From assembly GCF_030580675.1 (NCBI RefSeq), contig NZ_JAUQUB010000008.1:1-55506 (forward strand): a stretch of 55,506 bases of DNA, read 5' to 3'. The notes beneath the pieces are model-generated. The model searched no databases. It was not told the origin of the DNA and saw only the letters and a program-made list of their open reading frames with translations. Shown here piece by piece: positions 1 to 55,506 of the stretch (positions are counted from its first letter, which is position 1; the number at the start of each line of letters is the position of its first letter). A program made the position numbers and the translations under genes. This DNA is from Antiquaquibacter soli. GTDB taxonomy: Bacteria > Actinomycetota > Actinomycetes > Actinomycetales > Microbacteriaceae.

Positions 1-225
1 CTCGCCATCGAAGACCTCATCGAAGAACTCAAAACCGACTACACCATCGTCATCGTCACCCACAACATGCAACAAGCATCCCGCGTCTCCGACAAGACCG
101 CGTTCTTCACCATCGCCGGAACCGGCAAACCCGGCAAACTCATCGAATACGACGACACCGTCACGATGTTCTCCCGGCCGTCGGTGCAGGCCACCGAGGA
201 CTACATCTCCGGCAAGTTCGGATAG
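1..225 (+). CDS. pstB: Phosphate ABC transporter ATP-binding protein PstB, C-terminal part (5' end outside window)
   Basis: The reading frame is open from base 1 and ends in TAG, giving the last 74 residues of an ABC ATPase. It shows the H-loop region ([16 protein letters not shown]) followed by the typical PstB ending, in which a glutamate after a Gly-Lys-Leu-Ile turn leads into [10 protein letters not shown]. In the family this ATPase drives high-affinity phosphate uptake through PstSCA. The Walker A, signature and Walker B motifs lie outside the window. The identification rests on the C-terminus alone, but that ending is very characteristic. Confidence 0.93.
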
Positions 226-262
226 CCCCGGGCCGGCCCCCTGCGCCGGCCCGGACATCCGA

Positions 263-1975
263 CTATCCGAAGGTGAACGAGTACGCCTCCACGCCCGGCT
301 CGAGCGTCACTTCGAGAGTGCCCTGGCGCGAGTCGCCGAGCGGGATGATCGGATACGAGTTCGGCGTACCCGAGACCTCGAACTCGGTCGACTTGCCGTC
401 GATCGTCACCGTCACCGTGCCCTCGCCGCCGAGCACCATCCGCACCTCGCGGGCGGTGTAGTTGAGCCGGATGCTCGCCGGGCCGTCTGCCGGAGTGGCG
501 TTCTGGAAGTCGATCGTCCAGTCGCCCTTGAGCGCAAACGTATCGCGCGGCTGGTCATCCGGGTAGCGGTAGGTGTTCGTTCCCGAGGCGTAGTCCTCGT
601 CGCCCGCGAAGTTCACCATCTTGCCGAGGCTCAGGTACGTCTCGGGGGTGGTGCTGCCCGCCTCGGGCGTGTCATCCGCGACGTCAGTGGGAGGCGGGAG
701 CTGGACGTCGGGGTTCGCCTGCACCAGCAGTTCGCGTATGAGCTTCTCCGTGTTCGCGTAGCCGCCCTCGCCGAACTTGATGTGCCGCACCGTGCCGTCG
801 GCGTCGATGAGGTAGTGCGCCGGCCAGTAGCGGTTGCGGTAGTTCGTCCAGGTGCTGAGGTTGTTATCGAGGGCCACCGGGTACTCGATGCCGAAGTTCT
901 GCGCGCCAGCGATGACGTTGCGGGGCTCCTTCTCGAACGCGTACTCCGGGGAGTGCACTCCGATGACCGTGAGCCCGGCATCCTTGTACGCGTCGTACCA
1001 GGCGTTGATGTGCGGGATGCTCCGCTGGCAGTTGATGCAGGAGTACGCCCAGAAGTCCACGAGCACGACCTGACCGCGCAGGTCGGCGAGATCGATCGCC
1101 TCATTGCCGGGGGTGTTGAACCACTGCTGGATGCCCTGGATGTCGGGCGCCGTGCCGCAGGACTCGAGCTCCGTGGCGCCGTTCGTGCACAGGTCGAGGT
1201 CCTTGTTCTGGTCGTTCTCGAGCCCGCCGAGGTCGAGCTGCTCGGCGATCGCCTCGTCGCTCGCGAACTGGTCCTGGAGGGCGCTCGTGTAGTCGGGCAC
1301 GAGGCGCTGCAGGAGCTGGGGGAGGTTGAACACCAGGCCGATCGCGAGCGCGATCATCACGACGCCGCCGATGGTGCGGATCTTCTTCTGGTGCTTGCGG
1401 AAGGTCTTCACGCGCTCCGCCACGCGGCGGCCGGCGAGCGCGAAGATGAGCAGCGGCAGGGCCGCGCCGACCGCGAAGCTCAGCGTGAGCACGATCGTCT
1501 CCGGGCCGATGTTGCCGGTCGAGCCGGCCACCGTGATCGCCGCGAGCACCGGTCCGGCGCACGGGACGTAGACGGCACCGAGCGCGAGGCCGAGGACGAA
1601 GCCGCCGCGCTCGGTGCCGACGTTCTTCTGCGGGATCCACGAGAACGGCTTCTCAAGGATGTGCTGGAACTGCGGCACGATCAGCCCCACGCCGATGAGC
1701 ACGAGCACGACGATGCCCGCCCAGCGGAGGAAGTCCTGCGGCAGCCCGAGCAGCGCCAGCACGAGGGACCCGATGAGGGTGAACAGGCTGAACGCGACGA
1801 CGAGTCCTGCGATGACCTGGTAGGGGCGCCACCGGCTGACCGTGGCGGGAGCATCCGCATCCCGCGCGCTCATGGCGCCGCCGGACAGGAAGATGACCGG
1901 CAGCACCGGCAGGATGCACGGGGAGATGCCCGTGATGAGCCCGCCGAGCAGGCCGATGAGAGCGAGGCTGAGCAC
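263..1975 (-). CDS. dipZ: DipZ-type cytochrome c biogenesis protein: CcdA membrane domain + thioredoxin domain + C-terminal domain
   Basis: About 570 residues. The first 230 form a CcdA-like polytopic membrane domain with its two redox cysteines in SPCILPV and YVPCAGP. An extracytoplasmic thioredoxin-like domain follows with the active site WAYSCINC, then a beta-rich C-terminal domain as in mycobacterial DipZ (Rv2874). The family carries reducing equivalents from cytoplasmic thioredoxin across the membrane. I prefer the GTG start at 1975 because GGAGG lies just before it; the upstream in-frame TTG at 1987 overlaps that ribosome site. It is divergent from the fasciclin lipoprotein, and both are preceded by SigK-like promoters. 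In Mycobacterium dipZ is a SigK regulon member next to fasciclin genes, which agrees with the context here. Confidence 0.93.
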
Positions 1976-2005
1976 GTTGTCCTCCAAGGAATTCGGTTGA
2001 CACGC

Positions 2006-2033
2006 ATTCGGAACCGAGCCCGCTGCAGGTTGG
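2006..2033 (-). promoter_or_regulatory. SigK-type promoter of dipZ (CCAACC-N16-CCGAAT)
   Basis: On the minus strand CCAACC (2033-2028) and CCGAAT (2011-2006) are separated by exactly 16 nt, about 30 nt before the dipZ start. The published mycobacterial SigK consensus is CCATCC-N16/17-CCGAAT. This site differs at one base, and the same window carries sigK itself with an exact copy of the consensus. Confidence 0.8.
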
Positions 2034-2045
2034 CCGAAGAAAAAT

Positions 2046-2073
2046 CCAAACCGATTGCTCGCCCTTCCCGAAC
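2046..2073 (+). promoter_or_regulatory. SigK-type promoter of the fasciclin lipoprotein gene (CCAAAC-N16-CCGAAC)
   Basis: CCAAAC (2046-2051) and CCGAAC (2068-2073) are separated by 16 nt, the same spacing as the sigK and dipZ promoters. The site lies about 50 nt upstream of the start codon, leaving a leader with an AAGGAG ribosome site. It is a weaker match (CCAAAC and CCGAAC instead of CCATCC and CCGAAT), but position and spacing fit. Confidence 0.65.
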
Positions 2074-2124
2074 TCCAGTGCGACGGGCCCGCACCGCGGC
2101 CCCCCTCACCTAAGGAGAGATCCC

Positions 2125-2778
2125 ATGCGAGTTCTCAACCGCACCACCCTCGCCGCGCTCAGCCTCGCTGCCGCGGCAACGCTCGGCCTCGTCGGATGTT
2201 CGCCGATGACCTCCACCGAGACCGAGCCCTCCTCGGCGCCGACGGAGGAGTCGCCCTCGATGGAGAACGACTACACCGCGGACCTCGTCGGATCGGGATG
2301 CGCGGCGTACGCCGAGGCCAACCCCGACGGCGGCGGCTCGATCGTCGGCATGGCGCAGGACCCGGTGGCCGTCGCCGCGTCCAACAACCCGCTGCTCACG
2401 ACCCTCGTCGCGGCGGTCTCCGGCCAGCTCAACCCCGACGTGAACCTCGTCGACACGCTCAACGGCAGCGAGTTCACCGTCTTCGCTCCGGTCGATGACG
2501 CCTTCGCGAAGCTCCCCGCCGACACCGTGGCCGCGCTGCAGCTGCCCGAGAACGCGGCGCTGCTGACGAGCATCCTGACCTACCACGTCGTTCCCGGCCA
2601 GATCCTGCCGAGCGACATCGTCGGCGACCAGACCACGGTCAACGGCGCGACCGTCTCCGTGACCGGCTCGGGCGACAACCTCATGGTCAACGACGCGAAG
2701 GTCATCTGCGGTGGCGTCCACACCGCGAACGCGACCGTGTACCTCATCGACACGGTGCTGATGCCGCCGGCCGAGTAG
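2125..2778 (+). CDS. Fasciclin-domain surface lipoprotein (MPT70/MPT83-like)
   Basis: 217 residues with a lipoprotein signal peptide: basic start, hydrophobic core and lipobox LVGC with Cys25 as the lipidated residue. A Ser/Thr/Glu/Pro-rich linker follows and then one fasciclin (FAS1) domain from about residue 75 to the end, with conserved blocks [15 protein letters not shown] and [12 protein letters not shown]1 domains act in adhesion or unknown extracellular interactions. In mycobacteria the homologues MPT70 and MPT83 are the main SigK targets. AAGGAGA precedes the ATG. A strong bidirectional terminator follows the stop. Confidence 0.92.
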
Positions 2779-2798
2779 CCGACACTCCGCACAGCACG

Positions 2799-2831
2799 AA
2801 GGCCCGCCCCGCTACCCGGGGGGCGGGCCTT
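2799..2831. terminator. Bidirectional hairpin terminator between fasciclin and SRPBCC genes
   Basis: AAGGCCCGCCCC (2799-2810) is followed after 9 nt by its exact complement GGGGCGGGCCTT (2820-2831). It lies 20 nt after each of two convergent stop codons, so it can serve both transcripts. There is no long T tract, as is common in high-GC actinobacteria. Confidence 0.8.
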
Positions 2832-2850
2832 CCGCTGTTGACCGGGGATG

Positions 2851-3831
2851 CTACGCCGTGACGAGTTCCTGCTCGAGGCGCGCGTAGCTCGCCTCCATGC
2901 CGTCCGTCATCCCCGTCGCGAGGATCATGTCGCGCTGCGCCACATCGGTGTAGGTGATGTACAGGGTCAGGAGTGTGACCCCGTCGACCTCGTCGAACGA
3001 CAGGTCGTTGACGGTGCCCGGGAAGTCCGTGCCGCTCATGCGCTCCGTCGACACCAGGCGGCGCTGCGGCTCGACGACCACAGTCTCGCCCTCGAAGCCG
3101 AACGGCTGGCCGGCGGTGTCGCCGACCGGCGCCCAAGCGTAGCGGTACGGGGTGCCGGCGACGGGGTCGAGCTCGCAGACGGTCATCTCCCACCCGTCCG
3201 GCCCGAGCAGCCACTGCCGCATGAGCGCCGGCTCGGTGTGCGCGCGCCAGAGGAGCGAGCGCGGGGCCTCGAAGGCGCGCGTGATGCGCACGTGCGTGTC
3301 ATCCAGGATCTCCGTCTGCGTGCCCTTGCCGAGGGCGTACTCGCGCAGGTCGGCGAGAACGGTGTCGAGCTGGCCCATCGACTGGCGCATCCCCTCGACC
3401 TGACCCATGTCGATCACCTGTTGCAGCGCCTCGAGCGTGGGTGACGTCGAGAGCACGGTGAGGCGGGAACCCGTGGGCGTGGCATCAACGCTCACCGTCA
3501 TCTGGCCGGCGGGCATGCCGGGGTCGGCGGTGCCGTGCTCGTCGGCGAAAGCGTCGGTGACGGTGAACGAGCGCGGTGCATCCACCGCGGTAACGTCCCA
3601 GCGGCCGTAGAACTTCTGGCCCTCGGGAGACGTCATCCAGTAGTGGACGACTCCGCCCGGGGTCAGTTCGAAGCGGCCGAACGTCGCGGGGTAGCCGGGC
3701 GGGCCCCAGAACCGCTCGAGCTGGCGCGGGTCGGCGAAGGCCTCCCACACCCGCTCGGGCGCCACGGGGAAGTCGGCGACGAGCGTCATGCTGAGCGCGT
3801 CGGTGTCGGTGGTGATGGATGTCACGGGCAT
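2851..3831 (-). CDS. Tandem SRPBCC (AHSA1-like) domain protein
   Basis: 326 residues made of two consecutive SRPBCC/START-like domains, about 1-165 and 170-326. Each begins with the strand pattern typical of AHSA1/polyketide-cyclase-like proteins (VAPERVWEAFADPRQLERFWGPP and APRSLLWRAHTEPALMRQWLLGPDGW). The fold binds hydrophobic ligands; no specific ligand can be read from the sequence. It lies 36 nt downstream of an ArsR-type repressor. This ArsR-SRPBCC pairing is frequent in actinobacteria, and the two are presumably co-transcribed. Most AHSA1-like proteins in such pairs are single-domain (about 150 aa), so the doubled form is notable. Confidence 0.85.
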   Translation of the reverse strand: MPVTSITTDTDALSMTLVADFPVAPERVWEAFADPRQLERFWGPPGYPATFGRFELTPGGVVHYWMTSPEGQKFYGRWDVTAVDAPRSFTVTDAFADEHGTADPGMPAGQMTVSVDATPTGSRLTVLSTSPTLEALQQVIDMGQVEGMRQSMGQLDTVLADLREYALGKGTQTEILDDTHVRITRAFEAPRSLLWRAHTEPALMRQWLLGPDGWEMTVCELDPVAGTPYRYAWAPVGDTAGQPFGFEGETVVVEPQRRLVSTERMSGTDFPGTVNDLSFDEVDGVTLLTLYITYTDVAQRDMILATGMTDGMEASYARLEQELVTA

Positions 3832-3867
3832 GGTGCTTCTCTTTTCTCTCGTGTCTCTAGTGCTTCT

Positions 3868-4212
3868 CTAGTGCTTCTCGTCGTCGGCGAAGAGCGCATC
3901 GAGGCGGTCGATGCGTCCGCGCCAGAGCTCGGCGTAGGCGTCGAGCAGCCCGCGGGCGCGCTCGATCGTCTCGGGCTCGGCTCGCACGATGCGCTCCCGG
4001 CCCCGCGGTTCCTTGGTCACCAGTCCTGCTCCCTCCAGCACGGCGACGTGCTTCTGGACGGCGGCGAACGACATCTCGTAGGAGTCGGCGAGCGCGCTCA
4101 CCGATGCCTCGCCGATCAGGGTGCGGCGGAGGATGTCCCGGCGCGTGGCGTCGGCGAGCGCGTGGAAGATGCGGTCGACTTCCGCGTCACTGAGTTCAAC
4201 TTGTACAACCAT
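3868..4212 (-). CDS. ArsR-family winged-helix repressor paired with the SRPBCC gene
   Basis: 114 residues with a winged helix-turn-helix: DATRRDILRRTLIGEASVSALADSYEMSFAAVQKHVAVLEGAGLV is the recognition region, followed by the wing KEPRGRERIVRAEP. No metal-binding ELCVCD motif is present, so it is not a metal sensor of the classic SmtB kind. It belongs to the subgroup commonly adjacent to AHSA1/SRPBCC genes. The start ATG lies inside a perfect 20-bp palindrome and directly after a good promoter, so the transcript is probably leaderless and self-repressed. Confidence 0.9.
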   Translation of the reverse strand: MVVQVELSDAEVDRIFHALADATRRDILRRTLIGEASVSALADSYEMSFAAVQKHVAVLEGAGLVTKEPRGRERIVRAEPETIERARGLLDAYAELWRGRIDRLDALFADDEKH

Positions 4213-4222
4213 TTGGTTGTAC
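4203..4222. promoter_or_regulatory. Perfect 20-bp palindromic operator across the arsR start codon
   Basis: GTACAACCA (4203-4211), centre TT, TGGTTGTAC (4214-4222) is a perfect inverted repeat. It includes the ATG of the ArsR gene and touches the -10 element. This is the expected geometry of an autorepressor operator. That the ArsR protein binds here is inferred from position. Confidence 0.8.
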
Positions 4223-4249
4223 GTTACGGCTCGTTTCGGGCGCTGTCAA
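4221..4249 (-). promoter_or_regulatory. Consensus sigma-70-type promoter of arsR-SRPBCC
   Basis: On the minus strand TTGACA (4249-4244) and TAACGT (4226-4221) are separated by 17 nt. The predicted start of transcription, about 7 nt on, falls at the ATG itself, implying a leaderless mRNA. The -35 overlaps the stop codon of the upstream gene. Confidence 0.75.
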
Positions 4250-4959
4250 GCGCTCGCTCGGGGCTTTGCGCCGCTAAGCTCGCGCCGCTTCATGAGTGTC
4301 TCCATGCGGCGCAGAAGGCGCCGCCACCATGAGCTAGCGGTCCTCTTCTCCTCTATGAATATTCGGAGCCATGTATCAAGTTGTCTATCGGCGGTCAGAA
4401 AACGGACCGAGGCATCACTTTCGAGGTCCTTTATGAGATCTGAATCGGGGTCCCGCTCCCATACTTTTATGTAGTGCATCAGGCGATCTCGCCTGTTCAA
4501 TCGAACGTCGACGATGGAGCGAAAGAACCCGGCTGGCGCTTCGCGCTCGGCGCTCGTCAGTTCAGGGTCGAGATACTCAAGCAGAGCCGCGTACACGACG
4601 TCGCGCATTCTCTCACCGTCGGGAATCCCTGCCATAAGCACACTCAGTCGGTCTTCCGACTGAGTCATCTCACGCATATGGTGTGCGAGCTCTCGTTTCG
4701 ATGTTGCGTTCTCGTAAACCGCGATTCTCGCCTCGGCGAACTGGCGCATTGCCAATGCTGCATCCAGTCGCCTCTGCCTGAGTCGATCGCGTTCGGCCTG
4801 CTCCAGCATTGCACCGGTGGCGTTCCTTGCACTTCGGGTCGCGAAGTAGATGGTCAGCCACGTGACCGCCGCTGTAACGACGACAGTGGCAGCCATCTCC
4901 CAGATCGCGAAGTCGGCGATCAGAACTGGGGCCGGCACATTCCAGGACGGTGTTTCCAC
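4246..4959 (-). CDS. Unknown membrane-anchored protein
   Basis: 237 residues, not recognised. It has one hydrophobic segment near the N-terminus (about 20-40, WEMAATVVVTAAVTWLTIYFA), followed by an Arg-rich, probably coiled-coil region (about 50-80) and a helical cytoplasmic domain rich in charged residues. The tail is strongly basic. The topology resembles a single-pass protein with a large cytoplasmic domain. Its base composition is visibly lower in G+C than its neighbours. It separates the anti-sigma gene rskA from the arsR pair, so it may be a later insertion into the SigK cluster. The next gene upstream (rskA) ends 19 nt before its start. Confidence 0.7.
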   Translation of the reverse strand: METPSWNVPAPVLIADFAIWEMAATVVVTAAVTWLTIYFATRSARNATGAMLEQAERDRLRQRRLDAALAMRQFAEARIAVYENATSKRELAHHMREMTQSEDRLSVLMAGIPDGERMRDVVYAALLEYLDPELTSAEREAPAGFFRSIVDVRLNRRDRLMHYIKVWERDPDSDLIKDLESDASVRFLTADRQLDTWLRIFIEEKRTASSWWRRLLRRMETLMKRRELSGAKPRASA

Positions 4960-4978
4960 CCGAGAACTTTATGGCGGT

Positions 4979-5746
4979 CTAGGCGGTCTCGATGACCAGG
5001 ACGGGATCCGAGGTGGGCTGCTCGGAGCCGCCGCGCGGTTCCACCGTGACGCCGATGACGTCGCCGGCGCGCATGTCGCCCTCGAGCACTCTCGACGTCT
5101 GGCTTCCGTCAGCCGTGAACGTGCCGGCCGGGCGGGCGCCGTCCTCGCCGATGTACCAGAGCTCGTAGACCTGGTGACCCGGGAGCGGCTCGAGCCCGTC
5201 GACGATGAGCGCGGATGACGCGAGCTCACCCGACCACACCAGCGTGGCCGAGCCATCCGGCAGCTCCACGGTGCGGCGCTGGGAGTCGGCGGCCGCCGTG
5301 ATCTCGGCGATTGCCGCCGCCTGCTGCTGGTACTGGCCCTGTTGCACGAGCGACGTCGCGACGATGCCGCCACCGGCGATCAGGCCGAGAACGGCGGCCG
5401 CGCTCGCGAGAGCGATGAGCGGGCGCTGACTCCAGCGGGAGCGGGCGCGCAGCTCCGCGGGGCCGGGCGCCGGGGCGGCGTCGACCGCGGGAAGCTGGGG
5501 CGTGCCATCCAGCTGGGCCATGATGCTCGCCTTGAGCGACGGGGGCGGGGTGACCGGTGGCACCGCGAGGCCCAGCAGCACGGCGGTGTCGCTCAGGCCC
5601 GTGGTCTCGGTGCGGGCATCCTCGGATCCCGCCAGGTGCGCCTCGAACGCGGCGCGCTCCTCGGCGCTCAGCGCGCCCAGGGCGTAGGAACCCGACTGGA
5701 TGGCCGGGTCGGTCGGTGTGGGCTCGGTGGCCTTCGGGTCGGTCAC
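4979..5746 (-). CDS. rskA: Anti-sigma-K factor RskA
   Basis: 255 residues. The cytoplasmic N-terminal part (about 1-105) contains the anti-sigma helix region (YALGALSAEERAAFEAHLAGS). One membrane helix lies at about 109-132, and the extracytoplasmic RskA domain fills the rest (ATLVWSGELASSALIVDGLEPLPGHQVYELWYI). In mycobacteria RskA holds SigK inactive at the membrane and is destroyed by regulated proteolysis. The GTG start overlaps the sigK stop by 4 nt (GTGA), so the two are translationally coupled and co-regulated. Confidence 0.93.
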   Translation of the reverse strand: MTDPKATEPTPTDPAIQSGSYALGALSAEERAAFEAHLAGSEDARTETTGLSDTAVLLGLAVPPVTPPPSLKASIMAQLDGTPQLPAVDAAPAPGPAELRARSRWSQRPLIALASAAAVLGLIAGGGIVATSLVQQGQYQQQAAAIAEITAAADSQRRTVELPDGSATLVWSGELASSALIVDGLEPLPGHQVYELWYIGEDGARPAGTFTADGSQTSRVLEGDMRAGDVIGVTVEPRGGSEQPTSDPVLVIETA

Positions 5747-6357
5747 GATGCCACCCCCAATTCGTCTCTCAGCCGGATCATCCCGTCACGGATGCGGGTC
5801 TTCACAGTGCCGATCGGCACGCTCAGGATGCTGGCGACCTCGCTGTTGGAGTAGCCACCGTAGTAGGAGAGCTGGATCGCTTGACGCTGCAGCTCGGTGA
5901 GCCGTGCCATCGCTTTCTCCACTCTCTCGTGCTCCACGGACACCTCGACGCTCTCGGTGACGTGATCGTAGTCGGAGGAGAAGTCGCGGATGCCCACCTT
6001 CAGGTCTCGGTCGCGCGACGACTGGGATGCCCGCACCCGGTCCACCGCTCGGCGGTGGGCCATCGTGAGGATCCAGGTCGTCGCTCCCCCTTTGTTCGGA
6101 TCGAACCGCGTTGCGGTTTGCCAGATCTCGAGGAACACCTCCTGGGTGACCTCCTCCGACTGGGAGTGGTCGACAAGGAGGCGCTTGACGAGACCGAACA
6201 CGCGCGGGGCCACCTCGTCGTACAGGTCGCTGAACGCCTGCTTGTCTCCGGCGGCCACTCGCTCGAGGAGCGCCTGCTGGCGACTCGCGGGCGAGACCTC
6301 GTTGTCGTGCGGCACGTCGTCAAGCATCTCAGGTCGCAGCGAGATCGGGGCGCTCAT
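5743..6357 (-). CDS. sigK: ECF sigma factor SigK
   Basis: 204 residues from the chosen start. Region 2 shows AFSDLYDEVAPRVFGLVKRLL and the -10-recognition stretch TWILTMAHRRAVDRVR. Region 4 shows LQRQAIQLSYYGGYSNSEVASILSVPIGTVKTRIRDGMIRLRD. This closely follows mycobacterial SigK. The ATG at 6357 is preferred over an upstream in-frame ATG at 6408, because the exact SigK promoter at 6365-6392 would lie inside the longer form. The start sits about 7 nt after the -10, so the mRNA is probably leaderless and autoregulated. It is followed by rskA with a 4-nt overlap. Confidence 0.94.
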   Translation of the reverse strand: MSAPISLRPEMLDDVPHDNEVSPASRQQALLERVAAGDKQAFSDLYDEVAPRVFGLVKRLLVDHSQSEEVTQEVFLEIWQTATRFDPNKGGATTWILTMAHRRAVDRVRASQSSRDRDLKVGIRDFSSDYDHVTESVEVSVEHERVEKAMARLTELQRQAIQLSYYGGYSNSEVASILSVPIGTVKTRIRDGMIRLRDELGVAS

Positions 6358-6364
6358 GCAGGTG

Positions 6365-6392
6365 ATTCGGAGCAGTGCGGCGGGGTGGATGG
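6365..6392 (-). promoter_or_regulatory. Autoregulatory sigK promoter, exact CCATCC-N16-CCGAAT
   Basis: Minus strand CCATCC (6392-6387), 16 nt, CCGAAT (6370-6365). This equals the published mycobacterial SigK consensus at every defined base. The ATG of sigK starts 8 nt after the -10, so the transcript should be leaderless. Confidence 0.88.
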
Positions 6393-6406
6393 CTGCGCCC
6401 GGGCAC

Positions 6407-6491
6407 AAAAAATGCCGGGCCGCAGAACGCCTCTCGGCGCAAGGCCGCTCGGAGCGGCTATTAGTGGAGCCCGGGGTTACTGCGGCCCGGC
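6407..6491 (-). ncRNA. Candidate structured small RNA of about 85 nt, upstream of sigK
   Basis: Read on the minus strand, a 12-bp outer stem GCCGGGCCGCAG (6491-6480) / CTGCGGCCCGGC (6425-6414) encloses two further hairpins. One is GCCGCT-CCG-AGCGGC; the other is CGCC closed by a GAGA (GNRA-type) tetraloop and GGCG. After the outer stem comes A and six Ts, a classical intrinsic terminator tail that is rare in this sequence. TAGACT (6503-6498) lies so that transcription would begin at the first base of the stem; no good TTGACA-like -35 is seen. An alternative is an oversized terminator of the gene at 6550-7179. It matches no RNA family I can name. Confidence 0.55.
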
Positions 6492-6549
6492 CATGTAAGT
6501 CTAAACAACGCGCGGCCCCCGGTATTCCCCGCGCTCACAGGCTCGACTG

Positions 6550-7179
6550 CTACTCGAGCGACCCCGACCGGTAGAGCCGCGCGCACGCGGTTAGCTCGTC
6601 TGCCGTGAGCGCGAAGCGGTCGGCGCGGGTGGTGAGCTCGGTGGCGCGCGCCGGTTCGGTGGCTTCGGCATCGTCGGCGGCGGACGTGCATCCCGCCGCC
6701 TCGATGCGGCAGAACGCTGCCGCCCGGTCGAGGGCGACCCCGAAGTCGCCGCGGAACAGCCCCCGCAGAATCTGGTCGGCGAGGTCGGTGATCTCCTCCG
6801 GTCCGGTGGGTATGGATGCTCCCGCCACCGCGGCGTCGATGGTGGCGAGCACCTCGGTGCCCCGCTGGAACAGGTAGCTCGTGCCATCCGGATCCTGCCG
6901 GATCACCACGCGCAACAGGTAGATGCGCCACAGCGCACCCGGCAGGCTGCGCGGGCTCGACCGTGCCCAGAGCTCCGCGATCGCGTCGATGCCGTGGGCA
7001 TCGGTGAACGCGACGAGGCGGTCGACGACGGCCGGGTCATCCGTCTCGCGGGCCCGGTCGATGAGGGCGTGCGCGGTGTCGTGGGCGACGCGCATGATCT
7101 GGGCGGGGTCCTCGCCGCCCTCGTACGTGTCGAACTTGTCGCCCGAGTACTGCGTGGGCTTGTGGAAGTCGTCGGCCAT
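6550..7179 (-). CDS. Conserved actinobacterial protein of unknown function
   Basis: 209 residues, soluble and helical, beginning MADDFHKPTQYSG. Proteins with this N-terminus are common in Micrococcales and are sometimes labelled RNA polymerase subunit beta, which nothing in this sequence supports. A longer in-frame ATG exists at 7323, but it would run through the tRNA gene on the other strand, so the ATG at 7179 is chosen. Conserved-looking blocks are RVAHDTAHALIDRAR, LPGALWRIYLLRVVIRQDP and LFQRGTEV. Cysteines occur late (FCRIEAAGCTS). No catalytic motif is recognised. Confidence 0.85.
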   Translation of the reverse strand: MADDFHKPTQYSGDKFDTYEGGEDPAQIMRVAHDTAHALIDRARETDDPAVVDRLVAFTDAHGIDAIAELWARSSPRSLPGALWRIYLLRVVIRQDPDGTSYLFQRGTEVLATIDAAVAGASIPTGPEEITDLADQILRGLFRGDFGVALDRAAAFCRIEAAGCTSAADDAEATEPARATELTTRADRFALTADELTACARLYRSGSLE

Positions 7180-7203
7180 CGGGGTTAAGGGTACGCGCGT
7201 GCG

Positions 7204-7262
7204 CCGAGTGTGACGATTATGTACGCCCCGAGCGGCCCACCGGACGTTTTCGTCACACTCGG
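7204..7262. repeat. Inverted repeat, 13-bp arms, upstream of tRNA-Lys
   Basis: CCGAGTGTGACGA (7204-7216) and its exact complement TCGTCACACTCGG (7250-7262) flank 33 nt. There is no T tract. The design (long perfect arms, intergenic, no flanking duplication seen) is shared with repeats at 13882, 24856 and 31700. Confidence 0.75.
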
Positions 7263-7296
7263 TGGCCCCGCGCCGCCCGGTACTCTTGAACGCGTA

Positions 7297-7372
7297 GGGC
7301 CTGTAGCTCAGTTGGCAGAGCATCGGACTTTTAATCCGCGGGTCGTGGGTTCGAGCCCCACCGGGCCCACCA
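7297..7372 (+). tRNA. tRNA-Lys, anticodon TTT, CCA encoded
   Basis: 76 nt that fold as a cloverleaf: acceptor GGGCCTG pairs with CGGGCCC (one G-U), the D arm contains AGTTGGCA, the anticodon loop is CTTTTAA (anticodon TTT), the T arm is GTGGG-TTCGAGC-CCCAC, and the genome encodes the terminal CCA. A TACTCT -10-like sequence lies at 7281-7286. Confidence 0.97.
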
Positions 7373-7452
7373 TCTCTTGGCTAACGAAGCCACCATTCAC
7401 TCGAGGATGGTCCTTGAGCCAACCGCGCACCGTGAGACGTCAGGATGGGACC

Positions 7453-7938
7453 GTGGCAGTCACTCAGCAACTCGCACGCCTGACCGAGAGGCAGATCGCG
7501 CTCTGCGGCTCCGACGTCGCCATGCTCGAGCGGGTGTGCGGAGGAGAAGAGCTGCCAGCGGACGACTACGCGCAGCTCGACTGGGCGCCGGCGATGCTCA
7601 ACCGAGCAGCGGCTAGGTCAGGGCTGGCACATCGGTTCGTCGAGGCTCTTGAACGATCAACAGCAGGAAGCCGAGAACTTCATCCGGGATATACGGGTCT
7701 GTTCGCGACTTATGAGGCGTTGACATGCCTGAGCGAAGCCGAGACTGCAGCCATAGCCGCATTGCTCGACACAATCGACACTCGCACACTTCTGTCTCCT
7801 CCCGCAGTCGAAGCCGCGAACGAAGGATTTGGAGTCACCGACCCGCAAGGCTATTTGCTCGAAATGTTCGAGCGGCTGAGGGGCTTCTACGACGGCGCGG
7901 CACGCCGCGGGATGGGCATGGCCCTGTGGTGGGATTGA
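7453..7938 (+). CDS. Hypothetical protein of about 161 residues
   Basis: Not recognised. The frame is open from 7210, but that would include the tRNA; the GTG at 7453 is the first plausible start after it. The protein looks helical and soluble (LTERQIALCGSDVAMLERVCGGEELPADDYAQLDWAPAMLNRAA), ending MGMALWWD. Codon use and composition are less G+C-rich than the flanking housekeeping genes. Together with the toxin-antitoxin pair that follows, this suggests acquired DNA next to the tRNA. The ribosome site is weak, so the exact start is uncertain. Confidence 0.55.
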   Translation: MAVTQQLARLTERQIALCGSDVAMLERVCGGEELPADDYAQLDWAPAMLNRAAARSGLAHRFVEALERSTAGSRELHPGYTGLFATYEALTCLSEAETAAIAALLDTIDTRTLLSPPAVEAANEGFGVTDPQGYLLEMFERLRGFYDGAARRGMGMALWWD

Positions 7939-7965
7939 TTTCGCGCAGGTCAAACAGACGTCAAG

Positions 7966-7986
7966 TGTACGGACAATTGCCGTACA
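7966..7986. promoter_or_regulatory. Palindromic operator of the toxin-antitoxin operon
   Basis: TGTACGG (7966-7972) and CCGTACA (7980-7986) are perfect 7-bp arms with a 7-nt centre that itself contains CAATTG. It ends 9 nt before the antitoxin start. DUF1778 antitoxins have a ribbon-helix-helix DNA-binding end and repress their own operon, so this is the likely site. Confidence 0.72.
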
Positions 7987-7995
7987 ATCGCCTCC

Positions 7996-8271
7996 ATGCC
8001 TAACGCGACCAAGTCCGATCGGCTCGAGCTGCGCCTAACCCCCGACCAAAAGTCGGAGATCGAGCAAGCGGCCGCTCTCTCCGGCCGAAGTGTCACCGAC
8101 TTCTCCGTGACCGTCCTGGTGCGAGAGGCCGAGCAAGTGATTCGCTTCGAGCGGGAACTGCACCTGTCGAAGAAGTCGTGGGATGCCTTCAACGAGATCC
8201 TCGACCGACCGGCGAAACCCGTCAGCGGTCTCGCCGACCTTCTCACGCGGCCCACCGTCTTCTCCGATTGA
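7996..8271 (+). CDS. DUF1778 (TacA-like) antitoxin
   Basis: 91 residues. The N-terminal ribbon-helix-helix is visible (SDRLELRLTPDQKSEIEQAAALSGRSVTDFSVTVLVREAEQVI), followed by the C-terminal toxin-binding tail (LSKKSWDAFNEILDRPAKPVSGLADLLTRP), both typical of DUF1778. In the family this tail neutralises a GNAT toxin and the N-terminus represses the operon. The stop codon overlaps the toxin start (TTGA), giving translational coupling. A palindrome precedes the gene. Confidence 0.93.
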   Translation: MPNATKSDRLELRLTPDQKSEIEQAAALSGRSVTDFSVTVLVREAEQVIRFERELHLSKKSWDAFNEILDRPAKPVSGLADLLTRPTVFSD

Positions 8272-8786
8272 GCACGTTCCGCTCCCCTCGCGCGCTCCAG
8301 GCTGGCGACGAGTTCGTCACGTTCGACTGCGGCGAAGCATCCCTCAATGAGTGGTTGCGCTCCCGCGCGCTCAAGAATGAAACCACGGGAGCATCGCGCA
8401 CCTTCGTCACCGTAGAGAACGAATCGGGCAAGGTTGCCGGCTACTACTGCCTGTCGGCGGGCTCCCTCGCGCTCGAGGATGCGTCCGGACGCGTGAAACG
8501 GAACATGCCCTCCCCCATCCCGATCATCCTCATCGGTCGGCTCGCAGTCGACAGGCAGTTCCAGGGGTACGGCCTTGGGGCATCGATGCTTCAGGATGCT
8601 GTGCTCAAAGGCGTCGAGGCATCCCGCTTGCTCGGCGCGCGTGCTTTCGTCGTCGATGCTCTCAATGAGGAAGCCGAGCGGTTCTACCGAAAGTTCGGTT
8701 TTGAGTTGATGCCGCACGCAGCGAAGCGAGCAATGTACCTCCTGGTCGCCGATGCCGAGGCCACGATCGCATCGATCACGGCCTGA
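8268..8786 (+). CDS. GNAT-family toxin (TacT-like acetyltransferase)
   Basis: 172 residues from the TTG at 8268, which overlaps the antitoxin stop. It opens with the family pattern FDCGEASLNEWLRSRALKNE, followed by GASRTFVTVE and the acetyl-CoA-binding loop RQFQGYGLGASML (R/Q-x-x-G-x-G/A form), and ends with FYRKFGFELMP. TacT-type toxins acetylate the amino group of charged tRNA and block translation. The complete operon with operator suggests an active module. The TTG start is inferred from the overlap; the longer open frame upstream is antitoxin shadow. Confidence 0.9.
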   Translation: MSTFRSPRALQAGDEFVTFDCGEASLNEWLRSRALKNETTGASRTFVTVENESGKVAGYYCLSAGSLALEDASGRVKRNMPSPIPIILIGRLAVDRQFQGYGLGASMLQDAVLKGVEASRLLGARAFVVDALNEEAERFYRKFGFELMPHAAKRAMYLLVADAEATIASITA

Positions 8787-8819
8787 CGTGATCGGGGTGC
8801 GACGTGCCACGCTGTACTC

Positions 8820-9776
8820 GTGACCGCACTACCGCGCCAGGGCGTCATGCTGCCCCGCGACCTCCCCGCCGACCGCATCCTGGAGTTCGCCCGGCTCGCT
8901 GAGGAGCTCGGTTTCGACGAGCTGTGGGTGGTCGAGGATCTGGGGTTCCGCGGCGGCATCGCTCAGGCGGCGGCCGTGCTGGGGGCGACATCGCGGGTGC
9001 GCGTCGGCATCGGCATCCTTCCCGCTGCGGTGCGCAACGTCGTGTTCGGGGCGATGGAGCTCGCGACGCTCGCCCAACTGCATCCCGGACGTCTGGACAT
9101 CGGTGTCGGGCACGGCATGCCGGGGTGGCTGAGCCGTGTCGGGGCGTGGCCGGCGCGGCCGCTGTCCTACCTCGAGGCGCATGTGACCGCGCTCACCGCC
9201 CTCCTTCGCGGCGAGACGGTGTCGTCGGATGCACCGCTCGAGTTGCACGGAGTCGCGCTCGAGGCATCCACGCTCCCCGACGTCGTACCCGAGGTCCTGC
9301 TCGGCGTGCGCGGACCCAAGTCGCTCGCGGTATCGGGCCGCATCGCCGCGGGCACCGTGCTCGCCGAGCCGGTGACTCCCGAGTACGCCCGAGCCGCGCT
9401 CAGCCAGATCGCAGCCGACCGCCCGCACCGACTGGTCGCCTACAACGTGGCGGCCGTCGCCGACACGGATGCTGAAGCCCTCGCGATCGCGAGACCCGGG
9501 CTCGAGTGGGTGGGTGATCCCGATTGGGCGCCGCACATCGCGCCCCTCGACTTCGCCGAGGAGTTCGCGACGCTGCGCGCGAACTCGGCGTCGCGCGCTG
9601 AGTTCGCGGCGGCGCTTCCGGACGAGTGGGTGGCGCGACTGGCGCTCGCGGGCACACCCCAGTCGGTGCGGGCCCGCGTGCACGCACTCGGCGAGGCGGG
9701 CGTCACATCGTCGGTGGCCATACCCGTGGGGGCCGACCCGTTCACAGCGACGGTCGCGTTGGCGCGAGCGCTCTGA
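8820..9776 (+). CDS. LLM-class flavin-dependent oxidoreductase (bacterial luciferase-like fold)
   Basis: 318 residues, starting with GTG. The luciferase-like TIM barrel is recognised by FARLAEELGFDELWVVEDLGFRGG, the RVRVGIGILPAAVRN strand and LHPGRLDIGVGHGMPGWL. Members use reduced FMN or F420 to oxidise varied substrates; the substrate cannot be inferred here. It is transcribed alone, between the TA pair and an FBP-domain gene, with no partner reductase nearby. Confidence 0.9.
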   Translation: MTALPRQGVMLPRDLPADRILEFARLAEELGFDELWVVEDLGFRGGIAQAAAVLGATSRVRVGIGILPAAVRNVVFGAMELATLAQLHPGRLDIGVGHGMPGWLSRVGAWPARPLSYLEAHVTALTALLRGETVSSDAPLELHGVALEASTLPDVVPEVLLGVRGPKSLAVSGRIAAGTVLAEPVTPEYARAALSQIAADRPHRLVAYNVAAVADTDAEALAIARPGLEWVGDPDWAPHIAPLDFAEEFATLRANSASRAEFAAALPDEWVARLALAGTPQSVRARVHALGEAGVTSSVAIPVGADPFTATVALARAL

Positions 9777-9866
9777 GCGCGCGCTAGTCATCGGCGGGAT
9801 CTTTCGCATCGCCGTGTCGATGTCCCATCGCGGGATAGTCCCCGCCACCAGGCGTACCATCGAACC

Positions 9867-9926
9867 ATGCATTCCTCAGTCATGCGGTTGGAGGTCGGCG
9901 GCGGTTCATCCGCCGTCGGCAGATAG
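9867..9926 (+). CDS. Possible 19-codon leader peptide upstream of the FBP gene
   Basis: A short frame ATG-CAT-TCC to TAG encodes 19 residues (MHSSVMRLEVGGGSSAVGR). TACCAT at 9855-9860 lies 6 nt before its ATG, as for a leaderless transcript, but no convincing -35 is seen. A hairpin GGCTCCC-N5-GGGAGCC (9937-9955) separates it from the FBP gene. The arrangement looks like an attenuator leader; chance is also possible for a frame this short. Confidence 0.3.
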   Translation: MHSSVMRLEVGGGSSAVGR

Positions 9927-9936
9927 CGCTGCCCTC

Positions 9937-9955
9937 GGCTCCCCTCGCGGGAGCC
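9937..9955 (+). promoter_or_regulatory. Hairpin in the leader of the FBP gene
   Basis: GGCTCCC (9937-9943) and GGGAGCC (9949-9955) form a 7-bp stem with a 5-nt loop between the short leader frame and the AAAGAG ribosome site of the next gene. It could be part of a translation-sensing leader; no T tract follows. Confidence 0.4.
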
Positions 9956-9996
9956 GTCGCTTCGCCGTACCCACCGACTGACTGAAAGAGAACATC

Positions 9997-10494
9997 ATGC
10001 TGCCCCTCGACGAGCACGTCATCCGTGCATCCTTCGTCAACGCGTCCCGCAAGGAGATCGCCGACCTCACCCTGCCCACCGACTTCGACGACCTCGCGTG
10101 GGCGAACCTCGACTACCTCGGCTGGCGCGACCCCAAGCTGCCCAAGCTGCCCAAGCGCGCCTACATCGTGGTCCCGATCGGCGACGAGCTGATCGGGGTG
10201 GTGCTGAAGCGCGCCGACGCCGACCCCCGCAACCGGGCCCAGTGCCAGTGGTGCCAGGATGTCACGCTCCCCAACGACGTCGTGCTCTACAGCGCCAAAC
10301 GCGCGGGCCACGCCGGCCGCAGCGGCAGCACGCTGGGAACGCTCATTTGCGAGGACTTCCAGTGCTCGAAGAACGTGCGCATGCTCCCGCCGTCGGCCCA
10401 CCTCGGCTTCGACCGCGAGGCCGCTCGGGATGCCCGCATCCTGGGCCTGCGCGATCGCTCCGCGGGCTTCGCACTCGAGGTGGCGCTCGAGTAA
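9997..10494 (+). CDS. FBP-domain (FusB/EF-G-binding type zinc finger) protein
   Basis: 165 residues. The C-terminal half carries a treble-clef zinc finger with CQWCQD and, about 45 residues later, CEDFQCSKN, as in the FBP_C domain of EF-G-binding FusB/FusC proteins. In staphylococci these bind EF-G and release ribosomes stalled by fusidic acid. Actinobacterial members usually lack a proven role. Here the N-terminal part (LPLDEHVIRASFVNASRKEIADLTLP) matches the family layout. It is a single gene preceded by a possible leader peptide and hairpin. Confidence 0.85.
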   Translation: MLPLDEHVIRASFVNASRKEIADLTLPTDFDDLAWANLDYLGWRDPKLPKLPKRAYIVVPIGDELIGVVLKRADADPRNRAQCQWCQDVTLPNDVVLYSAKRAGHAGRSGSTLGTLICEDFQCSKNVRMLPPSAHLGFDREAARDARILGLRDRSAGFALEVALE

Positions 10495-10560
10495 CCCCCA
10501 GCGCCAGCACCCCGGAATTGGCCACTGACACCCGCGCCCCCGCGCGCCTACGCTCGCGGG

Positions 10561-11589
10561 ATGCGCGAGTTCCAGGGTGAGGTCTTCGAGGGTGCGGAGC
10601 GGTTCCTCAACTCCGCCACGTACGGGCTGCCGTCGCGACGGCAGTCGGAGGCGCTGCACGCCGCCCTCCGGCAGTGGGAGCTCGGCGAGCTGGTGCCCTC
10701 GGACTTCGACGCGTCGGTGGCGGCTGCGCGGCAGGCGTTCGCGGCGATGGCGGGGGTCGAGGCATCCAGTGTCTCGATGGGCGGGAGCGTGTCATCCCTG
10801 CTCGGACTGGTCGCGGCGGCGCTGCCCGACGGCACCCGGGTGGCGACGTTCACGGGCGAGTTCACGAGCGTGAGCGCGCCGTTCGCCGAGCAGGGCGACC
10901 GCGGCGTCACTGTCACGCCGCTCGACCCCGGCGAGTTGGAGCGCCGTGCGGGCGAGTTCGACGTCGTGAGCGTGAGCCTCGTGCAGTCGTCCGACGGTCG
11001 GGTGCTCGACGTGACGACGCTGAGAGCGGCGGTCGCCGGCACCAAAACGCGCGTCATCCTCGACGTCACCCAGGCGATGGGCTGGATGCGCCTCGACACA
11101 GCGTGGGCGGACGTCGTCGTCGGCGGCAGCTACAAGTGGCTGCTCTCGCCACGCGGGGCGGCGTGGATGCACCTCGCCCCGTCGCTCGCCGACGAGCTCA
11201 CCGCGCACGCCGCCAACTGGTACTCCTCGGAGACCCCGTGGTCGAACACGTACGCGCTGCCGTCGCTGCAGGCCCCGGATGCCCGCCGCCTCGACGCCTC
11301 GCCCGCCTGGTTCACCCTCCTCGGCGCCGGCATCGCCATGCCGTGGCTCGCCTCGCTCGACGCGACCGCGGTGCAGGAGCACTGCATCGGGCTCGCGAAC
11401 CGGGTGCGGAGCGAGCTCGGGCTGCCGCCCGGCGACTCCGCGATCCTCGCACTCGACGCCCCCGACGCCGCCGGTCGCCTCGCGGACGCTGGCATCCGCG
11501 CCGCAGTGCGCGCCGGGAGGGTGCGCGTGAGCTTCCACCTGTACAACACCGACGACGACGTGGATGCCCTGCTGACCGCCCTCGCCTAG
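10561..11589 (+). CDS. PLP-dependent aminotransferase class V-fold enzyme
   Basis: 342 residues of fold-type I. The PLP lysine lies in VVGGSYKWLLSPRG, preceded by the cofactor-binding Asp in VILDVTQAMGWM. The N-terminus (FLNSATYGLPSR) forms the usual substrate loop. The class includes cysteine desulfurases, kynureninase and isopenicillin-N epimerase-like enzymes. No cysteine stands at the position expected for a desulfurase, so an aminotransferase or epimerase role is more likely. ATG follows a GC-rich 66-nt spacer with no clear ribosome site, and a leaderless start is possible. Confidence 0.85.
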   Translation: MREFQGEVFEGAERFLNSATYGLPSRRQSEALHAALRQWELGELVPSDFDASVAAARQAFAAMAGVEASSVSMGGSVSSLLGLVAAALPDGTRVATFTGEFTSVSAPFAEQGDRGVTVTPLDPGELERRAGEFDVVSVSLVQSSDGRVLDVTTLRAAVAGTKTRVILDVTQAMGWMRLDTAWADVVVGGSYKWLLSPRGAAWMHLAPSLADELTAHAANWYSSETPWSNTYALPSLQAPDARRLDASPAWFTLLGAGIAMPWLASLDATAVQEHCIGLANRVRSELGLPPGDSAILALDAPDAAGRLADAGIRAAVRAGRVRVSFHLYNTDDDVDALLTALA

Positions 11590-12206
11590 CCGCGCTCCGA
11601 GGCGTCCCGCAGCTCCGCCGCGATGCGGCCGAGCGCGGCCACCTCGCCGGCCTCGCCCGCCGCAGCGCCGACCGCGATCGCGTCGACACCCGCCTCGAAG
11701 TACTCCCGCGCCGTCGCCGAGCTCATGCCGCCGGTCGCGACGATCCGCACCCCCGGGAACGGCCCGCGCATCGCCCGCACCCACCCGGCCCCCAGCTGCG
11801 CCGCCGGGAACATCTTCACCCAGCCGCACCCGAGCGCGACGGCGGCCTGGATGTCGCTCGCCGTCGCCACCCCCGGCAGGTGGGGCAGGCCCGCCGCGGC
11901 CGACGCGCGCACGACCTCGGCGTCGACGCCGGGGGCGACGGTGAACGCCGCACCCAGGTCCTGGGCGCGCGCCACGAGCTCGGTGGAGACGATGGTTCCG
12001 GCACCGACGGCGCGAGACCGCTCCTCGCCGGCGCGCACGAGCGCGGCGAGAGCCGCGGCATCCGCGTCCGTCTGCAACGGGATCTCGACCAGGCCGACGC
12101 CGCCGTCCCACGCGCGCTGGGCGATCTCGACGCTGCGCTCCGCTCCGAGGCCGCGCAGGATGAGCATGAACGGCGAGCGCTCGAACTCGGTGGTGAAGTC
12201 GATCAT
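11586..12206 (-). CDS. eda: KDPG/KHG-type aldolase
   Basis: 206 residues, a class I aldolase TIM barrel. The Schiff-base lysine is in GCGWVKMFPAAQLG, the catalytic Glu in GLVEIPLQT, and the phosphate loop is VATGGMSS. The family cleaves 2-keto-3-deoxy-6-phosphogluconate or the 4-hydroxy analogue. No KDG kinase or Edd lies nearby, so the substrate is open; 6-phospho sugar-acid variants exist. The start overlaps the stop of the MFS gene by 4 nt, implying one operon. Confidence 0.87.
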   Translation of the reverse strand: MIDFTTEFERSPFMLILRGLGAERSVEIAQRAWDGGVGLVEIPLQTDADAAALAALVRAGEERSRAVGAGTIVSTELVARAQDLGAAFTVAPGVDAEVVRASAAAGLPHLPGVATASDIQAAVALGCGWVKMFPAAQLGAGWVRAMRGPFPGVRIVATGGMSSATAREYFEAGVDAIAVGAAAGEAGEVAALGRIAAELRDASERG

Positions 12207-13462
12207 GCGCCCTGCCCTTCCGCTTCGTCCACGACCGGTTTCGCCGCCGCGATCTGGGAGATCGACCGCCACACGATCACCAGGGTGACCGCGGCGCCGC
12301 CGAACGCGAACCACCACGGCGCGGTCAGGCCCCACGCCTGCGCGATGACACCGCCGAGAGCCTGCCCGATCACGAGGCCGCCGAACACGCCCACCATGTT
12401 GACCGAGGCGATTCGACCCTGCAGCCGCATCGGCACGAGCCGCTGACGCACGGTCGTCGAGATCGTGCCCCACACGAACGCGTAGACGCCGAAGCCGAAC
12501 ATGATCGCGAACGCCACCCACGGGATGCTCGTGAGGGCGAACCCCAGGTGCATGAGCACCTCGAGCGAGAGGCACACGCGCATGAGTGTCGCGAAGGAGA
12601 CGTGGCGCTCGAGCCATCCGAACGACACCGTCCCGACGAGCCCGCCGAGCGCCGACGCGGTCGTCAGCACCCCGAACCCGACCGGCCCCATATTCAGGTG
12701 CTCGGTCGCGTACAACACGAGAATGCCCCACGGCGCCGCCCACGTGACGTTGAACAGCAGGATGATCAGCACGAGCGTGCGCACGGGGGCGTTGTGCCGC
12801 AGCCACCGCAACCCCTCCCGGATCGGCTGCACCCGCACCCCGTCGGCGGGCTCGTCGTGCGGCGGCACGGGGGTGCTCGCGATGCGCGCGATGAGCAGCA
12901 CCGCGAGGCTCACGCACACGATCTGCACGAGGAACGGCCAGAACGAGCCGAGCGCGAACAGGAAGGCGCCGAGCGGCGGGCCGGCGAGCTGGTTGCCGAC
13001 GAGGAACCCGGCCTGCAGCCGCGCATTGCCGACGCCGAGGTCGGCGGGCTTGACGATCATCGGCAGCAGGGTGCTGCCGGCCGAGTCGGCGAACACCTCC
13101 GCAACGCCATAGAGGAACGAGGTCGCGAGCACGATCCACACGGTCGCCTGGCCCGTCAGGAGGAAGACGACGAGCGCGGCGACGACGACCGCGCGCGACG
13201 CGTTCGCGATGATGACGAGCCGCCGCCGGTCGTAGTGGTCGGCGATCGAGCCCGCGAGGAGCCCGAACAGCAGCCACGGCAGGAACTGCATCATCGCCCC
13301 CGCGGCGACGAGGATCGGCGACGACGTCAGCGACGCGATGAGCAGCGGGGCGGCCGACAGCGCGATACCGTCCCCGAGGTTGCTCGTCCACGAGGAGGCG
13401 AGCAGCCACCGGAAGTCCCGGCCCAGGCGACGAGGGGCGATCCATTCACCGGGGTGGAGCAT
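12203..13462 (-). CDS. MFS transporter (DHA3/enterobactin-exporter-like)
   Basis: 419 residues with about 12 membrane helices. The loop 2-3 motif GLLAGSIADHYDRRRLVIIANASRA is the signature of the MFS_3 (EntS/macrolide exporter-like) group. The C-terminal half repeats the pattern (FGWLERHVSFATLMRVC). These proteins are proton-driven drug or siderophore exporters. It heads an operon with the KDPG-type aldolase, an unusual partner, so a sugar-acid efflux role is conceivable but not shown by sequence. Confidence 0.87.
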   Translation of the reverse strand: MLHPGEWIAPRRLGRDFRWLLASSWTSNLGDGIALSAAPLLIASLTSSPILVAAGAMMQFLPWLLFGLLAGSIADHYDRRRLVIIANASRAVVVAALVVFLLTGQATVWIVLATSFLYGVAEVFADSAGSTLLPMIVKPADLGVGNARLQAGFLVGNQLAGPPLGAFLFALGSFWPFLVQIVCVSLAVLLIARIASTPVPPHDEPADGVRVQPIREGLRWLRHNAPVRTLVLIILLFNVTWAAPWGILVLYATEHLNMGPVGFGVLTTASALGGLVGTVSFGWLERHVSFATLMRVCLSLEVLMHLGFALTSIPWVAFAIMFGFGVYAFVWGTISTTVRQRLVPMRLQGRIASVNMVGVFGGLVIGQALGGVIAQAWGLTAPWWFAFGGAAVTLVIVWRSISQIAAAKPVVDEAEGQGA

Positions 13463-13485
13463 CCGGCCATCCTATGACGACGGCG

Positions 13486-13782
13486 TCACCCCCACGGGTC
13501 GGGCTGCGTCGGCCACGTGATGCCCGCATAGGGGGCGCCGGATGGCACGCTGCGCGAGATCCACCGCTGGTGCGCGTTTTTCGCCGCCCCCGCCAACGTC
13601 GTGTAGTACCCCAGGATCGGCCCCACCTCCTGACGCCGCCACGCCCGGACGCGGTACCCCCGCTCGGGGCCGCGCTTCACGAAGTCGATGAGGGCGAATG
13701 GCCGCCCCATCGAGTCCTCCATCACCCACCGGCCCGGCTGGTACTCGCGGGCCTGGAGGATCGGGTGCCAGTCTCGGGCCAC
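13486..13782 (-). CDS. Small conserved hypothetical protein (98 aa)
   Basis: Starts at GTG 13782 (VARDWHPILQAREYQPGRWVMED) and is rich in Trp and Tyr (about 5 Trp in 98 residues), with compact alpha/beta character. The larger open frame (to 14307) is not used: upstream sequence is low-complexity and contains the 13.9-kb inverted repeat. No domain recognised. The gene ends 23 nt upstream of the MFS start on the same strand, so it may be the first gene of that operon. Confidence 0.7.
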   Translation of the reverse strand: MARDWHPILQAREYQPGRWVMEDSMGRPFALIDFVKRGPERGYRVRAWRRQEVGPILGYYTTLAGAAKNAHQRWISRSVPSGAPYAGITWPTQPDPWG

Positions 13783-13881
13783 TCGTGCTGCTCCTCGGTC
13801 GAAGCATCCGGCCCTGCTGGGTCCACTGTAGGGGCGCGCACCGACGCGGGTGTTGCTGGGTGCTGCGCCCTCCCCTGACCG

Positions 13882-13939
13882 CGAGTGTTCCGAAAGTGCC
13901 GCTTCGAGCGCCTCCGGAGCGGCACTTTCGGAACACTCG
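13882..13939. repeat. Perfect inverted repeat, 22-bp arms
   Basis: The left arm at 13882-13903 (CGAGTGTTCCGAAA then GTGCCGCT) and the right arm at 13918-13939 are exact complements around a 14-nt loop. It lies between two divergent small genes. It has no transposase and no T tract. The TTCCGAAA core is shared with the repeats at 24856 and 48478. Confidence 0.88.
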
Positions 13940-13995
13940 ACGACGTGTCGTGCTGTTGCGGGATCGAGCCCGCACCGACGCGCACACTGGGTGTC

Positions 13996-14295
13996 ATGAC
14001 GGATGCCCGCGCTCGGGATGACCTCCTCGGGGCGGTCGGCATGCCTCTGGGCATCCTCGCCGTCCTGCTCAGCGCGACGCCGATGCTGCCGATCGCCATT
14101 CCGTGGCTCAGCTGGGCTCCCGCTGCCGTTCCGTTGGTGCTCGGGTGGGTGGGGTGGCGGCGCGCCCGGCGGTTCGGTGCGGCACGCTACCTCTCCGTTG
14201 CCTCCCTCGTCTTGGGAATCGCCGCACTCCTCATGATCCTTGGCTGGTTCATCCTCGCGGTGGCCCTGCGTACGCTCTCTGATCAGGGCACCTAA
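13996..14295 (+). CDS. Small integral membrane protein (99 aa)
   Basis: About three hydrophobic segments (LLGAVGMPLGILAVLLSATPMLPIA, LSWAPAAVPLVLGWVGW, VASLVLGIAALLMILGWFILAVAL) separated by a basic loop (RRARRFGAARY). The start ATG at 13996 follows the inverted repeat. The composition resembles DUF4190-like small membrane proteins, but I do not assign a family. Function unknown. Confidence 0.7.
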   Translation: MTDARARDDLLGAVGMPLGILAVLLSATPMLPIAIPWLSWAPAAVPLVLGWVGWRRARRFGAARYLSVASLVLGIAALLMILGWFILAVALRTLSDQGT

Positions 14296-14341
14296 GCTGC
14301 GCCGCACGGCGTGCAGCTCCGCAACCTGCCACTATCGAGTC

Positions 14342-14965
14342 GTGCCTCGACGACTCTCCCGCCCTGCCCTCGCTGCCGCCGCCGGCCTGTCCGCCCTCGC
14401 CGGCTACGTGGACGGCATCGCGTTCGTCTTCCTCGGCGGGTACTTCGTGTCGTTCATGAGCGGCAACACCACCCAGGGCAGCGTCGAGCTCGTCCGGGGC
14501 GGGTCGTGGTGGCTCGCGTTCGTGCTCGTCGTCGCGTTCGTCGCGGGGGTCGTCGGCGGCAGCCTCCTCGGACGGATGCCCGCGCGCCGCGAATCGGCGG
14601 TGCTCGGGCTCGTGGCCGCCGTCCTGCTCGTCGGCGCCCTCCTGGCGACCGCCGGGTACTCCGCCGCCGCGGGCGCTGCCCTCGCCGCCGCGATGGGCGC
14701 GGTCAACACGGTCTTCATCACGGACGGCCAGGCCGTGGGACTCACCTACATGACCGGCGCTCTCGTGAAGGTCGGGCAGGAACTGGTCGCGGCGTTCCGC
14801 GGTGGCAGCCGCTGGGGTTGGGCGCCGCACCTCGTGCTGTGGCTGGCTATCGCGGGGGGCGCGGTACTGGGCGCCGCGGTGTACTCGGGGCTGGGCATCC
14901 ACGCGCTGTGGCTGGCGGTCGGTGGGGCCGCAGTCGGCGCAATCGTGGCGTGGAGGAGCAGGTAG
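14342..14965 (+). CDS. YoaK/DUF1275-family membrane protein
   Basis: 207 residues with about six membrane helices. The family signature AGYVDGIAFVFLGGYFVSFMSGNTTQ near the N-terminus and AAMGAVNTVFITDGQAVGLTYMTGALVKVGQEL in the second half are clear. Its physiological role is unknown; some relatives have been proposed as transporters. It starts with GTG at 14342 and ends 2 nt before the stop of the convergent gene. Confidence 0.88.
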   Translation: MPRRLSRPALAAAAGLSALAGYVDGIAFVFLGGYFVSFMSGNTTQGSVELVRGGSWWLAFVLVVAFVAGVVGGSLLGRMPARRESAVLGLVAAVLLVGALLATAGYSAAAGAALAAAMGAVNTVFITDGQAVGLTYMTGALVKVGQELVAAFRGGSRWGWAPHLVLWLAIAGGAVLGAAVYSGLGIHALWLAVGGAAVGAIVAWRSR

Positions 14966-14967
14966 CC

Positions 14968-15321
14968 TCAGCCGCGCTGGATCTGGATGACGTCGCGCCC
15001 GGAGCGGTCGGCGCGCTCGGTGCCGTCGGGCTCGTGCGTGAGGTGCACGCCGTCGGGACCGTTGGCGGCCTGCATGAGCTCCTCGATCCACGCCCGGTTG
15101 AGGGCGGGCCGCCTGCTGCCTTCGAACATGAAGGCCAGGTCGATAGTGGGCGAGAGCCACAGGGTGGCGTAGCCGCTGCCGGACTGGCGGTCGAACTCGA
15201 CGTTGAGGGCGAACGGCTCCTTACGGCGGAACTTCGCGAGGATGACGGCGCGCAGGTGGGCGAGAACGCGGTCATCCATCGGGATTCGCTCCTGGGTGGC
15301 CCCGTATGCCAGATAGCCCAC
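14968..15321 (-). CDS. DUF7882-like small protein (117 aa)
   Basis: The protein begins VGYLAYGATQERIPMDDRVLAHLRAVILAKFRRKEPFAL, a pattern I associate with the roughly 100-aa Microbacteriaceae family often mislabelled ATP-dependent DNA ligase. The GTG at 15321 is chosen because GGGAGGAG lies 3-10 nt upstream and the conserved GYL-YG start is then included; the ATG at 15279 would lose it. Other blocks are SGYATLWLSP, FEGSRRPALNRAWIEELMQAANGPDGV. Function unknown. Confidence 0.82.
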   Translation of the reverse strand: MGYLAYGATQERIPMDDRVLAHLRAVILAKFRRKEPFALNVEFDRQSGSGYATLWLSPTIDLAFMFEGSRRPALNRAWIEELMQAANGPDGVHLTHEPDGTERADRSGRDVIQIQRG

Positions 15322-15417
15322 TCCGCTCCTCCCGGTTGACCAGCACTCCTTATCGAGGCTAAGTGCATTGCGAATATGGCCCCGGGGGGTTGACAACGCA
15401 GGGGCTGGTCCGGGAGG

Positions 15418-15819
15418 TTACTCGACGCGGAAGGAGTCCAGCAGGTGTAGCAACGCCCTGCCGTAGGCGTCGGCGGGGGCATCCGCGTCGAACTGCTCCT
15501 CACTACCGTCGATGAGCACCGTCACCGACCACGCCGGGCGAAGCGACACGAACGCCGCACCGAGTCGCTCCCTCAGCTGGTGCTCGTGCGGCAGCCAGAG
15601 GGTGTCCTCGAGAGCGACGGAGTCGAGCGCCCACTCGGTCGTGCCGTTGAAGCCGAGCACGGTGCCCGTCGGGTAGTCGTGCGCCTCAATCGTCAGCTCG
15701 CTCAAGTAGAAGACGTCGGAGTCGACCTCGACGCGGTCGATGAGGAACGCGTCGCCCGGCTGCGGCTTCCAGACCAGGCCGGAGTCGCGCAGCGCGCGGG
15801 CGAGCTCGGAGGAGATCAT
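15418..15819 (-). CDS. Conserved actinobacterial protein, 133 aa, unknown function
   Basis: Starts MISSELARALRDSGLVWKPQPGDAF and contains FNGTTEWALDSVALEDTLWLPHEHQLRERLG. This pattern recurs in actinobacterial proteins sometimes named pilus assembly protein CpaE without support: there is no P-loop here, and CpaE is far larger. It is acidic, soluble and probably alpha/beta. It ends 96 nt upstream of the DUF7882-like gene and lies 20 nt after the VIT gene, all on the minus strand. Confidence 0.8.
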   Translation of the reverse strand: MISSELARALRDSGLVWKPQPGDAFLIDRVEVDSDVFYLSELTIEAHDYPTGTVLGFNGTTEWALDSVALEDTLWLPHEHQLRERLGAAFVSLRPAWSVTVLIDGSEEQFDADAPADAYGRALLHLLDSFRVE

Positions 15820-15839
15820 GCGCTCCAGTCTCGCACCCG

Positions 15840-16904
15840 TCACCCGAGCGTCGCGCCGAACGCGAGCCCGAGGAGGTACGTGACGGCGGCCGCCCCGAAG
15901 CCGATCGCGAGCTGTCGCAGGGCGCGCTTGAGCGGGGATGCCCCGGACAGGAGTCCCACGACCGTGCCCGTGAGCAGCAGCGCGAGCCCCACGAGCACCG
16001 ACGCGACGACGACGGCGACGACGCCCTCGCCGCCGAACAGGTACGGCAGCACCGGGATGAGGGCGCCGGAGGCGAAGAAGCAGAAGCTCGAGATGGCGGC
16101 GCCCCACGCGGTACCCACGTGGTCGAGCTCCTCTTCTTCGTCGGCGACGGCAGGGTCGGCGTCGAGGTGGAGGGTGGCGAGCACGTCGGCGGCGTGCGCC
16201 GCGGCATCCTGCTCGCTCATCCCGCGGGCGCGGTAGACGAGGGCGAGCTCGTTGGCGTCGACGTCGAGGTCGGGAAGCACGGCGCGCGCGGACGGGTCGG
16301 GCTTGGCGGCATCGATGAGCTCGCGCTGGGAGCGCACCGAGACGTACTCGCCGGCGCCCATCGAGAGGGCGCCCGCGAGGAGGCCCGCGAGGCCGGTGAA
16401 CAGCACCGTCGCGGTCGGGACGCCGGTCGCACCGATGCCGAGCACGAGGGCGAGGTTGGAGACGAGGCCGTCGTTGGCCCCGAACACTGCAGCGCGGAAC
16501 GTACCCGAGATGCGGAGGCGACCGCGGATCGCGAGTCCGCGAACGACCTCGCCGTGGATGCGCTCGTCCGCCGCCATCGCGTCAGTCGCGTCCGCGTCGT
16601 CCTCGTAGGGCGAGCGCGCCTCCGCGCGCTGCACGAGCGCGAGCACGAACACCGACCCGAACGTGCGGGCGAGCCAGACGAGCATCCTGGTGCGCAGGTC
16701 GACGGGCAGCGGCTTGCCGACGTCGTCGCCGAGCAGGTCGACCCAGTGCTGCTCGTGCCGGCCCTCCGCGTCGGCGAGCGCGAGGAGGATCTCCCGCTCC
16801 TGGCCCTGTCGGCGCAGCGCGAGCTCGCGGTAGACGGAGGCCTCGGCGCGCTCGGCGGCGAGGTAGCGGCGCCAGCGGCGAAGGTCGGCAGGGGTTCGTG
16901 CCAC
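15840..16904 (-). CDS. VIT/CCC1-family Fe2+/Mn2+ transporter with N-terminal ferritin-like domain
   Basis: 354 residues starting with GTG. Residues 1-140 form a ferritin-like (rubrerythrin-type) domain with repeated Glu/His (ERAEASVYRELALRRQ, ALADAEGRHEQHW). The rest is a VIT1/CCC1 domain with about five membrane helices, including AAVFGANDGLVSNLALVLGIG and LLAGALSMGAGEYVSVRSQRE. Family members move Fe2+ or Mn2+ out of the cytosol. The upstream yybP-ykoY riboswitch argues for manganese export as the physiological job in this organism. Confidence 0.92.
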   Translation of the reverse strand: MARTPADLRRWRRYLAAERAEASVYRELALRRQGQEREILLALADAEGRHEQHWVDLLGDDVGKPLPVDLRTRMLVWLARTFGSVFVLALVQRAEARSPYEDDADATDAMAADERIHGEVVRGLAIRGRLRISGTFRAAVFGANDGLVSNLALVLGIGATGVPTATVLFTGLAGLLAGALSMGAGEYVSVRSQRELIDAAKPDPSARAVLPDLDVDANELALVYRARGMSEQDAAAHAADVLATLHLDADPAVADEEEELDHVGTAWGAAISSFCFFASGALIPVLPYLFGGEGVVAVVVASVLVGLALLLTGTVVGLLSGASPLKRALRQLAIGFGAAAVTYLLGLAFGATLG

Positions 16905-16953
16905 GGAGTGATCCTTCGGTTCGCGGATCGGCACGAGCAATCGGGGTCGACGA

Positions 16954-17110
16954 CTTCGGCCAGATCCTGGTCTGACCGAAGGTCTCGTTCGCCAGGCCCG
17001 CCTGATCGGCTGGCGCCTGGTGGAGCACCGGGCCGGTCGTCCTGACCGGCCAGTATGTCGATGTCTCACGCCTCGCGGGACGGGCCCCCGAGGGAACTAC
17101 TCCCCTTCGC
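16954..17110 (-). promoter_or_regulatory. yybP-ykoY (Mn2+) riboswitch with expression platform, upstream of the VIT gene
   Basis: On the minus strand the conserved loop AAGGGGAGTAG (17108-17098) and the 3' element GAGACCTTCGGTC (about 16986-16974) frame about 130 nt with paired arms between them. This is the layout of the manganese-sensing yybP-ykoY aptamer. The 3' element CCTTCGG (16982-16976) can pair with CCGAAG at 16959-16954, or with CCGAAGG at 16919-16913, which overlaps the VIT ribosome site. That gives a simple translational on/off switch. Confidence 0.85.
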
Positions 17111-17112
17111 TG

Positions 17113-18027
17113 CTATCCAGCGTACTGGATGCCCCACTCGACGCTCCACGTCTCGCCCGGCTCGAGCCAGCGAACGCCGAGCCCCGTGTTGAACGCGTTC
17201 GGCGGTGCCGTCATCGGCTCGATGGCGATCGCCGTGCCGACTCCCGGAAACTCGCGCGTGATGAACACCTGAACGTACGGGTGGTTGGCGTCCTGCAGGA
17301 GGCGCACCTCGCGGCCGTCGGGGGCCGTGAGGGCGGCGACGACGCCGTCCACCGGCGATACCCCGCCGAACGCCGTGTCGAGCTCGAGCTCGGCGACGCG
17401 GCGACCAGCGCGCAGGTCGTAGTCGCCGTCGACGGCGACCTCGCCGAGGGGGTTGAGCCGGTCATCCACGTCGAAGCGGGTCGAGGCGTGCACGGTGAGG
17501 GTCAGCTCGGCCCCGTCGACCCCGCCGATGCCGAGGAACGGGTGGGTGCCGACGGCGTAGGGGGCGCGGGCGGCGCTGTCGTTGCGCGCCGTGTGGGTGA
17601 CGCGGATGCCGTCCTCGGTGAGGGCGTACCGCACCGTCGTCTCGAGAAGGAACGGGTAGCCGTGCTGCGGGTAGACGGTCGCTCCCAGGGTGACGGATGA
17701 CGCGTCCCGCTCGAGCTCGCGGTACCCCGTGTACCGCAGGAGGCCGTGGATGGCGTTGTTGCGCGAGACCTCGGTGATGTCGAGCTGCTGCACCTGGCCG
17801 TCGAGCTCCCAGCGACCGTCCTCGACGCGATTGGGCCAGGGCACGAGGACGATGCCGGCGGCGAAGGGCGGCTGGCTGTCCACCGGGTAGCCGGGGGTGA
17901 GGGCCACCCCGTCGATGCTGAGTTCGCGCAGGGCGGCGGCGACCTGCGTGATGGTGGCGCGGACCGGGCCGAGCTCGAGCTCGTACTGGTCGCCGGTGGG
18001 GGGAAGGGGTGCTGAGGTGGTGGTCAC
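17113..18027 (-). CDS. Aldose 1-epimerase family protein
   Basis: 304 residues of the galactose mutarotase fold. Visible motifs include VPWPNRVEDGRW, RNNAIHGLLRY (the catalytic His region), YAVGTHPFLGIG (second His) and the late catalytic Glu in AIAIEPMTAPPNAFNTG. It interconverts alpha and beta aldoses, feeding galactokinase. The GTG start overlaps the DeoR repressor stop by 4 nt, so regulator and epimerase form one operon divergent from galT-galK. Confidence 0.92.
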   Translation of the reverse strand: MTTTSAPLPPTGDQYELELGPVRATITQVAAALRELSIDGVALTPGYPVDSQPPFAAGIVLVPWPNRVEDGRWELDGQVQQLDITEVSRNNAIHGLLRYTGYRELERDASSVTLGATVYPQHGYPFLLETTVRYALTEDGIRVTHTARNDSAARAPYAVGTHPFLGIGGVDGAELTLTVHASTRFDVDDRLNPLGEVAVDGDYDLRAGRRVAELELDTAFGGVSPVDGVVAALTAPDGREVRLLQDANHPYVQVFITREFPGVGTAIAIEPMTAPPNAFNTGLGVRWLEPGETWSVEWGIQYAG

Positions 18028-18788
18028 CGGGCCAGCCTAGTGTCGAGGCCGTGCGCTGCGTCGAGGCGGGCGCCCTCGGGTACCGCGTCGGTGACGAGCG
18101 TGTCGAAGGCGGCGAGGGGTGCGATGACGGCGAGGTCGGTGCGGCCGATCTTCGAGGCATCCGCGATGAGGATGCTGCGGCCGGAGACCCCCATGACGAG
18201 CCTCTTGATCTCGGCGTCGGGCAGGTTGAGGTTGGTGACGCCGTGCTCGGGGTGGATGCCGTTGCATCCGATGAACGCGGTGTCGAGCCGCAGCGACTCG
18301 AGCATGGGTGCGGCGAACGGGTTGACGAGGGAGTGCTGGAGCGGCCGCAGCGTGCCGCCGGTGACGATGACCGTGAACCGCGGTACGGCCGCCTCGAGGG
18401 CGAGGGCGATCGTGAGCCCGCTCGTGACGATGACGAGGTCGTGGAGGTCGCGTCGCTCGACGAGTGCCTCGGCGAGCGCGAGGGCGGTGCTGCCGGCGTC
18501 GACGTAGATCGCCTGCCCGCTGGAGACGAGGGATGCTGCCTCCCGACCGATGGCTCGCTTGGCGGCAGCATCCCGATCCCGGGCCGCTTCGAGCGTGGGC
18601 TCCCGGAACGCGGCGGCCGGCATCGCGCCGCCGTGCACCCGGAGAACGGCCCCCCGCCGCTCGAGGGCGCTGAGGTCGCCGCGAATGGTCACGTCGCTCA
18701 CCCCGAGTTCTTCGGCGGCGTCGGCGACGCGCACGAAGCCGCGGGCGTCGACGAGCGCCGCGAGCTGCTGGCGGCGTGCCTCGCTCAT
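18024..18788 (-). CDS. DeoR/GlpR-family repressor of the galactose genes
   Basis: 254 residues. N-terminal HTH: RRQQLAALVDARGFVRVADAAEELGVSDVTIRGDLSALERRGAVLRVHGGA is the classical DeoR signature. A sugar-phosphate-sensing (DeoRC) domain follows, with VDAGSTALALAE and FIGCNGIHPEHGVTN. It sits divergent from galT with 52 nt between the start codons, in which two direct GCTTTCGATATC repeats lie. It most likely senses a galactose-derived sugar phosphate. The ATG at 18788 is preferred; the GGAGGA ribosome site lies about 12 nt upstream. Confidence 0.9.
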   Translation of the reverse strand: MSEARRQQLAALVDARGFVRVADAAEELGVSDVTIRGDLSALERRGAVLRVHGGAMPAAAFREPTLEAARDRDAAAKRAIGREAASLVSSGQAIYVDAGSTALALAEALVERRDLHDLVIVTSGLTIALALEAAVPRFTVIVTGGTLRPLQHSLVNPFAAPMLESLRLDTAFIGCNGIHPEHGVTNLNLPDAEIKRLVMGVSGRSILIADASKIGRTDLAVIAPLAAFDTLVTDAVPEGARLDAAHGLDTRLAR

Positions 18789-18789
18789 C

Positions 18790-18832
18790 GCTTTCGATAT
18801 CCTCCGTAAACGAAACCCTTGCTTTCGATATC
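18790..18832. promoter_or_regulatory. Direct-repeat operators between deoR and galT
   Basis: GCTTTCGATATC occurs at 18790-18801 and again at 18821-18832, 31 bp apart (about three helical turns). The first copy abuts the deoR start, and the second overlaps a TATCGT -10 (18829-18834) that would make a leaderless galT mRNA. A CGAAA/TTTCG inverted pair lies between them. Binding by the adjacent DeoR protein is inferred. Confidence 0.7.
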
Positions 18833-18840
18833 GTAATGCC

Positions 18841-19925
18841 ATGCTCACCGGCGGAATCACCAAGATCCACTCCACCCTCGCGGACGGTCGCGAACTCATC
18901 TACTACGACGACCCCGGTTCGACGCTCCCCGCCGAGCGGGCCGTCGACGCGCGCGACCTCGACCCCCGCCCCGCCATGGCGACCATGCGCCAGGACCCGC
19001 TCACCGGTGAGTGGATCTCGATCGCCTCGTCTCGGCAGAACCGCGTCGTCCTGCCGCCCGCGGACCTCGACCCCCTCGCCCCCCAGACCCCCACGAACCC
19101 CTCTGAGGTGCCGAGCCGCTACGACGTCGCCGTCTTCGAGAACCGCTCCCCCTCCTTCGGTCCGGAGCTCGGCGCGATCGAGCTCGGCGGCGTCGGCCTG
19201 GGACGCACCGCTCCGTCGCACGGGCGCTGCGAAGTGGTGTGCTTCAGTCCCGAGCACGAGGGGTCCTTCGGGTCGCTCTCCGAGACGCGGGCCCGCACCG
19301 TCATCGAGGCGTGGGTGGACCGCACGGAGTTCCTGAGCTCGCTGCCGGGCATCCAGCAGGTGTTCCCGTTCGAGAACCGCGGCGAGGCCATCGGTGTCAC
19401 CCTCCACCACCCGCACGGGCAGATCTACTCCTACCCCTACATCACCCCGCGCACGCAGCGACTGCTCGACTCGATCGAGCAGTACGGGCCGACGCTGTTC
19501 GCCGACATCCTCGAGTTCGAGCGCGGCTCCGATCGGGTCGTGCTCGCCGGGCAGCACTGGACCGCGTTCGTCCCGTTCGCCGCCCGCTGGCCCCTCGAGG
19601 TGCACGTGCTGCCGAACCGCCACATCCCCGACCTCCCCGCGACGACGCCCGAGGAACGCGACGAGCTCGCGGTGCTCTACCGCCGCGTGCTCCGCGGCCT
19701 CGACGCGCTGTACGACACCCCCACGCCCTATATCGCCGCGTGGCACCAGGCTCCCGTGTCGGTCGGCCGGGATGCCGTGCGCCTGAACCTCCAGGTGACG
19801 AGTCCGCGGCGCGGCGAGTCTAAGCTCAAATACCTCGCCGGGTCGGAGGCCGCCATGGGCGCCTGGATCGGCGACGTCCTGCCGGAGGCGCAGGCCGAGT
19901 TCATCAGGGAAGGCATTTCGCGCGC

Positions 19926-19929
<4 letters not shown>
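18841..19929 (+). CDS. galT: Galactose-1-phosphate uridylyltransferase
   Basis: 362 residues. The active-site motif HHPHGQIYSYPY is at about 189-200, with the nucleophilic His at 192. An N-terminal RQDPLTGEWISIASSRQNR and a C-terminal AAWHQAP region complete the family pattern. The enzyme exchanges UMP between UDP-glucose and galactose-1-phosphate. Start ATG 18841 lies 6 nt after a TATCGT -10, suggesting leaderless translation. It overlaps galK by 4 nt. Confidence 0.95.
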
Positions 19930-21083
<1,154 letters not shown>

Positions 21084-21162
21084 GCAGCGCCCCGTTCGCG
21101 GGGATACCGAACCACTCTTGGGAGCGCTACCCTCAGGCAACTACTAGTGGCCGGAGGCCGCG

Positions 21163-22347
21163 GTGTTCGGTGACCTTCTGCACTACCTGGGCAGGCTCGC
21201 GTACGCGCTCATGGAGCGGTACTCGCGGGATGCCTGGTACACCGCGCCCCGACCTCCCGAGCCGCGCGCCGTCGTGCGGGGACCGGGCCACGACCCCGAC
21301 CGCGTCCTGCTGATCGGCGAGGGCGTCGCCATCGGTTGGGGCGTCGTGAGTCACGAGCTGGGGCTCGCGGGGCACCTCGCGCGCGGCAATTCGGCCGTCA
21401 CCCGGCGGGGCACCGACCTCGACGTGGTCGCGTACCCGGGGCTCGGCATCCCCGAGATCATCGCAGAGCTGACCCCGCGTCGCATCGCGCACTACGACGC
21501 GATCGTGCTCACCATCGGCGTCCGCGAGACGCTCGAGCTCATGCCGCGGCGTCGCTGGAAGCGCCAGGTCACGGCGCTGCTCGACCACCTCAGCACGGGT
21601 CGGGCCGCCGACCCGTGCGTCATCGTGGTGGGGGTGCCCGAGCACTTCCCCGATTCGGTGAACGCCGCGATCCGCAACGTCGCTGCGGCGCGGGCGGCGG
21701 CGGCCAACAGCATCACCCGATCGGCGCTCGACGGTCGCCCGCGGATGTCGTTCGCGGGGGGCGCGCCCGTCTCGAGCGCCGAAGACTTCGATTCGGATGC
21801 CACCTACGAGCGAGCAGCCCGCGGCATCATCCCCCTGCTCGCCGACGCGCTCGACCACTCGCCCGACCGCGTGCGCGTCCCGGTAGACGAGGAGGCCCGG
21901 CTCGCCGCGGTGGCGTGGGTGGAGTCGGCGGAGGTGCGCGATGACCCGCGCATCCATCTCCTTCTCGCGACCGCGAAGGAGGTGCTCCAGGCGCACAGCG
22001 TCGATTTCTTCTTCGTCGGCCGCGACGAGGTGCGCCTCCTCGCGGCGACGAATGAGACCGGGCTCGCCGCGCCTCGGCGGGGGTCGCTCAGCAACGAGGT
22101 CCTGGAGCACCCGCGGGGATTCGTGATCCCGGATCTCGCCGCAGACCCGCGGAACCGGGATCGACCGCAGGTCACCGGCGAGCCCTACTTGCGCTTCTAC
22201 GCCGGGCATCCCGTCGAGTCGCCCGACGGGCACCGCATCGGCGTCCTCGCGGTGGTGGACACGCGGCCGCGAACCTTCTCAGTGCCCGAGCTGTCGCTGC
22301 TGCGCAACTTCGCGCTGCGCGCCGGGATGCTGCTCTTCGACCGGTAG
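21163..22347 (+). CDS. SGNH-hydrolase-like domain fused to a GAF domain
   Basis: 394 residues starting with GTG. Residues about 45-230 follow the SGNH/GDSL layout: VLLIGEGVAIGWG at the position of the nucleophile block, then DAIVLTIGVRETLEL and PCVIVVGVPEHFP. The nucleophile motif GDS reads GEG, so the classical serine is missing. Residues about 240-394 form a GAF domain (VDFFFVGRDEVRLLAATNE, FYAGHPVESPDGHRIGVLAVVDTRPRTFS). A sensory or binding role is more likely than hydrolysis. It stands alone, without a partner kinase. Confidence 0.75.
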   Translation: MFGDLLHYLGRLAYALMERYSRDAWYTAPRPPEPRAVVRGPGHDPDRVLLIGEGVAIGWGVVSHELGLAGHLARGNSAVTRRGTDLDVVAYPGLGIPEIIAELTPRRIAHYDAIVLTIGVRETLELMPRRRWKRQVTALLDHLSTGRAADPCVIVVGVPEHFPDSVNAAIRNVAAARAAAANSITRSALDGRPRMSFAGGAPVSSAEDFDSDATYERAARGIIPLLADALDHSPDRVRVPVDEEARLAAVAWVESAEVRDDPRIHLLLATAKEVLQAHSVDFFFVGRDEVRLLAATNETGLAAPRRGSLSNEVLEHPRGFVIPDLAADPRNRDRPQVTGEPYLRFYAGHPVESPDGHRIGVLAVVDTRPRTFSVPELSLLRNFALRAGMLLFDR

Positions 22348-22356
22348 CGGGCTCGC

Positions 22357-22491
22357 CTAGTCGACGACGTACGGCGACCAGGGCAGCTGCAGCTGCCACA
22401 GGCCGAGGTACTCGAGCACGAAGCCCGCGGCGAGCGCGAGCGCCACGAGCGCGGCGAACCCGACGATCACGTGTCCCCAGGAGATCCTCAC
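22357..22491 (-). CDS. Small single-pass membrane protein (44 aa) coupled to folD
   Basis: GTG at 22491 overlaps the folD stop by 4 nt (GTGA). The product, about 44 residues, is one membrane helix ([26 protein letters not shown]) with a short polar tail (LPWSPYVVD). It is too short for routine gene calling, but the coupling and the clean hydrophobic segment support it. Function unknown. Confidence 0.6.
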
Positions 22492-23369
22492 GGTGCAGTC
22501 CTTTCCGCGGCGTCGACGACGTTCTTCAGCAGCATCGCACGGGTCATGGGTCCGACGCCACCTGGCACCGGCGAGAGGTACCCGGCGACCTCGGCGACCG
22601 CGGGGTCGACGTCGCCGACGAGCCTCGCCTTGCCGGTGTCCGGGTTCACCACTCGCGTGATACCGACGTCGAGCACTGCCGCACCGGGCTTGACCCACTC
22701 GGGCTTGATGAGCCCGGCGACGCCGACCGCCGCGACGAGGATGTCCGCGCGGCGCACGTACGACTCGAGGTCGGCCGTGCGGGAGTGCGTCAGCGTCACG
22801 GTCGCGTCGAGGCCCTTTCGGGTGAGCAGCAGGCCGAGCGGGCGCCCCACGGTGAGCCCGCGACCCACGACCACGACGTGCGTGCCGGCGATCGGCACGT
22901 CGTAGCGCTGCAGCATGTCGACGATTCCCGCGGGCGTGCACGGCAGCGGCGAGTCGATCTCCGTCGAGACGCCGAGAACGAGCCGACCGAGGTTCGTCGG
23001 GTGCAGGCCATCCGCGTCCTTGTCGGGGTCCATGAGCTCGAGCATCGCGTTCTCATCGAGCCCGGCGGGCAGCGGTAGCTGGATGATGTAGCCCGTCACC
23101 GCGGGATCGGCGTTGAGCGATTCGATCGCCGCGATGACGTCGGCCTCGGAGGCGGTTGCCGGCAGGTCGACCCGGATGGACTCGATGCCCACCTCGGCGC
23201 AGTCGCGGTGCTTGCCCGCGACGTAGGACTGCGAGCCCGGGTCATCCCCGACGAGCAGGGTTCCGAGCCCGGGCGTGATGCCGCGGGCCTTCAGCGCGGC
23301 GATGCGCTCGCGCAGCTCGTCCTTCACGGCGGCCGCGGTCGCGACGCCGTCGAGCGTGAGTGCTGTCAT
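22488..23369 (-). CDS. folD: Methylenetetrahydrofolate dehydrogenase/cyclohydrolase FolD
   Basis: 293 residues. Signature [14 protein letters not shown] contains the catalytic Lys of the family, followed by [27 protein letters not shown] and the NADP-binding [18 protein letters not shown]; it ends with [17 protein letters not shown]. It interconverts methylene-, methenyl- and 10-formyl-tetrahydrofolate. It is coupled to glyA (TGATG), so the operon makes and converts one-carbon folates, in line with the ZTP riboswitch upstream. Confidence 0.96.
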
Positions 23370-24655
23370 CAGCTCCAGCGTCCCGGCGACTCGAGGCCCT
23401 CGTACAGCGGGAAGTCGCCGGCGAGCTTCTCCACGCGGGAGCGGAGAGCCGCGACATCCGGGTTCGGCTTGAGGGCGGCGGCGATCACGTCGGCGACCTC
23501 CGTGAACTCGGCGTCGCCGAAGCCGCGGGTGGCCAGCGCCGGGGTGCCGATGCGCACGCCGGACGGCGTCATCGGCGGGCGCGGGTCGTTGGGCACGGCG
23601 TTGCGGTTCACCGTGATGCCGACGGAGTGCAGGATGTCCTCGGCGTCCTGCCCGTGGATGGCCGCGTTGCGCAAGTCGACGAGCACGAGGTGCACATCTG
23701 TGCCGCCCGTGAGCACGCTCACGCCCGCCTCGGCGACGTCGGCGGCGGCGAGGCGCTCGGCGAGGATCTGGGCGCCGCGGATGGTGCGCTCCTGGCGCTC
23801 CCTGAACTCGGGCTCGCCGGCGAGCTTGAAGGCGGTCGCCTTCGCCGCGATCACGTGCATGAGCGGTCCGCCCTGCTGACCGGGGAAGACGTTCGAGTTG
23901 AGCTTCTTCTGGGTTTCGAGGTCGTTGGTGAGGATGAACCCCGAGCGCGGTCCGCCGATCGTCTTGTGCACCGTCGAGCTCGTGACGTGCGCGTGCGGAA
24001 CGGGCGAGGGGTGCAGGCCAGCGGCGACGAGTCCGGCGAAGTGGGCCATGTCGACCCACAGCACGGCCCCGACCTCGTCGGCGATCGCGCGGAACGCCGC
24101 GAAGTCGAGCTGGCGCGGGTACGCCGACCAGCCGGCGATGAGCACGTGGGGCTTGACCTCGAGGGCCTTCTCGCGCACCTGGTCCATGTCGATGCGGTGC
24201 GTGGTGGGGTCGACGCCATAGGCGTTCGCCTCGTAGAGCTTGCCGGAGAAGTTGAGCTTCATGCCGTGCGTGAGGTGGCCGCCCTGGTCGAGGGCGAGAC
24301 CCAGGATGCGGTCGCCCGGGCTCGCGATCGCGGAGAGCACCGCGGCGTTGGCGGAGGCACCGGAGTGCGGCTGAACGTTCGCGTAGGCGGCGCCGAAGAG
24401 CTCCTTGGCACGCGAGATCGCGAGCGACTCGGCGACGTCGACGAACTCGCACCCGCCGTAGTACCGGCGGCCCGGGTAGCCCTCGGCGTACTTGTTGGTG
24501 AGCACCGAGCCCTGCGCCTCGAGCACGGCCCGGGGCACGAAGTTCTCGGACGCGATCATCTCGAGCGTGTTGCGCTGGCGGCCGAGCTCCTGCTCGAGGA
24601 CCGCGGCGATCTCGGGATCGACTTCGGAAAGGGGGGAGTTGAACGTGGATGACAC
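23369..24655 (-). CDS. glyA: Serine hydroxymethyltransferase
   Basis: 428 residues, PLP fold-type I. The PLP lysine is in [16 protein letters not shown], with the early block [40 protein letters not shown] and [12 protein letters not shown]. It converts serine and tetrahydrofolate into glycine and methylene-tetrahydrofolate. It is the first gene of glyA-folD-small membrane protein, preceded by a ZTP riboswitch and an AGGAG ribosome site about 10 nt before the ATG. Confidence 0.97.
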
Positions 24656-24698
24656 TGGCGGCTCCTGACGCGCGATCGAACTAGGACGATTATCCCGT

Positions 24699-24776
24699 GA
24701 GCCCAGGCGTACGGCTCACTTCGAAGGCGGTCGCTCCCCGATGGTTGACCCATCTCAACGCCAGTCGCGACCGGTT
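24699..24776 (-). promoter_or_regulatory. ZTP (pfl motif) riboswitch upstream of glyA-folD
   Basis: Minus strand shows the pfl pattern: GGTCGCGACTGGCG, GAGATGGG, AACCATCGGGGAGCGACC, and after a short linker the hairpin carrying CGCCTGGGC. These are the conserved aptamer blocks for the alarmone ZTP/Z nucleotide, which signals lack of 10-formyl-tetrahydrofolate. The GGCTC of the last hairpin (24703-24699) is complementary to GAGCC (24664-24660) overlapping the glyA ribosome site, so translational control is plausible. Confidence 0.9.
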
Positions 24777-24855
24777 CAGCGTACCAGCCTCGCGCGGTGG
24801 CGTTGTGGAGCCGTCCCGCGCCGCCGCGACCCTCATGCCCCCTGTGCGCGTCTGT

Positions 24856-24948
24856 CCTCTTCCGAAACGACGGAGATCGAGGCATCCCGCTGCGTACTGT
24901 GCGGCATCCCGCTTGCTTCGGGCCGGATCTCCGTCGTTTCGGAAGAGG
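24856..24948. repeat. Perfect inverted repeat, 23-bp arms
   Basis: Left arm 24856-24878 (CCTCTTCCGAAACGA then CGGAGATC) and right arm 24926-24948 are exact complements. The 47-nt interior contains two near-identical copies of GGCATCCCGCT(T)GC. Nineteen bases of the left arm (24860-24878) recur at 48478-48496. It lies in the 372-nt gap between glyA and the GH20 gene, which otherwise holds only the ZTP riboswitch and a short direct repeat. Confidence 0.9.
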
Positions 24949-24954
24949 AGGAGA

Positions 24955-24999
24955 GGGTAGAGGTCTCCTCGCGGTGAGGGGTAGGGGTCTCCTCGCGGT
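24955..24999. repeat. Two-copy direct repeat, 24-bp period
   Basis: GGGTAGAGGTCTCCTCGCGG (24955-24974) recurs at 24979-24998 with one difference (GGGG for GAGG). It directly follows the inverted repeat and precedes the GH20 gene by about 30 nt, so it may be part of the same element or of the hexosaminidase control region. Confidence 0.7.
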
Positions 25000-25027
25000 T
25001 AGTTAGGACTCCTGACATACTCGGGGG

Positions 25028-26347
25028 ATGGGAGTGAACGTGGTGCCGCAGCCCGTGTCGGTGATCGAGCGGGAGGGAAGCTCGCGTGCTGATGCCCTCG
25101 ACGTGAGCGTGCACGGGGGGCTGCCTTCGAGTGCCTCAGGGAGTGCGCATCCCGAGGGCTACACCCTCGACGTCGCCCCCGACGGCATCCGCATCGAGGC
25201 GGCGGATGACGCGGGCGCCTTCTATGCCCGCCAGACTCTCGCCCAGCTCACCGATGCCGAGGGGCGCGTGCCCCACGTCCACATCGACGACTTCCCCCGG
25301 TTCGCCTACCGCGGCGCGATGCTCGACGTCGCCCGCCACTTCTTCCCCGTCGCCGCGGTGAAGCGCTACCTCGACGACATCGCCCTCCTGAAGCTCAACC
25401 ACCTGCACCTGCACCTCACCGACGACCAGGGCTGGCGCCTGCAGCTCGACTCGTGGCCCGAGCTCACCGGCATCGGCGCGAGCACGCAGGTCGGCGGCGG
25501 GGGCGGCGGCTTCTATACGGCCGACGACTACCGGGAGATCGTGGAGTACGCGGCATCCCGGTTCATCACGATTGTTCCCGAGTTCGACATGCCCGGCCAC
25601 ACGAATGCGGCGATCGCCGCGTACCCGGAGCTCGGGGATGCCCCGGCCGAGCCCTACGAGGGCATCGAGGTCGGCTTCTCGTCGCTCGCCATCCGCTCCG
25701 AGCGCACCTACGAATTCGTGGCGGATGCCCTCCGCGAGCTCGCCGCACTGACACCGGGCCCGTACCTCCACCTCGGCGGCGACGAGTCGCTCGCGACGAC
25801 GGACGAGGACTTCCAGTACTTCATCGCGCGGGCGACCGCGATCGGCGCCGCGACCGGCAAGACCCTGATCGGATGGCACGAGATGGGCCGCTCCCGTGAG
25901 CTGCCGCCCGGGACGATCGGGCAGTACTGGAGCTACACGACACCGCAGGAGGGGGCGGCCGAGCACACCCTCTCGTTCGTGGAGCAGGGGGGCCGCGTCA
26001 TCCTGTCGCCCGCCGACGCGATCTACCTCGACCACAAGTACGACGAGTCGACCGAGCTGGGGCTCGAGTGGGCGAACGGGCCGACGGGCATCCGCGACTC
26101 CTATGAGTGGGAGCCGGCCGACGTCGTGCCGGGCCTCGCCGAGCACGACATCCTGGGCATCGAAGCCCCGATGTGGACGGAGACGCTGTCGACGATCGAC
26201 CAGGTCGAGACCATGGCGTTCCCGCGACTCGCGAGCGCCGCGGAGCTCGCGTGGTCGCCGCGCGCGCCGAGGGTCTTCGCCGAGTTCGAGCCCCGCCTGG
26301 CGGCGTTCACCGGGTACCTCGACCGGCTGGGCGTCGGGCACGCGTAA
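25028..26347 (+). CDS. Glycoside hydrolase family 20 beta-N-acetylhexosaminidase
   Basis: 439 residues. The N-terminal GH20b-like domain (about 1-85) is followed by the catalytic barrel: FAYRGAMLDVARHFFP, LKLNHLHLHLTDDQGWRLQL, EFDMPGHTNAAIAAYPEL and the catalytic pair HLGGDE (Asp252-Glu253). No signal peptide is present, so it should act in the cytoplasm on imported chitobiose-like or murein-derived sugars. It fits the amino-sugar genes at 30-39 kb, although it is a separate transcription unit. Confidence 0.94.
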   Translation: MGVNVVPQPVSVIEREGSSRADALDVSVHGGLPSSASGSAHPEGYTLDVAPDGIRIEAADDAGAFYARQTLAQLTDAEGRVPHVHIDDFPRFAYRGAMLDVARHFFPVAAVKRYLDDIALLKLNHLHLHLTDDQGWRLQLDSWPELTGIGASTQVGGGGGGFYTADDYREIVEYAASRFITIVPEFDMPGHTNAAIAAYPELGDAPAEPYEGIEVGFSSLAIRSERTYEFVADALRELAALTPGPYLHLGGDESLATTDEDFQYFIARATAIGAATGKTLIGWHEMGRSRELPPGTIGQYWSYTTPQEGAAEHTLSFVEQGGRVILSPADAIYLDHKYDESTELGLEWANGPTGIRDSYEWEPADVVPGLAEHDILGIEAPMWTETLSTIDQVETMAFPRLASAAELAWSPRAPRVFAEFEPRLAAFTGYLDRLGVGHA

Positions 26348-26359
26348 GCCCGGTCGGTC

Positions 26360-27610
26360 TCACCCGACGGTCGGCACCGGCTCCGTCGGCGTGATGCGCC
26401 GCGCGCGCGAGTGCAGCCACCGGTCGCCGACGAACAGCAGCACGAGGGCGGACGCCGTGATCGCGATGTCGACGAACGGCAGCGCCGTGATGCTCCAGTA
26501 GTCGAGGATGATGCCGCCGATGAGCGCTCCCCCGCCGATGCCGATGTTGAACGCGGTCGTCTGGTACGCCGATGCCACGTCCCGCAGCCGCGCGGACGCG
26601 GTGTGCAGCATCCGCGTCTGCACCATGCTCGGGATGCCGCCGAACGCGATGCTCCACGCGACGATCGCCGGCACGGCGACCCACGGGTTGTGCGGCACGA
26701 GCCCCACGGTCAGGACGGTCGCCATGATGCCGACGAGCGACGCGGCGAGCGCGGCACGCGGGTAGCGGTCCACGAGGAGTCCCGCGAGCAGCACGCCGAT
26801 GGCACCCGCGCCCCCGTACAGGAACAGCACTCCCGCGACGGCACCCTCATCCAGCCCCACCGGCCCGATGAGGAACGGGGCGATGTAGGTGTAGAAGATG
26901 TTGTGCCCCGTGATGATCATGACGATGAGGATGCACAGCAGCACGACACCGGGGATGGACTTGTCCTTGCGCAGCGGCAGAGCGATCTCGCCGGTCGCGA
27001 GCGGGGCGATGTGGCGCACCGGCGGCAGGAACTTCAGCGTCACGAGGGTCAGGAGGAGGGTGATCCCGGCAATGATCGCGAAGGCGACGCGCCAGCCCAG
27101 CAGGTGACCGAGCGCCGTGCCGACCGGCACGCCGAGCACGAACGCGGCCGTGCCGCCGCCCGACACGATCGCGACCGCCCGACCGACCTGGTGCCGCGGG
27201 ACGAGGTGGCCCGAGTACGCGCCGACGACCGACCAGAACAGTCCGTGCGCGAGACCGCCGATCACTCGAGCGACGAGCAGCACCTCGTAGTTCGGCGCGA
27301 CCGCGGCGAGCACGTTGCCGACGATGAAGATGCCGAGCACCGCGAGGATGAGGTACTTGCGGGAGAACCGGCGCGTGAGGGTCGCGAGGGGCGCAGCCGT
27401 CACCACGACGGTGCCCGCGAACACGGTCACGAGGATGCCCACTTGCGACTCCGACACCCCGAGCTCGCGCGCCATGTCGGGCAGCAGCCCCGTCGGCAGG
27501 AACTCGCTCGTCACCGACGTGAACACGAGGAGGGAGAGGGTGACGAGGCCGACCCACGGGAACGGCGGGGTCGGAGCGGAGGAGGCGCGAGAACCGGTGG
27601 TGCTGGACAT
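26360..27610 (-). CDS. MFS transporter (DHA1 type, AraJ/PbuE-like)
   Basis: 416 residues, about 12 membrane helices. Typical features are SEFLPTGLLPDMARELGVSESQVGILVTVFAGTVVVTAAPLATLTRRFSRKYLILAVL (the DHA1 signature loop) and ARVIGGLAHGLFWSVVGAY. Homologues include sugar-efflux and purine-efflux pumps; the substrate cannot be fixed. It is convergent with the GH20 gene, 12 nt between stops, and downstream of the cysteine hydrolase on the same strand. Confidence 0.9.
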   Translation of the reverse strand: MSSTTGSRASSAPTPPFPWVGLVTLSLLVFTSVTSEFLPTGLLPDMARELGVSESQVGILVTVFAGTVVVTAAPLATLTRRFSRKYLILAVLGIFIVGNVLAAVAPNYEVLLVARVIGGLAHGLFWSVVGAYSGHLVPRHQVGRAVAIVSGGGTAAFVLGVPVGTALGHLLGWRVAFAIIAGITLLLTLVTLKFLPPVRHIAPLATGEIALPLRKDKSIPGVVLLCILIVMIITGHNIFYTYIAPFLIGPVGLDEGAVAGVLFLYGGAGAIGVLLAGLLVDRYPRAALAASLVGIMATVLTVGLVPHNPWVAVPAIVAWSIAFGGIPSMVQTRMLHTASARLRDVASAYQTTAFNIGIGGGALIGGIILDYWSITALPFVDIAITASALVLLFVGDRWLHSRARRITPTEPVPTVG

Positions 27611-27621
27611 CGCCTCTCAGC

Positions 27622-28179
27622 CTAGGGGCGGGAGAGCACCTGATCGGAGGTGACGACCTCGATGAGCGGCCCGTAGAGCGACATCGCGGCGAGGGCGCGG
27701 TCGTGGTCGGCCTCGCTGAGTCCGGCGCATCCGTCGGCGACCACGCGCACCGCGACACCCGCGTCGGCCGCCGCGAGCGCCGTCGAGATGACGCAGCAGT
27801 CGGTCGAGACCCCGACGAGCACCATCGTCGGGTCGGGACCCAGGATGCTCGCGAGCTCGTCACCCCACTTGCCGAACGTCGTCGCTGTCACGACCGTGCG
27901 CGCTTCTCCGGAGAACGCGGGCATCAGGTCATAGAGCCGGTCGTCGGGCGGCACGAGAGCGAACGGCCAGAGCTCGAAGTACGGCACCCATGCGCCGGTC
28001 GGATGCTCCGGAGCGACGTACCGGGTGAACACGACCCGCTCGCCGAAGTGCTCCACGAGACGCTGCACCGTCGGCTCGATGGCCGCGTAGCCGGGCGTCG
28101 CCCACGGGCTCCCGGACTCGGCGAAGACGACCTGCATGTCGATGACGACGAGCCAGGGCTCGGCGCCCGGCTCAGTCAT
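27622..28179 (-). CDS. Isochorismatase-family cysteine hydrolase
   Basis: 185 residues with the catalytic triad of the family: Asp14 in LVVIDMQ, Lys in TTFGKWGDE and Cys in LVGVSTDCCVIST. The family includes nicotinamidase, isochorismatase and N-carbamoyl amidases. The start overlaps the end of the NCS1 permease gene by 8 nt, so uptake and hydrolysis of one compound is likely: a nucleobase, hydantoin or pyridine derivative. The sequence does not decide which. Confidence 0.9.
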   Translation of the reverse strand: MTEPGAEPWLVVIDMQVVFAESGSPWATPGYAAIEPTVQRLVEHFGERVVFTRYVAPEHPTGAWVPYFELWPFALVPPDDRLYDLMPAFSGEARTVVTATTFGKWGDELASILGPDPTMVLVGVSTDCCVISTALAAADAGVAVRVVADGCAGLSEADHDRALAAMSLYGPLIEVVTSDQVLSRP

Positions 28180-29611
28180 CCGCAGCCGCCTCCTCGCGAC
28201 GGATGGCGGCCCGCCCGAGCAGCAGGTAGCCGACGAAGCCGATCACGAGGGCGAAGAGCACCCCGAGGTTCGCGAACGCCCACGTGCCCTCCTTGCCGCC
28301 GATCGCATCCATGAAGTAGCCCTGCCAGCCGAGCCACTCGGCGTACGTGTTGACGACGAAGCCCCAGCCCACGATCGAGCCCCCGACGAGAAGGGCGACG
28401 GGCGCCCAGCGCACGCTCCCGTAGCGGCCCTTCGGGTCGTAGAGGTCCTTCTCGGCGTAGCCCTCGCGACGCAGCAGCACGTCGGCGATGACGATTCCGG
28501 CCCACGCGGCGATCGGCACGCCGAGGGTGATGAGGAAGCCCTGGAAGGGGAAGAAGAAGTTCTCCGCGATGAACACCACGAACACGGCGCCCAGCACCAT
28601 GAGCACCCCGTCGATGGAGGCGGCGACGAACCGCGGCACGCGCAGGCCCGCCGTCAGAAGCGCGAGCCCCGACGAGTAGATGTCGAGCACCGCGCCTCCG
28701 ACGAAGCCCAGCACGGCGACGACGATGAACGGCACGAGGAACCAGATGGGCAGGATCGCGGCGAGGGCTCCGACGGGGTCGAGGGCGAGGGCATCCCGCA
28801 GCTCCTGCGAGGAGCCCGCGAGCAGGAGGCCGAACACGAGCAGGAGGACGGGGGCGATGGACGCGCCGAACGTCGTCCACCCGACGACGCCGCGGCTGGA
28901 GGCGTTGCGCGGCAGGTAGCGCGAATAGTCGGCCGCGGCGTTGACCCACCCGAGACCGAAGCCGGTGAGCATGAAGACGAATCCGCCGATGACGGCCGGT
29001 ACGTCGCCAGCGGGCAGCGCGGCGACCGCCGCGAGGTCGATGTGCGGGATGGCGATGACGATGTAGACGACGGTGAGCACCGCCGTCGCGATCGTGATCC
29101 AGAACTGCAGCTTGAGGATGAGGTCGAAGCCGATGACGCCGGCCGCGATGACGAGCGCGGCGACGATGACGAGCGCGACGACCTTCGTGAGCACGCCGCC
29201 GTCGCCGCCGAGCTGAGTGATGACGGTCGCCGTCGCGAGCGTCGCGAGCGAGACGAGCACGATCTCCCAGCCGACCGTGAGGATCCACGACAGGATGCTC
29301 GGCACCTTGTTGCCGTTGACCCCGAAGACCGAGCGGCTGAGCACGAGAGTCGGGGCGGAGCCGCGCTTGCCCGCGAGCGCGATGACGCCCACGAAGAGGA
29401 ACGAGATCACGATCCCGACGACGCCTACGACGGTCGCCTGCCAGAACGAGATGCCGAAGCCGAGCAGGTACGAGCCGTAGGCGATACCGAAGAGGGAGAG
29501 GTTGGCGGCGGCCCACGGCCAGAACAGGTCGCGGGGGCGGCCCTTGCGCTCCGACTCGGCGATCGTGTTGATGCCGTTCTGCTCGATGACGGACTTCTCG
29601 GACTCGGCCAC
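28172..29611 (-). CDS. NCS1-family nucleobase:cation symporter (cytosine/purine permease type)
   Basis: 479 residues with about 12 membrane helices. N-terminal NGINTIAESERKGRPRDLFWPWAAANLSLFGIAYGSYLLGFGISFWQA is characteristic of purine-cytosine permeases. I choose GTG 29611 (VAESEKSV) because GGGAGG lies 4 nt upstream; a longer frame to 29641 would overlap that ribosome site. It is operonic with a cysteine hydrolase, as seen for salvage or degradation of nucleobase-like compounds. Confidence 0.9.
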   Translation of the reverse strand: MAESEKSVIEQNGINTIAESERKGRPRDLFWPWAAANLSLFGIAYGSYLLGFGISFWQATVVGVVGIVISFLFVGVIALAGKRGSAPTLVLSRSVFGVNGNKVPSILSWILTVGWEIVLVSLATLATATVITQLGGDGGVLTKVVALVIVAALVIAAGVIGFDLILKLQFWITIATAVLTVVYIVIAIPHIDLAAVAALPAGDVPAVIGGFVFMLTGFGLGWVNAAADYSRYLPRNASSRGVVGWTTFGASIAPVLLLVFGLLLAGSSQELRDALALDPVGALAAILPIWFLVPFIVVAVLGFVGGAVLDIYSSGLALLTAGLRVPRFVAASIDGVLMVLGAVFVVFIAENFFFPFQGFLITLGVPIAAWAGIVIADVLLRREGYAEKDLYDPKGRYGSVRWAPVALLVGGSIVGWGFVVNTYAEWLGWQGYFMDAIGGKEGTWAFANLGVLFALVIGFVGYLLLGRAAIRREEAAADD

Positions 29612-29687
29612 GGAACCTCCCAGTTGACGCCTCTCGGACACTAGACCCGCGCGTCGCTGCGGGTCAACGACACGCCGCTACGCTGGG

Positions 29688-30548
29688 GTGGTGACCGACG
29701 CCGCGACCCACTGGATCCTCACTCTCGTCTGCGAGGACAAGCCGGGCATCGTGCACGCCGTCTCCGGCGCGATCGTCGAGGCCGAGGGCAACATCACCGA
29801 GTCGCAGCAGTTCTCGAGCGACGACACCGGTCGGTTCTTCATGCGCCTGCAGGTCGAGTCCCCCGTTTCCCGGGAGCGGTTCGAGGATGCCCTCGCCCCC
29901 GTCACCGCGAAGTACGGCATGACGTGGCAGCTCGACGTCGTGGGGCGCCCGCTGCGCACCCTCGTGCTCGTCTCCAAGGCGGGCCACTGCCTCAACGACC
30001 TCCTGTACCGGCAGCGGGCCGGTCAGCTCGGCGTCGACATCCCGCTCGTGCTCAGCAACCACCCGGATCTCGCGGGCCTCGCCGAGTTCTACGACGTCCC
30101 GTTCGAGTCGCACCCGGTGACGTCGGCGGGCCAGAAGCTCGCGTTCGAGGATCGCGTGCAAGAGGTCGTCGACCAGCACGACATCGAGCTCGTCGTGCTC
30201 GCGCGCTACATGCAGATCCTCTCGCCCGAGCTGTGCGCGGCGCTCGCCGGCCGGGTCATCAACATCCACCACTCCTTCCTGCCCGGATTCAAGGGCGCGA
30301 ACCCGTACAAGCAGGCGCACGCCCGGGGGGTCAAGCTCATCGGCGCGACGGCCCACTTCGTGACGAGCGACCTCGACGAGGGCCCCATCATCGAGCAGAA
30401 CGTCGTGCGGGTCGACCACTCGCGCAGTCCCGCGGAGCTCGTCGCGATCGGGCAGGACGAGGAGTCGCGCACCCTCACCCAGGCGGTCAAGTGGTTCTCG
30501 GAGGACCGGGTGCTGCTCGACGGCGCAAGGACGATCATCTTCCGATGA
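29688..30548 (+). CDS. purU: Formyltetrahydrofolate deformylase PurU
   Basis: 286 residues. N-terminal ACT domain (HWILTLVCEDKPGIVHAVSGAIVEAEGNITESQQF), then a formyl-transferase fold with LVLVSKAGHCLNDLLYR, ARYMQILSPELC and the catalytic INIHHSFLPGFKGANPYKQAHARGVKLIGATAHF. It hydrolyses 10-formyl-tetrahydrofolate to formate and balances one-carbon pools. A GTG-GTG pair leaves the start ambiguous by one codon. It overlaps nagA by 4 nt, an unexpected operon partner. Confidence 0.95.
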   Translation: MVTDAATHWILTLVCEDKPGIVHAVSGAIVEAEGNITESQQFSSDDTGRFFMRLQVESPVSRERFEDALAPVTAKYGMTWQLDVVGRPLRTLVLVSKAGHCLNDLLYRQRAGQLGVDIPLVLSNHPDLAGLAEFYDVPFESHPVTSAGQKLAFEDRVQEVVDQHDIELVVLARYMQILSPELCAALAGRVINIHHSFLPGFKGANPYKQAHARGVKLIGATAHFVTSDLDEGPIIEQNVVRVDHSRSPAELVAIGQDEESRTLTQAVKWFSEDRVLLDGARTIIFR

Positions 30549-31672
30549 GCACCGTCGTCCACTCCGCGAGGAAGCTCGACGCCGACGGGCAGGTCGACGA
30601 CTTCTGGATGCTCGTGGAGTCGGGCGTCATCGTGGCGACCGGAACCGGCGCGCACCCGGTCGCCGACGAGCTCGTCGACGCGGGCGGTCAGTGGCTCACG
30701 CCGGGCTTCCTCGACCTGCACGGCCACGGCGGGGGCGGGCACGCCTTCGACAACGGTGCCGACGAGGTCGCGGCCGCCCTCGCCACCCATCGCGCGCACG
30801 GCACGACCCGCTCCGTCATCAGCCTCGTCGCGAACCCGCTCGCCTCCCTGGGCGAGAGCCTCGAGGCGGTGGCCGAGCTCGCCGCAGCCGACCCTCTCGT
30901 GCTCGGCTCGCACCTCGAGGGGCCCTTCCTCGCTGCCGAGCGACGCGGAGCCCACAACCTCGAGTTCCTGCGCGACCCCGACCCCCTCGAGGTGGAGGAG
31001 CTGATCACCGCCGCGCGCGGGACCCTGCGCCAGATCACCCTCGCCCCCGAGCTGCCCAACGCCGGGGAGGCCATCGACGTGCTCGTCGAGGCGGGCGTCG
31101 TCGTCGCGGTCGGGCACACCGAGGCGAGCTTCGAGCAGACCCGGGCCGCGTTCGATCGGGGCGCGCGGCTCGTCACCCACGCCTTCAACGCGATGCCGGG
31201 CATCCACCACCGCTCCCCCGGTCCGGTGGTCGCGGCGTTCGAGGACGAGCGCGTCGTGCTCGAGCTCGTGCTCGACGGGGTGCACGTGCATCCGGATGTC
31301 GCGGCGCTCGCGTTCACGGCCGCGCCGGGCCGCATCGCGCTCGTGACCGATGCGATGGCGGCGGCGGGCTCGGTCGACGGCGACTACCGGCTCGGCTCCC
31401 TCAACGTGACCGTGCGCGAGGGGCTCGCGGTGCTCTCCGGAACCGACACGATCGCCGGGTCGACGCTCACCCAGGATGCCGCGCTCCGCTGCGCGGTCCG
31501 CACGGGCATCCCGCCCGCAGCCGCGGTGGAGGCGCTCACGCGCACGCCCGCTCGCGTGCTCGGCCTGGAGAAGCGGTTCGGGATGCTCGTCCCCGGCTTC
31601 GCCGCCGACGCCGTGCTCCTCGACCACGAGTGGCACGTGTCGGCGGTGTACGCCGACGGGCGCCGCCTCTAG
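30545..31672 (+). CDS. nagA: N-acetylglucosamine-6-phosphate deacetylase
   Basis: 375 residues of the amidohydrolase superfamily: GFLDLHGHGGGGHAF (metal site), HLEGPFLAAERRGAHN (catalytic Glu region), VVVAVGHTEASFEQT, THAFNAMPGIHHRSPG and LVTDAMAAAG with the catalytic Asp. It yields glucosamine-6-phosphate, the substrate of NagB at 33.8-34.6 kb. It is coupled to purU by ATGA. The nag genes here are split over two transcription units of opposite strand. Confidence 0.95.
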   Translation: MSTVVHSARKLDADGQVDDFWMLVESGVIVATGTGAHPVADELVDAGGQWLTPGFLDLHGHGGGGHAFDNGADEVAAALATHRAHGTTRSVISLVANPLASLGESLEAVAELAAADPLVLGSHLEGPFLAAERRGAHNLEFLRDPDPLEVEELITAARGTLRQITLAPELPNAGEAIDVLVEAGVVVAVGHTEASFEQTRAAFDRGARLVTHAFNAMPGIHHRSPGPVVAAFEDERVVLELVLDGVHVHPDVAALAFTAAPGRIALVTDAMAAAGSVDGDYRLGSLNVTVREGLAVLSGTDTIAGSTLTQDAALRCAVRTGIPPAAAVEALTRTPARVLGLEKRFGMLVPGFAADAVLLDHEWHVSAVYADGRRL

Positions 31673-31699
31673 GACTCTCGCTCAGGGCGCGGTGCGCAT

Positions 31700-31764
31700 G
31701 AACTCAGGATGCACCGCGCTGGGATCCCGGGGCGGCACCCCGCACACCGATCGATCCTGAGTTC
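31700..31764. repeat. Inverted repeat, 11-bp arms, after nagA
   Basis: GAACTCAGGAT (31700-31710) and ATCCTGAGTTC (31754-31764) are exact complements. The left arm is itself the loop region of a smaller GCGGTGC/GCACCGC stem. It lies in the 143-nt spacer between nagA and the GH5 gene and could act as terminator for nagA; its form also fits the dispersed repeat group. Confidence 0.65.
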
Positions 31765-31815
31765 GCGCGGCGCGCCGCACCCGGGCGGGTATAGGCTGCC
31801 CGCGAGGGGGGCCTC

Positions 31816-33852
31816 GTGGGGATTCGCACCTGGATAACGGCGGTTACCGCCGCGGTCGTGATCGCGATGCCGCTCGCCCCTCCGCCGCCCGCGACGGCCG
31901 CGCCCCCCGCCGCCCAGCCCGTCGTCGTCGGCAACAGGCTCGTGGATGCCCGCACCGGGCTGACCTTCGTACCCCGCGGCGCCAACTGGCCGAGCTTCGA
32001 GTACGCGTGCTGGCAGGGCTGGGGCTACTCGGGGGATGAAGCGACGGCGGCAGAGGCCGCACTCATGGCGTCGTGGCGGATCAACACCGTGCGCATCCCC
32101 CTCAACCAGGACTGCTGGCTGGGCTTGCGGGGCAGCCCCGCCGGCTCCGGCCGGACTGCCGAGGGCTACCGCGCGGCGGTCGAGGCGTGGGTGGCGAAAC
32201 TCAACGCGGCCGGCATCGTCGCGATCCTCGACCTGCACACGTCGGCCCCTCCGGGGTACTCCGCTCACGGGCAGCGCGCGATGCCGGACAGCCAGTCGAC
32301 GGCGTTCTGGTCGTCCGTCGCCGCGCGGTTCTCGAGCAACCGCTCGGTGATGTTCGACCTCTTCAACGAGCCGTACTCGCGGTGGGGCACGAGCAGCTGG
32401 GTCTTCGAACTGACCTGGCAGTGCTGGCGCGACGGCGGCTGCCGACCACCGGTCGAGGACGACTACACGGGAACACTGAGCGGGGCGACGTATGCCGCGA
32501 CGGGAATGTCCGCCCTCGTCGCCGCGGTGCGCACCGCCGGGGCGGAGCAGCCGATCCTCCTCGGCGGGATCGATTACGCCAACGACCTGAGGCAGTGGCT
32601 CGCCTTCCGCCCCGACGACGACCAGCTCGTGGCATCCTGGCACAACTATCCGGCGCAGCGCTGTCGCACGACGACATGCTGGAACACCGAGATCGCCCCC
32701 GTCGCCGCGGTCGTGCCCGTCGTGTCGACGGAGTTCGGGCAGACCGACGGCGGCAGCGGGCACCTGACGACGTTCATGACGTGGGCGGAGGCGCACGGCG
32801 TGGGCTACCTGCCGTGGGCGTGGTGGCGGGTCGAACCGAGCGAGTCGCTCAGCAACAGCCGGTACGCGCTCGTCACCGCCGACGATCAGCCCAAATCCCC
32901 GGCGGGCACGGCGCTGTATGCCCAGCTCGCGAGCATCCCGCCCGACCCGGAACCGCCGGTCGCGGTGGAGCGGATCTCGGGCGTCGACCGGTTCGCGGTC
33001 GGGGTCGAGGTCTCGCGTCGGGCGTACCCGGGCCCAGCCCCGGTCGTCGTGATCGCGAACGGGCTCGGTTTCGCCGACGCCCTCTCCGCCGGACCCGCCG
33101 CTGCGACGCTCGGCGGGCCGCTACTGCTCGTGACACCCACTGGAGTGCCTGGTGTCGTCAGGGATGAGATCGAGCGGCTCGATCCGGATCGCATCATCGT
33201 CGTGGGCGGGCCCGCGAGCGTCAGCGATAGTGTCGTCGCCCAGCTCAAGAACATCCAGCCGGACACCATCCGCCTGTGGGGACCCGATCGCTACGCCGCG
33301 TCGCGCGCCGTGGTCGAATACGCGTTCCCGAGCTCCGACGGAATTTACGTCGCAACCGGCGCAACGTTTCCCGATGCGCTGTCCGCCGCGGCCGCCGGCG
33401 GCGCGCGCGGGTGGCCGGTCCTGCTCGTCCCGGGATCCGCTCCCACACTCGACTCGGCGACGTCCGCGCTGCTCGGTTCAGTGGCACCGGATCGCATCGT
33501 GGTGGCCGGCGGCCCCGCATCCGTGAGCACCGGCATCCAGTCGTCTCTGTCCACGATCGCGCCGACGACGAGACTGTGGGGCGCGGATCGGTTCGAGGCG
33601 TCGCTCGCGATTGCGCTCGACGGTTTCCCCCGCACCGATCGTGTGCTGCTCGCCACCGGAGCGAATTTTCCGGACGCCCTCTCGGCTTCAGCGTGGGCGG
33701 GTCGGCTTCCCGCCCCTCTCGTCGCGGTTCCCGGTTCGTGCGTGCCGCGTGGTGTGCTCGACTACCTGGAATCGGCGGATGTCCAATCCGTCATTCTCGT
33801 AGGAGGTCCGGCTTCGCTGTCACCCGCCGTTGAAGCCCTCTCCCCCTGCTAG
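31816..33852 (+). CDS. Secreted GH5-like glycoside hydrolase with C-terminal cell-wall-binding (CWB2) repeats
   Basis: 678 residues, GTG start. Signal peptide about 1-29. The GH5-type catalytic domain spans about 35-370: RGANWPSFEY, the acid/base Glu185 in FDLFNEPYSRWG, and the likely nucleophile Glu306 in VVSTEFGQ. Three cell_wall_binding_2 repeats fill about 383-678, each with a GxDRFA/GPDRYAASRA start, an NGLGFADALSA or GATFPDALSA block and an IVVGGPASVS end. The repeats should hold the enzyme to the wall. Substrate may be cellulose-, mannan- or other beta-glycans. Confidence 0.88.
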   Translation: MGIRTWITAVTAAVVIAMPLAPPPPATAAPPAAQPVVVGNRLVDARTGLTFVPRGANWPSFEYACWQGWGYSGDEATAAEAALMASWRINTVRIPLNQDCWLGLRGSPAGSGRTAEGYRAAVEAWVAKLNAAGIVAILDLHTSAPPGYSAHGQRAMPDSQSTAFWSSVAARFSSNRSVMFDLFNEPYSRWGTSSWVFELTWQCWRDGGCRPPVEDDYTGTLSGATYAATGMSALVAAVRTAGAEQPILLGGIDYANDLRQWLAFRPDDDQLVASWHNYPAQRCRTTTCWNTEIAPVAAVVPVVSTEFGQTDGGSGHLTTFMTWAEAHGVGYLPWAWWRVEPSESLSNSRYALVTADDQPKSPAGTALYAQLASIPPDPEPPVAVERISGVDRFAVGVEVSRRAYPGPAPVVVIANGLGFADALSAGPAAATLGGPLLLVTPTGVPGVVRDEIERLDPDRIIVVGGPASVSDSVVAQLKNIQPDTIRLWGPDRYAASRAVVEYAFPSSDGIYVATGATFPDALSAAAAGGARGWPVLLVPGSAPTLDSATSALLGSVAPDRIVVAGGPASVSTGIQSSLSTIAPTTRLWGADRFEASLAIALDGFPRTDRVLLATGANFPDALSASAWAGRLPAPLVAVPGSCVPRGVLDYLESADVQSVILVGGPASLSPAVEALSPC

Positions 33853-34619
33853 AGCGACTCCCAGTCGAAGCGGTTCGCCCACGCGTGGCGGTAGTAGTCC
33901 GCGAAGCGCAGCCGCGACGCCGCGGCCTCGTCGACGATGACGGTGACGTGCGGGTGCAGCTGGATCGCGGAACCCGGCAGGGATGCCGTCACCGGCCCCT
34001 CCACGGCTCCCGCGACCGCCTCGGCCTTGCGCTCGCCGAACGCGAGGAGCACGAGGTGCCGGGCGCGCAGGATCGTGCCGAGGCCTTGAGTGACGCAGTG
34101 CATCGGCACCTGGTCGAGCGACTCGAAGAATCGGGCGTTGTCGGCGCGGGTCTGCTCCGTGAGGGTCTTCACGCGGGTGAGCGAGGCGAACGAGGAGCCG
34201 GGCTCGTTGAAGCCGATGTGGCCGGTCGTTCCGATGCCGAGGATCTGCAGGTCGACTCCGCCCGCCGCGTCGATCGCCGCCTCGTAGCGCTCCCCCGCGG
34301 TCGCGAGGGGACCGTCGTCGTACGGCACGCGCACGAGCGACGGGGTGAGCCCGAGCGGTTCGACGACCTCCCGGGTGATGACGGCGCGATAGCTCTCCGG
34401 ATGCCCGGCCGGCAGTCCGACGTACTCGTCGAGCGCGAACCCGCGCACGCGAGAGAGGTCGAGGCCGCGCGCCGCGAGCGCCCGCCACGTCGACAGCGGC
34501 GTGGACCCGGTCGCGAGACCGAGCACCGCGTCGGGACGGCGGGACACCAGGGATGCGATCGCCGACGCGGCGAGGTCCCCCGCCTCCGCCGAGGTCGGGA
34601 GGATGACTACCTCGGCCAC
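33849..34619 (-). CDS. nagB: Glucosamine-6-phosphate deaminase
   Basis: 256 residues. Typical blocks: LGLATGSTPLSTWRAL (phosphate binding), RGFALDEYVGLPAGHPESYRAVI (catalytic Asp), GIGTTGHIGFNEPGSSFASLTRVKTLT and a late HPHVTVIVDEAAASRL. It converts glucosamine-6-phosphate to fructose-6-phosphate and ammonia. GTG start; it overlaps the ROK kinase end by 13 nt and is the last gene of the ROK repressor-ABC-kinase-nagB operon. Confidence 0.95.
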   Translation of the reverse strand: MAEVVILPTSAEAGDLAASAIASLVSRRPDAVLGLATGSTPLSTWRALAARGLDLSRVRGFALDEYVGLPAGHPESYRAVITREVVEPLGLTPSLVRVPYDDGPLATAGERYEAAIDAAGGVDLQILGIGTTGHIGFNEPGSSFASLTRVKTLTEQTRADNARFFESLDQVPMHCVTQGLGTILRARHLVLLAFGERKAEAVAGAVEGPVTASLPGSAIQLHPHVTVIVDEAAASRLRFADYYRHAWANRFDWESL

Positions 34620-35527
34620 GAGTCCTCCCCGGCCACACCGACGAGAGCGGCGCCGACCGCCGCAGCGGGGAACCCGGCGGGCACCACGGCAACCCGAGAG
34701 CTGAGGTCCACCGAGGCGAGGAACGCCGAGGCGCCCTCCCAGGATCGCAGCACCCCGACGACGTCGTCGAGCAGCTCCCCGCCGAGCGACGAGAGTCCGC
34801 CGCCGATCACGACGCTGTCGACGTCGACGGTGAGCACGAGCAGGCGCACGGCCGCGGCGACGTTCTCGACGAGTCGCGATCGGACCTCGACCGCGAGCGG
34901 CTCGCCCGCGGCGGCCGCCGCGAAGAGCGCGCGAGCGGGCTTGGGGTCGTCGGTCGGCCACTGCCGCGCGATCGCGGAGCCCGACGCGACCATCTCGAGG
35001 CACCCGCGCTGACCGCACGGGCACTCCGGGCCCGCAGGGTCCACGGGGATGTGCCCGACCTCTCCGGCCGCCCCGCGCGCCCCGCGCCACAGCCGTCCGC
35101 GCAGCACGAGCCCGGCGGCGAGCCCGGTGCCGAGGTTGAGGTAGGCCATCGAATGCTCGGGGTCGCGCCCGAGGAGTCGGAACGCTCCGAGCGCGGCGGC
35201 GTTCACGTCGTTGTCGATCCGCACCGGGCGGCCCAGCCGGCCCGCGAGGGCGGCTCCGAGGGGCAGGTCGTCGATACCGAGGTTGACGGCGTGGACGACG
35301 CGGCCCGCGGCATCCACCGCCCCGGGCACGCCGATGCCGATCGACTCGAAACCGGCGATGTCCGTTCCGGCCGCGGCGGCGAGGTCCGTCACCGCGGCGA
35401 CGGCGGTGTCGAGCACCGCGTCGTGGCCGAAGCCCGTCGGGAGGCGCAGCTGGTGCTCGACCGCTCCGTCATCGCGGATGGCGACGGCATCCGTCTTCGT
35501 TCCACCGATGTCGATGCCGACCCTCAT
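34607..35527 (-). CDS. ROK-family sugar kinase (probable N-acetylglucosamine kinase)
   Basis: 306 residues. ATP-binding start GIDIGGTKTDAVAI, sugar site IDNDVNAAALGAF, catalytic GEVGHIPVDPAGPECPCGQRGCLEMVASG with the ROK zinc motif CxCGxxGCxE, and a glycine-rich SVVIGGGLSSLGG. It has no DNA-binding N-terminus. Position between the ABC permease (4-nt overlap) and nagB argues for phosphorylation of imported GlcNAc (or glucosamine). Confidence 0.9.
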   Translation of the reverse strand: MRVGIDIGGTKTDAVAIRDDGAVEHQLRLPTGFGHDAVLDTAVAAVTDLAAAAGTDIAGFESIGIGVPGAVDAAGRVVHAVNLGIDDLPLGAALAGRLGRPVRIDNDVNAAALGAFRLLGRDPEHSMAYLNLGTGLAAGLVLRGRLWRGARGAAGEVGHIPVDPAGPECPCGQRGCLEMVASGSAIARQWPTDDPKPARALFAAAAAGEPLAVEVRSRLVENVAAAVRLLVLTVDVDSVVIGGGLSSLGGELLDDVVGVLRSWEGASAFLASVDLSSRVAVVPAGFPAAAVGAALVGVAGEDSWPR

Positions 35528-36363
35528 CCCTTCACCGCCCCCGCGACGAGTCCCGACGTGAGCCGGCCCTGCACGATGAGGAAGAAGACGATGACGGGGA
35601 CCGCGACGAGCGTCGAGGCGGCCATGACCTGGCCCCAGTCGGTCTCTCGCGTGGCACTCGCCTGCACGAAGCCGCGCAGCCACAGCGGGAGGGTCTGGTT
35701 GGCCTCCGAGGGCAGCAGCACGAGGGCGACGGTGAACTCGTTCCACGCCTGGAGGAACGCGTACACCCCGGATGCCACGAGCCCCGGTGCGAGCAGCGGG
35801 AAGGTGATGCGCATGAAGGCACCGAAGCGCGAGAGCCCGTCGACCATGGCGGCCTCCTCGAGATCGGCCGGGATGCCCGCGACGAAGCCGCGCAGCATCC
35901 AGATCGTGAACGGCACGACGGCCGCCGTGTAGATGACGCTCGGTCCGATGACGGAGTCGAGCAGGCCCACGCTCGAGACCATCTTGTACTGGGCGATGAA
36001 GAGCCCCTCGGCGGGGAGCATCTGCACGACGAGCACCGCGACGACGAAGGACGTGCGCCCCCGGAAGCGGAAGCGGCTGATCGCGAGGGCCGCGAGGAAC
36101 GCGAACAGCAGGCACGCGACGACGACGGTGAGGGTGATCGCGAGGCTCATGCCGAGGGCGCGGAAGAAGGAGCCGTCGGCGAGTGCGCCCGCGTAGTTGC
36201 TGCCGGTCGGGCGAGCCGGGAAGAACGTGGGGATGAACGAGTTCAGTACCGCCGTGGGGATGAGCGACGAGCTCACCATCCAGTACACGGGGAACGCCCA
36301 CAGTGCGGCGATGACGACGGCCAGCGCCGACAGGAGCAGTCGACGGATGCGGACGCGGGTCAT
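35524..36363 (-). CDS. Sugar ABC transporter permease (MalG type)
   Basis: 279 residues with six membrane helices and the EAA-loop GFVAGIPADLEEAAMVDGLSRFGAFMRITFPLLAPGL that contacts the ATPase. It pairs with the MalF-type permease upstream (4-nt overlap). No ATPase gene lies in the operon, as is common for actinobacterial carbohydrate importers that share an MsiK-like ATPase. Confidence 0.93.
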   Translation of the reverse strand: MTRVRIRRLLLSALAVVIAALWAFPVYWMVSSSLIPTAVLNSFIPTFFPARPTGSNYAGALADGSFFRALGMSLAITLTVVVACLLFAFLAALAISRFRFRGRTSFVVAVLVVQMLPAEGLFIAQYKMVSSVGLLDSVIGPSVIYTAAVVPFTIWMLRGFVAGIPADLEEAAMVDGLSRFGAFMRITFPLLAPGLVASGVYAFLQAWNEFTVALVLLPSEANQTLPLWLRGFVQASATRETDWGQVMAASTLVAVPVIVFFLIVQGRLTSGLVAGAVKG

Positions 36364-37265
36364 TGCTGGTCCTCCTTCAGGAGCGACCGGATGTAGAACC
36401 AGCTGAGCGCGATGGTGATCGCGAGCACGAGGATGGAGACGGCACTGGCCATCCCGAAGTCCTGGGCGCTCGTGCCGAGCTTGTAGATGTAGGTGCCGAG
36501 CAGGTCGTAGTCGCTCGCCTTGCTGCCGGCATCCTGGAGCATCGTGATCTGGGTGAAGACCCGCAGGTCCCAGATGAGCTGGAGAAGAAGCACGATCGCG
36601 ATGACGGGGCGGACGAGCGGCAGGATGATCGACCAGAACCTCTGCCAGCCGTTCGCGCCGTCCAGCTGGGCTGCCTCCATCACCTCCTCGGAGACCTGGG
36701 TGAGGCCCGCGTAGACGCTGAAGGAGACGAACGGCACGCTCATCCAGACGACGATGATGCTCGCGACGAGGAAGAACGTGATCGGGCTCGCGAGCCACTG
36801 GAAGCGGTAGAGCTCGACGCCGGGGATCATGTCGAGCACGTAGTTGATGACGCCGCGCCGCCAGTCGAACAGCCAGATCCAGACGGTCATCGCGGCGACC
36901 ACCGGCATCGACCACGCCAGCAGGAGCGCGACCTGCAGGATGAGCCGGGCCGTCCTCGTGACGGCGGTCATGAGCAGCGCGAGGAGTGTGCCGACGACCA
37001 AAGTGACGGCCGCGGTGATCACGCAGAACGCGAGGGAGCGGGCGACGACGACCCAGAGGGCGCCGTCGGTCGCGAGGGTGATGAAGTTCTCGAGGCCCAC
37101 GAAGGGCGCGGGCTGCCCGAACTGCTGGGCGAGCCCGTACTCGTGCAGCGAGGTGACGATCTGCCAGACGAGCGGGTAGCCCATGCCGAGCAGCAGGATC
37201 GCGACCGCCGGCAGGAGCAGGAGGTACGGGGTGCGCGAGCGGCGCAGGGTGACGGATGACGACAT
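36360..37265 (-). CDS. Sugar ABC transporter permease (MalF type)
   Basis: 301 residues with six membrane helices and the EAA-loop VSEEVMEAAQLDGANGWQRFWSIILPLVRPV. The ATG at 37265 is preceded by AAAGGAGG at good distance, which decides the start over longer frames. Together with the MalG-type subunit it forms the membrane channel of a CUT1 importer for a di- or amino-sugar. Confidence 0.93.
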   Translation of the reverse strand: MSSSVTLRRSRTPYLLLLPAVAILLLGMGYPLVWQIVTSLHEYGLAQQFGQPAPFVGLENFITLATDGALWVVVARSLAFCVITAAVTLVVGTLLALLMTAVTRTARLILQVALLLAWSMPVVAAMTVWIWLFDWRRGVINYVLDMIPGVELYRFQWLASPITFFLVASIIVVWMSVPFVSFSVYAGLTQVSEEVMEAAQLDGANGWQRFWSIILPLVRPVIAIVLLLQLIWDLRVFTQITMLQDAGSKASDYDLLGTYIYKLGTSAQDFGMASAVSILVLAITIALSWFYIRSLLKEDQQ

Positions 37266-37353
37266 GGGGGTACCTCCTTTCGGTGGGGTGAGCGGTGGTT
37301 CAGTGCGGCTGGTGCGGCGAGCGGGACCTGGCATCCCGCCCGCCGCACACCTG

Positions 37354-38643
37354 TTAGCCGTTGAGCAGAGCGGTGATCTTCTCGTCGTACTCGGCTGCGA
37401 GCGCCGGGATGTCCCCGCCCTCGTTGACCTTGCCGAAGAACTCCTCGAGCAGGCCCGAGCCCTCGACCGCGGCCCAGCCGGGCGCGGCGGGGGTCAGCTT
37501 GCTCCCCGCGGCGGACTCGCGCAGCGCGACGGCGAACTGGTCGTCGCCGAGCGAGTCGGCGTAGTCCAGGTTGGCCGGACCGAGGCCGTTCTCGCCGAGC
37601 ATCGTCTGGTACTCCTCGGAGAAGATGATCTTCATCAGCTCCTTCGCGGCGGCCTGGTTCTTGCTCGCCGCGGAGATCGCGATGTTGGAGCCGCCCGCGA
37701 ACACCGGCGCCACTCCGCCGTCGACGCCCGGGAGCACGAAGGTGCCGAACACCTCGTCGTTCCAGGTCGCGACCTGCTTGGTGTCGTCGTTGGGGTCCGG
37801 AGCGAGGTCGCCGATCGACCAGTGCGCCCAGCCGGGTGCGATGATCGTCGCCGCCTCGGGCGCGCCCGTGGCCTCGTTGTTGTTGATGTTCACCCACGGC
37901 GTGCTGTCGTACTCCGTGACCGGGGCGAGCGAGGCGCTCTGGAACAGCGACTGCAGCTGGGTGAGACCCTCGATCGTGTTCGGGTCGGAGAGGGTGGACA
38001 CCCACTGGTCGCCGTCCTTGACCGCGAGCTCTCCGCCGTTGGCGAAGATCCACGAGATGCCGTTGCGCCAGTCCTGGCCGCCGATGTAGAAGCCCGACTG
38101 CGTCGCCGTCTTCAGGGATGCCGCGGTCTCGTTGAACTCGGCGAGGGTCGTCGGCACCTCCTTGCCGGCAGCCGACCAGATGTCCTTGCGGTAGAACATG
38201 TAGCGCGAACCGAAGTAGTACGGGAGCGCGTAGTTCGCCCCGTCGACCTCGCCGATCTCCACGAACGACGGCAGCAGGGAGTCGCCGCCGAGCTCGTCGT
38301 ACATGTCGCTGATGTCGGTGAAGGCGCCGACGGTCGTGAAGGTCGGCGACCACGTGTTGCCGATCTCGACGACGTCCGGGGTATTCTCGGCATCAGGCAG
38401 GGCTGTGGTGAGCTTGGACAGAGCGTCGCCCCAGGACTGCTCCTCGATAGTGAGGGTGCCCCCGGTTGCGTCCGCGTACTCGGTCTTAAGGTAGTCGCGC
38501 AGCGCATCCGGGGTGTCACCGCCCATCAGCCACAGGGTGATGTCCGTGCCGCCCGCGTCTTCGGGGGCTGGCGTGGAGCACCCGGCGAGCACGAGAAGCG
38601 CGGCGGTGGCCGCGGCGACCGCTCCGATCTTCTTCATTGTCAT
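37354..38643 (-). CDS. Sugar ABC transporter substrate-binding lipoprotein
   Basis: 429 residues. Lipoprotein signal peptide with lipobox LAGC (Cys22). The family-1 solute-binding fold is indicated by GTDITLWLMGGDTPDALRDYLKTEYADATGGTLTIEEQSWGDALSKLTTAL and the PYYFGSRYMFYRKDIWSAAG region. An AAGGAAG ribosome site precedes ATG-ACA-ATG, so the start may be either of two ATGs. It lies 62 nt downstream of the ROK repressor. Likely cargo: GlcNAc or chitooligosaccharides, from the operon partners. Confidence 0.93.
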   Translation of the reverse strand: MTMKKIGAVAAATAALLVLAGCSTPAPEDAGGTDITLWLMGGDTPDALRDYLKTEYADATGGTLTIEEQSWGDALSKLTTALPDAENTPDVVEIGNTWSPTFTTVGAFTDISDMYDELGGDSLLPSFVEIGEVDGANYALPYYFGSRYMFYRKDIWSAAGKEVPTTLAEFNETAASLKTATQSGFYIGGQDWRNGISWIFANGGELAVKDGDQWVSTLSDPNTIEGLTQLQSLFQSASLAPVTEYDSTPWVNINNNEATGAPEAATIIAPGWAHWSIGDLAPDPNDDTKQVATWNDEVFGTFVLPGVDGGVAPVFAGGSNIAISAASKNQAAAKELMKIIFSEEYQTMLGENGLGPANLDYADSLGDDQFAVALRESAAGSKLTPAAPGWAAVEGSGLLEEFFGKVNEGGDIPALAAEYDEKITALLNG

Positions 38644-38705
38644 TGTGTGTCTTCCTTCTAGTGGGACTCACGCGACGCCTGGCTGGCGCCTCGCTGGTGC
38701 AAGGG

Positions 38706-39845
38706 TCAGGAGACCCCGAGCTGCGCGGAGAGGACCATGGCGGCGGCGCCGCGCATGACGATGTCCTCTCCGAGCGCTGTCATCCGCAGCGTCAGATCGC
38801 CGTGGAACTCGGCCATCGTGCGACTGCGGAGCGTGTCGATGGTCGCGCTCGCGAGCGTGCCATCGAGGAGTTCGGTCGGTCCGCTCAGCACGACCTCAGC
38901 GAGGTTGAGCGCTCCGACGACGGGGGCGAGGGCGATGCCGAGCCGCTGGCCGGCCTCCCTCAGCACCTGGGCGCGGGCATCCGCGTCGGCTGCCGCCGCG
39001 AGCGCGCCCTGCAGCCGCGGAGTGGCGAGCCACGTCTCGAGGCAGCCGCGCTTGCCGCACACGCACTCGGCTCCGCCGTCGGTGCCGACGACGACGTGGC
39101 CGATCTCGCCCGCGGCGAAGCGGCTGCCGTAGAGCGGGGTGCCGTCGAGCAGGAGCGCGGCACCCACACCGTGCCCGACCTTGATGAGCATCATGTCGCT
39201 GTCGGCGCCCCCGAAGCTGTGCTCGGCGAGTGCGGCGGCGTTCGCGTCGTTGGCGACGACCACCGGAACGCCGAAGCGGTCGGCGAGGATGCCCTGCAGA
39301 TCCACGTTCGCCCACCCGAGGTTCGGGGCGCTCAGCACGACTCCGGCGAGGTCGACGATGCCGGGGGATCCGACGCCGAGCCCGAGCAGCGGACGCGTGG
39401 CGTGGGCGACGAGCTGCTCGGCGAGGGTGACGACGAGGGCCGTGGCATCCTCTCCCGTGGCTCCCGCGAGGGGCAGCTCCGCGCGGTGGAGGATCTGCCC
39501 GTCGAGGTCGAGCACGGCGCCCCGGAAGGTGGCGTACTCCGAGAGGTCGATGCCGACGATCTGGAAGGAATTGCGGTCGAGGTCGAGGAGGGTTGCCGGC
39601 TTGCCGGGTCGGGCGTCCTCGCGCTGCCCCACCTCGATGATGAGCCGCTCGAGGATGAGCTCGGCGACGAGGTCGGAGATCGTGACGCGCGTGAGGCCGG
39701 TCTCGCGGGCGATGTCGGCGCGCGAGAGCTGACCGGTGCGGTAGAGCGTCTGGAGCACGAGCGCGCGGTTGTGCCCGCGGGCGTGCTCCGGCAGCACCTT
39801 GGTGGTCGGGCGCAGTGCCCGTCCGGTCGTGAACCCCGTCGTCAT
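38706..39845 (-). CDS. ROK-family transcriptional repressor (NagC-like)
   Basis: 379 residues. N-terminal winged HTH (GHNRALVLQTLYRTGQLSRADIARETGLTRVTISDLVAELILERLIIEVG), then a ROK domain with the zinc motif CVCGKRGCLE and sugar-binding VVANDANAAALAEHSF. The ATP loop reads GIDLSEY rather than DxGGT, so it should bind but not phosphorylate sugar. It is first in the operon; a 27-bp palindrome touches its start codon. It probably represses the whole amino-sugar operon until ligand binds. Confidence 0.92.
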   Translation of the reverse strand: MTTGFTTGRALRPTTKVLPEHARGHNRALVLQTLYRTGQLSRADIARETGLTRVTISDLVAELILERLIIEVGQREDARPGKPATLLDLDRNSFQIVGIDLSEYATFRGAVLDLDGQILHRAELPLAGATGEDATALVVTLAEQLVAHATRPLLGLGVGSPGIVDLAGVVLSAPNLGWANVDLQGILADRFGVPVVVANDANAAALAEHSFGGADSDMMLIKVGHGVGAALLLDGTPLYGSRFAAGEIGHVVVGTDGGAECVCGKRGCLETWLATPRLQGALAAAADADARAQVLREAGQRLGIALAPVVGALNLAEVVLSGPTELLDGTLASATIDTLRSRTMAEFHGDLTLRMTALGEDIVMRGAAAMVLSAQLGVS

Positions 39846-39872
39846 GTTTGTTAGTAAACCTTACGAACAAAC
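39846..39872. promoter_or_regulatory. 27-bp imperfect palindrome, operator of the ROK-led operon
   Basis: GTTTGTTAGTAA (39846-39857), centre ACC, TTACGAACAAAC (39861-39872): 11 of 12 positions pair. On the minus strand it also contains TAAGGT/TTTACT -10-like sequences and ends one base before the repressor ATG, so bound protein would block transcription. Autorepression is inferred. Confidence 0.75.
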
Positions 39873-40027
39873 CCGGCGCAAGAGGACGAACGGAGATTTA
39901 CACGCCCGTTACACGGAGGGGGGCATCCCGATCCCCAGCGCCTTCTCAGCCGCCTCCAAGCCATCGGAATCCAAACCCGACATGCTTGATACGACAACGA
40001 CGCGATCCGAGACGATCAAGGAGATCC

Positions 40028-40504
40028 ATGCGCACGCTCACCGACAGCAAGACGGCCATCGCTTTCGCGGCGGGACTGACCCTCGTCGGCGCCCTCGCCG
40101 GGTGCAGCACCACGACCTCCCCGACCGACGACACGACCGACGCCACGATGCCGGACACCACCGAGGAGACGTCGTCCCCCACCGACACCACCGACTCGGG
40201 AGACGCCACCTACGCGGACGGCACCTACAGCGCTACCGGCCAGTACCAGTCCCCGAACGGCACCGAGACCCTCGACGTCACGATCACGCTCCAGGACGAC
40301 ATCATCACCGACGTCCAGGTCGTCGGCGAGGGCACCAACCCCAACACCATCCGCTACCAGGGCGAGTTCATCGGCGGAATCGCGGCGATCGTCGTCGGCA
40401 AGGACATCGACGAGATCTCCGTGAGCAAGGTCGCCGGGTCCTCGCTCGCGAGCGGCGGCTTCAATGCCGCCGTCGAGACGATCAAGGCCGACGCTGCCGC
40501 CTAG
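40028..40504 (+). CDS. FMN-binding-domain lipoprotein
   Basis: 158 residues. Lipobox ALAGC (Cys26), a long Thr/Asp/Ser/Glu linker (about 27-65), and an FMN_bind domain (TYADGTYSATGQYQSPNGTETLDVTITLQDDIITDVQV, ending SSLASGGFNAAVETIKA). Such domains carry FMN covalently on a Thr/Ser put there by ApbE; the canonical SGAT is replaced by SGGF, so the attachment residue may be Ser in LASGG or the flavin may not be covalent. AAGGAG precedes ATG. The ApbE gene follows with overlap. Confidence 0.87.
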   Translation: MRTLTDSKTAIAFAAGLTLVGALAGCSTTTSPTDDTTDATMPDTTEETSSPTDTTDSGDATYADGTYSATGQYQSPNGTETLDVTITLQDDIITDVQVVGEGTNPNTIRYQGEFIGGIAAIVVGKDIDEISVSKVAGSSLASGGFNAAVETIKADAAA

Positions 40505-41357
40505 CCTCGAGTTCGAGGCCATCGGCACGCGCTGGCAGGTCGACAGCGCAGAAGCCCTCGAGCCAGAGCTCGTCCTCGCGATGCACGAGCGCATCGCGCG
40601 CTTCGACGCGACGTGGTCGCGGTTCCGGGATGACTCGCTCGTCAGGCGCATCGCGCGCGAGCCGGGGTCGTGGCGGCTCCCCGCCGACGCGCCCCCGCTC
40701 CTCGACCTCTACCGCCGCCTCTACGTCGCCACCGACGGCGCCGTGAGCCCGCTCGTCGGACGCTCCCTCGAAGTGCTGGGCTACGACGCCGCGTACTCGC
40801 TGCGCCCGAGCGGTCCGGCGCGGCCGGCGCCCGCGTGGGAGGACGCCGTGCGGTGGGATGGCTCGACCCTCACGGCGGTGCGGCCCGTCATGATCGACAT
40901 CGGAGCCGCCGGCAAGGGCTACCTCGTCGACCTCGTGGGCGAACTGCTCGTCGCCGGTGGCGCCACGGGCGTCGTCGTCGACGCGAGCGGGGACCTCCGG
41001 AGGTGGGATGCCGCACCCGGGTACCGCGTCGCGCTCGAGCATCCCGCCGACCCGACGAAGGCGATCGGCGTCATCGAGCTGGGCGGCCGCGCGATCTGCG
41101 CCTCGGCGACCAACCGTCGCGCGTGGGGGAACGGGCTGCACCACGTCCTCGACGCGACCACCGGGCTGCCCACCTCCCGTGTGATCGCGACGTGGGCGAT
41201 CGCCCCCACCGCGCTCGTCGCGGACGGGTGCGCGACCGCGCTGTTCTTCGCCGACGCGGACCGGATCGCCGAGGAGTTCGGCGTCCAGTTCGTGCGCGTG
41301 CACTCGACCGGGCGAGTAGAGTTCTCGCCGGACCTGGACGGGGAGATGTTCCTATGA
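40464..41357 (+). CDS. apbE: FAD:protein FMN transferase (ApbE family)
   Basis: 297 residues from the ATG at 40464, which overlaps the lipoprotein gene by 41 nt; a later non-ATG start near 40494-40500 is possible. Family motifs are FEAIGTRWQVD, FSRFRDDS-like TWSRFRDDSLVRRI, MIDIGAAGKGYLVDLV (flavin site), VVDASGDLRRW and the Mg-binding C-terminal region ALVADGCATALFFADAD. No signal peptide is apparent. It should attach FMN to the neighbouring lipoprotein and possibly to the membrane protein that follows. Confidence 0.9.
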   Translation: MPPSRRSRPTLPPSLEFEAIGTRWQVDSAEALEPELVLAMHERIARFDATWSRFRDDSLVRRIAREPGSWRLPADAPPLLDLYRRLYVATDGAVSPLVGRSLEVLGYDAAYSLRPSGPARPAPAWEDAVRWDGSTLTAVRPVMIDIGAAGKGYLVDLVGELLVAGGATGVVVDASGDLRRWDAAPGYRVALEHPADPTKAIGVIELGGRAICASATNRRAWGNGLHHVLDATTGLPTSRVIATWAIAPTALVADGCATALFFADADRIAEEFGVQFVRVHSTGRVEFSPDLDGEMFL

Positions 41358-42886
41358 AGCAGTGGCTCGATCGCGTCACCGGTGCCGTCACGATGTACAG
41401 CCTGCTGCTCATCGTGCTCGGTGCGACCACGGTCCTGGCCCTCGTGCTCTCGTTCTTCGGGCAGATGTCGGGGTACTCGCCGCTCGCGATCGTCGTGACG
41501 AACGTCGTCGCCGTCGGGGTGACGGTCGGCACGAGCATCCTGTTCGGGCTCGTCTTCCGGGCGAAGCCGCACCTCGAGTCGGCGATCATCACCGGCGTGC
41601 TGCTGTTCTTCCTCTTCCCGCCGACGCTCGACCCGAAGCAGCTCGCGGGGGTCGCGATGGCCGGCGCCGTGGCGAGCCTCTCGAAGTACGTGCTCGCGAT
41701 CCGCGGCCGCCACGTCGCCAACCCCGCGGCGATCGGCGCCGTCGTCGTCTCGCTCACCGGACTCAACTTCGCGAGCTGGTGGGTGGCGACCCCGTACCTG
41801 CTGCCGCTCGTCGCGATCGGCGCCTTCCTCGTGCTCTACCGCACGCAGCGCTTCAGCATGGCCGGGGTGTTCATCGGCGTCGCCGTGGTGATCTGGGTGA
41901 CCCGCTATCTGCTGCAGGGCAGCGATCTCGCCGCAGGGCTCTCCTTCGTGCTGCTGTCGTACCCCACCGTCTTCCTCGCCGGGTTCATGCTCACCGAGCC
42001 GCTCACCCTGCCCCCGCGGCGCTGGCAGCAGCTGCTCGTCGCCGCCGTCGTCGGCGTGCTGTTCGCCTCGACGTTCGCGATCGGCCCCGTCGCGCCCGGC
42101 TGGCCGGTGCTCTACTCGAGCCCCGAGCTCGCGCTCGTCGCGGGCAACGTCATCGCCTTCTTCTTCGGGCAGCGCCGGGCGATCCGCATGGAGTACCTCG
42201 GCAAGCGCGAACTGAGCCCGTCGACGTGGGAGCTGTCGTTCCAGCCGTCGCGACCGGTGCGGTTCCTGCCCGGCCAGTACATGGAGCTGACCATCCCCCA
42301 CCGCCGCGCGGACTTCCGCGGCAGCCGTCGCTACTTCTCCATCGCCTCCGCGCCGACCGACCACGGCCCGCTGACCTTCGCGATCACCGTGCCGAGCAAG
42401 TCATCGAGCTTCAAGCGCGCCCTGCTCGACCTCGAGCCGGGTGCCGAAGTGCGCGGAACGGGTGTGGGCGGCGACTTCGCCCTGCCACGAGATGTCTCGC
42501 AACCGCTGCTCCTCGTCGCGGGCGGCATCGGCATCACTCCCTTCGCCTCGCAGCTCGCGCACGCCGCCGAGCGCGGCGAGCACCGCGACGTCACCGTCGT
42601 CTACGCGACGAGCACGCCGGGCGCGCTGCCCTACCAGGAGCTCCTCGAGCGAACCGGGGCGCGCGTCATCCTGTTCGCCCCGGACGCCCCGTCGCCGCTC
42701 CCGGCCGGCTGGATCCACGGCGGCACCGGCCGCGTCACCGCGGAGGGCATCGCGGCGACGGTTCCGGATGCCGCGCGCCGGCGCGCCTTCGTCTCGGGGC
42801 CGCCCGCCCTCGTGGGCGACCTCCGCCGAGCCCTGCGCGCGCAGGGAGTGCGGCGCGTGCACACGGACTACTTCTCGGGCTACTAG
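41354..42886 (+). CDS. RnfD/NqrB-like membrane domain fused to a ferredoxin-NADP reductase module
   Basis: 510 residues. The first about 275 hold some eight to ten membrane helices with an RnfD/NqrB-like block (LRGRHVANPAAIGAVVVSLTG equivalent, and PTVFLAGFMLTEPLTLPPRRWQQ). The cytosolic half is a ferredoxin-reductase domain: FAD motif RRYFSIAS, NAD motif LLLVAGGIGITPFASQL, and an acidic FSGY terminus. It would take electrons from NAD(P)H into the membrane. Coupled to apbE by ATGA; its stop overlaps the stop of the convergent surface-protein gene. Confidence 0.88.
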   Translation: MKQWLDRVTGAVTMYSLLLIVLGATTVLALVLSFFGQMSGYSPLAIVVTNVVAVGVTVGTSILFGLVFRAKPHLESAIITGVLLFFLFPPTLDPKQLAGVAMAGAVASLSKYVLAIRGRHVANPAAIGAVVVSLTGLNFASWWVATPYLLPLVAIGAFLVLYRTQRFSMAGVFIGVAVVIWVTRYLLQGSDLAAGLSFVLLSYPTVFLAGFMLTEPLTLPPRRWQQLLVAAVVGVLFASTFAIGPVAPGWPVLYSSPELALVAGNVIAFFFGQRRAIRMEYLGKRELSPSTWELSFQPSRPVRFLPGQYMELTIPHRRADFRGSRRYFSIASAPTDHGPLTFAITVPSKSSSFKRALLDLEPGAEVRGTGVGGDFALPRDVSQPLLLVAGGIGITPFASQLAHAAERGEHRDVTVVYATSTPGALPYQELLERTGARVILFAPDAPSPLPAGWIHGGTGRVTAEGIAATVPDAARRRAFVSGPPALVGDLRRALRAQGVRRVHTDYFSGY

Positions 42887-44979
42887 GCCCTCCGGGTCCG
42901 GCGCGCGAGCAGCACTCCCCCGAGCACGGTGAGCACTCCCGCCGCGACGATGCCGCCGACGGGGATGCCGCTGCCGGTGCTCGCCAACGGCCGCGGGTCC
43001 GCGGGAGCGGCGGCCGGGAGCTGCACCACCCACTCGTGCACGGCAGCCTCGCCGGAGTTGCCCGCGGCATCCGTCGCCCGAACCGATAGCTCGTGCCCGC
43101 CGGCGGCGAGACCCGTCAGCTCGAGGGGGCTCGCGCACTCGTCGAAGGCCCCGCCATCGAGCGAGCACTCGAACATCGCGAGGGGTGCGGCAGCGACAGC
43201 GATCGGGAGACCGACGGGCGACGCATCCGTCGAGCGGAACTCGAAGGTCGCGCTGGCCCCGCTCGTCAGGGGCGCGCGGGTGAACTCGACCACGGGTGCA
43301 ACGGTATCGACAGTCCACGTCGCCGTCGCCGACGCCGTCAACCCGGCGTTGTCGGTGACCGAGATCACGACCTCGTGCTCCCCCTCTGCGAGGCCGCTGA
43401 GCGAGATCGGCGACGAGCACGGCACCGAGTCGCCGTCCGCCGAGCAGGACTGCGACTGGATGCCCGAGCCCGTGTCCACGACCGTGAAGACGATCGACGC
43501 GCTCGCCTCGTTCGTGAACTCGGCGGGCGCGGACTCGATCTCGACAGTCGGCGGCACGGTGTCCACGAGCCAGTCGTGGCCCACGGAATCGGACGTGTTG
43601 CCGGCGTTGTCGACCGCGATGACGCCGAACTCGTGCTCGCCGTCGCCCAGCCCGGAGAATTCGAAGGGCGACGCGCACGGGTCGACGATGGTGCCGTCCA
43701 GCACGCACACGAAGCGTGCCACTCCCGACACCCAGGGATCGTGGCGTCCCTCGCCCGCCGTGAACGAGAGGGAGCCGGACGCGGAACCCGAGACCGCGGG
43801 CGGCGTGGCCGTCAGGCTGACGACGGGGCTCGTCCGATCGACGACGAACGAGCGACTCAGCGACGCCGTATTGCCGACCGCGTCGCGGGCATCCACGGTG
43901 AACGAGTACCGGCCCTCGACGTCGCTCAGCACCTGAGGCGACGCGGCGCAGGCGCCGCTGGTGTTGACCGCCTCGTCCGCGTTCTCGAAGGCGTACTCGC
44001 ACTCGAGCGTCGCGGTCGGGTCGTCGACGGTCCACGAGATGCTCGCGGGGGCGTGCGTGAGGAACGGCTCGACCTCGTCGATCGAGATCACCGGGGCGGA
44101 GGCATCCGCCGTCCAGGTTCGCTCGTCGGCGGTCTCGTTGCCGGCCCGGTCGATCGCCCAGACCGTGACGGTGTGCTCGCCGTCGGTGAGACCGTCGAGC
44201 ACGAGCGGAGAGACGCACTCGGCACGCTCGGCGTCATCGAGCGCGCACTCGAACCGGTCGATGCCGGATTGGTAGGGAGGCACGATCGTGCCCTCCGAAT
44301 CGACGTCGGCGCCCTCGAACTCGAACTGCGCCTCGGCTCCCGACTCGGTGCCGGGGTCGCTCGTGATCGACACTTCGGGCAGCACACGATCGAGGAAATA
44401 CGTGATGCTGTCGCCGCCCTCCTGCCACCACGTGTCAGTGGCGGTGACAGTGTAGGTGTGCGGTCCGTCGAGGCCGGTGTTGACGATGGAGGGCGAGTCG
44501 CAGTCGCCCGAGCTCCAGTAGGGTCCGCTCGAGCCGGTCTGCAGGTCCTCGCACCAGATGCGCCGGATGCCCGTGCGGTCCGTGACCGTGAACTCCACGT
44601 TCGGCACCGCGTTGATGTACTGCGGCAGGGGCTCGATCTGCACGACCGGGCCAGCGTCGTCGACGGTCCATACGGCGGTCGCGCCGTTGGTCGTGGGCGA
44701 GGCGAACAGCATCGTGTGGTCGCCATCGGACAGCCCGGTCACGGTGTAGCCGTCCGGGCAGGCCTGCCACGGGCCACCGTCGAGGGAGCACGTGACGTCG
44801 TCGCCGGTGTCCGTCGAGTCGATGAACTCGTAGTGGAACGTCGCCGACGTCTCGTCGGTGATGCCGACGGTTGTGCCCGTCACGACGAGGATACCCGATG
44901 CGGCGAGTGCTGGGGCGACCGGCACGACCGCGAGAGCGACCGCAACCGCGGCGGCGGACAGGAGGGCGGGTCGGTGCAC
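42883..44979 (-). CDS. LASTG-anchored surface protein with repeated Ig-like modules
   Basis: 698 residues from the GTG at 44979, chosen because GAGGAG lies upstream and a signal peptide (about 1-27, ending APALAAS) then starts properly. At least six beta-sandwich modules repeat the pattern C-x-LDG-x4-C-x-SP-x-GL-DGEH-x8-D-x-AGN, each with a close cysteine pair likely to form a disulfide. The C-terminus is LASTG (665-669), a hydrophobic helix and RRTRRA, a sorting signal of the kind used by class E sortases. No sortase lies in the window. Confidence 0.88.
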   Translation of the reverse strand: MHRPALLSAAAVAVALAVVPVAPALAASGILVVTGTTVGITDETSATFHYEFIDSTDTGDDVTCSLDGGPWQACPDGYTVTGLSDGDHTMLFASPTTNGATAVWTVDDAGPVVQIEPLPQYINAVPNVEFTVTDRTGIRRIWCEDLQTGSSGPYWSSGDCDSPSIVNTGLDGPHTYTVTATDTWWQEGGDSITYFLDRVLPEVSITSDPGTESGAEAQFEFEGADVDSEGTIVPPYQSGIDRFECALDDAERAECVSPLVLDGLTDGEHTVTVWAIDRAGNETADERTWTADASAPVISIDEVEPFLTHAPASISWTVDDPTATLECEYAFENADEAVNTSGACAASPQVLSDVEGRYSFTVDARDAVGNTASLSRSFVVDRTSPVVSLTATPPAVSGSASGSLSFTAGEGRHDPWVSGVARFVCVLDGTIVDPCASPFEFSGLGDGEHEFGVIAVDNAGNTSDSVGHDWLVDTVPPTVEIESAPAEFTNEASASIVFTVVDTGSGIQSQSCSADGDSVPCSSPISLSGLAEGEHEVVISVTDNAGLTASATATWTVDTVAPVVEFTRAPLTSGASATFEFRSTDASPVGLPIAVAAAPLAMFECSLDGGAFDECASPLELTGLAAGGHELSVRATDAAGNSGEAAVHEWVVQLPAAAPADPRPLASTGSGIPVGGIVAAGVLTVLGGVLLARRTRRA

Positions 44980-45100
44980 TGAGGACTCCTCGGAGGCAGG
45001 GATAACCCGAATATATCGAGATAAATGCACGCATGGCAATTAACTCGTCGTGGCCGCACTCGAGGCCGGCGTGCATCCTCGTTCGCCCCCTGCGAACGCA

Positions 45101-45127
45101 CTGGCACTCGCGCATCCCGAGTGCTAA
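45101..45127. promoter_or_regulatory. CIRCE element (HrcA operator) upstream of hsp20
   Basis: CTGGCACTC (45101-45109), 9 nt, GAGTGCTAA (45119-45127). The CIRCE consensus is TTAGCACTC-N9-GAGTGCTAA; the right half is perfect and the left half matches 7 of 9. Confidence 0.85.
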
Positions 45128-45137
45128 TTTGTTCGTA

Positions 45138-45158
45138 GTTGAGTCACAGCGACTCAAG
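45138..45158. promoter_or_regulatory. HAIR element (HspR operator) upstream of hsp20
   Basis: TTGAGT (45139-45144), 7 nt, ACTCAAG (45152-45158). The HAIR consensus is CTTGAGT-N7-ACTCAAG; only the first C is changed (to G). It lies 11 nt after the CIRCE element and 23 nt before the gene. Confidence 0.88.
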
Positions 45159-45181
45159 TTTCGAGAGAAGGAACACAGACC

Positions 45182-45601
45182 ATGGCAGTACTCTTCGACC
45201 CGTTCCGCGAGTTCGACCGCGGTGCGACCCGACAGGGTCCGCGCCGCATGCCGATCGACCTCTACCGCGACGGCGACCACTACGTCCTCACCGCCGACCT
45301 TCCGGGCATCGACCCGGGATCCGTCGACGTCGACATCGACGGCCAGCTGCTCACGGTGCGCGCCGAGCGCACCCCCCGCAGCCAGGAGGGCGTGAAGTGG
45401 CTTGCCCGCGAGCGCCAGGGCGGCACCTACCTCCGCCAGCTCACCCTCGGCCAGGGCATCGACACCGCGGCCATCTCCGCGAACTACGACAACGGCGTGC
45501 TGAGCGTCGTCATCCCGGTGAGCGAGCAGGCCAAGCCGCGCAAGGTCGAGGTGACCGCGAACGCGGCCCCCGCCGCGAGCGTCGAGGTCGCCGCGAGCTA
45601 G
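45182..45601 (+). CDS. hsp20: Hsp20/alpha-crystallin small heat shock protein
   Basis: 139 residues. Alpha-crystallin domain about 23-115: MPIDLYRDGDHYVLTADLPGIDPGSVDVDIDGQLLTVRAER, then LRQLTLGQGIDTAAISANYDNGVLSVVIPV with the family GVL signature, and a C-terminal P-V-x-E-Q-A tail instead of a clear IxI/V motif. It holds unfolding proteins. Control by both CIRCE and HAIR sites upstream indicates dual heat-shock repression. AGAAGGAA is the ribosome site. Confidence 0.95.
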   Translation: MAVLFDPFREFDRGATRQGPRRMPIDLYRDGDHYVLTADLPGIDPGSVDVDIDGQLLTVRAERTPRSQEGVKWLARERQGGTYLRQLTLGQGIDTAAISANYDNGVLSVVIPVSEQAKPRKVEVTANAAPAASVEVAAS

Positions 45602-45668
45602 TCGGCGTATCCTCGCCAGGAGCCCCCGGTACCACCGCGGTATCGGGGGCTTCTTCTACGATCGGGGC

Positions 45669-46241
45669 ATGGTTTCCTTCGCGGACAAGCCCCTCGTCGA
45701 CGTCGGCTCGGTCGCCCAATGGGAGGCGTACATCCTCGAGCAGGGCACGGACGACGGCGTCCGCCTGAAGCTCCGCAAGAAGCTGTCGAGCGCACCCGGC
45801 ATCACCTACGACGAGGCGCTCGAGGTCGCCCTGTGCCACGGCTGGATCGACGGCCAGGTCGCACGATTCGACGACGACTACGTGCTGCAGGCGTTCACGC
45901 CGCGCCGACGCGCGAGCCCGTGGTCGCAGCGCAACATCGGCATCGTCGAGAGGCTCATCGCCGAGGGGCGCATGCGCGAGGGCGGTCAGGCCGAGATCGA
46001 TCGCGCCAAGGCGGACGGCCGGTGGGATGCCGCGTACCGGGTGAAGGATGCACCGGTGCCCGTCGAGCTGCAGGCGGCGCTCGACGCAAGCCCGAGCGCC
46101 GCGGAGGCCTTCGCGGCCCTCAACGCTCAGAACCGCTGGGCCTTCATCTTCCGCGTCTCGCAGCTCAAGCGCGCCGACTCCCGCGAGCGCGCCGCCGCTC
46201 GCTTCGCCGCCATGCTCGAGCGCGGAGAGAAGTTCTACTAG
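45669..46241 (+). CDS. YdeI/OmpD-associated-family protein
   Basis: 190 residues. The family pattern is seen in PGITYDEALEVALCHGWIDGQVARFDDDYVLQAFTPRRRASPWSQRNIGIVERLIAEGRM and the C-terminal FAALNAQNRWAFIFRVSQLKRADSRERA, AAARFAAMLERGEKFY. Relatives include YdeI, linked to peptide and stress resistance in enterobacteria, but the biochemical role is unknown. It is monocistronic, 68 nt after hsp20. Confidence 0.87.
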   Translation: MVSFADKPLVDVGSVAQWEAYILEQGTDDGVRLKLRKKLSSAPGITYDEALEVALCHGWIDGQVARFDDDYVLQAFTPRRRASPWSQRNIGIVERLIAEGRMREGGQAEIDRAKADGRWDAAYRVKDAPVPVELQAALDASPSAAEAFAALNAQNRWAFIFRVSQLKRADSRERAAARFAAMLERGEKFY

Positions 46242-46302
46242 CCGGCGGGCGTCTACGGGCGGAGACATCCGGAAGCGGACATCCCCACCCACGGCCCCCG
46301 AG

Positions 46303-47517
46303 TTACCCCAGGCGCGCCGCCAGCGCTTTGTCGAGCGTGTCGAGGAACTCCTCGGTGGTCTCCCACTTCTGGTCCGGCCCGACGAGGAGCGCGAGGTCCT
46401 TCGTCATGTGGCCCTCCTCGACGGCCGTGATGACGACCTCTTCGAGCGTGTCGGCGAACGTGGCCAGCTCGGGGTTGTTGTCGAGCTTCGCGCGGTGCGC
46501 GAGGCCGCGGGTCCAGGCGAAGATCGACGCGATCGGGTTCGTCGACGTGGGCTTGCCGGCCTGGTGCTGGCGGTAGTGGCGGGTGACTGTGCCGTGGGCA
46601 GCCTCCGCCTCGACGACCTTGCCGTCGGGGGTGGAGAGCACGGAGGTCATGAGCCCGAGCGAACCAAAGCCCTGCGCGACGGTGTCGGACTGCACGTCTC
46701 CGTCGTAGTTCTTGCACGCCCAGACGTACCCGCCCTCCCACTTCATGGCCGAGGCGACCATGTCGTCGATGAGGCGGTGCTCGTAGGTGAGGCCGGCGGC
46801 GTCGAACTTGTCCTTGAACTCGGTGACGAAGACCTCCTCGAAGATGTCCTTGAACCGGCCGTCGTACGCCTTGAGGATCGTGTTCTTGGTGGAGAGGTAC
46901 ACCGGGTAGCTGCGGGCGAGGCCGTAGTTCAGGCTCGCGCGGGCGAAGTCGCGGATCGAGTCATCCAGGTTGTACTGCACCTGGGCGACGCCGTCGCCGG
47001 GCGCCTGGTAGACCTCGAACTTGAGCGGCTCGGAGCCGTCCTCGGGGGTGAACTCGACCGTGAGGGTGCCCTTGCCCGCGAAGCGGAAGTCGGTGGCGCG
47101 GTACTGGTCGCCGAACGCGTGACGGCCGATGATGATCGGCTTGTTCCAGCCGGGCACGAGGCGCGGGATGTTGGAGATGATGATCGGCTCGCGGAAGATC
47201 ACGCCGCCGAGGATGTTGCGGATGGTGCCGTTGGGGCTCTTCCACATCTTCTTGAGGCCGAACTCCTCGACGCGGGCTTCGTCGGGGGTGATGGTCGCGC
47301 ACTTGACGCCGACGCCGTGCTTCTGGATGGCGTGGGCCGCGTCGATGGTGACCTGGTCGTCGGTCGCGTCGCGATGCTCGATGCCGAGGTCGTAGTACTC
47401 GAGGTTCACATCGAGATAGGGGTGGATGAGGGTGTCCTTGATCTTCTGCCAGATGATGCGCGTCATCTCGTCGCCGTCGAGCTCGACGACCGTTCCCTCG
47501 ACCTTGATCTTTGCCAC
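46303..47517 (-). CDS. icd: NADP-dependent isocitrate dehydrogenase
   Basis: 404 residues of the eukaryote-like homodimeric type: [64 protein letters not shown] (substrate Ser region), the metal-binding [28 protein letters not shown] and [17 protein letters not shown] for NADP. It makes 2-oxoglutarate and NADPH. GTG start with GAGGAAG upstream. A perfect 18-bp palindrome lies about 50 nt before the start. Confidence 0.97.
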
Positions 47518-47565
47518 GGTGCTTCCTCTCAGTTGGCCGCGACAATCCTACTAGCACTCGTAAAG

Positions 47566-47583
47566 TATCTCGACATCGAGATA
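47566..47583. promoter_or_regulatory. Perfect 18-bp palindrome between icd and GNAT gene
   Basis: TATCTCGA (47566-47573), CA, TCGAGATA (47576-47583). It sits in the 105-nt divergent spacer, close to where both promoters must be. It has the size and symmetry of a dimeric repressor site; the regulator is not identifiable from this window. Confidence 0.75.
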
Positions 47584-47622
47584 TCTTGGCGGATGCCCGT
47601 GCGCCCGCTTAGTCTGAAAGGC

Positions 47623-48075
47623 ATGGGCGAGCTGAGACTGGAAGAACTGTCCGCCAAGACGATCGTGGCGGCCAACAACCTCACTCTGCGTCGGGGCCAG
47701 GAGCAGTTCGTCACTCCCCCGTCGTACGCGATCGCCGACAGCTTCCTGAACCCGGTGACATCCTGGCCGCGAGTCGTGCTCGACGAGGACCGCGTGGTCG
47801 GGTTCATCCGGGGCAACTTCGACCCGGATGCGACGCAGGAGGAGTTCCGCAGCTGCGTGTGGCGGGTGACCGTCGCGGGCGACCGCCAAGGCACGGGCGT
47901 CGGCAAGTTCGCGGTGCTCGCGCTCGCCGAGGAGGCGAAGAGCCGCGGCTTCGACCACATCACCGCACTCTGGGAGCCCGGGGATGACGGCCCGGAGGAG
48001 TTCTTCCTCCGCGTCGGCTTCGTCATCACCGGCCAGAGCCAGTACGGCGAGAACATCGGCACGCTCTCCATCTAG
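47623..48075 (+). CDS. GNAT-family N-acetyltransferase
   Basis: 150 residues from the ATG at 47623 (MGELRLEELSAKTIVAANNL). GNAT core: VVLDEDRVVGFIRGNF, WRVTVAGDRQGTGVGKFAVLALAEEAKSRG with the acetyl-CoA loop QGTGVGK, and EEFFLRVGFVITGQ. The pattern resembles spermine/spermidine or diamine acetyltransferases, without proof. It ends 4 nt before the alkyltransferase-like gene, so the two likely form an operon. The 675-codon open frame around it is antisense shadow of icd. Confidence 0.88.
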   Translation: MGELRLEELSAKTIVAANNLTLRRGQEQFVTPPSYAIADSFLNPVTSWPRVVLDEDRVVGFIRGNFDPDATQEEFRSCVWRVTVAGDRQGTGVGKFAVLALAEEAKSRGFDHITALWEPGDDGPEEFFLRVGFVITGQSQYGENIGTLSI

Positions 48076-48079
48076 CCCG

Positions 48080-48388
48080 GTGCAGACGCCATCCGACGAC
48101 TTCGTGAGCCGAGTGCTCGACGTCGTCGCCGACATCCCGGCCGGTCGCGTCATGACGTACGGGGATGTGGCCGCGGCGCTCGGCTCCCGGGCGGCGCGGG
48201 CGGTCGGCACCGTCATGGCGCACTATGGCGGAGAGGTGCCCTGGTGGCGCGTCGTGCGGGCGAGTGGGCATCCACCGATCGACCACGAGACCCAGGCGTT
48301 GCAGCACTACCGAGCCGAGTCGACACCGCTGCGCTGGTCGCGCGACTCGTACCGCGTGGATCTCGCGGCGGCGCGGCACCGACCGTAG
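48080..48388 (+). CDS. Alkyltransferase-like protein (ATL), MGMT DNA-binding fold
   Basis: 102 residues, GTG start. MGMT C-terminal fold with the helix VMTYGDVAAALGSRAARAVGTVMAHYGGEVPWWRVVRASG. The alkyl-accepting Cys of the PCHR motif is replaced (PWWR), which defines ATL proteins: they bind O6-alkylguanine and flag it for nucleotide excision repair instead of repairing it. The protein lacks the MGMT N-terminal domain, as expected for ATLs. Confidence 0.92.
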   Translation: MQTPSDDFVSRVLDVVADIPAGRVMTYGDVAAALGSRAARAVGTVMAHYGGEVPWWRVVRASGHPPIDHETQALQHYRAESTPLRWSRDSYRVDLAAARHRP

Positions 48389-48412
48389 CCCTGCAGGGCG
48401 CGCATTCACGCG

Positions 48413-48473
48413 GTCGCCCGGTCGCCGCCGTCGCCCGGTCGCCGCCGTTGCCCCGGTCACCCCGGTCGCCCGG
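48413..48473. repeat. Short GC-rich tandem repeat
   Basis: About four degenerate units of 15 bp around GGTCGCC(C)G/GCCGCCGT follow the ATL gene. The first two units are nearly identical, the later ones decayed. It is directly adjacent to the damaged copy of the 24.9-kb inverted repeat. Confidence 0.6.
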
Positions 48474-48477
48474 TGCT

Positions 48478-48560
48478 TTCCGAAACGACGGAGATCAGGC
48501 ACGATGCGGCCGGGGTTTGCGAGAAGAGCGCCGCGGATGCCCTCTCCTCCGCCTTTTCGG
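48478..48560. repeat. Decayed copy of the 24.9-kb inverted repeat
   Basis: TTCCGAAACGACGGAGATC (48478-48496) is identical over 19 nt to the left arm at 24860-24878. A weakened right arm, CTCCGCCTTTTCGG (48547-48560), matches the expected complement at 12 of 14 positions. Confidence 0.75.
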
Positions 48561-48634
48561 CACTGGAGTGCCCTTATCCACCGATGCCAGCTTCCTCCGG
48601 CCGGCCAGCTCGGCAGTGCGCGAGCGTCGAGTTC

Positions 48635-48778
48635 ATGGCATCCCTCGTCTACGACATCTGGCGCCGCGGCGGCATCGCGCGAACCCGCGAGCTGCTCGCC
48701 GACGGCCACACCTCGCACGCGTTGACCGCGGCGGTCAGGTCCGGCACCATACTCAGGGTAAGACAGGGCCACTACTGA
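48635..48778 (+). pseudogene. Truncated N-terminal fragment of an AbiEi-like antitoxin-domain protein
   Basis: 47 residues starting MASLVYDIWRRGGIARTRELLADGHTSHALTAAVRSGTILRVRQGHY then stop. This is the N-terminal winged-helix of AbiEi_4-type proteins (ARGGIA-T-ELLA-G-S-HALxxAVRSGxLxRVRxGxY), which normally continue ALP and run to roughly 200-300 residues, often with a DUF559 nuclease-like end. The remainder is missing, not frameshifted: downstream sequence is the tail of a convergent gene that is itself truncated. Confidence 0.72.
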
Positions 48779-49178
48779 CGCGGCGGGCGCGGGCCGGGTC
48801 GGAGTCCGACATGTAGCGGGGCAGGATGCTCGGCGTCACCTGCCACGCCACGCCGAAGCGGTCGCGGAGCCATCCGCACATCGATTCCTCGCCACCGTCT
48901 GCGAGCAGCGCGTCCCAGTAGTAATCGACTTCCTCCTGGGTCTCGACGACGACGGCGAGCGAGATCGCGTCGGTGAAGCCGGGGCCGCCGCCGTCGATGA
49001 GGATGAACCGCTGGCCGGCGAGCTCGAAGTCGGCCGAGAGGAGCGCGCCCGCGTTGGGCGACCCCTCGGGCCACCGGGTCTCAGAAATCACGCGCGCGTC
49101 GGGGAAGAGCGAGGTGTACAGCTCGAGCGCCTCCGCAGCGCGCGACTCGAACCAGAGGCAAGGCGTGATCGTCGTCAT
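48753..49178 (-). CDS. VOC/PhnB-like protein, C-terminus altered by truncation
   Basis: 141 residues. PhnB/3-demethylubiquinone-methyltransferase-like VOC fold: MTTITPCLWFESRAAEALELYTSLFPDARV, ADFELAGQRFILIDGGG and DRFGVAWQVTPSILPRYMSDSDPARARRV. Homologues continue after this point with a helix of the type MQAMLxMxKxDIAAL. Here the frame runs instead into antisense of the AbiEi-like fragment (SSGPVLP, stop). Loss of the last helix may or may not destroy function. Confidence 0.83.
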   Translation of the reverse strand: MTTITPCLWFESRAAEALELYTSLFPDARVISETRWPEGSPNAGALLSADFELAGQRFILIDGGGPGFTDAISLAVVVETQEEVDYYWDALLADGGEESMCGWLRDRFGVAWQVTPSILPRYMSDSDPARARRVSSGPVLP

Positions 49179-49240
49179 GTTCACACCGTACACTTTGATC
49201 CGCGATGCGACCAGGGGCGCATCCGACCCGAGTCCGCCCC

Positions 49241-51046
49241 CTACACGAGCGAGTCGCGCCACGCGGCGTGCAGCTGCGCGAACCGGCCCGTGCCGCCGAT
49301 GAGCTCGGCGGGCGTGCCATCCTCGACGATGCGCCCGTGCTCCATGACGAGCACCCGGTCGGCGATCGCGACCGTCGAGAGCCGGTGCGCGATGATCACG
49401 GCGGTGCGATCGGCGAGCAGCGTCTGCAGCCCCTCCTGCACGAGACGCTCCGACGGGATGTCGAGCGAGGCCGTCGCCTCATCGAGGATGAGCACGACCG
49501 GGTCGGCGATGAACGCGCGCGCGAACGAGAGCAGCTGCCGCTGCCCCGCCGACACGCGACCGCCGCGCTTGTTCACATCCGTGTCGTAGCCGTTCGGCAG
49601 GCCCTCGATGAACTCGTGGGCACCGACGGCGCGGGCCGCGGCGACGATCTCCTCGCGGGTCGCGTCGGGCTTGCCGAGCGCGATGTTGTCGGCGACCGTG
49701 CCCGAGAAGAGGTATGCCTCCTGCGTCACCATGACGATCGCTCGGCGGAGGTCCTTGGGGTGCAGCCTGCGCAAGTCGACGCCGTCGAGCGAGACCGTGC
49801 CGAGGGTCGGGTCGTAGAACCGCGAGATGAGCTTCGCGAGAGTCGACTTGCCCGCGCCCGTCGATCCGACGAGTGCGATCGTCTGCCCGGCCGGGATGTC
49901 GAGATCGAAGGTCGGCAGGATGACGCGGTCCGACTTGTACGCGAACTCCACCCCCGAGAACGTGACCCGGCCCTGCGCCTTCCGAAGGTCGATCGGCCGA
50001 GTCGGGTCGGCGACGGACGGCTTCTCCTCGAGCACGCCCGAGATCTTCTCGAGCGCCGCGGCCGCGGACTGGTACGAGTTGTAGAACATCGCCATCTCCT
50101 CCGCGGGCGCGTAGAACTGCCGCGTGTAGAGGAGGGTCGCGAGGAGCGTTCCGATGAGCAGGGTGCCGTCCGCGACACGGATGCCGCCGACGACGAGCAC
50201 GATCGCGAGCGCGATGTTGCCGATGAGCACGAGGCCCGGGTCGTAGATGCCGAACAGCTGGATGACGCGCGCGTTGGCATCCCGGTAGTCCTCGACGAGC
50301 CCGCCGAACTCCTTCTCGTTGCGCTTCTCCTTGCGGAACGCCTTGACCGCCCGGATGCCCGTCATGCTCTCCACGAAGTGCACGATGAGGCGCGCCGACG
50401 CGGTGCGAGTCTGACGGAATCGTGCTTGCGAGCGCTTCTGGAACCAGCGCGTGAGCAGCAGCAGCGGCACGAGCGAGCCGAACAGCACGAGCCCCGAGAC
50501 CCAGTCGAGCGCGATGAGCGCGATCGCCGTGAAGGTCATGTAGAGCAACCCCGAGACGAGGTTGTTGATGCCCGAGTCGAGGAGCTCGCGGATCGCGTCG
50601 AGGTCGCTCGTCTGACGCGCGATGATGCGCCCCGACGTGTAGCTCTCGTGGAAGTCGAGCGACAGCCGCTGGGTGTGGAGGAACACCCGCTTGCGCAGGT
50701 CGAAGAGGATGGTCTGGCTGATCCGCGCCGAGAGCACGGTGTACCACGCGATGAGCACGGCGCCGATGACACCGGTGAACAGGTACGCGCCGACCGCGCC
50801 GGCGAGCGGGAACCAGTCCTGCGCGAGCAAGGCCGGCAACCCGTTGTTGATGCCGTAGGCGATGAACAGCGGCCCGGCGACCTGCGCCGCCGTGCTGATG
50901 ACGACGACCGCCATCGTGAGGAACACGCGCGCGCGGACGGGTCGCAGGAGCGACCCCAGCAGGCGCAGCGACCGCTGCCGGATGGCTCGGCTCTCCTCCT
51001 TCGTGTAGTCGTTGCGCTCCTCGCCCTCGACTCCCGTCACGCTCAT
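49241..51046 (-). CDS. ABC exporter half-transporter (catalytically complete subunit of a heterodimer)
   Basis: 601 residues: six-helix type-IV exporter domain (about 30-330) and an ATPase domain with Walker [17 protein letters not shown], an altered signature [10 protein letters not shown] (SAGQ for SGGQ), Walker [14 protein letters not shown] with the catalytic Glu, and H-loop IIAHRLSTV. It is coupled to the upstream exporter gene by 4 nt. Similar pairs (TM287/288, BmrCD) export drugs or lipids. Confidence 0.93.
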
Positions 51047-52896
51047 CGGTCGGCCTCCTTCCGGGCGTCGGCATTTCCCTCTGCGCGGCCTTGTGAGTCC
51101 GCTCCACGGAGAGCTTCGCTCTCCGCTTCGAGCGACGAGATGACATAGCGGTAGTGCTCGCTCGACGCGAGCAGCTCGGAGTGGGTGCCGACCGCGGTCA
51201 CGCGGCCCTCCTCGAGGAGGGCGACGCGGTCCGCGAGCATCACGGTCGAGGGGCGGTGGGCGACGATGAGGGCGGTGGTGGAGGCGAGGACGCGCCGCAG
51301 CGCGGCCTCCACGAGGGCCTCGGTGTCGACGTCGAGCGCGGAGAGCGGGTCATCCAGCACGAGCACCGACGGTCGGGCGGCGACCGCTCGGGCGAGCGCG
51401 AGACGCTGGCGCTGACCGCCGGAGAGCGACAGCCCCTCCTCGCCGACCTTCGTCTCGAGCCCGTCGGGCAGGTCGTACACGAATCCGGCCTGCGCGATCT
51501 CGAGCGCTTCGGCGAGGTCGGCGTCGGACGCGTCGGGGCGGCCGAGGAGCACGTTCTCGCGCACGCTCGCGGAGAAGAGCGTCGCATCCTCGAACGCCAT
51601 CGCGAGGTGGGTGCGGAGCTCCTCGAGGGTGAGGTCGCGGATGTCGACACCGTCGACGAGGATGCGCCCCGCCGTCACGTCGTAGAGCCGCGTGGTGAGG
51701 GCAGTGAGCGTCGACTTCCCCGAGCCGGTCAGTCCGACGAGGGCCATCGTCTCCCCCGGCTCGATCGCGAGGTCGACCCCGTCCAGGAGGTCGGGCACGC
51801 GCGGCGGCGAGTCCTGGTACCGGAAGTGGACACCCTCGAAGACGACGCGGCCCCTCGGGTCGGCGATCGACTGCGGCGATTCCGGGTCGGTGATCGTATT
51901 GACGGTGTCCATCACCTCGAAGAAGCGGTCGGCGGCGGTGCGCGTGTCGAACGTCATCGACAGCAGGAAGCCGATCGACTCGACCGGGAAGCGCAGCACC
52001 GCGGCGGTCGCGAAGAACGCGAACAGCTGGCCGACGGTCATCTGCTCCTGCACGGTCAGCCACACGCCCGCGAGCAGGCTGAGGGCGAAGGTCACGTCGG
52101 GGACGAGGAGCAGCCACAGCCAGATGCCGGCGATCGCTCGGGCCTTCTCGATCTCGGTCCCGCGGAGTTCCTCGGCCTGGCTCGCGAAGTTCTTGAGCGC
52201 GTGCGGCCCGCGGCCGAACGCCTTGAGCACGCGGATGCCGTGCACCGACTCCTCGACAGTGGTGGCGAGGTCTCCGGCCTGGTCCTGGCTGCGCCGGGCG
52301 ACGACCGAGTACTTGTTCTCGAACACGTAGCCGTAGATCCACAGCGGGATCGAGCACACCAGGAAGATGAGCCCGAGCAGCCAGGAGATGCTCATGAGGA
52401 ACACGAGGCCGACGACGATCGTGATGACGTTGACGACGAGCAGCACGAGCCCGAACGAGATCCAGCGGCGGATCAGGTTGAGGTCGCTCACGGCGCGCGA
52501 GAGCAGCTGTCCGCTCGGCCAGCGGTCGTGGAAGCTCACCGGCAGGCTCTGCAGTTGCGCGTACAGCCCGTTGCGCAACCGCGCCTCGATGTGGGTGCCG
52601 GGCGTGAGCACGAACCACCGCCGCAGCGCGATCATGATGGCCTCGAGGATGCCGAGCGCGAGCACCGCGGTGAAGGCGGGCCACACCTGCCGCACGTCTC
52701 CCGTGGACAGCGGTCCGTCCACGAGGGAGCGGAGCACCTGCGGGATGAGCAGCGCGACGAGCCCGGCGAGCAGGGCGGCGATCATCCCGAGGATGATCCG
52801 CGGCATCGCCGGCTTGGCGTACGGGTACAGGCGCCGGATCGCGGCGAACGTGCTCGTACTGCGGTTACGACCGGAGTCGGTCGACGGTGAAGACAT
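51043..52896 (-). CDS. ABC exporter half-transporter (subunit with degenerate Walker B)
   Basis: 617 residues: exporter membrane domain (about 30-340) and an ATPase with Walker [17 protein letters not shown], canonical signature [16 protein letters not shown] and Walker [14 protein letters not shown], where Asp stands in place of the catalytic Glu. The H-loop is IVAHRPST. Paired with the next gene this leaves one competent and one degenerate ATP site, the hallmark of heterodimeric exporters. It is the first gene of the pair. Confidence 0.93.
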
Positions 52897-52977
52897 GTGA
52901 GAGGTTCCCTGGAGGCTCGTGGGCAGCCTTCCAGGCTAGACCTGCCTCAGCGTCGCTGCAACCTCGGCTTCGGGCGG

Positions 52978-54180
52978 CTACCGGATGCGCACCGAGAGGC
53001 ACGTGACGCAGCCCTCGAGCTTCTCGAACTCGGAGACGTCGACGGTCACGACGCGGTACCCGAGGTCCTCGAGGAGCGCCTTGGTCTTCGGCGCTGCGGA
53101 CGACAGGAGCACGGCATCCGGCCCGAGCACCACGACGGCGGCACCGTGCGCCTCGGGCACCGGGAGGAACCGCTCGAAGACGCTCGGAGCCTCGAGGTAC
53201 TTGGCGAAGCCGATGACGGTGCCGTCGGGAAGCGCGGTGACGGCGCTCTTGAGGTGCAGCGCCTTCGTGATGGGCACCGCGATGACGGTATAGCCGAGCG
53301 GCGCCACGATCGCGCGGAGCTGACGGATGCCCTCGCCGTTGGTCCGTCCGCCTCGGCCGACGTACACCGTCGAGCCCACCTTGAGCACGTCGCCGCCGTC
53401 GAGGGTGCCGGGGCGGGTGATCTGCTCGACGCGGTGGCCGAGCGACTCGACGAGCTCGCGGATGCCGTCGATCTCGCCGGCCCGCGAGTCGGCTCCGGGG
53501 CTCGTGATGACCGCCACGTCGCCGAACATGACCACGACGTCTTCGATGAAGACGGAGTCGGGATGCTCGTCCGCGGGCTCCGCCTGCACAATCTCGAAGC
53601 CCTCAGTCTCCAGGGCGCTGACGTAGGCGTCCCACTGCTCCTGGGCGAGGTCGGAGTCGACGGGCGTGCGCTCGAGGTGGGTGAGCTCGCCGTTCTCGAG
53701 GGAATCGGCGGGGACGCGGACGATCGCGATCGGGCGGCGGGGCGACCCCGGGAACGCCCGCCACACGGCACGGCCCACGGTGAGGGCCGCGACGACGGCC
53801 GCGACCTCGAAGACGAGGCTCGTGCCCGCCAGGCTCCCGAGGAGGTAGTCGGTCACTTCCTGGCTCCACGCGGTGCCCGTCGACAGCACGGTGTACGCAG
53901 TGCCCGCGACGGACGCGAGGATGCCTCCCGCGAGACCCGCGAGGCCGGCGCCCCACCACGACCGGAACGCGCCCGCGACCGCCGCGCCGAACAGGAGCAC
54001 GACGAGGGCGATGGCCGCCGGGAGGAAGTACGTCGTGAGCGGTCCGAGGTTGGCCGCGGCCGCCCCGTTGGTGACGAAGAATACGAGGATCGTCGCGACG
54101 AGGGCCGTCGCCGAGACGGCGAGGGCGACGAGGGCGGATGCCGCGAGACGGCGGGGCACGGGGAGGGGGCGCTGCTGCAT
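52978..54180 (-). CDS. Membrane-anchored dimethylarginine dimethylaminohydrolase (DDAH) fusion
   Basis: 400 residues. About 1-145 contain four or so membrane helices; 148-400 form a guanidine-modifying DDAH domain (IVRVPADSLENGELTHLERTPVD, FIEDVVVMFGDVAVITSPGADSRAGEIDGIRELVESLGHRV, LDGGDVLKVGSTVYVGRGGRTN, the catalytic His in KALHLKSAVT and the catalytic Cys394 in VTCLSVRIR). The enzyme splits methylated arginines into citrulline and amines. The membrane half is unusual for DDAH. Confidence 0.88.
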   Translation of the reverse strand: MQQRPLPVPRRLAASALVALAVSATALVATILVFFVTNGAAAANLGPLTTYFLPAAIALVVLLFGAAVAGAFRSWWGAGLAGLAGGILASVAGTAYTVLSTGTAWSQEVTDYLLGSLAGTSLVFEVAAVVAALTVGRAVWRAFPGSPRRPIAIVRVPADSLENGELTHLERTPVDSDLAQEQWDAYVSALETEGFEIVQAEPADEHPDSVFIEDVVVMFGDVAVITSPGADSRAGEIDGIRELVESLGHRVEQITRPGTLDGGDVLKVGSTVYVGRGGRTNGEGIRQLRAIVAPLGYTVIAVPITKALHLKSAVTALPDGTVIGFAKYLEAPSVFERFLPVPEAHGAAVVVLGPDAVLLSSAAPKTKALLEDLGYRVVTVDVSEFEKLEGCVTCLSVRIR

Positions 54181-54260
54181 CCCGCCAACCTATCGGTCGG
54201 AGTCTATGAACGGGCTGGGGGCGTTGGTCCTGCTTGCTGAGCCCGCTCGCATGAGCCGCC

Positions 54261-54419
54261 TCAGGGCAGGGGCTGCTGCCCTTCTGTGGGCTGCGCCTCG
54301 GGAAGAACCTCGTCGATCTCCTCGGGCAGCACGTCGCCGTCCTTCTCGACCCAGCCGTCGCCGAGCGCGGTGGGGGCGTCGTCGTCGGGGCTGTCGGGGG
54401 TGGGGGTGGTGTTCGTCAT
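54261..54419 (-). CDS. Small acidic Pro/Glu/Asp-rich protein (52 aa)
   Basis: ATG at 54419 with GAGGAGA 6 nt upstream. The product (MTNTTPTPDSPDDDAPTALG, DGWVEKDGDVLPEEIDEVLPEAQ) is acidic and probably disordered. A longer frame to 54500 lacks a ribosome site. The good Shine-Dalgarno is the main support. Function unknown. Confidence 0.6.
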   Translation of the reverse strand: MTNTTPTPDSPDDDAPTALGDGWVEKDGDVLPEEIDEVLPEAQPTEGQQPLP

Positions 54420-54540
54420 GAATGTCTCCTCTCGTGCTTCCACCGTAGAAGCGGACGGGAGTCGGTGGGAGGGGTTGTGTCGTGACGAGGTTCTGTGCAC
54501 AAAGGAGGGCGGGCGAAGTTCTCCACAGATTCCGATTCAG

Positions 54541-54556
54541 TCGAACATAGGTTCGA
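54541..54556. promoter_or_regulatory. LexA (SOS) box upstream of the DUF222 gene
   Basis: TCGAACATAGGTTCGA: perfect TCGAAC/GTTCGA half-sites with a 4-nt centre, the actinobacterial LexA box. It ends 21 nt before the ATG of the DUF222/HNH gene. Confidence 0.88.
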
Positions 54557-54577
54557 TAGTCCGTGCAAAATGGGGGT

Positions 54578-55506
54578 ATGACTTCTCCCGCCCTGACCGC
54601 TCTTCGTGAGCTGCTCGACGCCCTGCCGTCGGGTGCGGACGGGGTGGTCGCGGTGGAGGAGATCGGTCGGGTCGTGGATGCCGCGCGGGTGCGGGTCGCG
54701 GGTTCGGTGGATACGGGGGCGGCGGAAGCCTTGGGGTTCGCCTCGCCGGTGGCGGCGGTCGCGACGTTGGCGCGGGTGTCGGAGAGAACGGCCCGGGCCC
54801 GGTTGGCGGTCGCGGCGGTCACCCGGGTGGACCGGTCGCTGTCGGGGGCGGAGGTACCGGCACGGTTGCCGGTGCTGGCTGCCTCGTTGGAGCAGGTGGG
54901 GTTGGATGCTGCTGAGCTCATCACTCGACAGCTCGGTGCCGTGCAGGCGCACGTGGAGCCGGGGTTGCTGGTGGCGACCGAGCAGGTCTTGGTGAACTTG
55001 GCCTCCGGGTTGGACGCTTCTGGTTCGCACCCCGTGGTGCCGCAGTCGGTGACGTCGCTGGCGGGACAGTTCTCGCTGATCACCGCGGCGATCGACCCGG
55101 ACGGGGCCAGACCGCGGGAGGAACGCGCCCGACGACGCCGGTCGTTCCGGATTGGTCAGCAGGACTCCGACGGGCTCATCCCCGTGTCAGGACTACTGAT
55201 GCCTGAAGTGGGGTCGCTGCTGCTCGGGCTGATGGAAGCCCACCGCCGCACCCCGCGGTTCACTGAGGAACCCGAACTCGCGCACTACGAGCCAACTGAC
55301 ACCCGCACCCCGGAGCAGCGCCGCCACGACACCCTCGCGACCATCCTCATCGCCGCCGCCCGCACCAAAGACGCCCCCGTGTTGGATGGGATGCCCGTCA
55401 CCGTCGTCGTCACCACCACCCTCGCCGACCTCGCCCACGAGGACGGCCGCGCGGGTGACCCGATCGGTGTCATGGCCGGATCGCGGGTGCCGGTGTCTCG
55501 GGAGGC
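54578..55506 (+). CDS. DUF222 / HNH endonuclease family protein, N-terminal part (3' end outside window)
   Basis: The frame is open from ATG 54578 to the window end (309 codons). The protein shows the DUF222 layout seen in 13E12-repeat family proteins: an alpha-helical N-terminus (ALRELLDALPSGADGVVAVEEIGRVVDAARVRVAGSV), ASPVAAVATLARVSERTARARLAVAA, RARRRRSFRIGQQDSDGLIPVSGLLMPEVGSLLLGLMEAHRR and RRHDTLATILIAAARTK. The HNH nuclease domain expected at the C-terminus is beyond the window. A LexA box precedes it, as in mycobacterial relatives. Confidence 0.92.
   Translation, partial: MTSPALTALRELLDALPSGADGVVAVEEIGRVVDAARVRVAGSVDTGAAEALGFASPVAAVATLARVSERTARARLAVAAVTRVDRSLSGAEVPARLPVLAASLEQVGLDAAELITRQLGAVQAHVEPGLLVATEQVLVNLASGLDASGSHPVVPQSVTSLAGQFSLITAAIDPDGARPREERARRRRSFRIGQQDSDGLIPVSGLLMPEVGSLLLGLMEAHRRTPRFTEEPELAHYEPTDTRTPEQRRHDTLATILIAAARTKDAPVLDGMPVTVVVTTTLADLAHEDGRAGDPIGVMAGSRVPVSRE

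Follow-up and report, generated by a model that had tools for sequence, protein, structure and literature searches.

The question raised by this locus of Antiquaquibacter soli is whether three overlapping genes could together move electrons from NAD(P)H to an acceptor outside the cell, and whether such a device is a new one. The genes, for a lipoprotein, ApbE and an RnfD/NqrB-FNR fusion, fill positions 40028-42886 of the forward strand of contig NZ_JAUQUB010000008.1, within the window (the whole stretch of 55,506 nucleotides that was analysed), and lie exactly where the earlier note had placed them. We conclude that the operon represents, in an actinobacterium, the NQR/RNF-like flavinylation system, the architecture of which is known. 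Three features deserve attention: the GSS site is fixed, ApbE is leaderless, and within one family, the Microbacteriaceae, the operon is widespread and poorly covered by Pfam. The features are:

40018..40023, +: AAGGAG, resembling a ribosome-binding site, 4 bases 5' of the lipoprotein ATG (read from the sequence)
40028..40504, +: FMN-domain lipoprotein P0001, 158 aa; matched at 79 of 80 family fusion loci
40094..40105, +: lipobox LAGC with Cys26, the would-be lipid carrier; Cys invariant in 79/79 aligned family lipoproteins
40211..40501, +: FMN-binding fold, residues 62-158 of P0001, C-terminal to a linker of ~35 low-confidence residues
40433..40444, +: predicted flavinylation site AGSS (residues 136-139), acceptor Ser139 at 40442-40444; aligned with SGAT of K. 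racemifer
40451..40462, +: SGGF (residues 142-145), the motif of the earlier note, starting three residues past the end of AGSS and six past its start
40464..41357, +: ApbE FAD:protein FMN transferase P0002, 297 aa; Ser214, His227 and Asp254 conserved; without N-terminal signal or lipobox
41354..42886, +: fusion gene P0003, 510 aa; RnfD/NqrB-like membrane domain, then FNR-type domain
41354..42172, +: RnfD/NqrB-like membrane domain of P0003, residues 1-273
42173..42886, +: FNR-type FAD/NAD(P)H domain of P0003, residues 274-510 plus stop; presumably cytosolic

Gene content and spread of the operon

The gene identities, the folds, the gene order, the acceptor serine and the ApbE residues are each conserved or established. 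P0002 matches PF02424 with an E-value of 6e-36, so that apbE is present in the cluster. P0003 carries the NqrB/RnfD membrane domain (PF03116) at its N-terminus and the NAD-binding domain PF00175 at its C-terminus (31.4 bits against a cut-off of 22); no [2Fe-2S] domain was matched in it, and the covalent-flavin motif [S/T]GA[S/T] is absent from it. The A. soli genome has the fusion as its sole PF03116 match and hence lacks a separate RnfD/NqrB from which a full complex could be built; we rejected the idea that the genes belong to a full Nqr/Rnf with an RnfD/NqrB of its own. P0001 is identified as an FMN-binding protein by profile and fold; Pfam FMN_bind (PF04205) did not match it, a phmmer search of the PDB with this protein by itself returned chance hits only, and Foldseek with its model gave no hits at E<=0.001.

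From the previous in-frame stop to the conserved core of ApbE, the sole ATG/GTG/TTG in frame is ATG 40464, and the start of ApbE is predicted there, not proven. A promoter and terminator scan returned zero promoters and one terminator, the latter at chance level. Downstream lies a convergent gene (42883-45039, reverse strand) whose stop codon and that of the fusion overlap; by reading, it encodes secreted Ig-like repeats with a LASTG-type sorting signal, a membrane helix and a basic tail at the end. Upstream, 35524-39845 of the reverse strand reads as a ROK-family regulator, a sugar-binding lipoprotein and ABC permeases, and among 47 named loci a ROK-family regulator is found near the flavin genes in six and an ABC permease in five.

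With P0003 as query (E<=1e-10), matches were obtained in 87 of 199 sampled family genomes. Seventy-nine of the 87 hold 80 loci with the whole or nearly whole fusion, one of them (G122) split between two frames; the other eight have partial matches, mainly to the FNR part. The survey of three-gene co-occurrence that the earlier note had called for found all three genes together at 76 of the 80 loci, a count that leaves out L017 (refetched with a longer flank as L139), and both the order lipoprotein-ApbE-fusion and the strand agree in 76/76. Three loci of one genus (L125, L129 and L133) keep the lipoprotein and the fusion, and the 4.5 kb fetched there showed no match to ApbE; two of these, L129 and L133, have SGAT in the fusion's membrane part. 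At L013 the contig ends before the lipoprotein.

In a sample of the phylum (E<=1e-40), 8 of 396 genomes matched, A. soli itself included and one of them (G493) partial with an internal stop. A wider scan of contigs gave 54 loci, including Arthrobacter, Aeromicrobium, Ktedonobacter and CPR ones, and at L085-L088 the match is in the FNR part alone. A chosen subset of the 54 loci, from which near copies, partial rows and split rows were left out, makes up A1, A2 and A3, with 35, 32 and 28 rows besides the window's. Homologues over the whole or nearly whole fusion occur in Ktedonobacter, CPR lineages, Microbacteriaceae, Arthrobacter and Aeromicrobium, and the fusion shares 36% identity with a homologue from K. 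racemifer that has the same gene order. The string [S/T]GA[S/T] occurs in 3 of 36 A1 fusion rows, two in the FNR part and one (L079) in the membrane part, and in the membrane part of 5 of the 80 family fusions (L113, L114, L120, L129 and L133), which does not imply correspondence to the Nqr/Rnf site.

PF04205 at E<=2e-4 detects 22 of 79 family lipoproteins and PF03116 at E<=1e-5 detects 13 of 79 family fusions, limits that are our own estimate standing in for curated bit scores; Pfam surveys with curated cut-offs would therefore undercount the lineage. At E<=1, PF04205 detects 28 of 33 A2 rows and PF03116 22 of 36 A1 rows. A compact, possibly quinone-independent electron-export device would be carried by 79 of 199 sampled genomes of a single actinobacterial family.

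In a tree of the 36 fusion proteins, 22 actinobacterial-type rows are separated from the Ktedonobacter and CPR rows with branch support of 100/100; five of its labels were set by lineage, L051 as AGSS-type and L074, L075, L078 and L079 as SGAST. Among the 22 is L049, on a contig titled Acidobacteria, whose fusion pairs with a Microbacteriaceae one at 100/100; this contig is probably mis-binned. Four A2 contigs titled Saccharibacteria have the sites SGDS (L065), AGAS (L068), SGAS (L072) and SGAT (L073). Saccharibacteria are epibionts of actinobacteria, and since L065 and L068 carry the longer, actinobacterial type of ApbE, transfer between an actinobacterial host and its epibiont is possible. 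A literature search on Microbacteriaceae or Saccharibacteria found nothing on the NQR/RNF-like system in either group.

The predicted flavin site

The earlier note had described the flavinylation motif as an atypical SGGF. The site is indeed atypical, AGSS in place of [S/T]GA[S/T], but SGGF lies downstream of it and was rejected: the counterpart in the alignment with K. racemifer is AGSS, and GSS is present in 79/79 family lipoproteins. In the family alignment (A4) the Gly, Ser, Ser and Leu of the site and the lipid-carrying Cys are all invariant, and the site of the family lipoprotein profile aligns with SGAT of the solved domain 8p2a. The site pattern is fitted by 71 of the 76 three-gene loci (58 AGSS, 11 SGSS and 2 GGSS), and the remaining five have AGSS or SGSS but differ further on.

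According to the consulted part of a review, the substrate motif of ApbE is D-x-x-[S/T]-G-A-[S/T]. The P0001 site reads S-K-V-A-G-S-S, so that only the Gly and the acceptor Ser fit and three of five defined positions depart (S replaces D, A replaces S/T and S replaces A). Throughout the family loci the motif is kept solely at these two positions, and Asp stands at the first one in 16 of the 71 pattern-fitting loci. No [S/T]GA[S/T] was found along the whole of P0001; in 6 of 79 family lipoproteins the string occurs elsewhere, in the signal or linker and never in the FMN domain. The same part of the review reports that a D-to-A change in a test substrate had minor effects only, which makes the altered site more credible, and that an Ala-to-Val change lowered flavinylation. 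Given the latter and the three departures, flavinylation of Ser139 is predicted and unproven.

The departures could also mean that the site has drifted and that the lipoprotein is not covalently flavinylated, its FMN being held non-covalently or absent and ApbE serving another protein. That PF04205 fails to match the window copy would fit such drift as well. Drift, however, would hardly leave Gly-Ser-Ser-Leu invariant in 79/79; moreover, ApbE adjoins the lipoprotein in 76 of 80 loci, and at E<=0.001 PF04205 matches just one protein of the genome, which lies in a second cluster and has an ApbE of its own. We consider this explanation quite improbable, and keep Ser139 as the predicted FMN carrier.

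ApbE and its missing export signal

No N-terminal signal peptide or lipobox was found in P0002. By a simple hydropathy threshold applied before the profile-placed core, a measure other than SignalP, a hydrophobic N-terminus is present in 1 of 74 scorable family ApbEs (L089) against 77 of 79 family lipoproteins; three of 77 ApbEs were unscored (L013, cut by the contig end, and two matching late). Among the 74, every start lies too close to the core in 33 to leave room for a 12-residue segment, 11 lack any ATG/GTG/TTG in the 80 residues preceding the core, and, L089 apart, the rest fall under the threshold. Of 30 loci across the class, 15 gave a located core, frequently in a frame that was unsuitable, and the statement is confined to the family. 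In A. soli, the other ApbE seems also to start at the core (MRHAFETMGTV), a start chosen since earlier ones fall inside the FMN_bind gene, and the genome scan at E<=0.001 listed no third ApbE.

The review, in the part consulted, states that most ApbEs are secreted and that cytosolic ones are paired with intracellular targets. It also reports that an ApbE retained in the cytosol could not complement a knock-out, evidence against its acting there on exported targets, and that truncated ApbEs flavinylate truncated targets in the E. coli cytosol. An ApbE without export signal would imply either that FMN is attached before export or that ApbE leaves by another route. We tentatively raise the former, while thinking it somewhat unlikely: a cytosolic ApbE could recognise the changed site GSSLTS, close to the C-terminal end of the precursor lipoprotein, and add FMN before or during export, and the flavinylated chain would then cross the membrane. 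If true, this would explain why both A. soli ApbEs apparently lack export signals, and would contradict the view that exported ApbE flavinylates extracytosolic flavoproteins outside. Two simple tests present themselves: of the recognition range of ApbE, through the fixed GSS site, and of where the enzyme works, through its lack of a leader.

Proposed electron path and known systems

We argue that the operon very probably acts as an NQR/RNF-like flavinylation system. NAD(P)H would reduce FAD in the cytosolic FNR domain, electrons would cross the membrane via the fused RnfD/NqrB-like domain, probably on a non-covalently held flavin, and would reach FMN that ApbE attaches covalently to Ser139 of the membrane-tethered lipoprotein outside. 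From there they would leave to a small or soluble acceptor, for which ferric iron, flavins and quinones are candidates. The path is the one proposed in the consulted parts of Meheust 2021 and Huang 2024; the soluble acceptor is added here. We infer every cofactor, the membrane topology, which way the electrons flow and what takes them up, as well as the action of ApbE on this lipoprotein, and export to an extracellular acceptor without quinone can fairly be inferred. Membership in the system is supported by the domain and fold matches, the homologues, the gene order at 76 of 80 loci and the published proposal for this architecture; counting against it are the departures at the site, the ApbE without export signal, the three loci without an ApbE match, the [S/T]GA[S/T] string in the membrane part of five family fusions and the lack of a recognised acceptor gene adjoining the operon.

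What the acceptor might be was approached through the neighbours of the 47 named loci, at most 5 kb per side and with families read by eye. No acceptor gene was seen adjoining the operon, and families found in five or more loci are lineage-restricted, save one ABC-transporter family (7 loci, mixed strands). This points somewhat towards a small molecule as acceptor and away from a dedicated terminal reductase, and is silent on iron assimilation versus electron disposal. The same path could serve iron uptake, as an assimilatory reductase of ferric or siderophore-bound iron, and to this purpose we would give a chance not far below even. The linker of ~35 residues, rich in Thr/Ser/Asp, would reach little past the membrane in the model, which would suit soluble ligands, and a VIT1 iron transporter occurs in six NQR/RNF-like clusters of Meheust 2021 (PMC8238504, part consulted); against it, no iron transporter was recognised by eye among the recurring neighbour families of the 47 loci.

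Another purpose would be to supply electrons for repairing oxidised envelope proteins, as MsrPQ does, instead of reducing an external acceptor. No repair enzyme was recognised by eye beside the genes at the 47 loci, and we hold this to be unlikely, although electrons from flavinylation systems are known to reach enzymes outside the cytosol (Meheust 2021 and Huang 2024, parts consulted) and the genome also carries a cluster of the published MsrQ-like type, both of which would favour it by analogy.

The earlier note had seen a condensed three-protein chain resembling Rnf/Nqr. Its parts, likely path and resemblance stand, but a novel architecture was rejected, as the NQR/RNF-like system has been published. 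The consulted part of Meheust 2021 (PMC8238504) describes clusters in which this fusion occurs with an FMN-binding domain and genes for flavinylation. It counts 127 of them, mostly from Actinobacteria and CPR, and suggests that electrons pass in one direction, from NAD(P)H to the exterior. Huang 2024, in the part consulted, modelled the K. racemifer system. The A. soli operon shares with it the RnfD/NqrB-FNR fusion, the extracytosolic FMN-binding protein, ApbE and homology over the whole fusion, and shares the lipoprotein-ApbE-fusion order with the K. racemifer locus L067, which need not encode the protein modelled by Huang 2024. It differs in its lipid anchor (a lipobox was found in none of 14 Ktedonobacter and CPR rows), in AGSS against the published SGA[S/T], and in an ApbE longer than four short A3 rows (L066, L067, L070 and L073). 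The term RNF-like is unused in the consulted part of the RNF/NQR review PMC12174285. In B. breve, apbE and the FMN-binding SifE under iron limitation (PMC5449479, part consulted) belong to a different system.

With the Nqr/Rnf complexes the operon has in common the RnfD/NqrB fold, an NqrC/RnfG-type FMN domain and an NqrF-type FNR; unlike them, it consists of three genes, no [2Fe-2S] domain was matched in its fusion, and its RnfD-like part is without the covalent-flavin motif. The flavin-based extracellular electron transfer of Listeria uses quinone and separate proteins, Ndh2, EetA/B, PplA and FmnB; it likewise has a flavinylated lipoprotein outside and an ApbE-type transferase, but is not known to include an RnfD-FNR fusion. 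A comparison within A. soli is offered by the second flavinylation cluster (L179:775-3499, G000:C7), of the MsrQ-like type, in which a PF01794 membrane domain with PF00175 accompanies an FMN_bind protein and an apparently leaderless ApbE. Like the operon, it combines a membrane protein bearing an NAD-binding domain, an FMN_bind protein and ApbE, whereas its ferric-reductase-like membrane domain replaces RnfD and its site, SGATYTS, is canonical.
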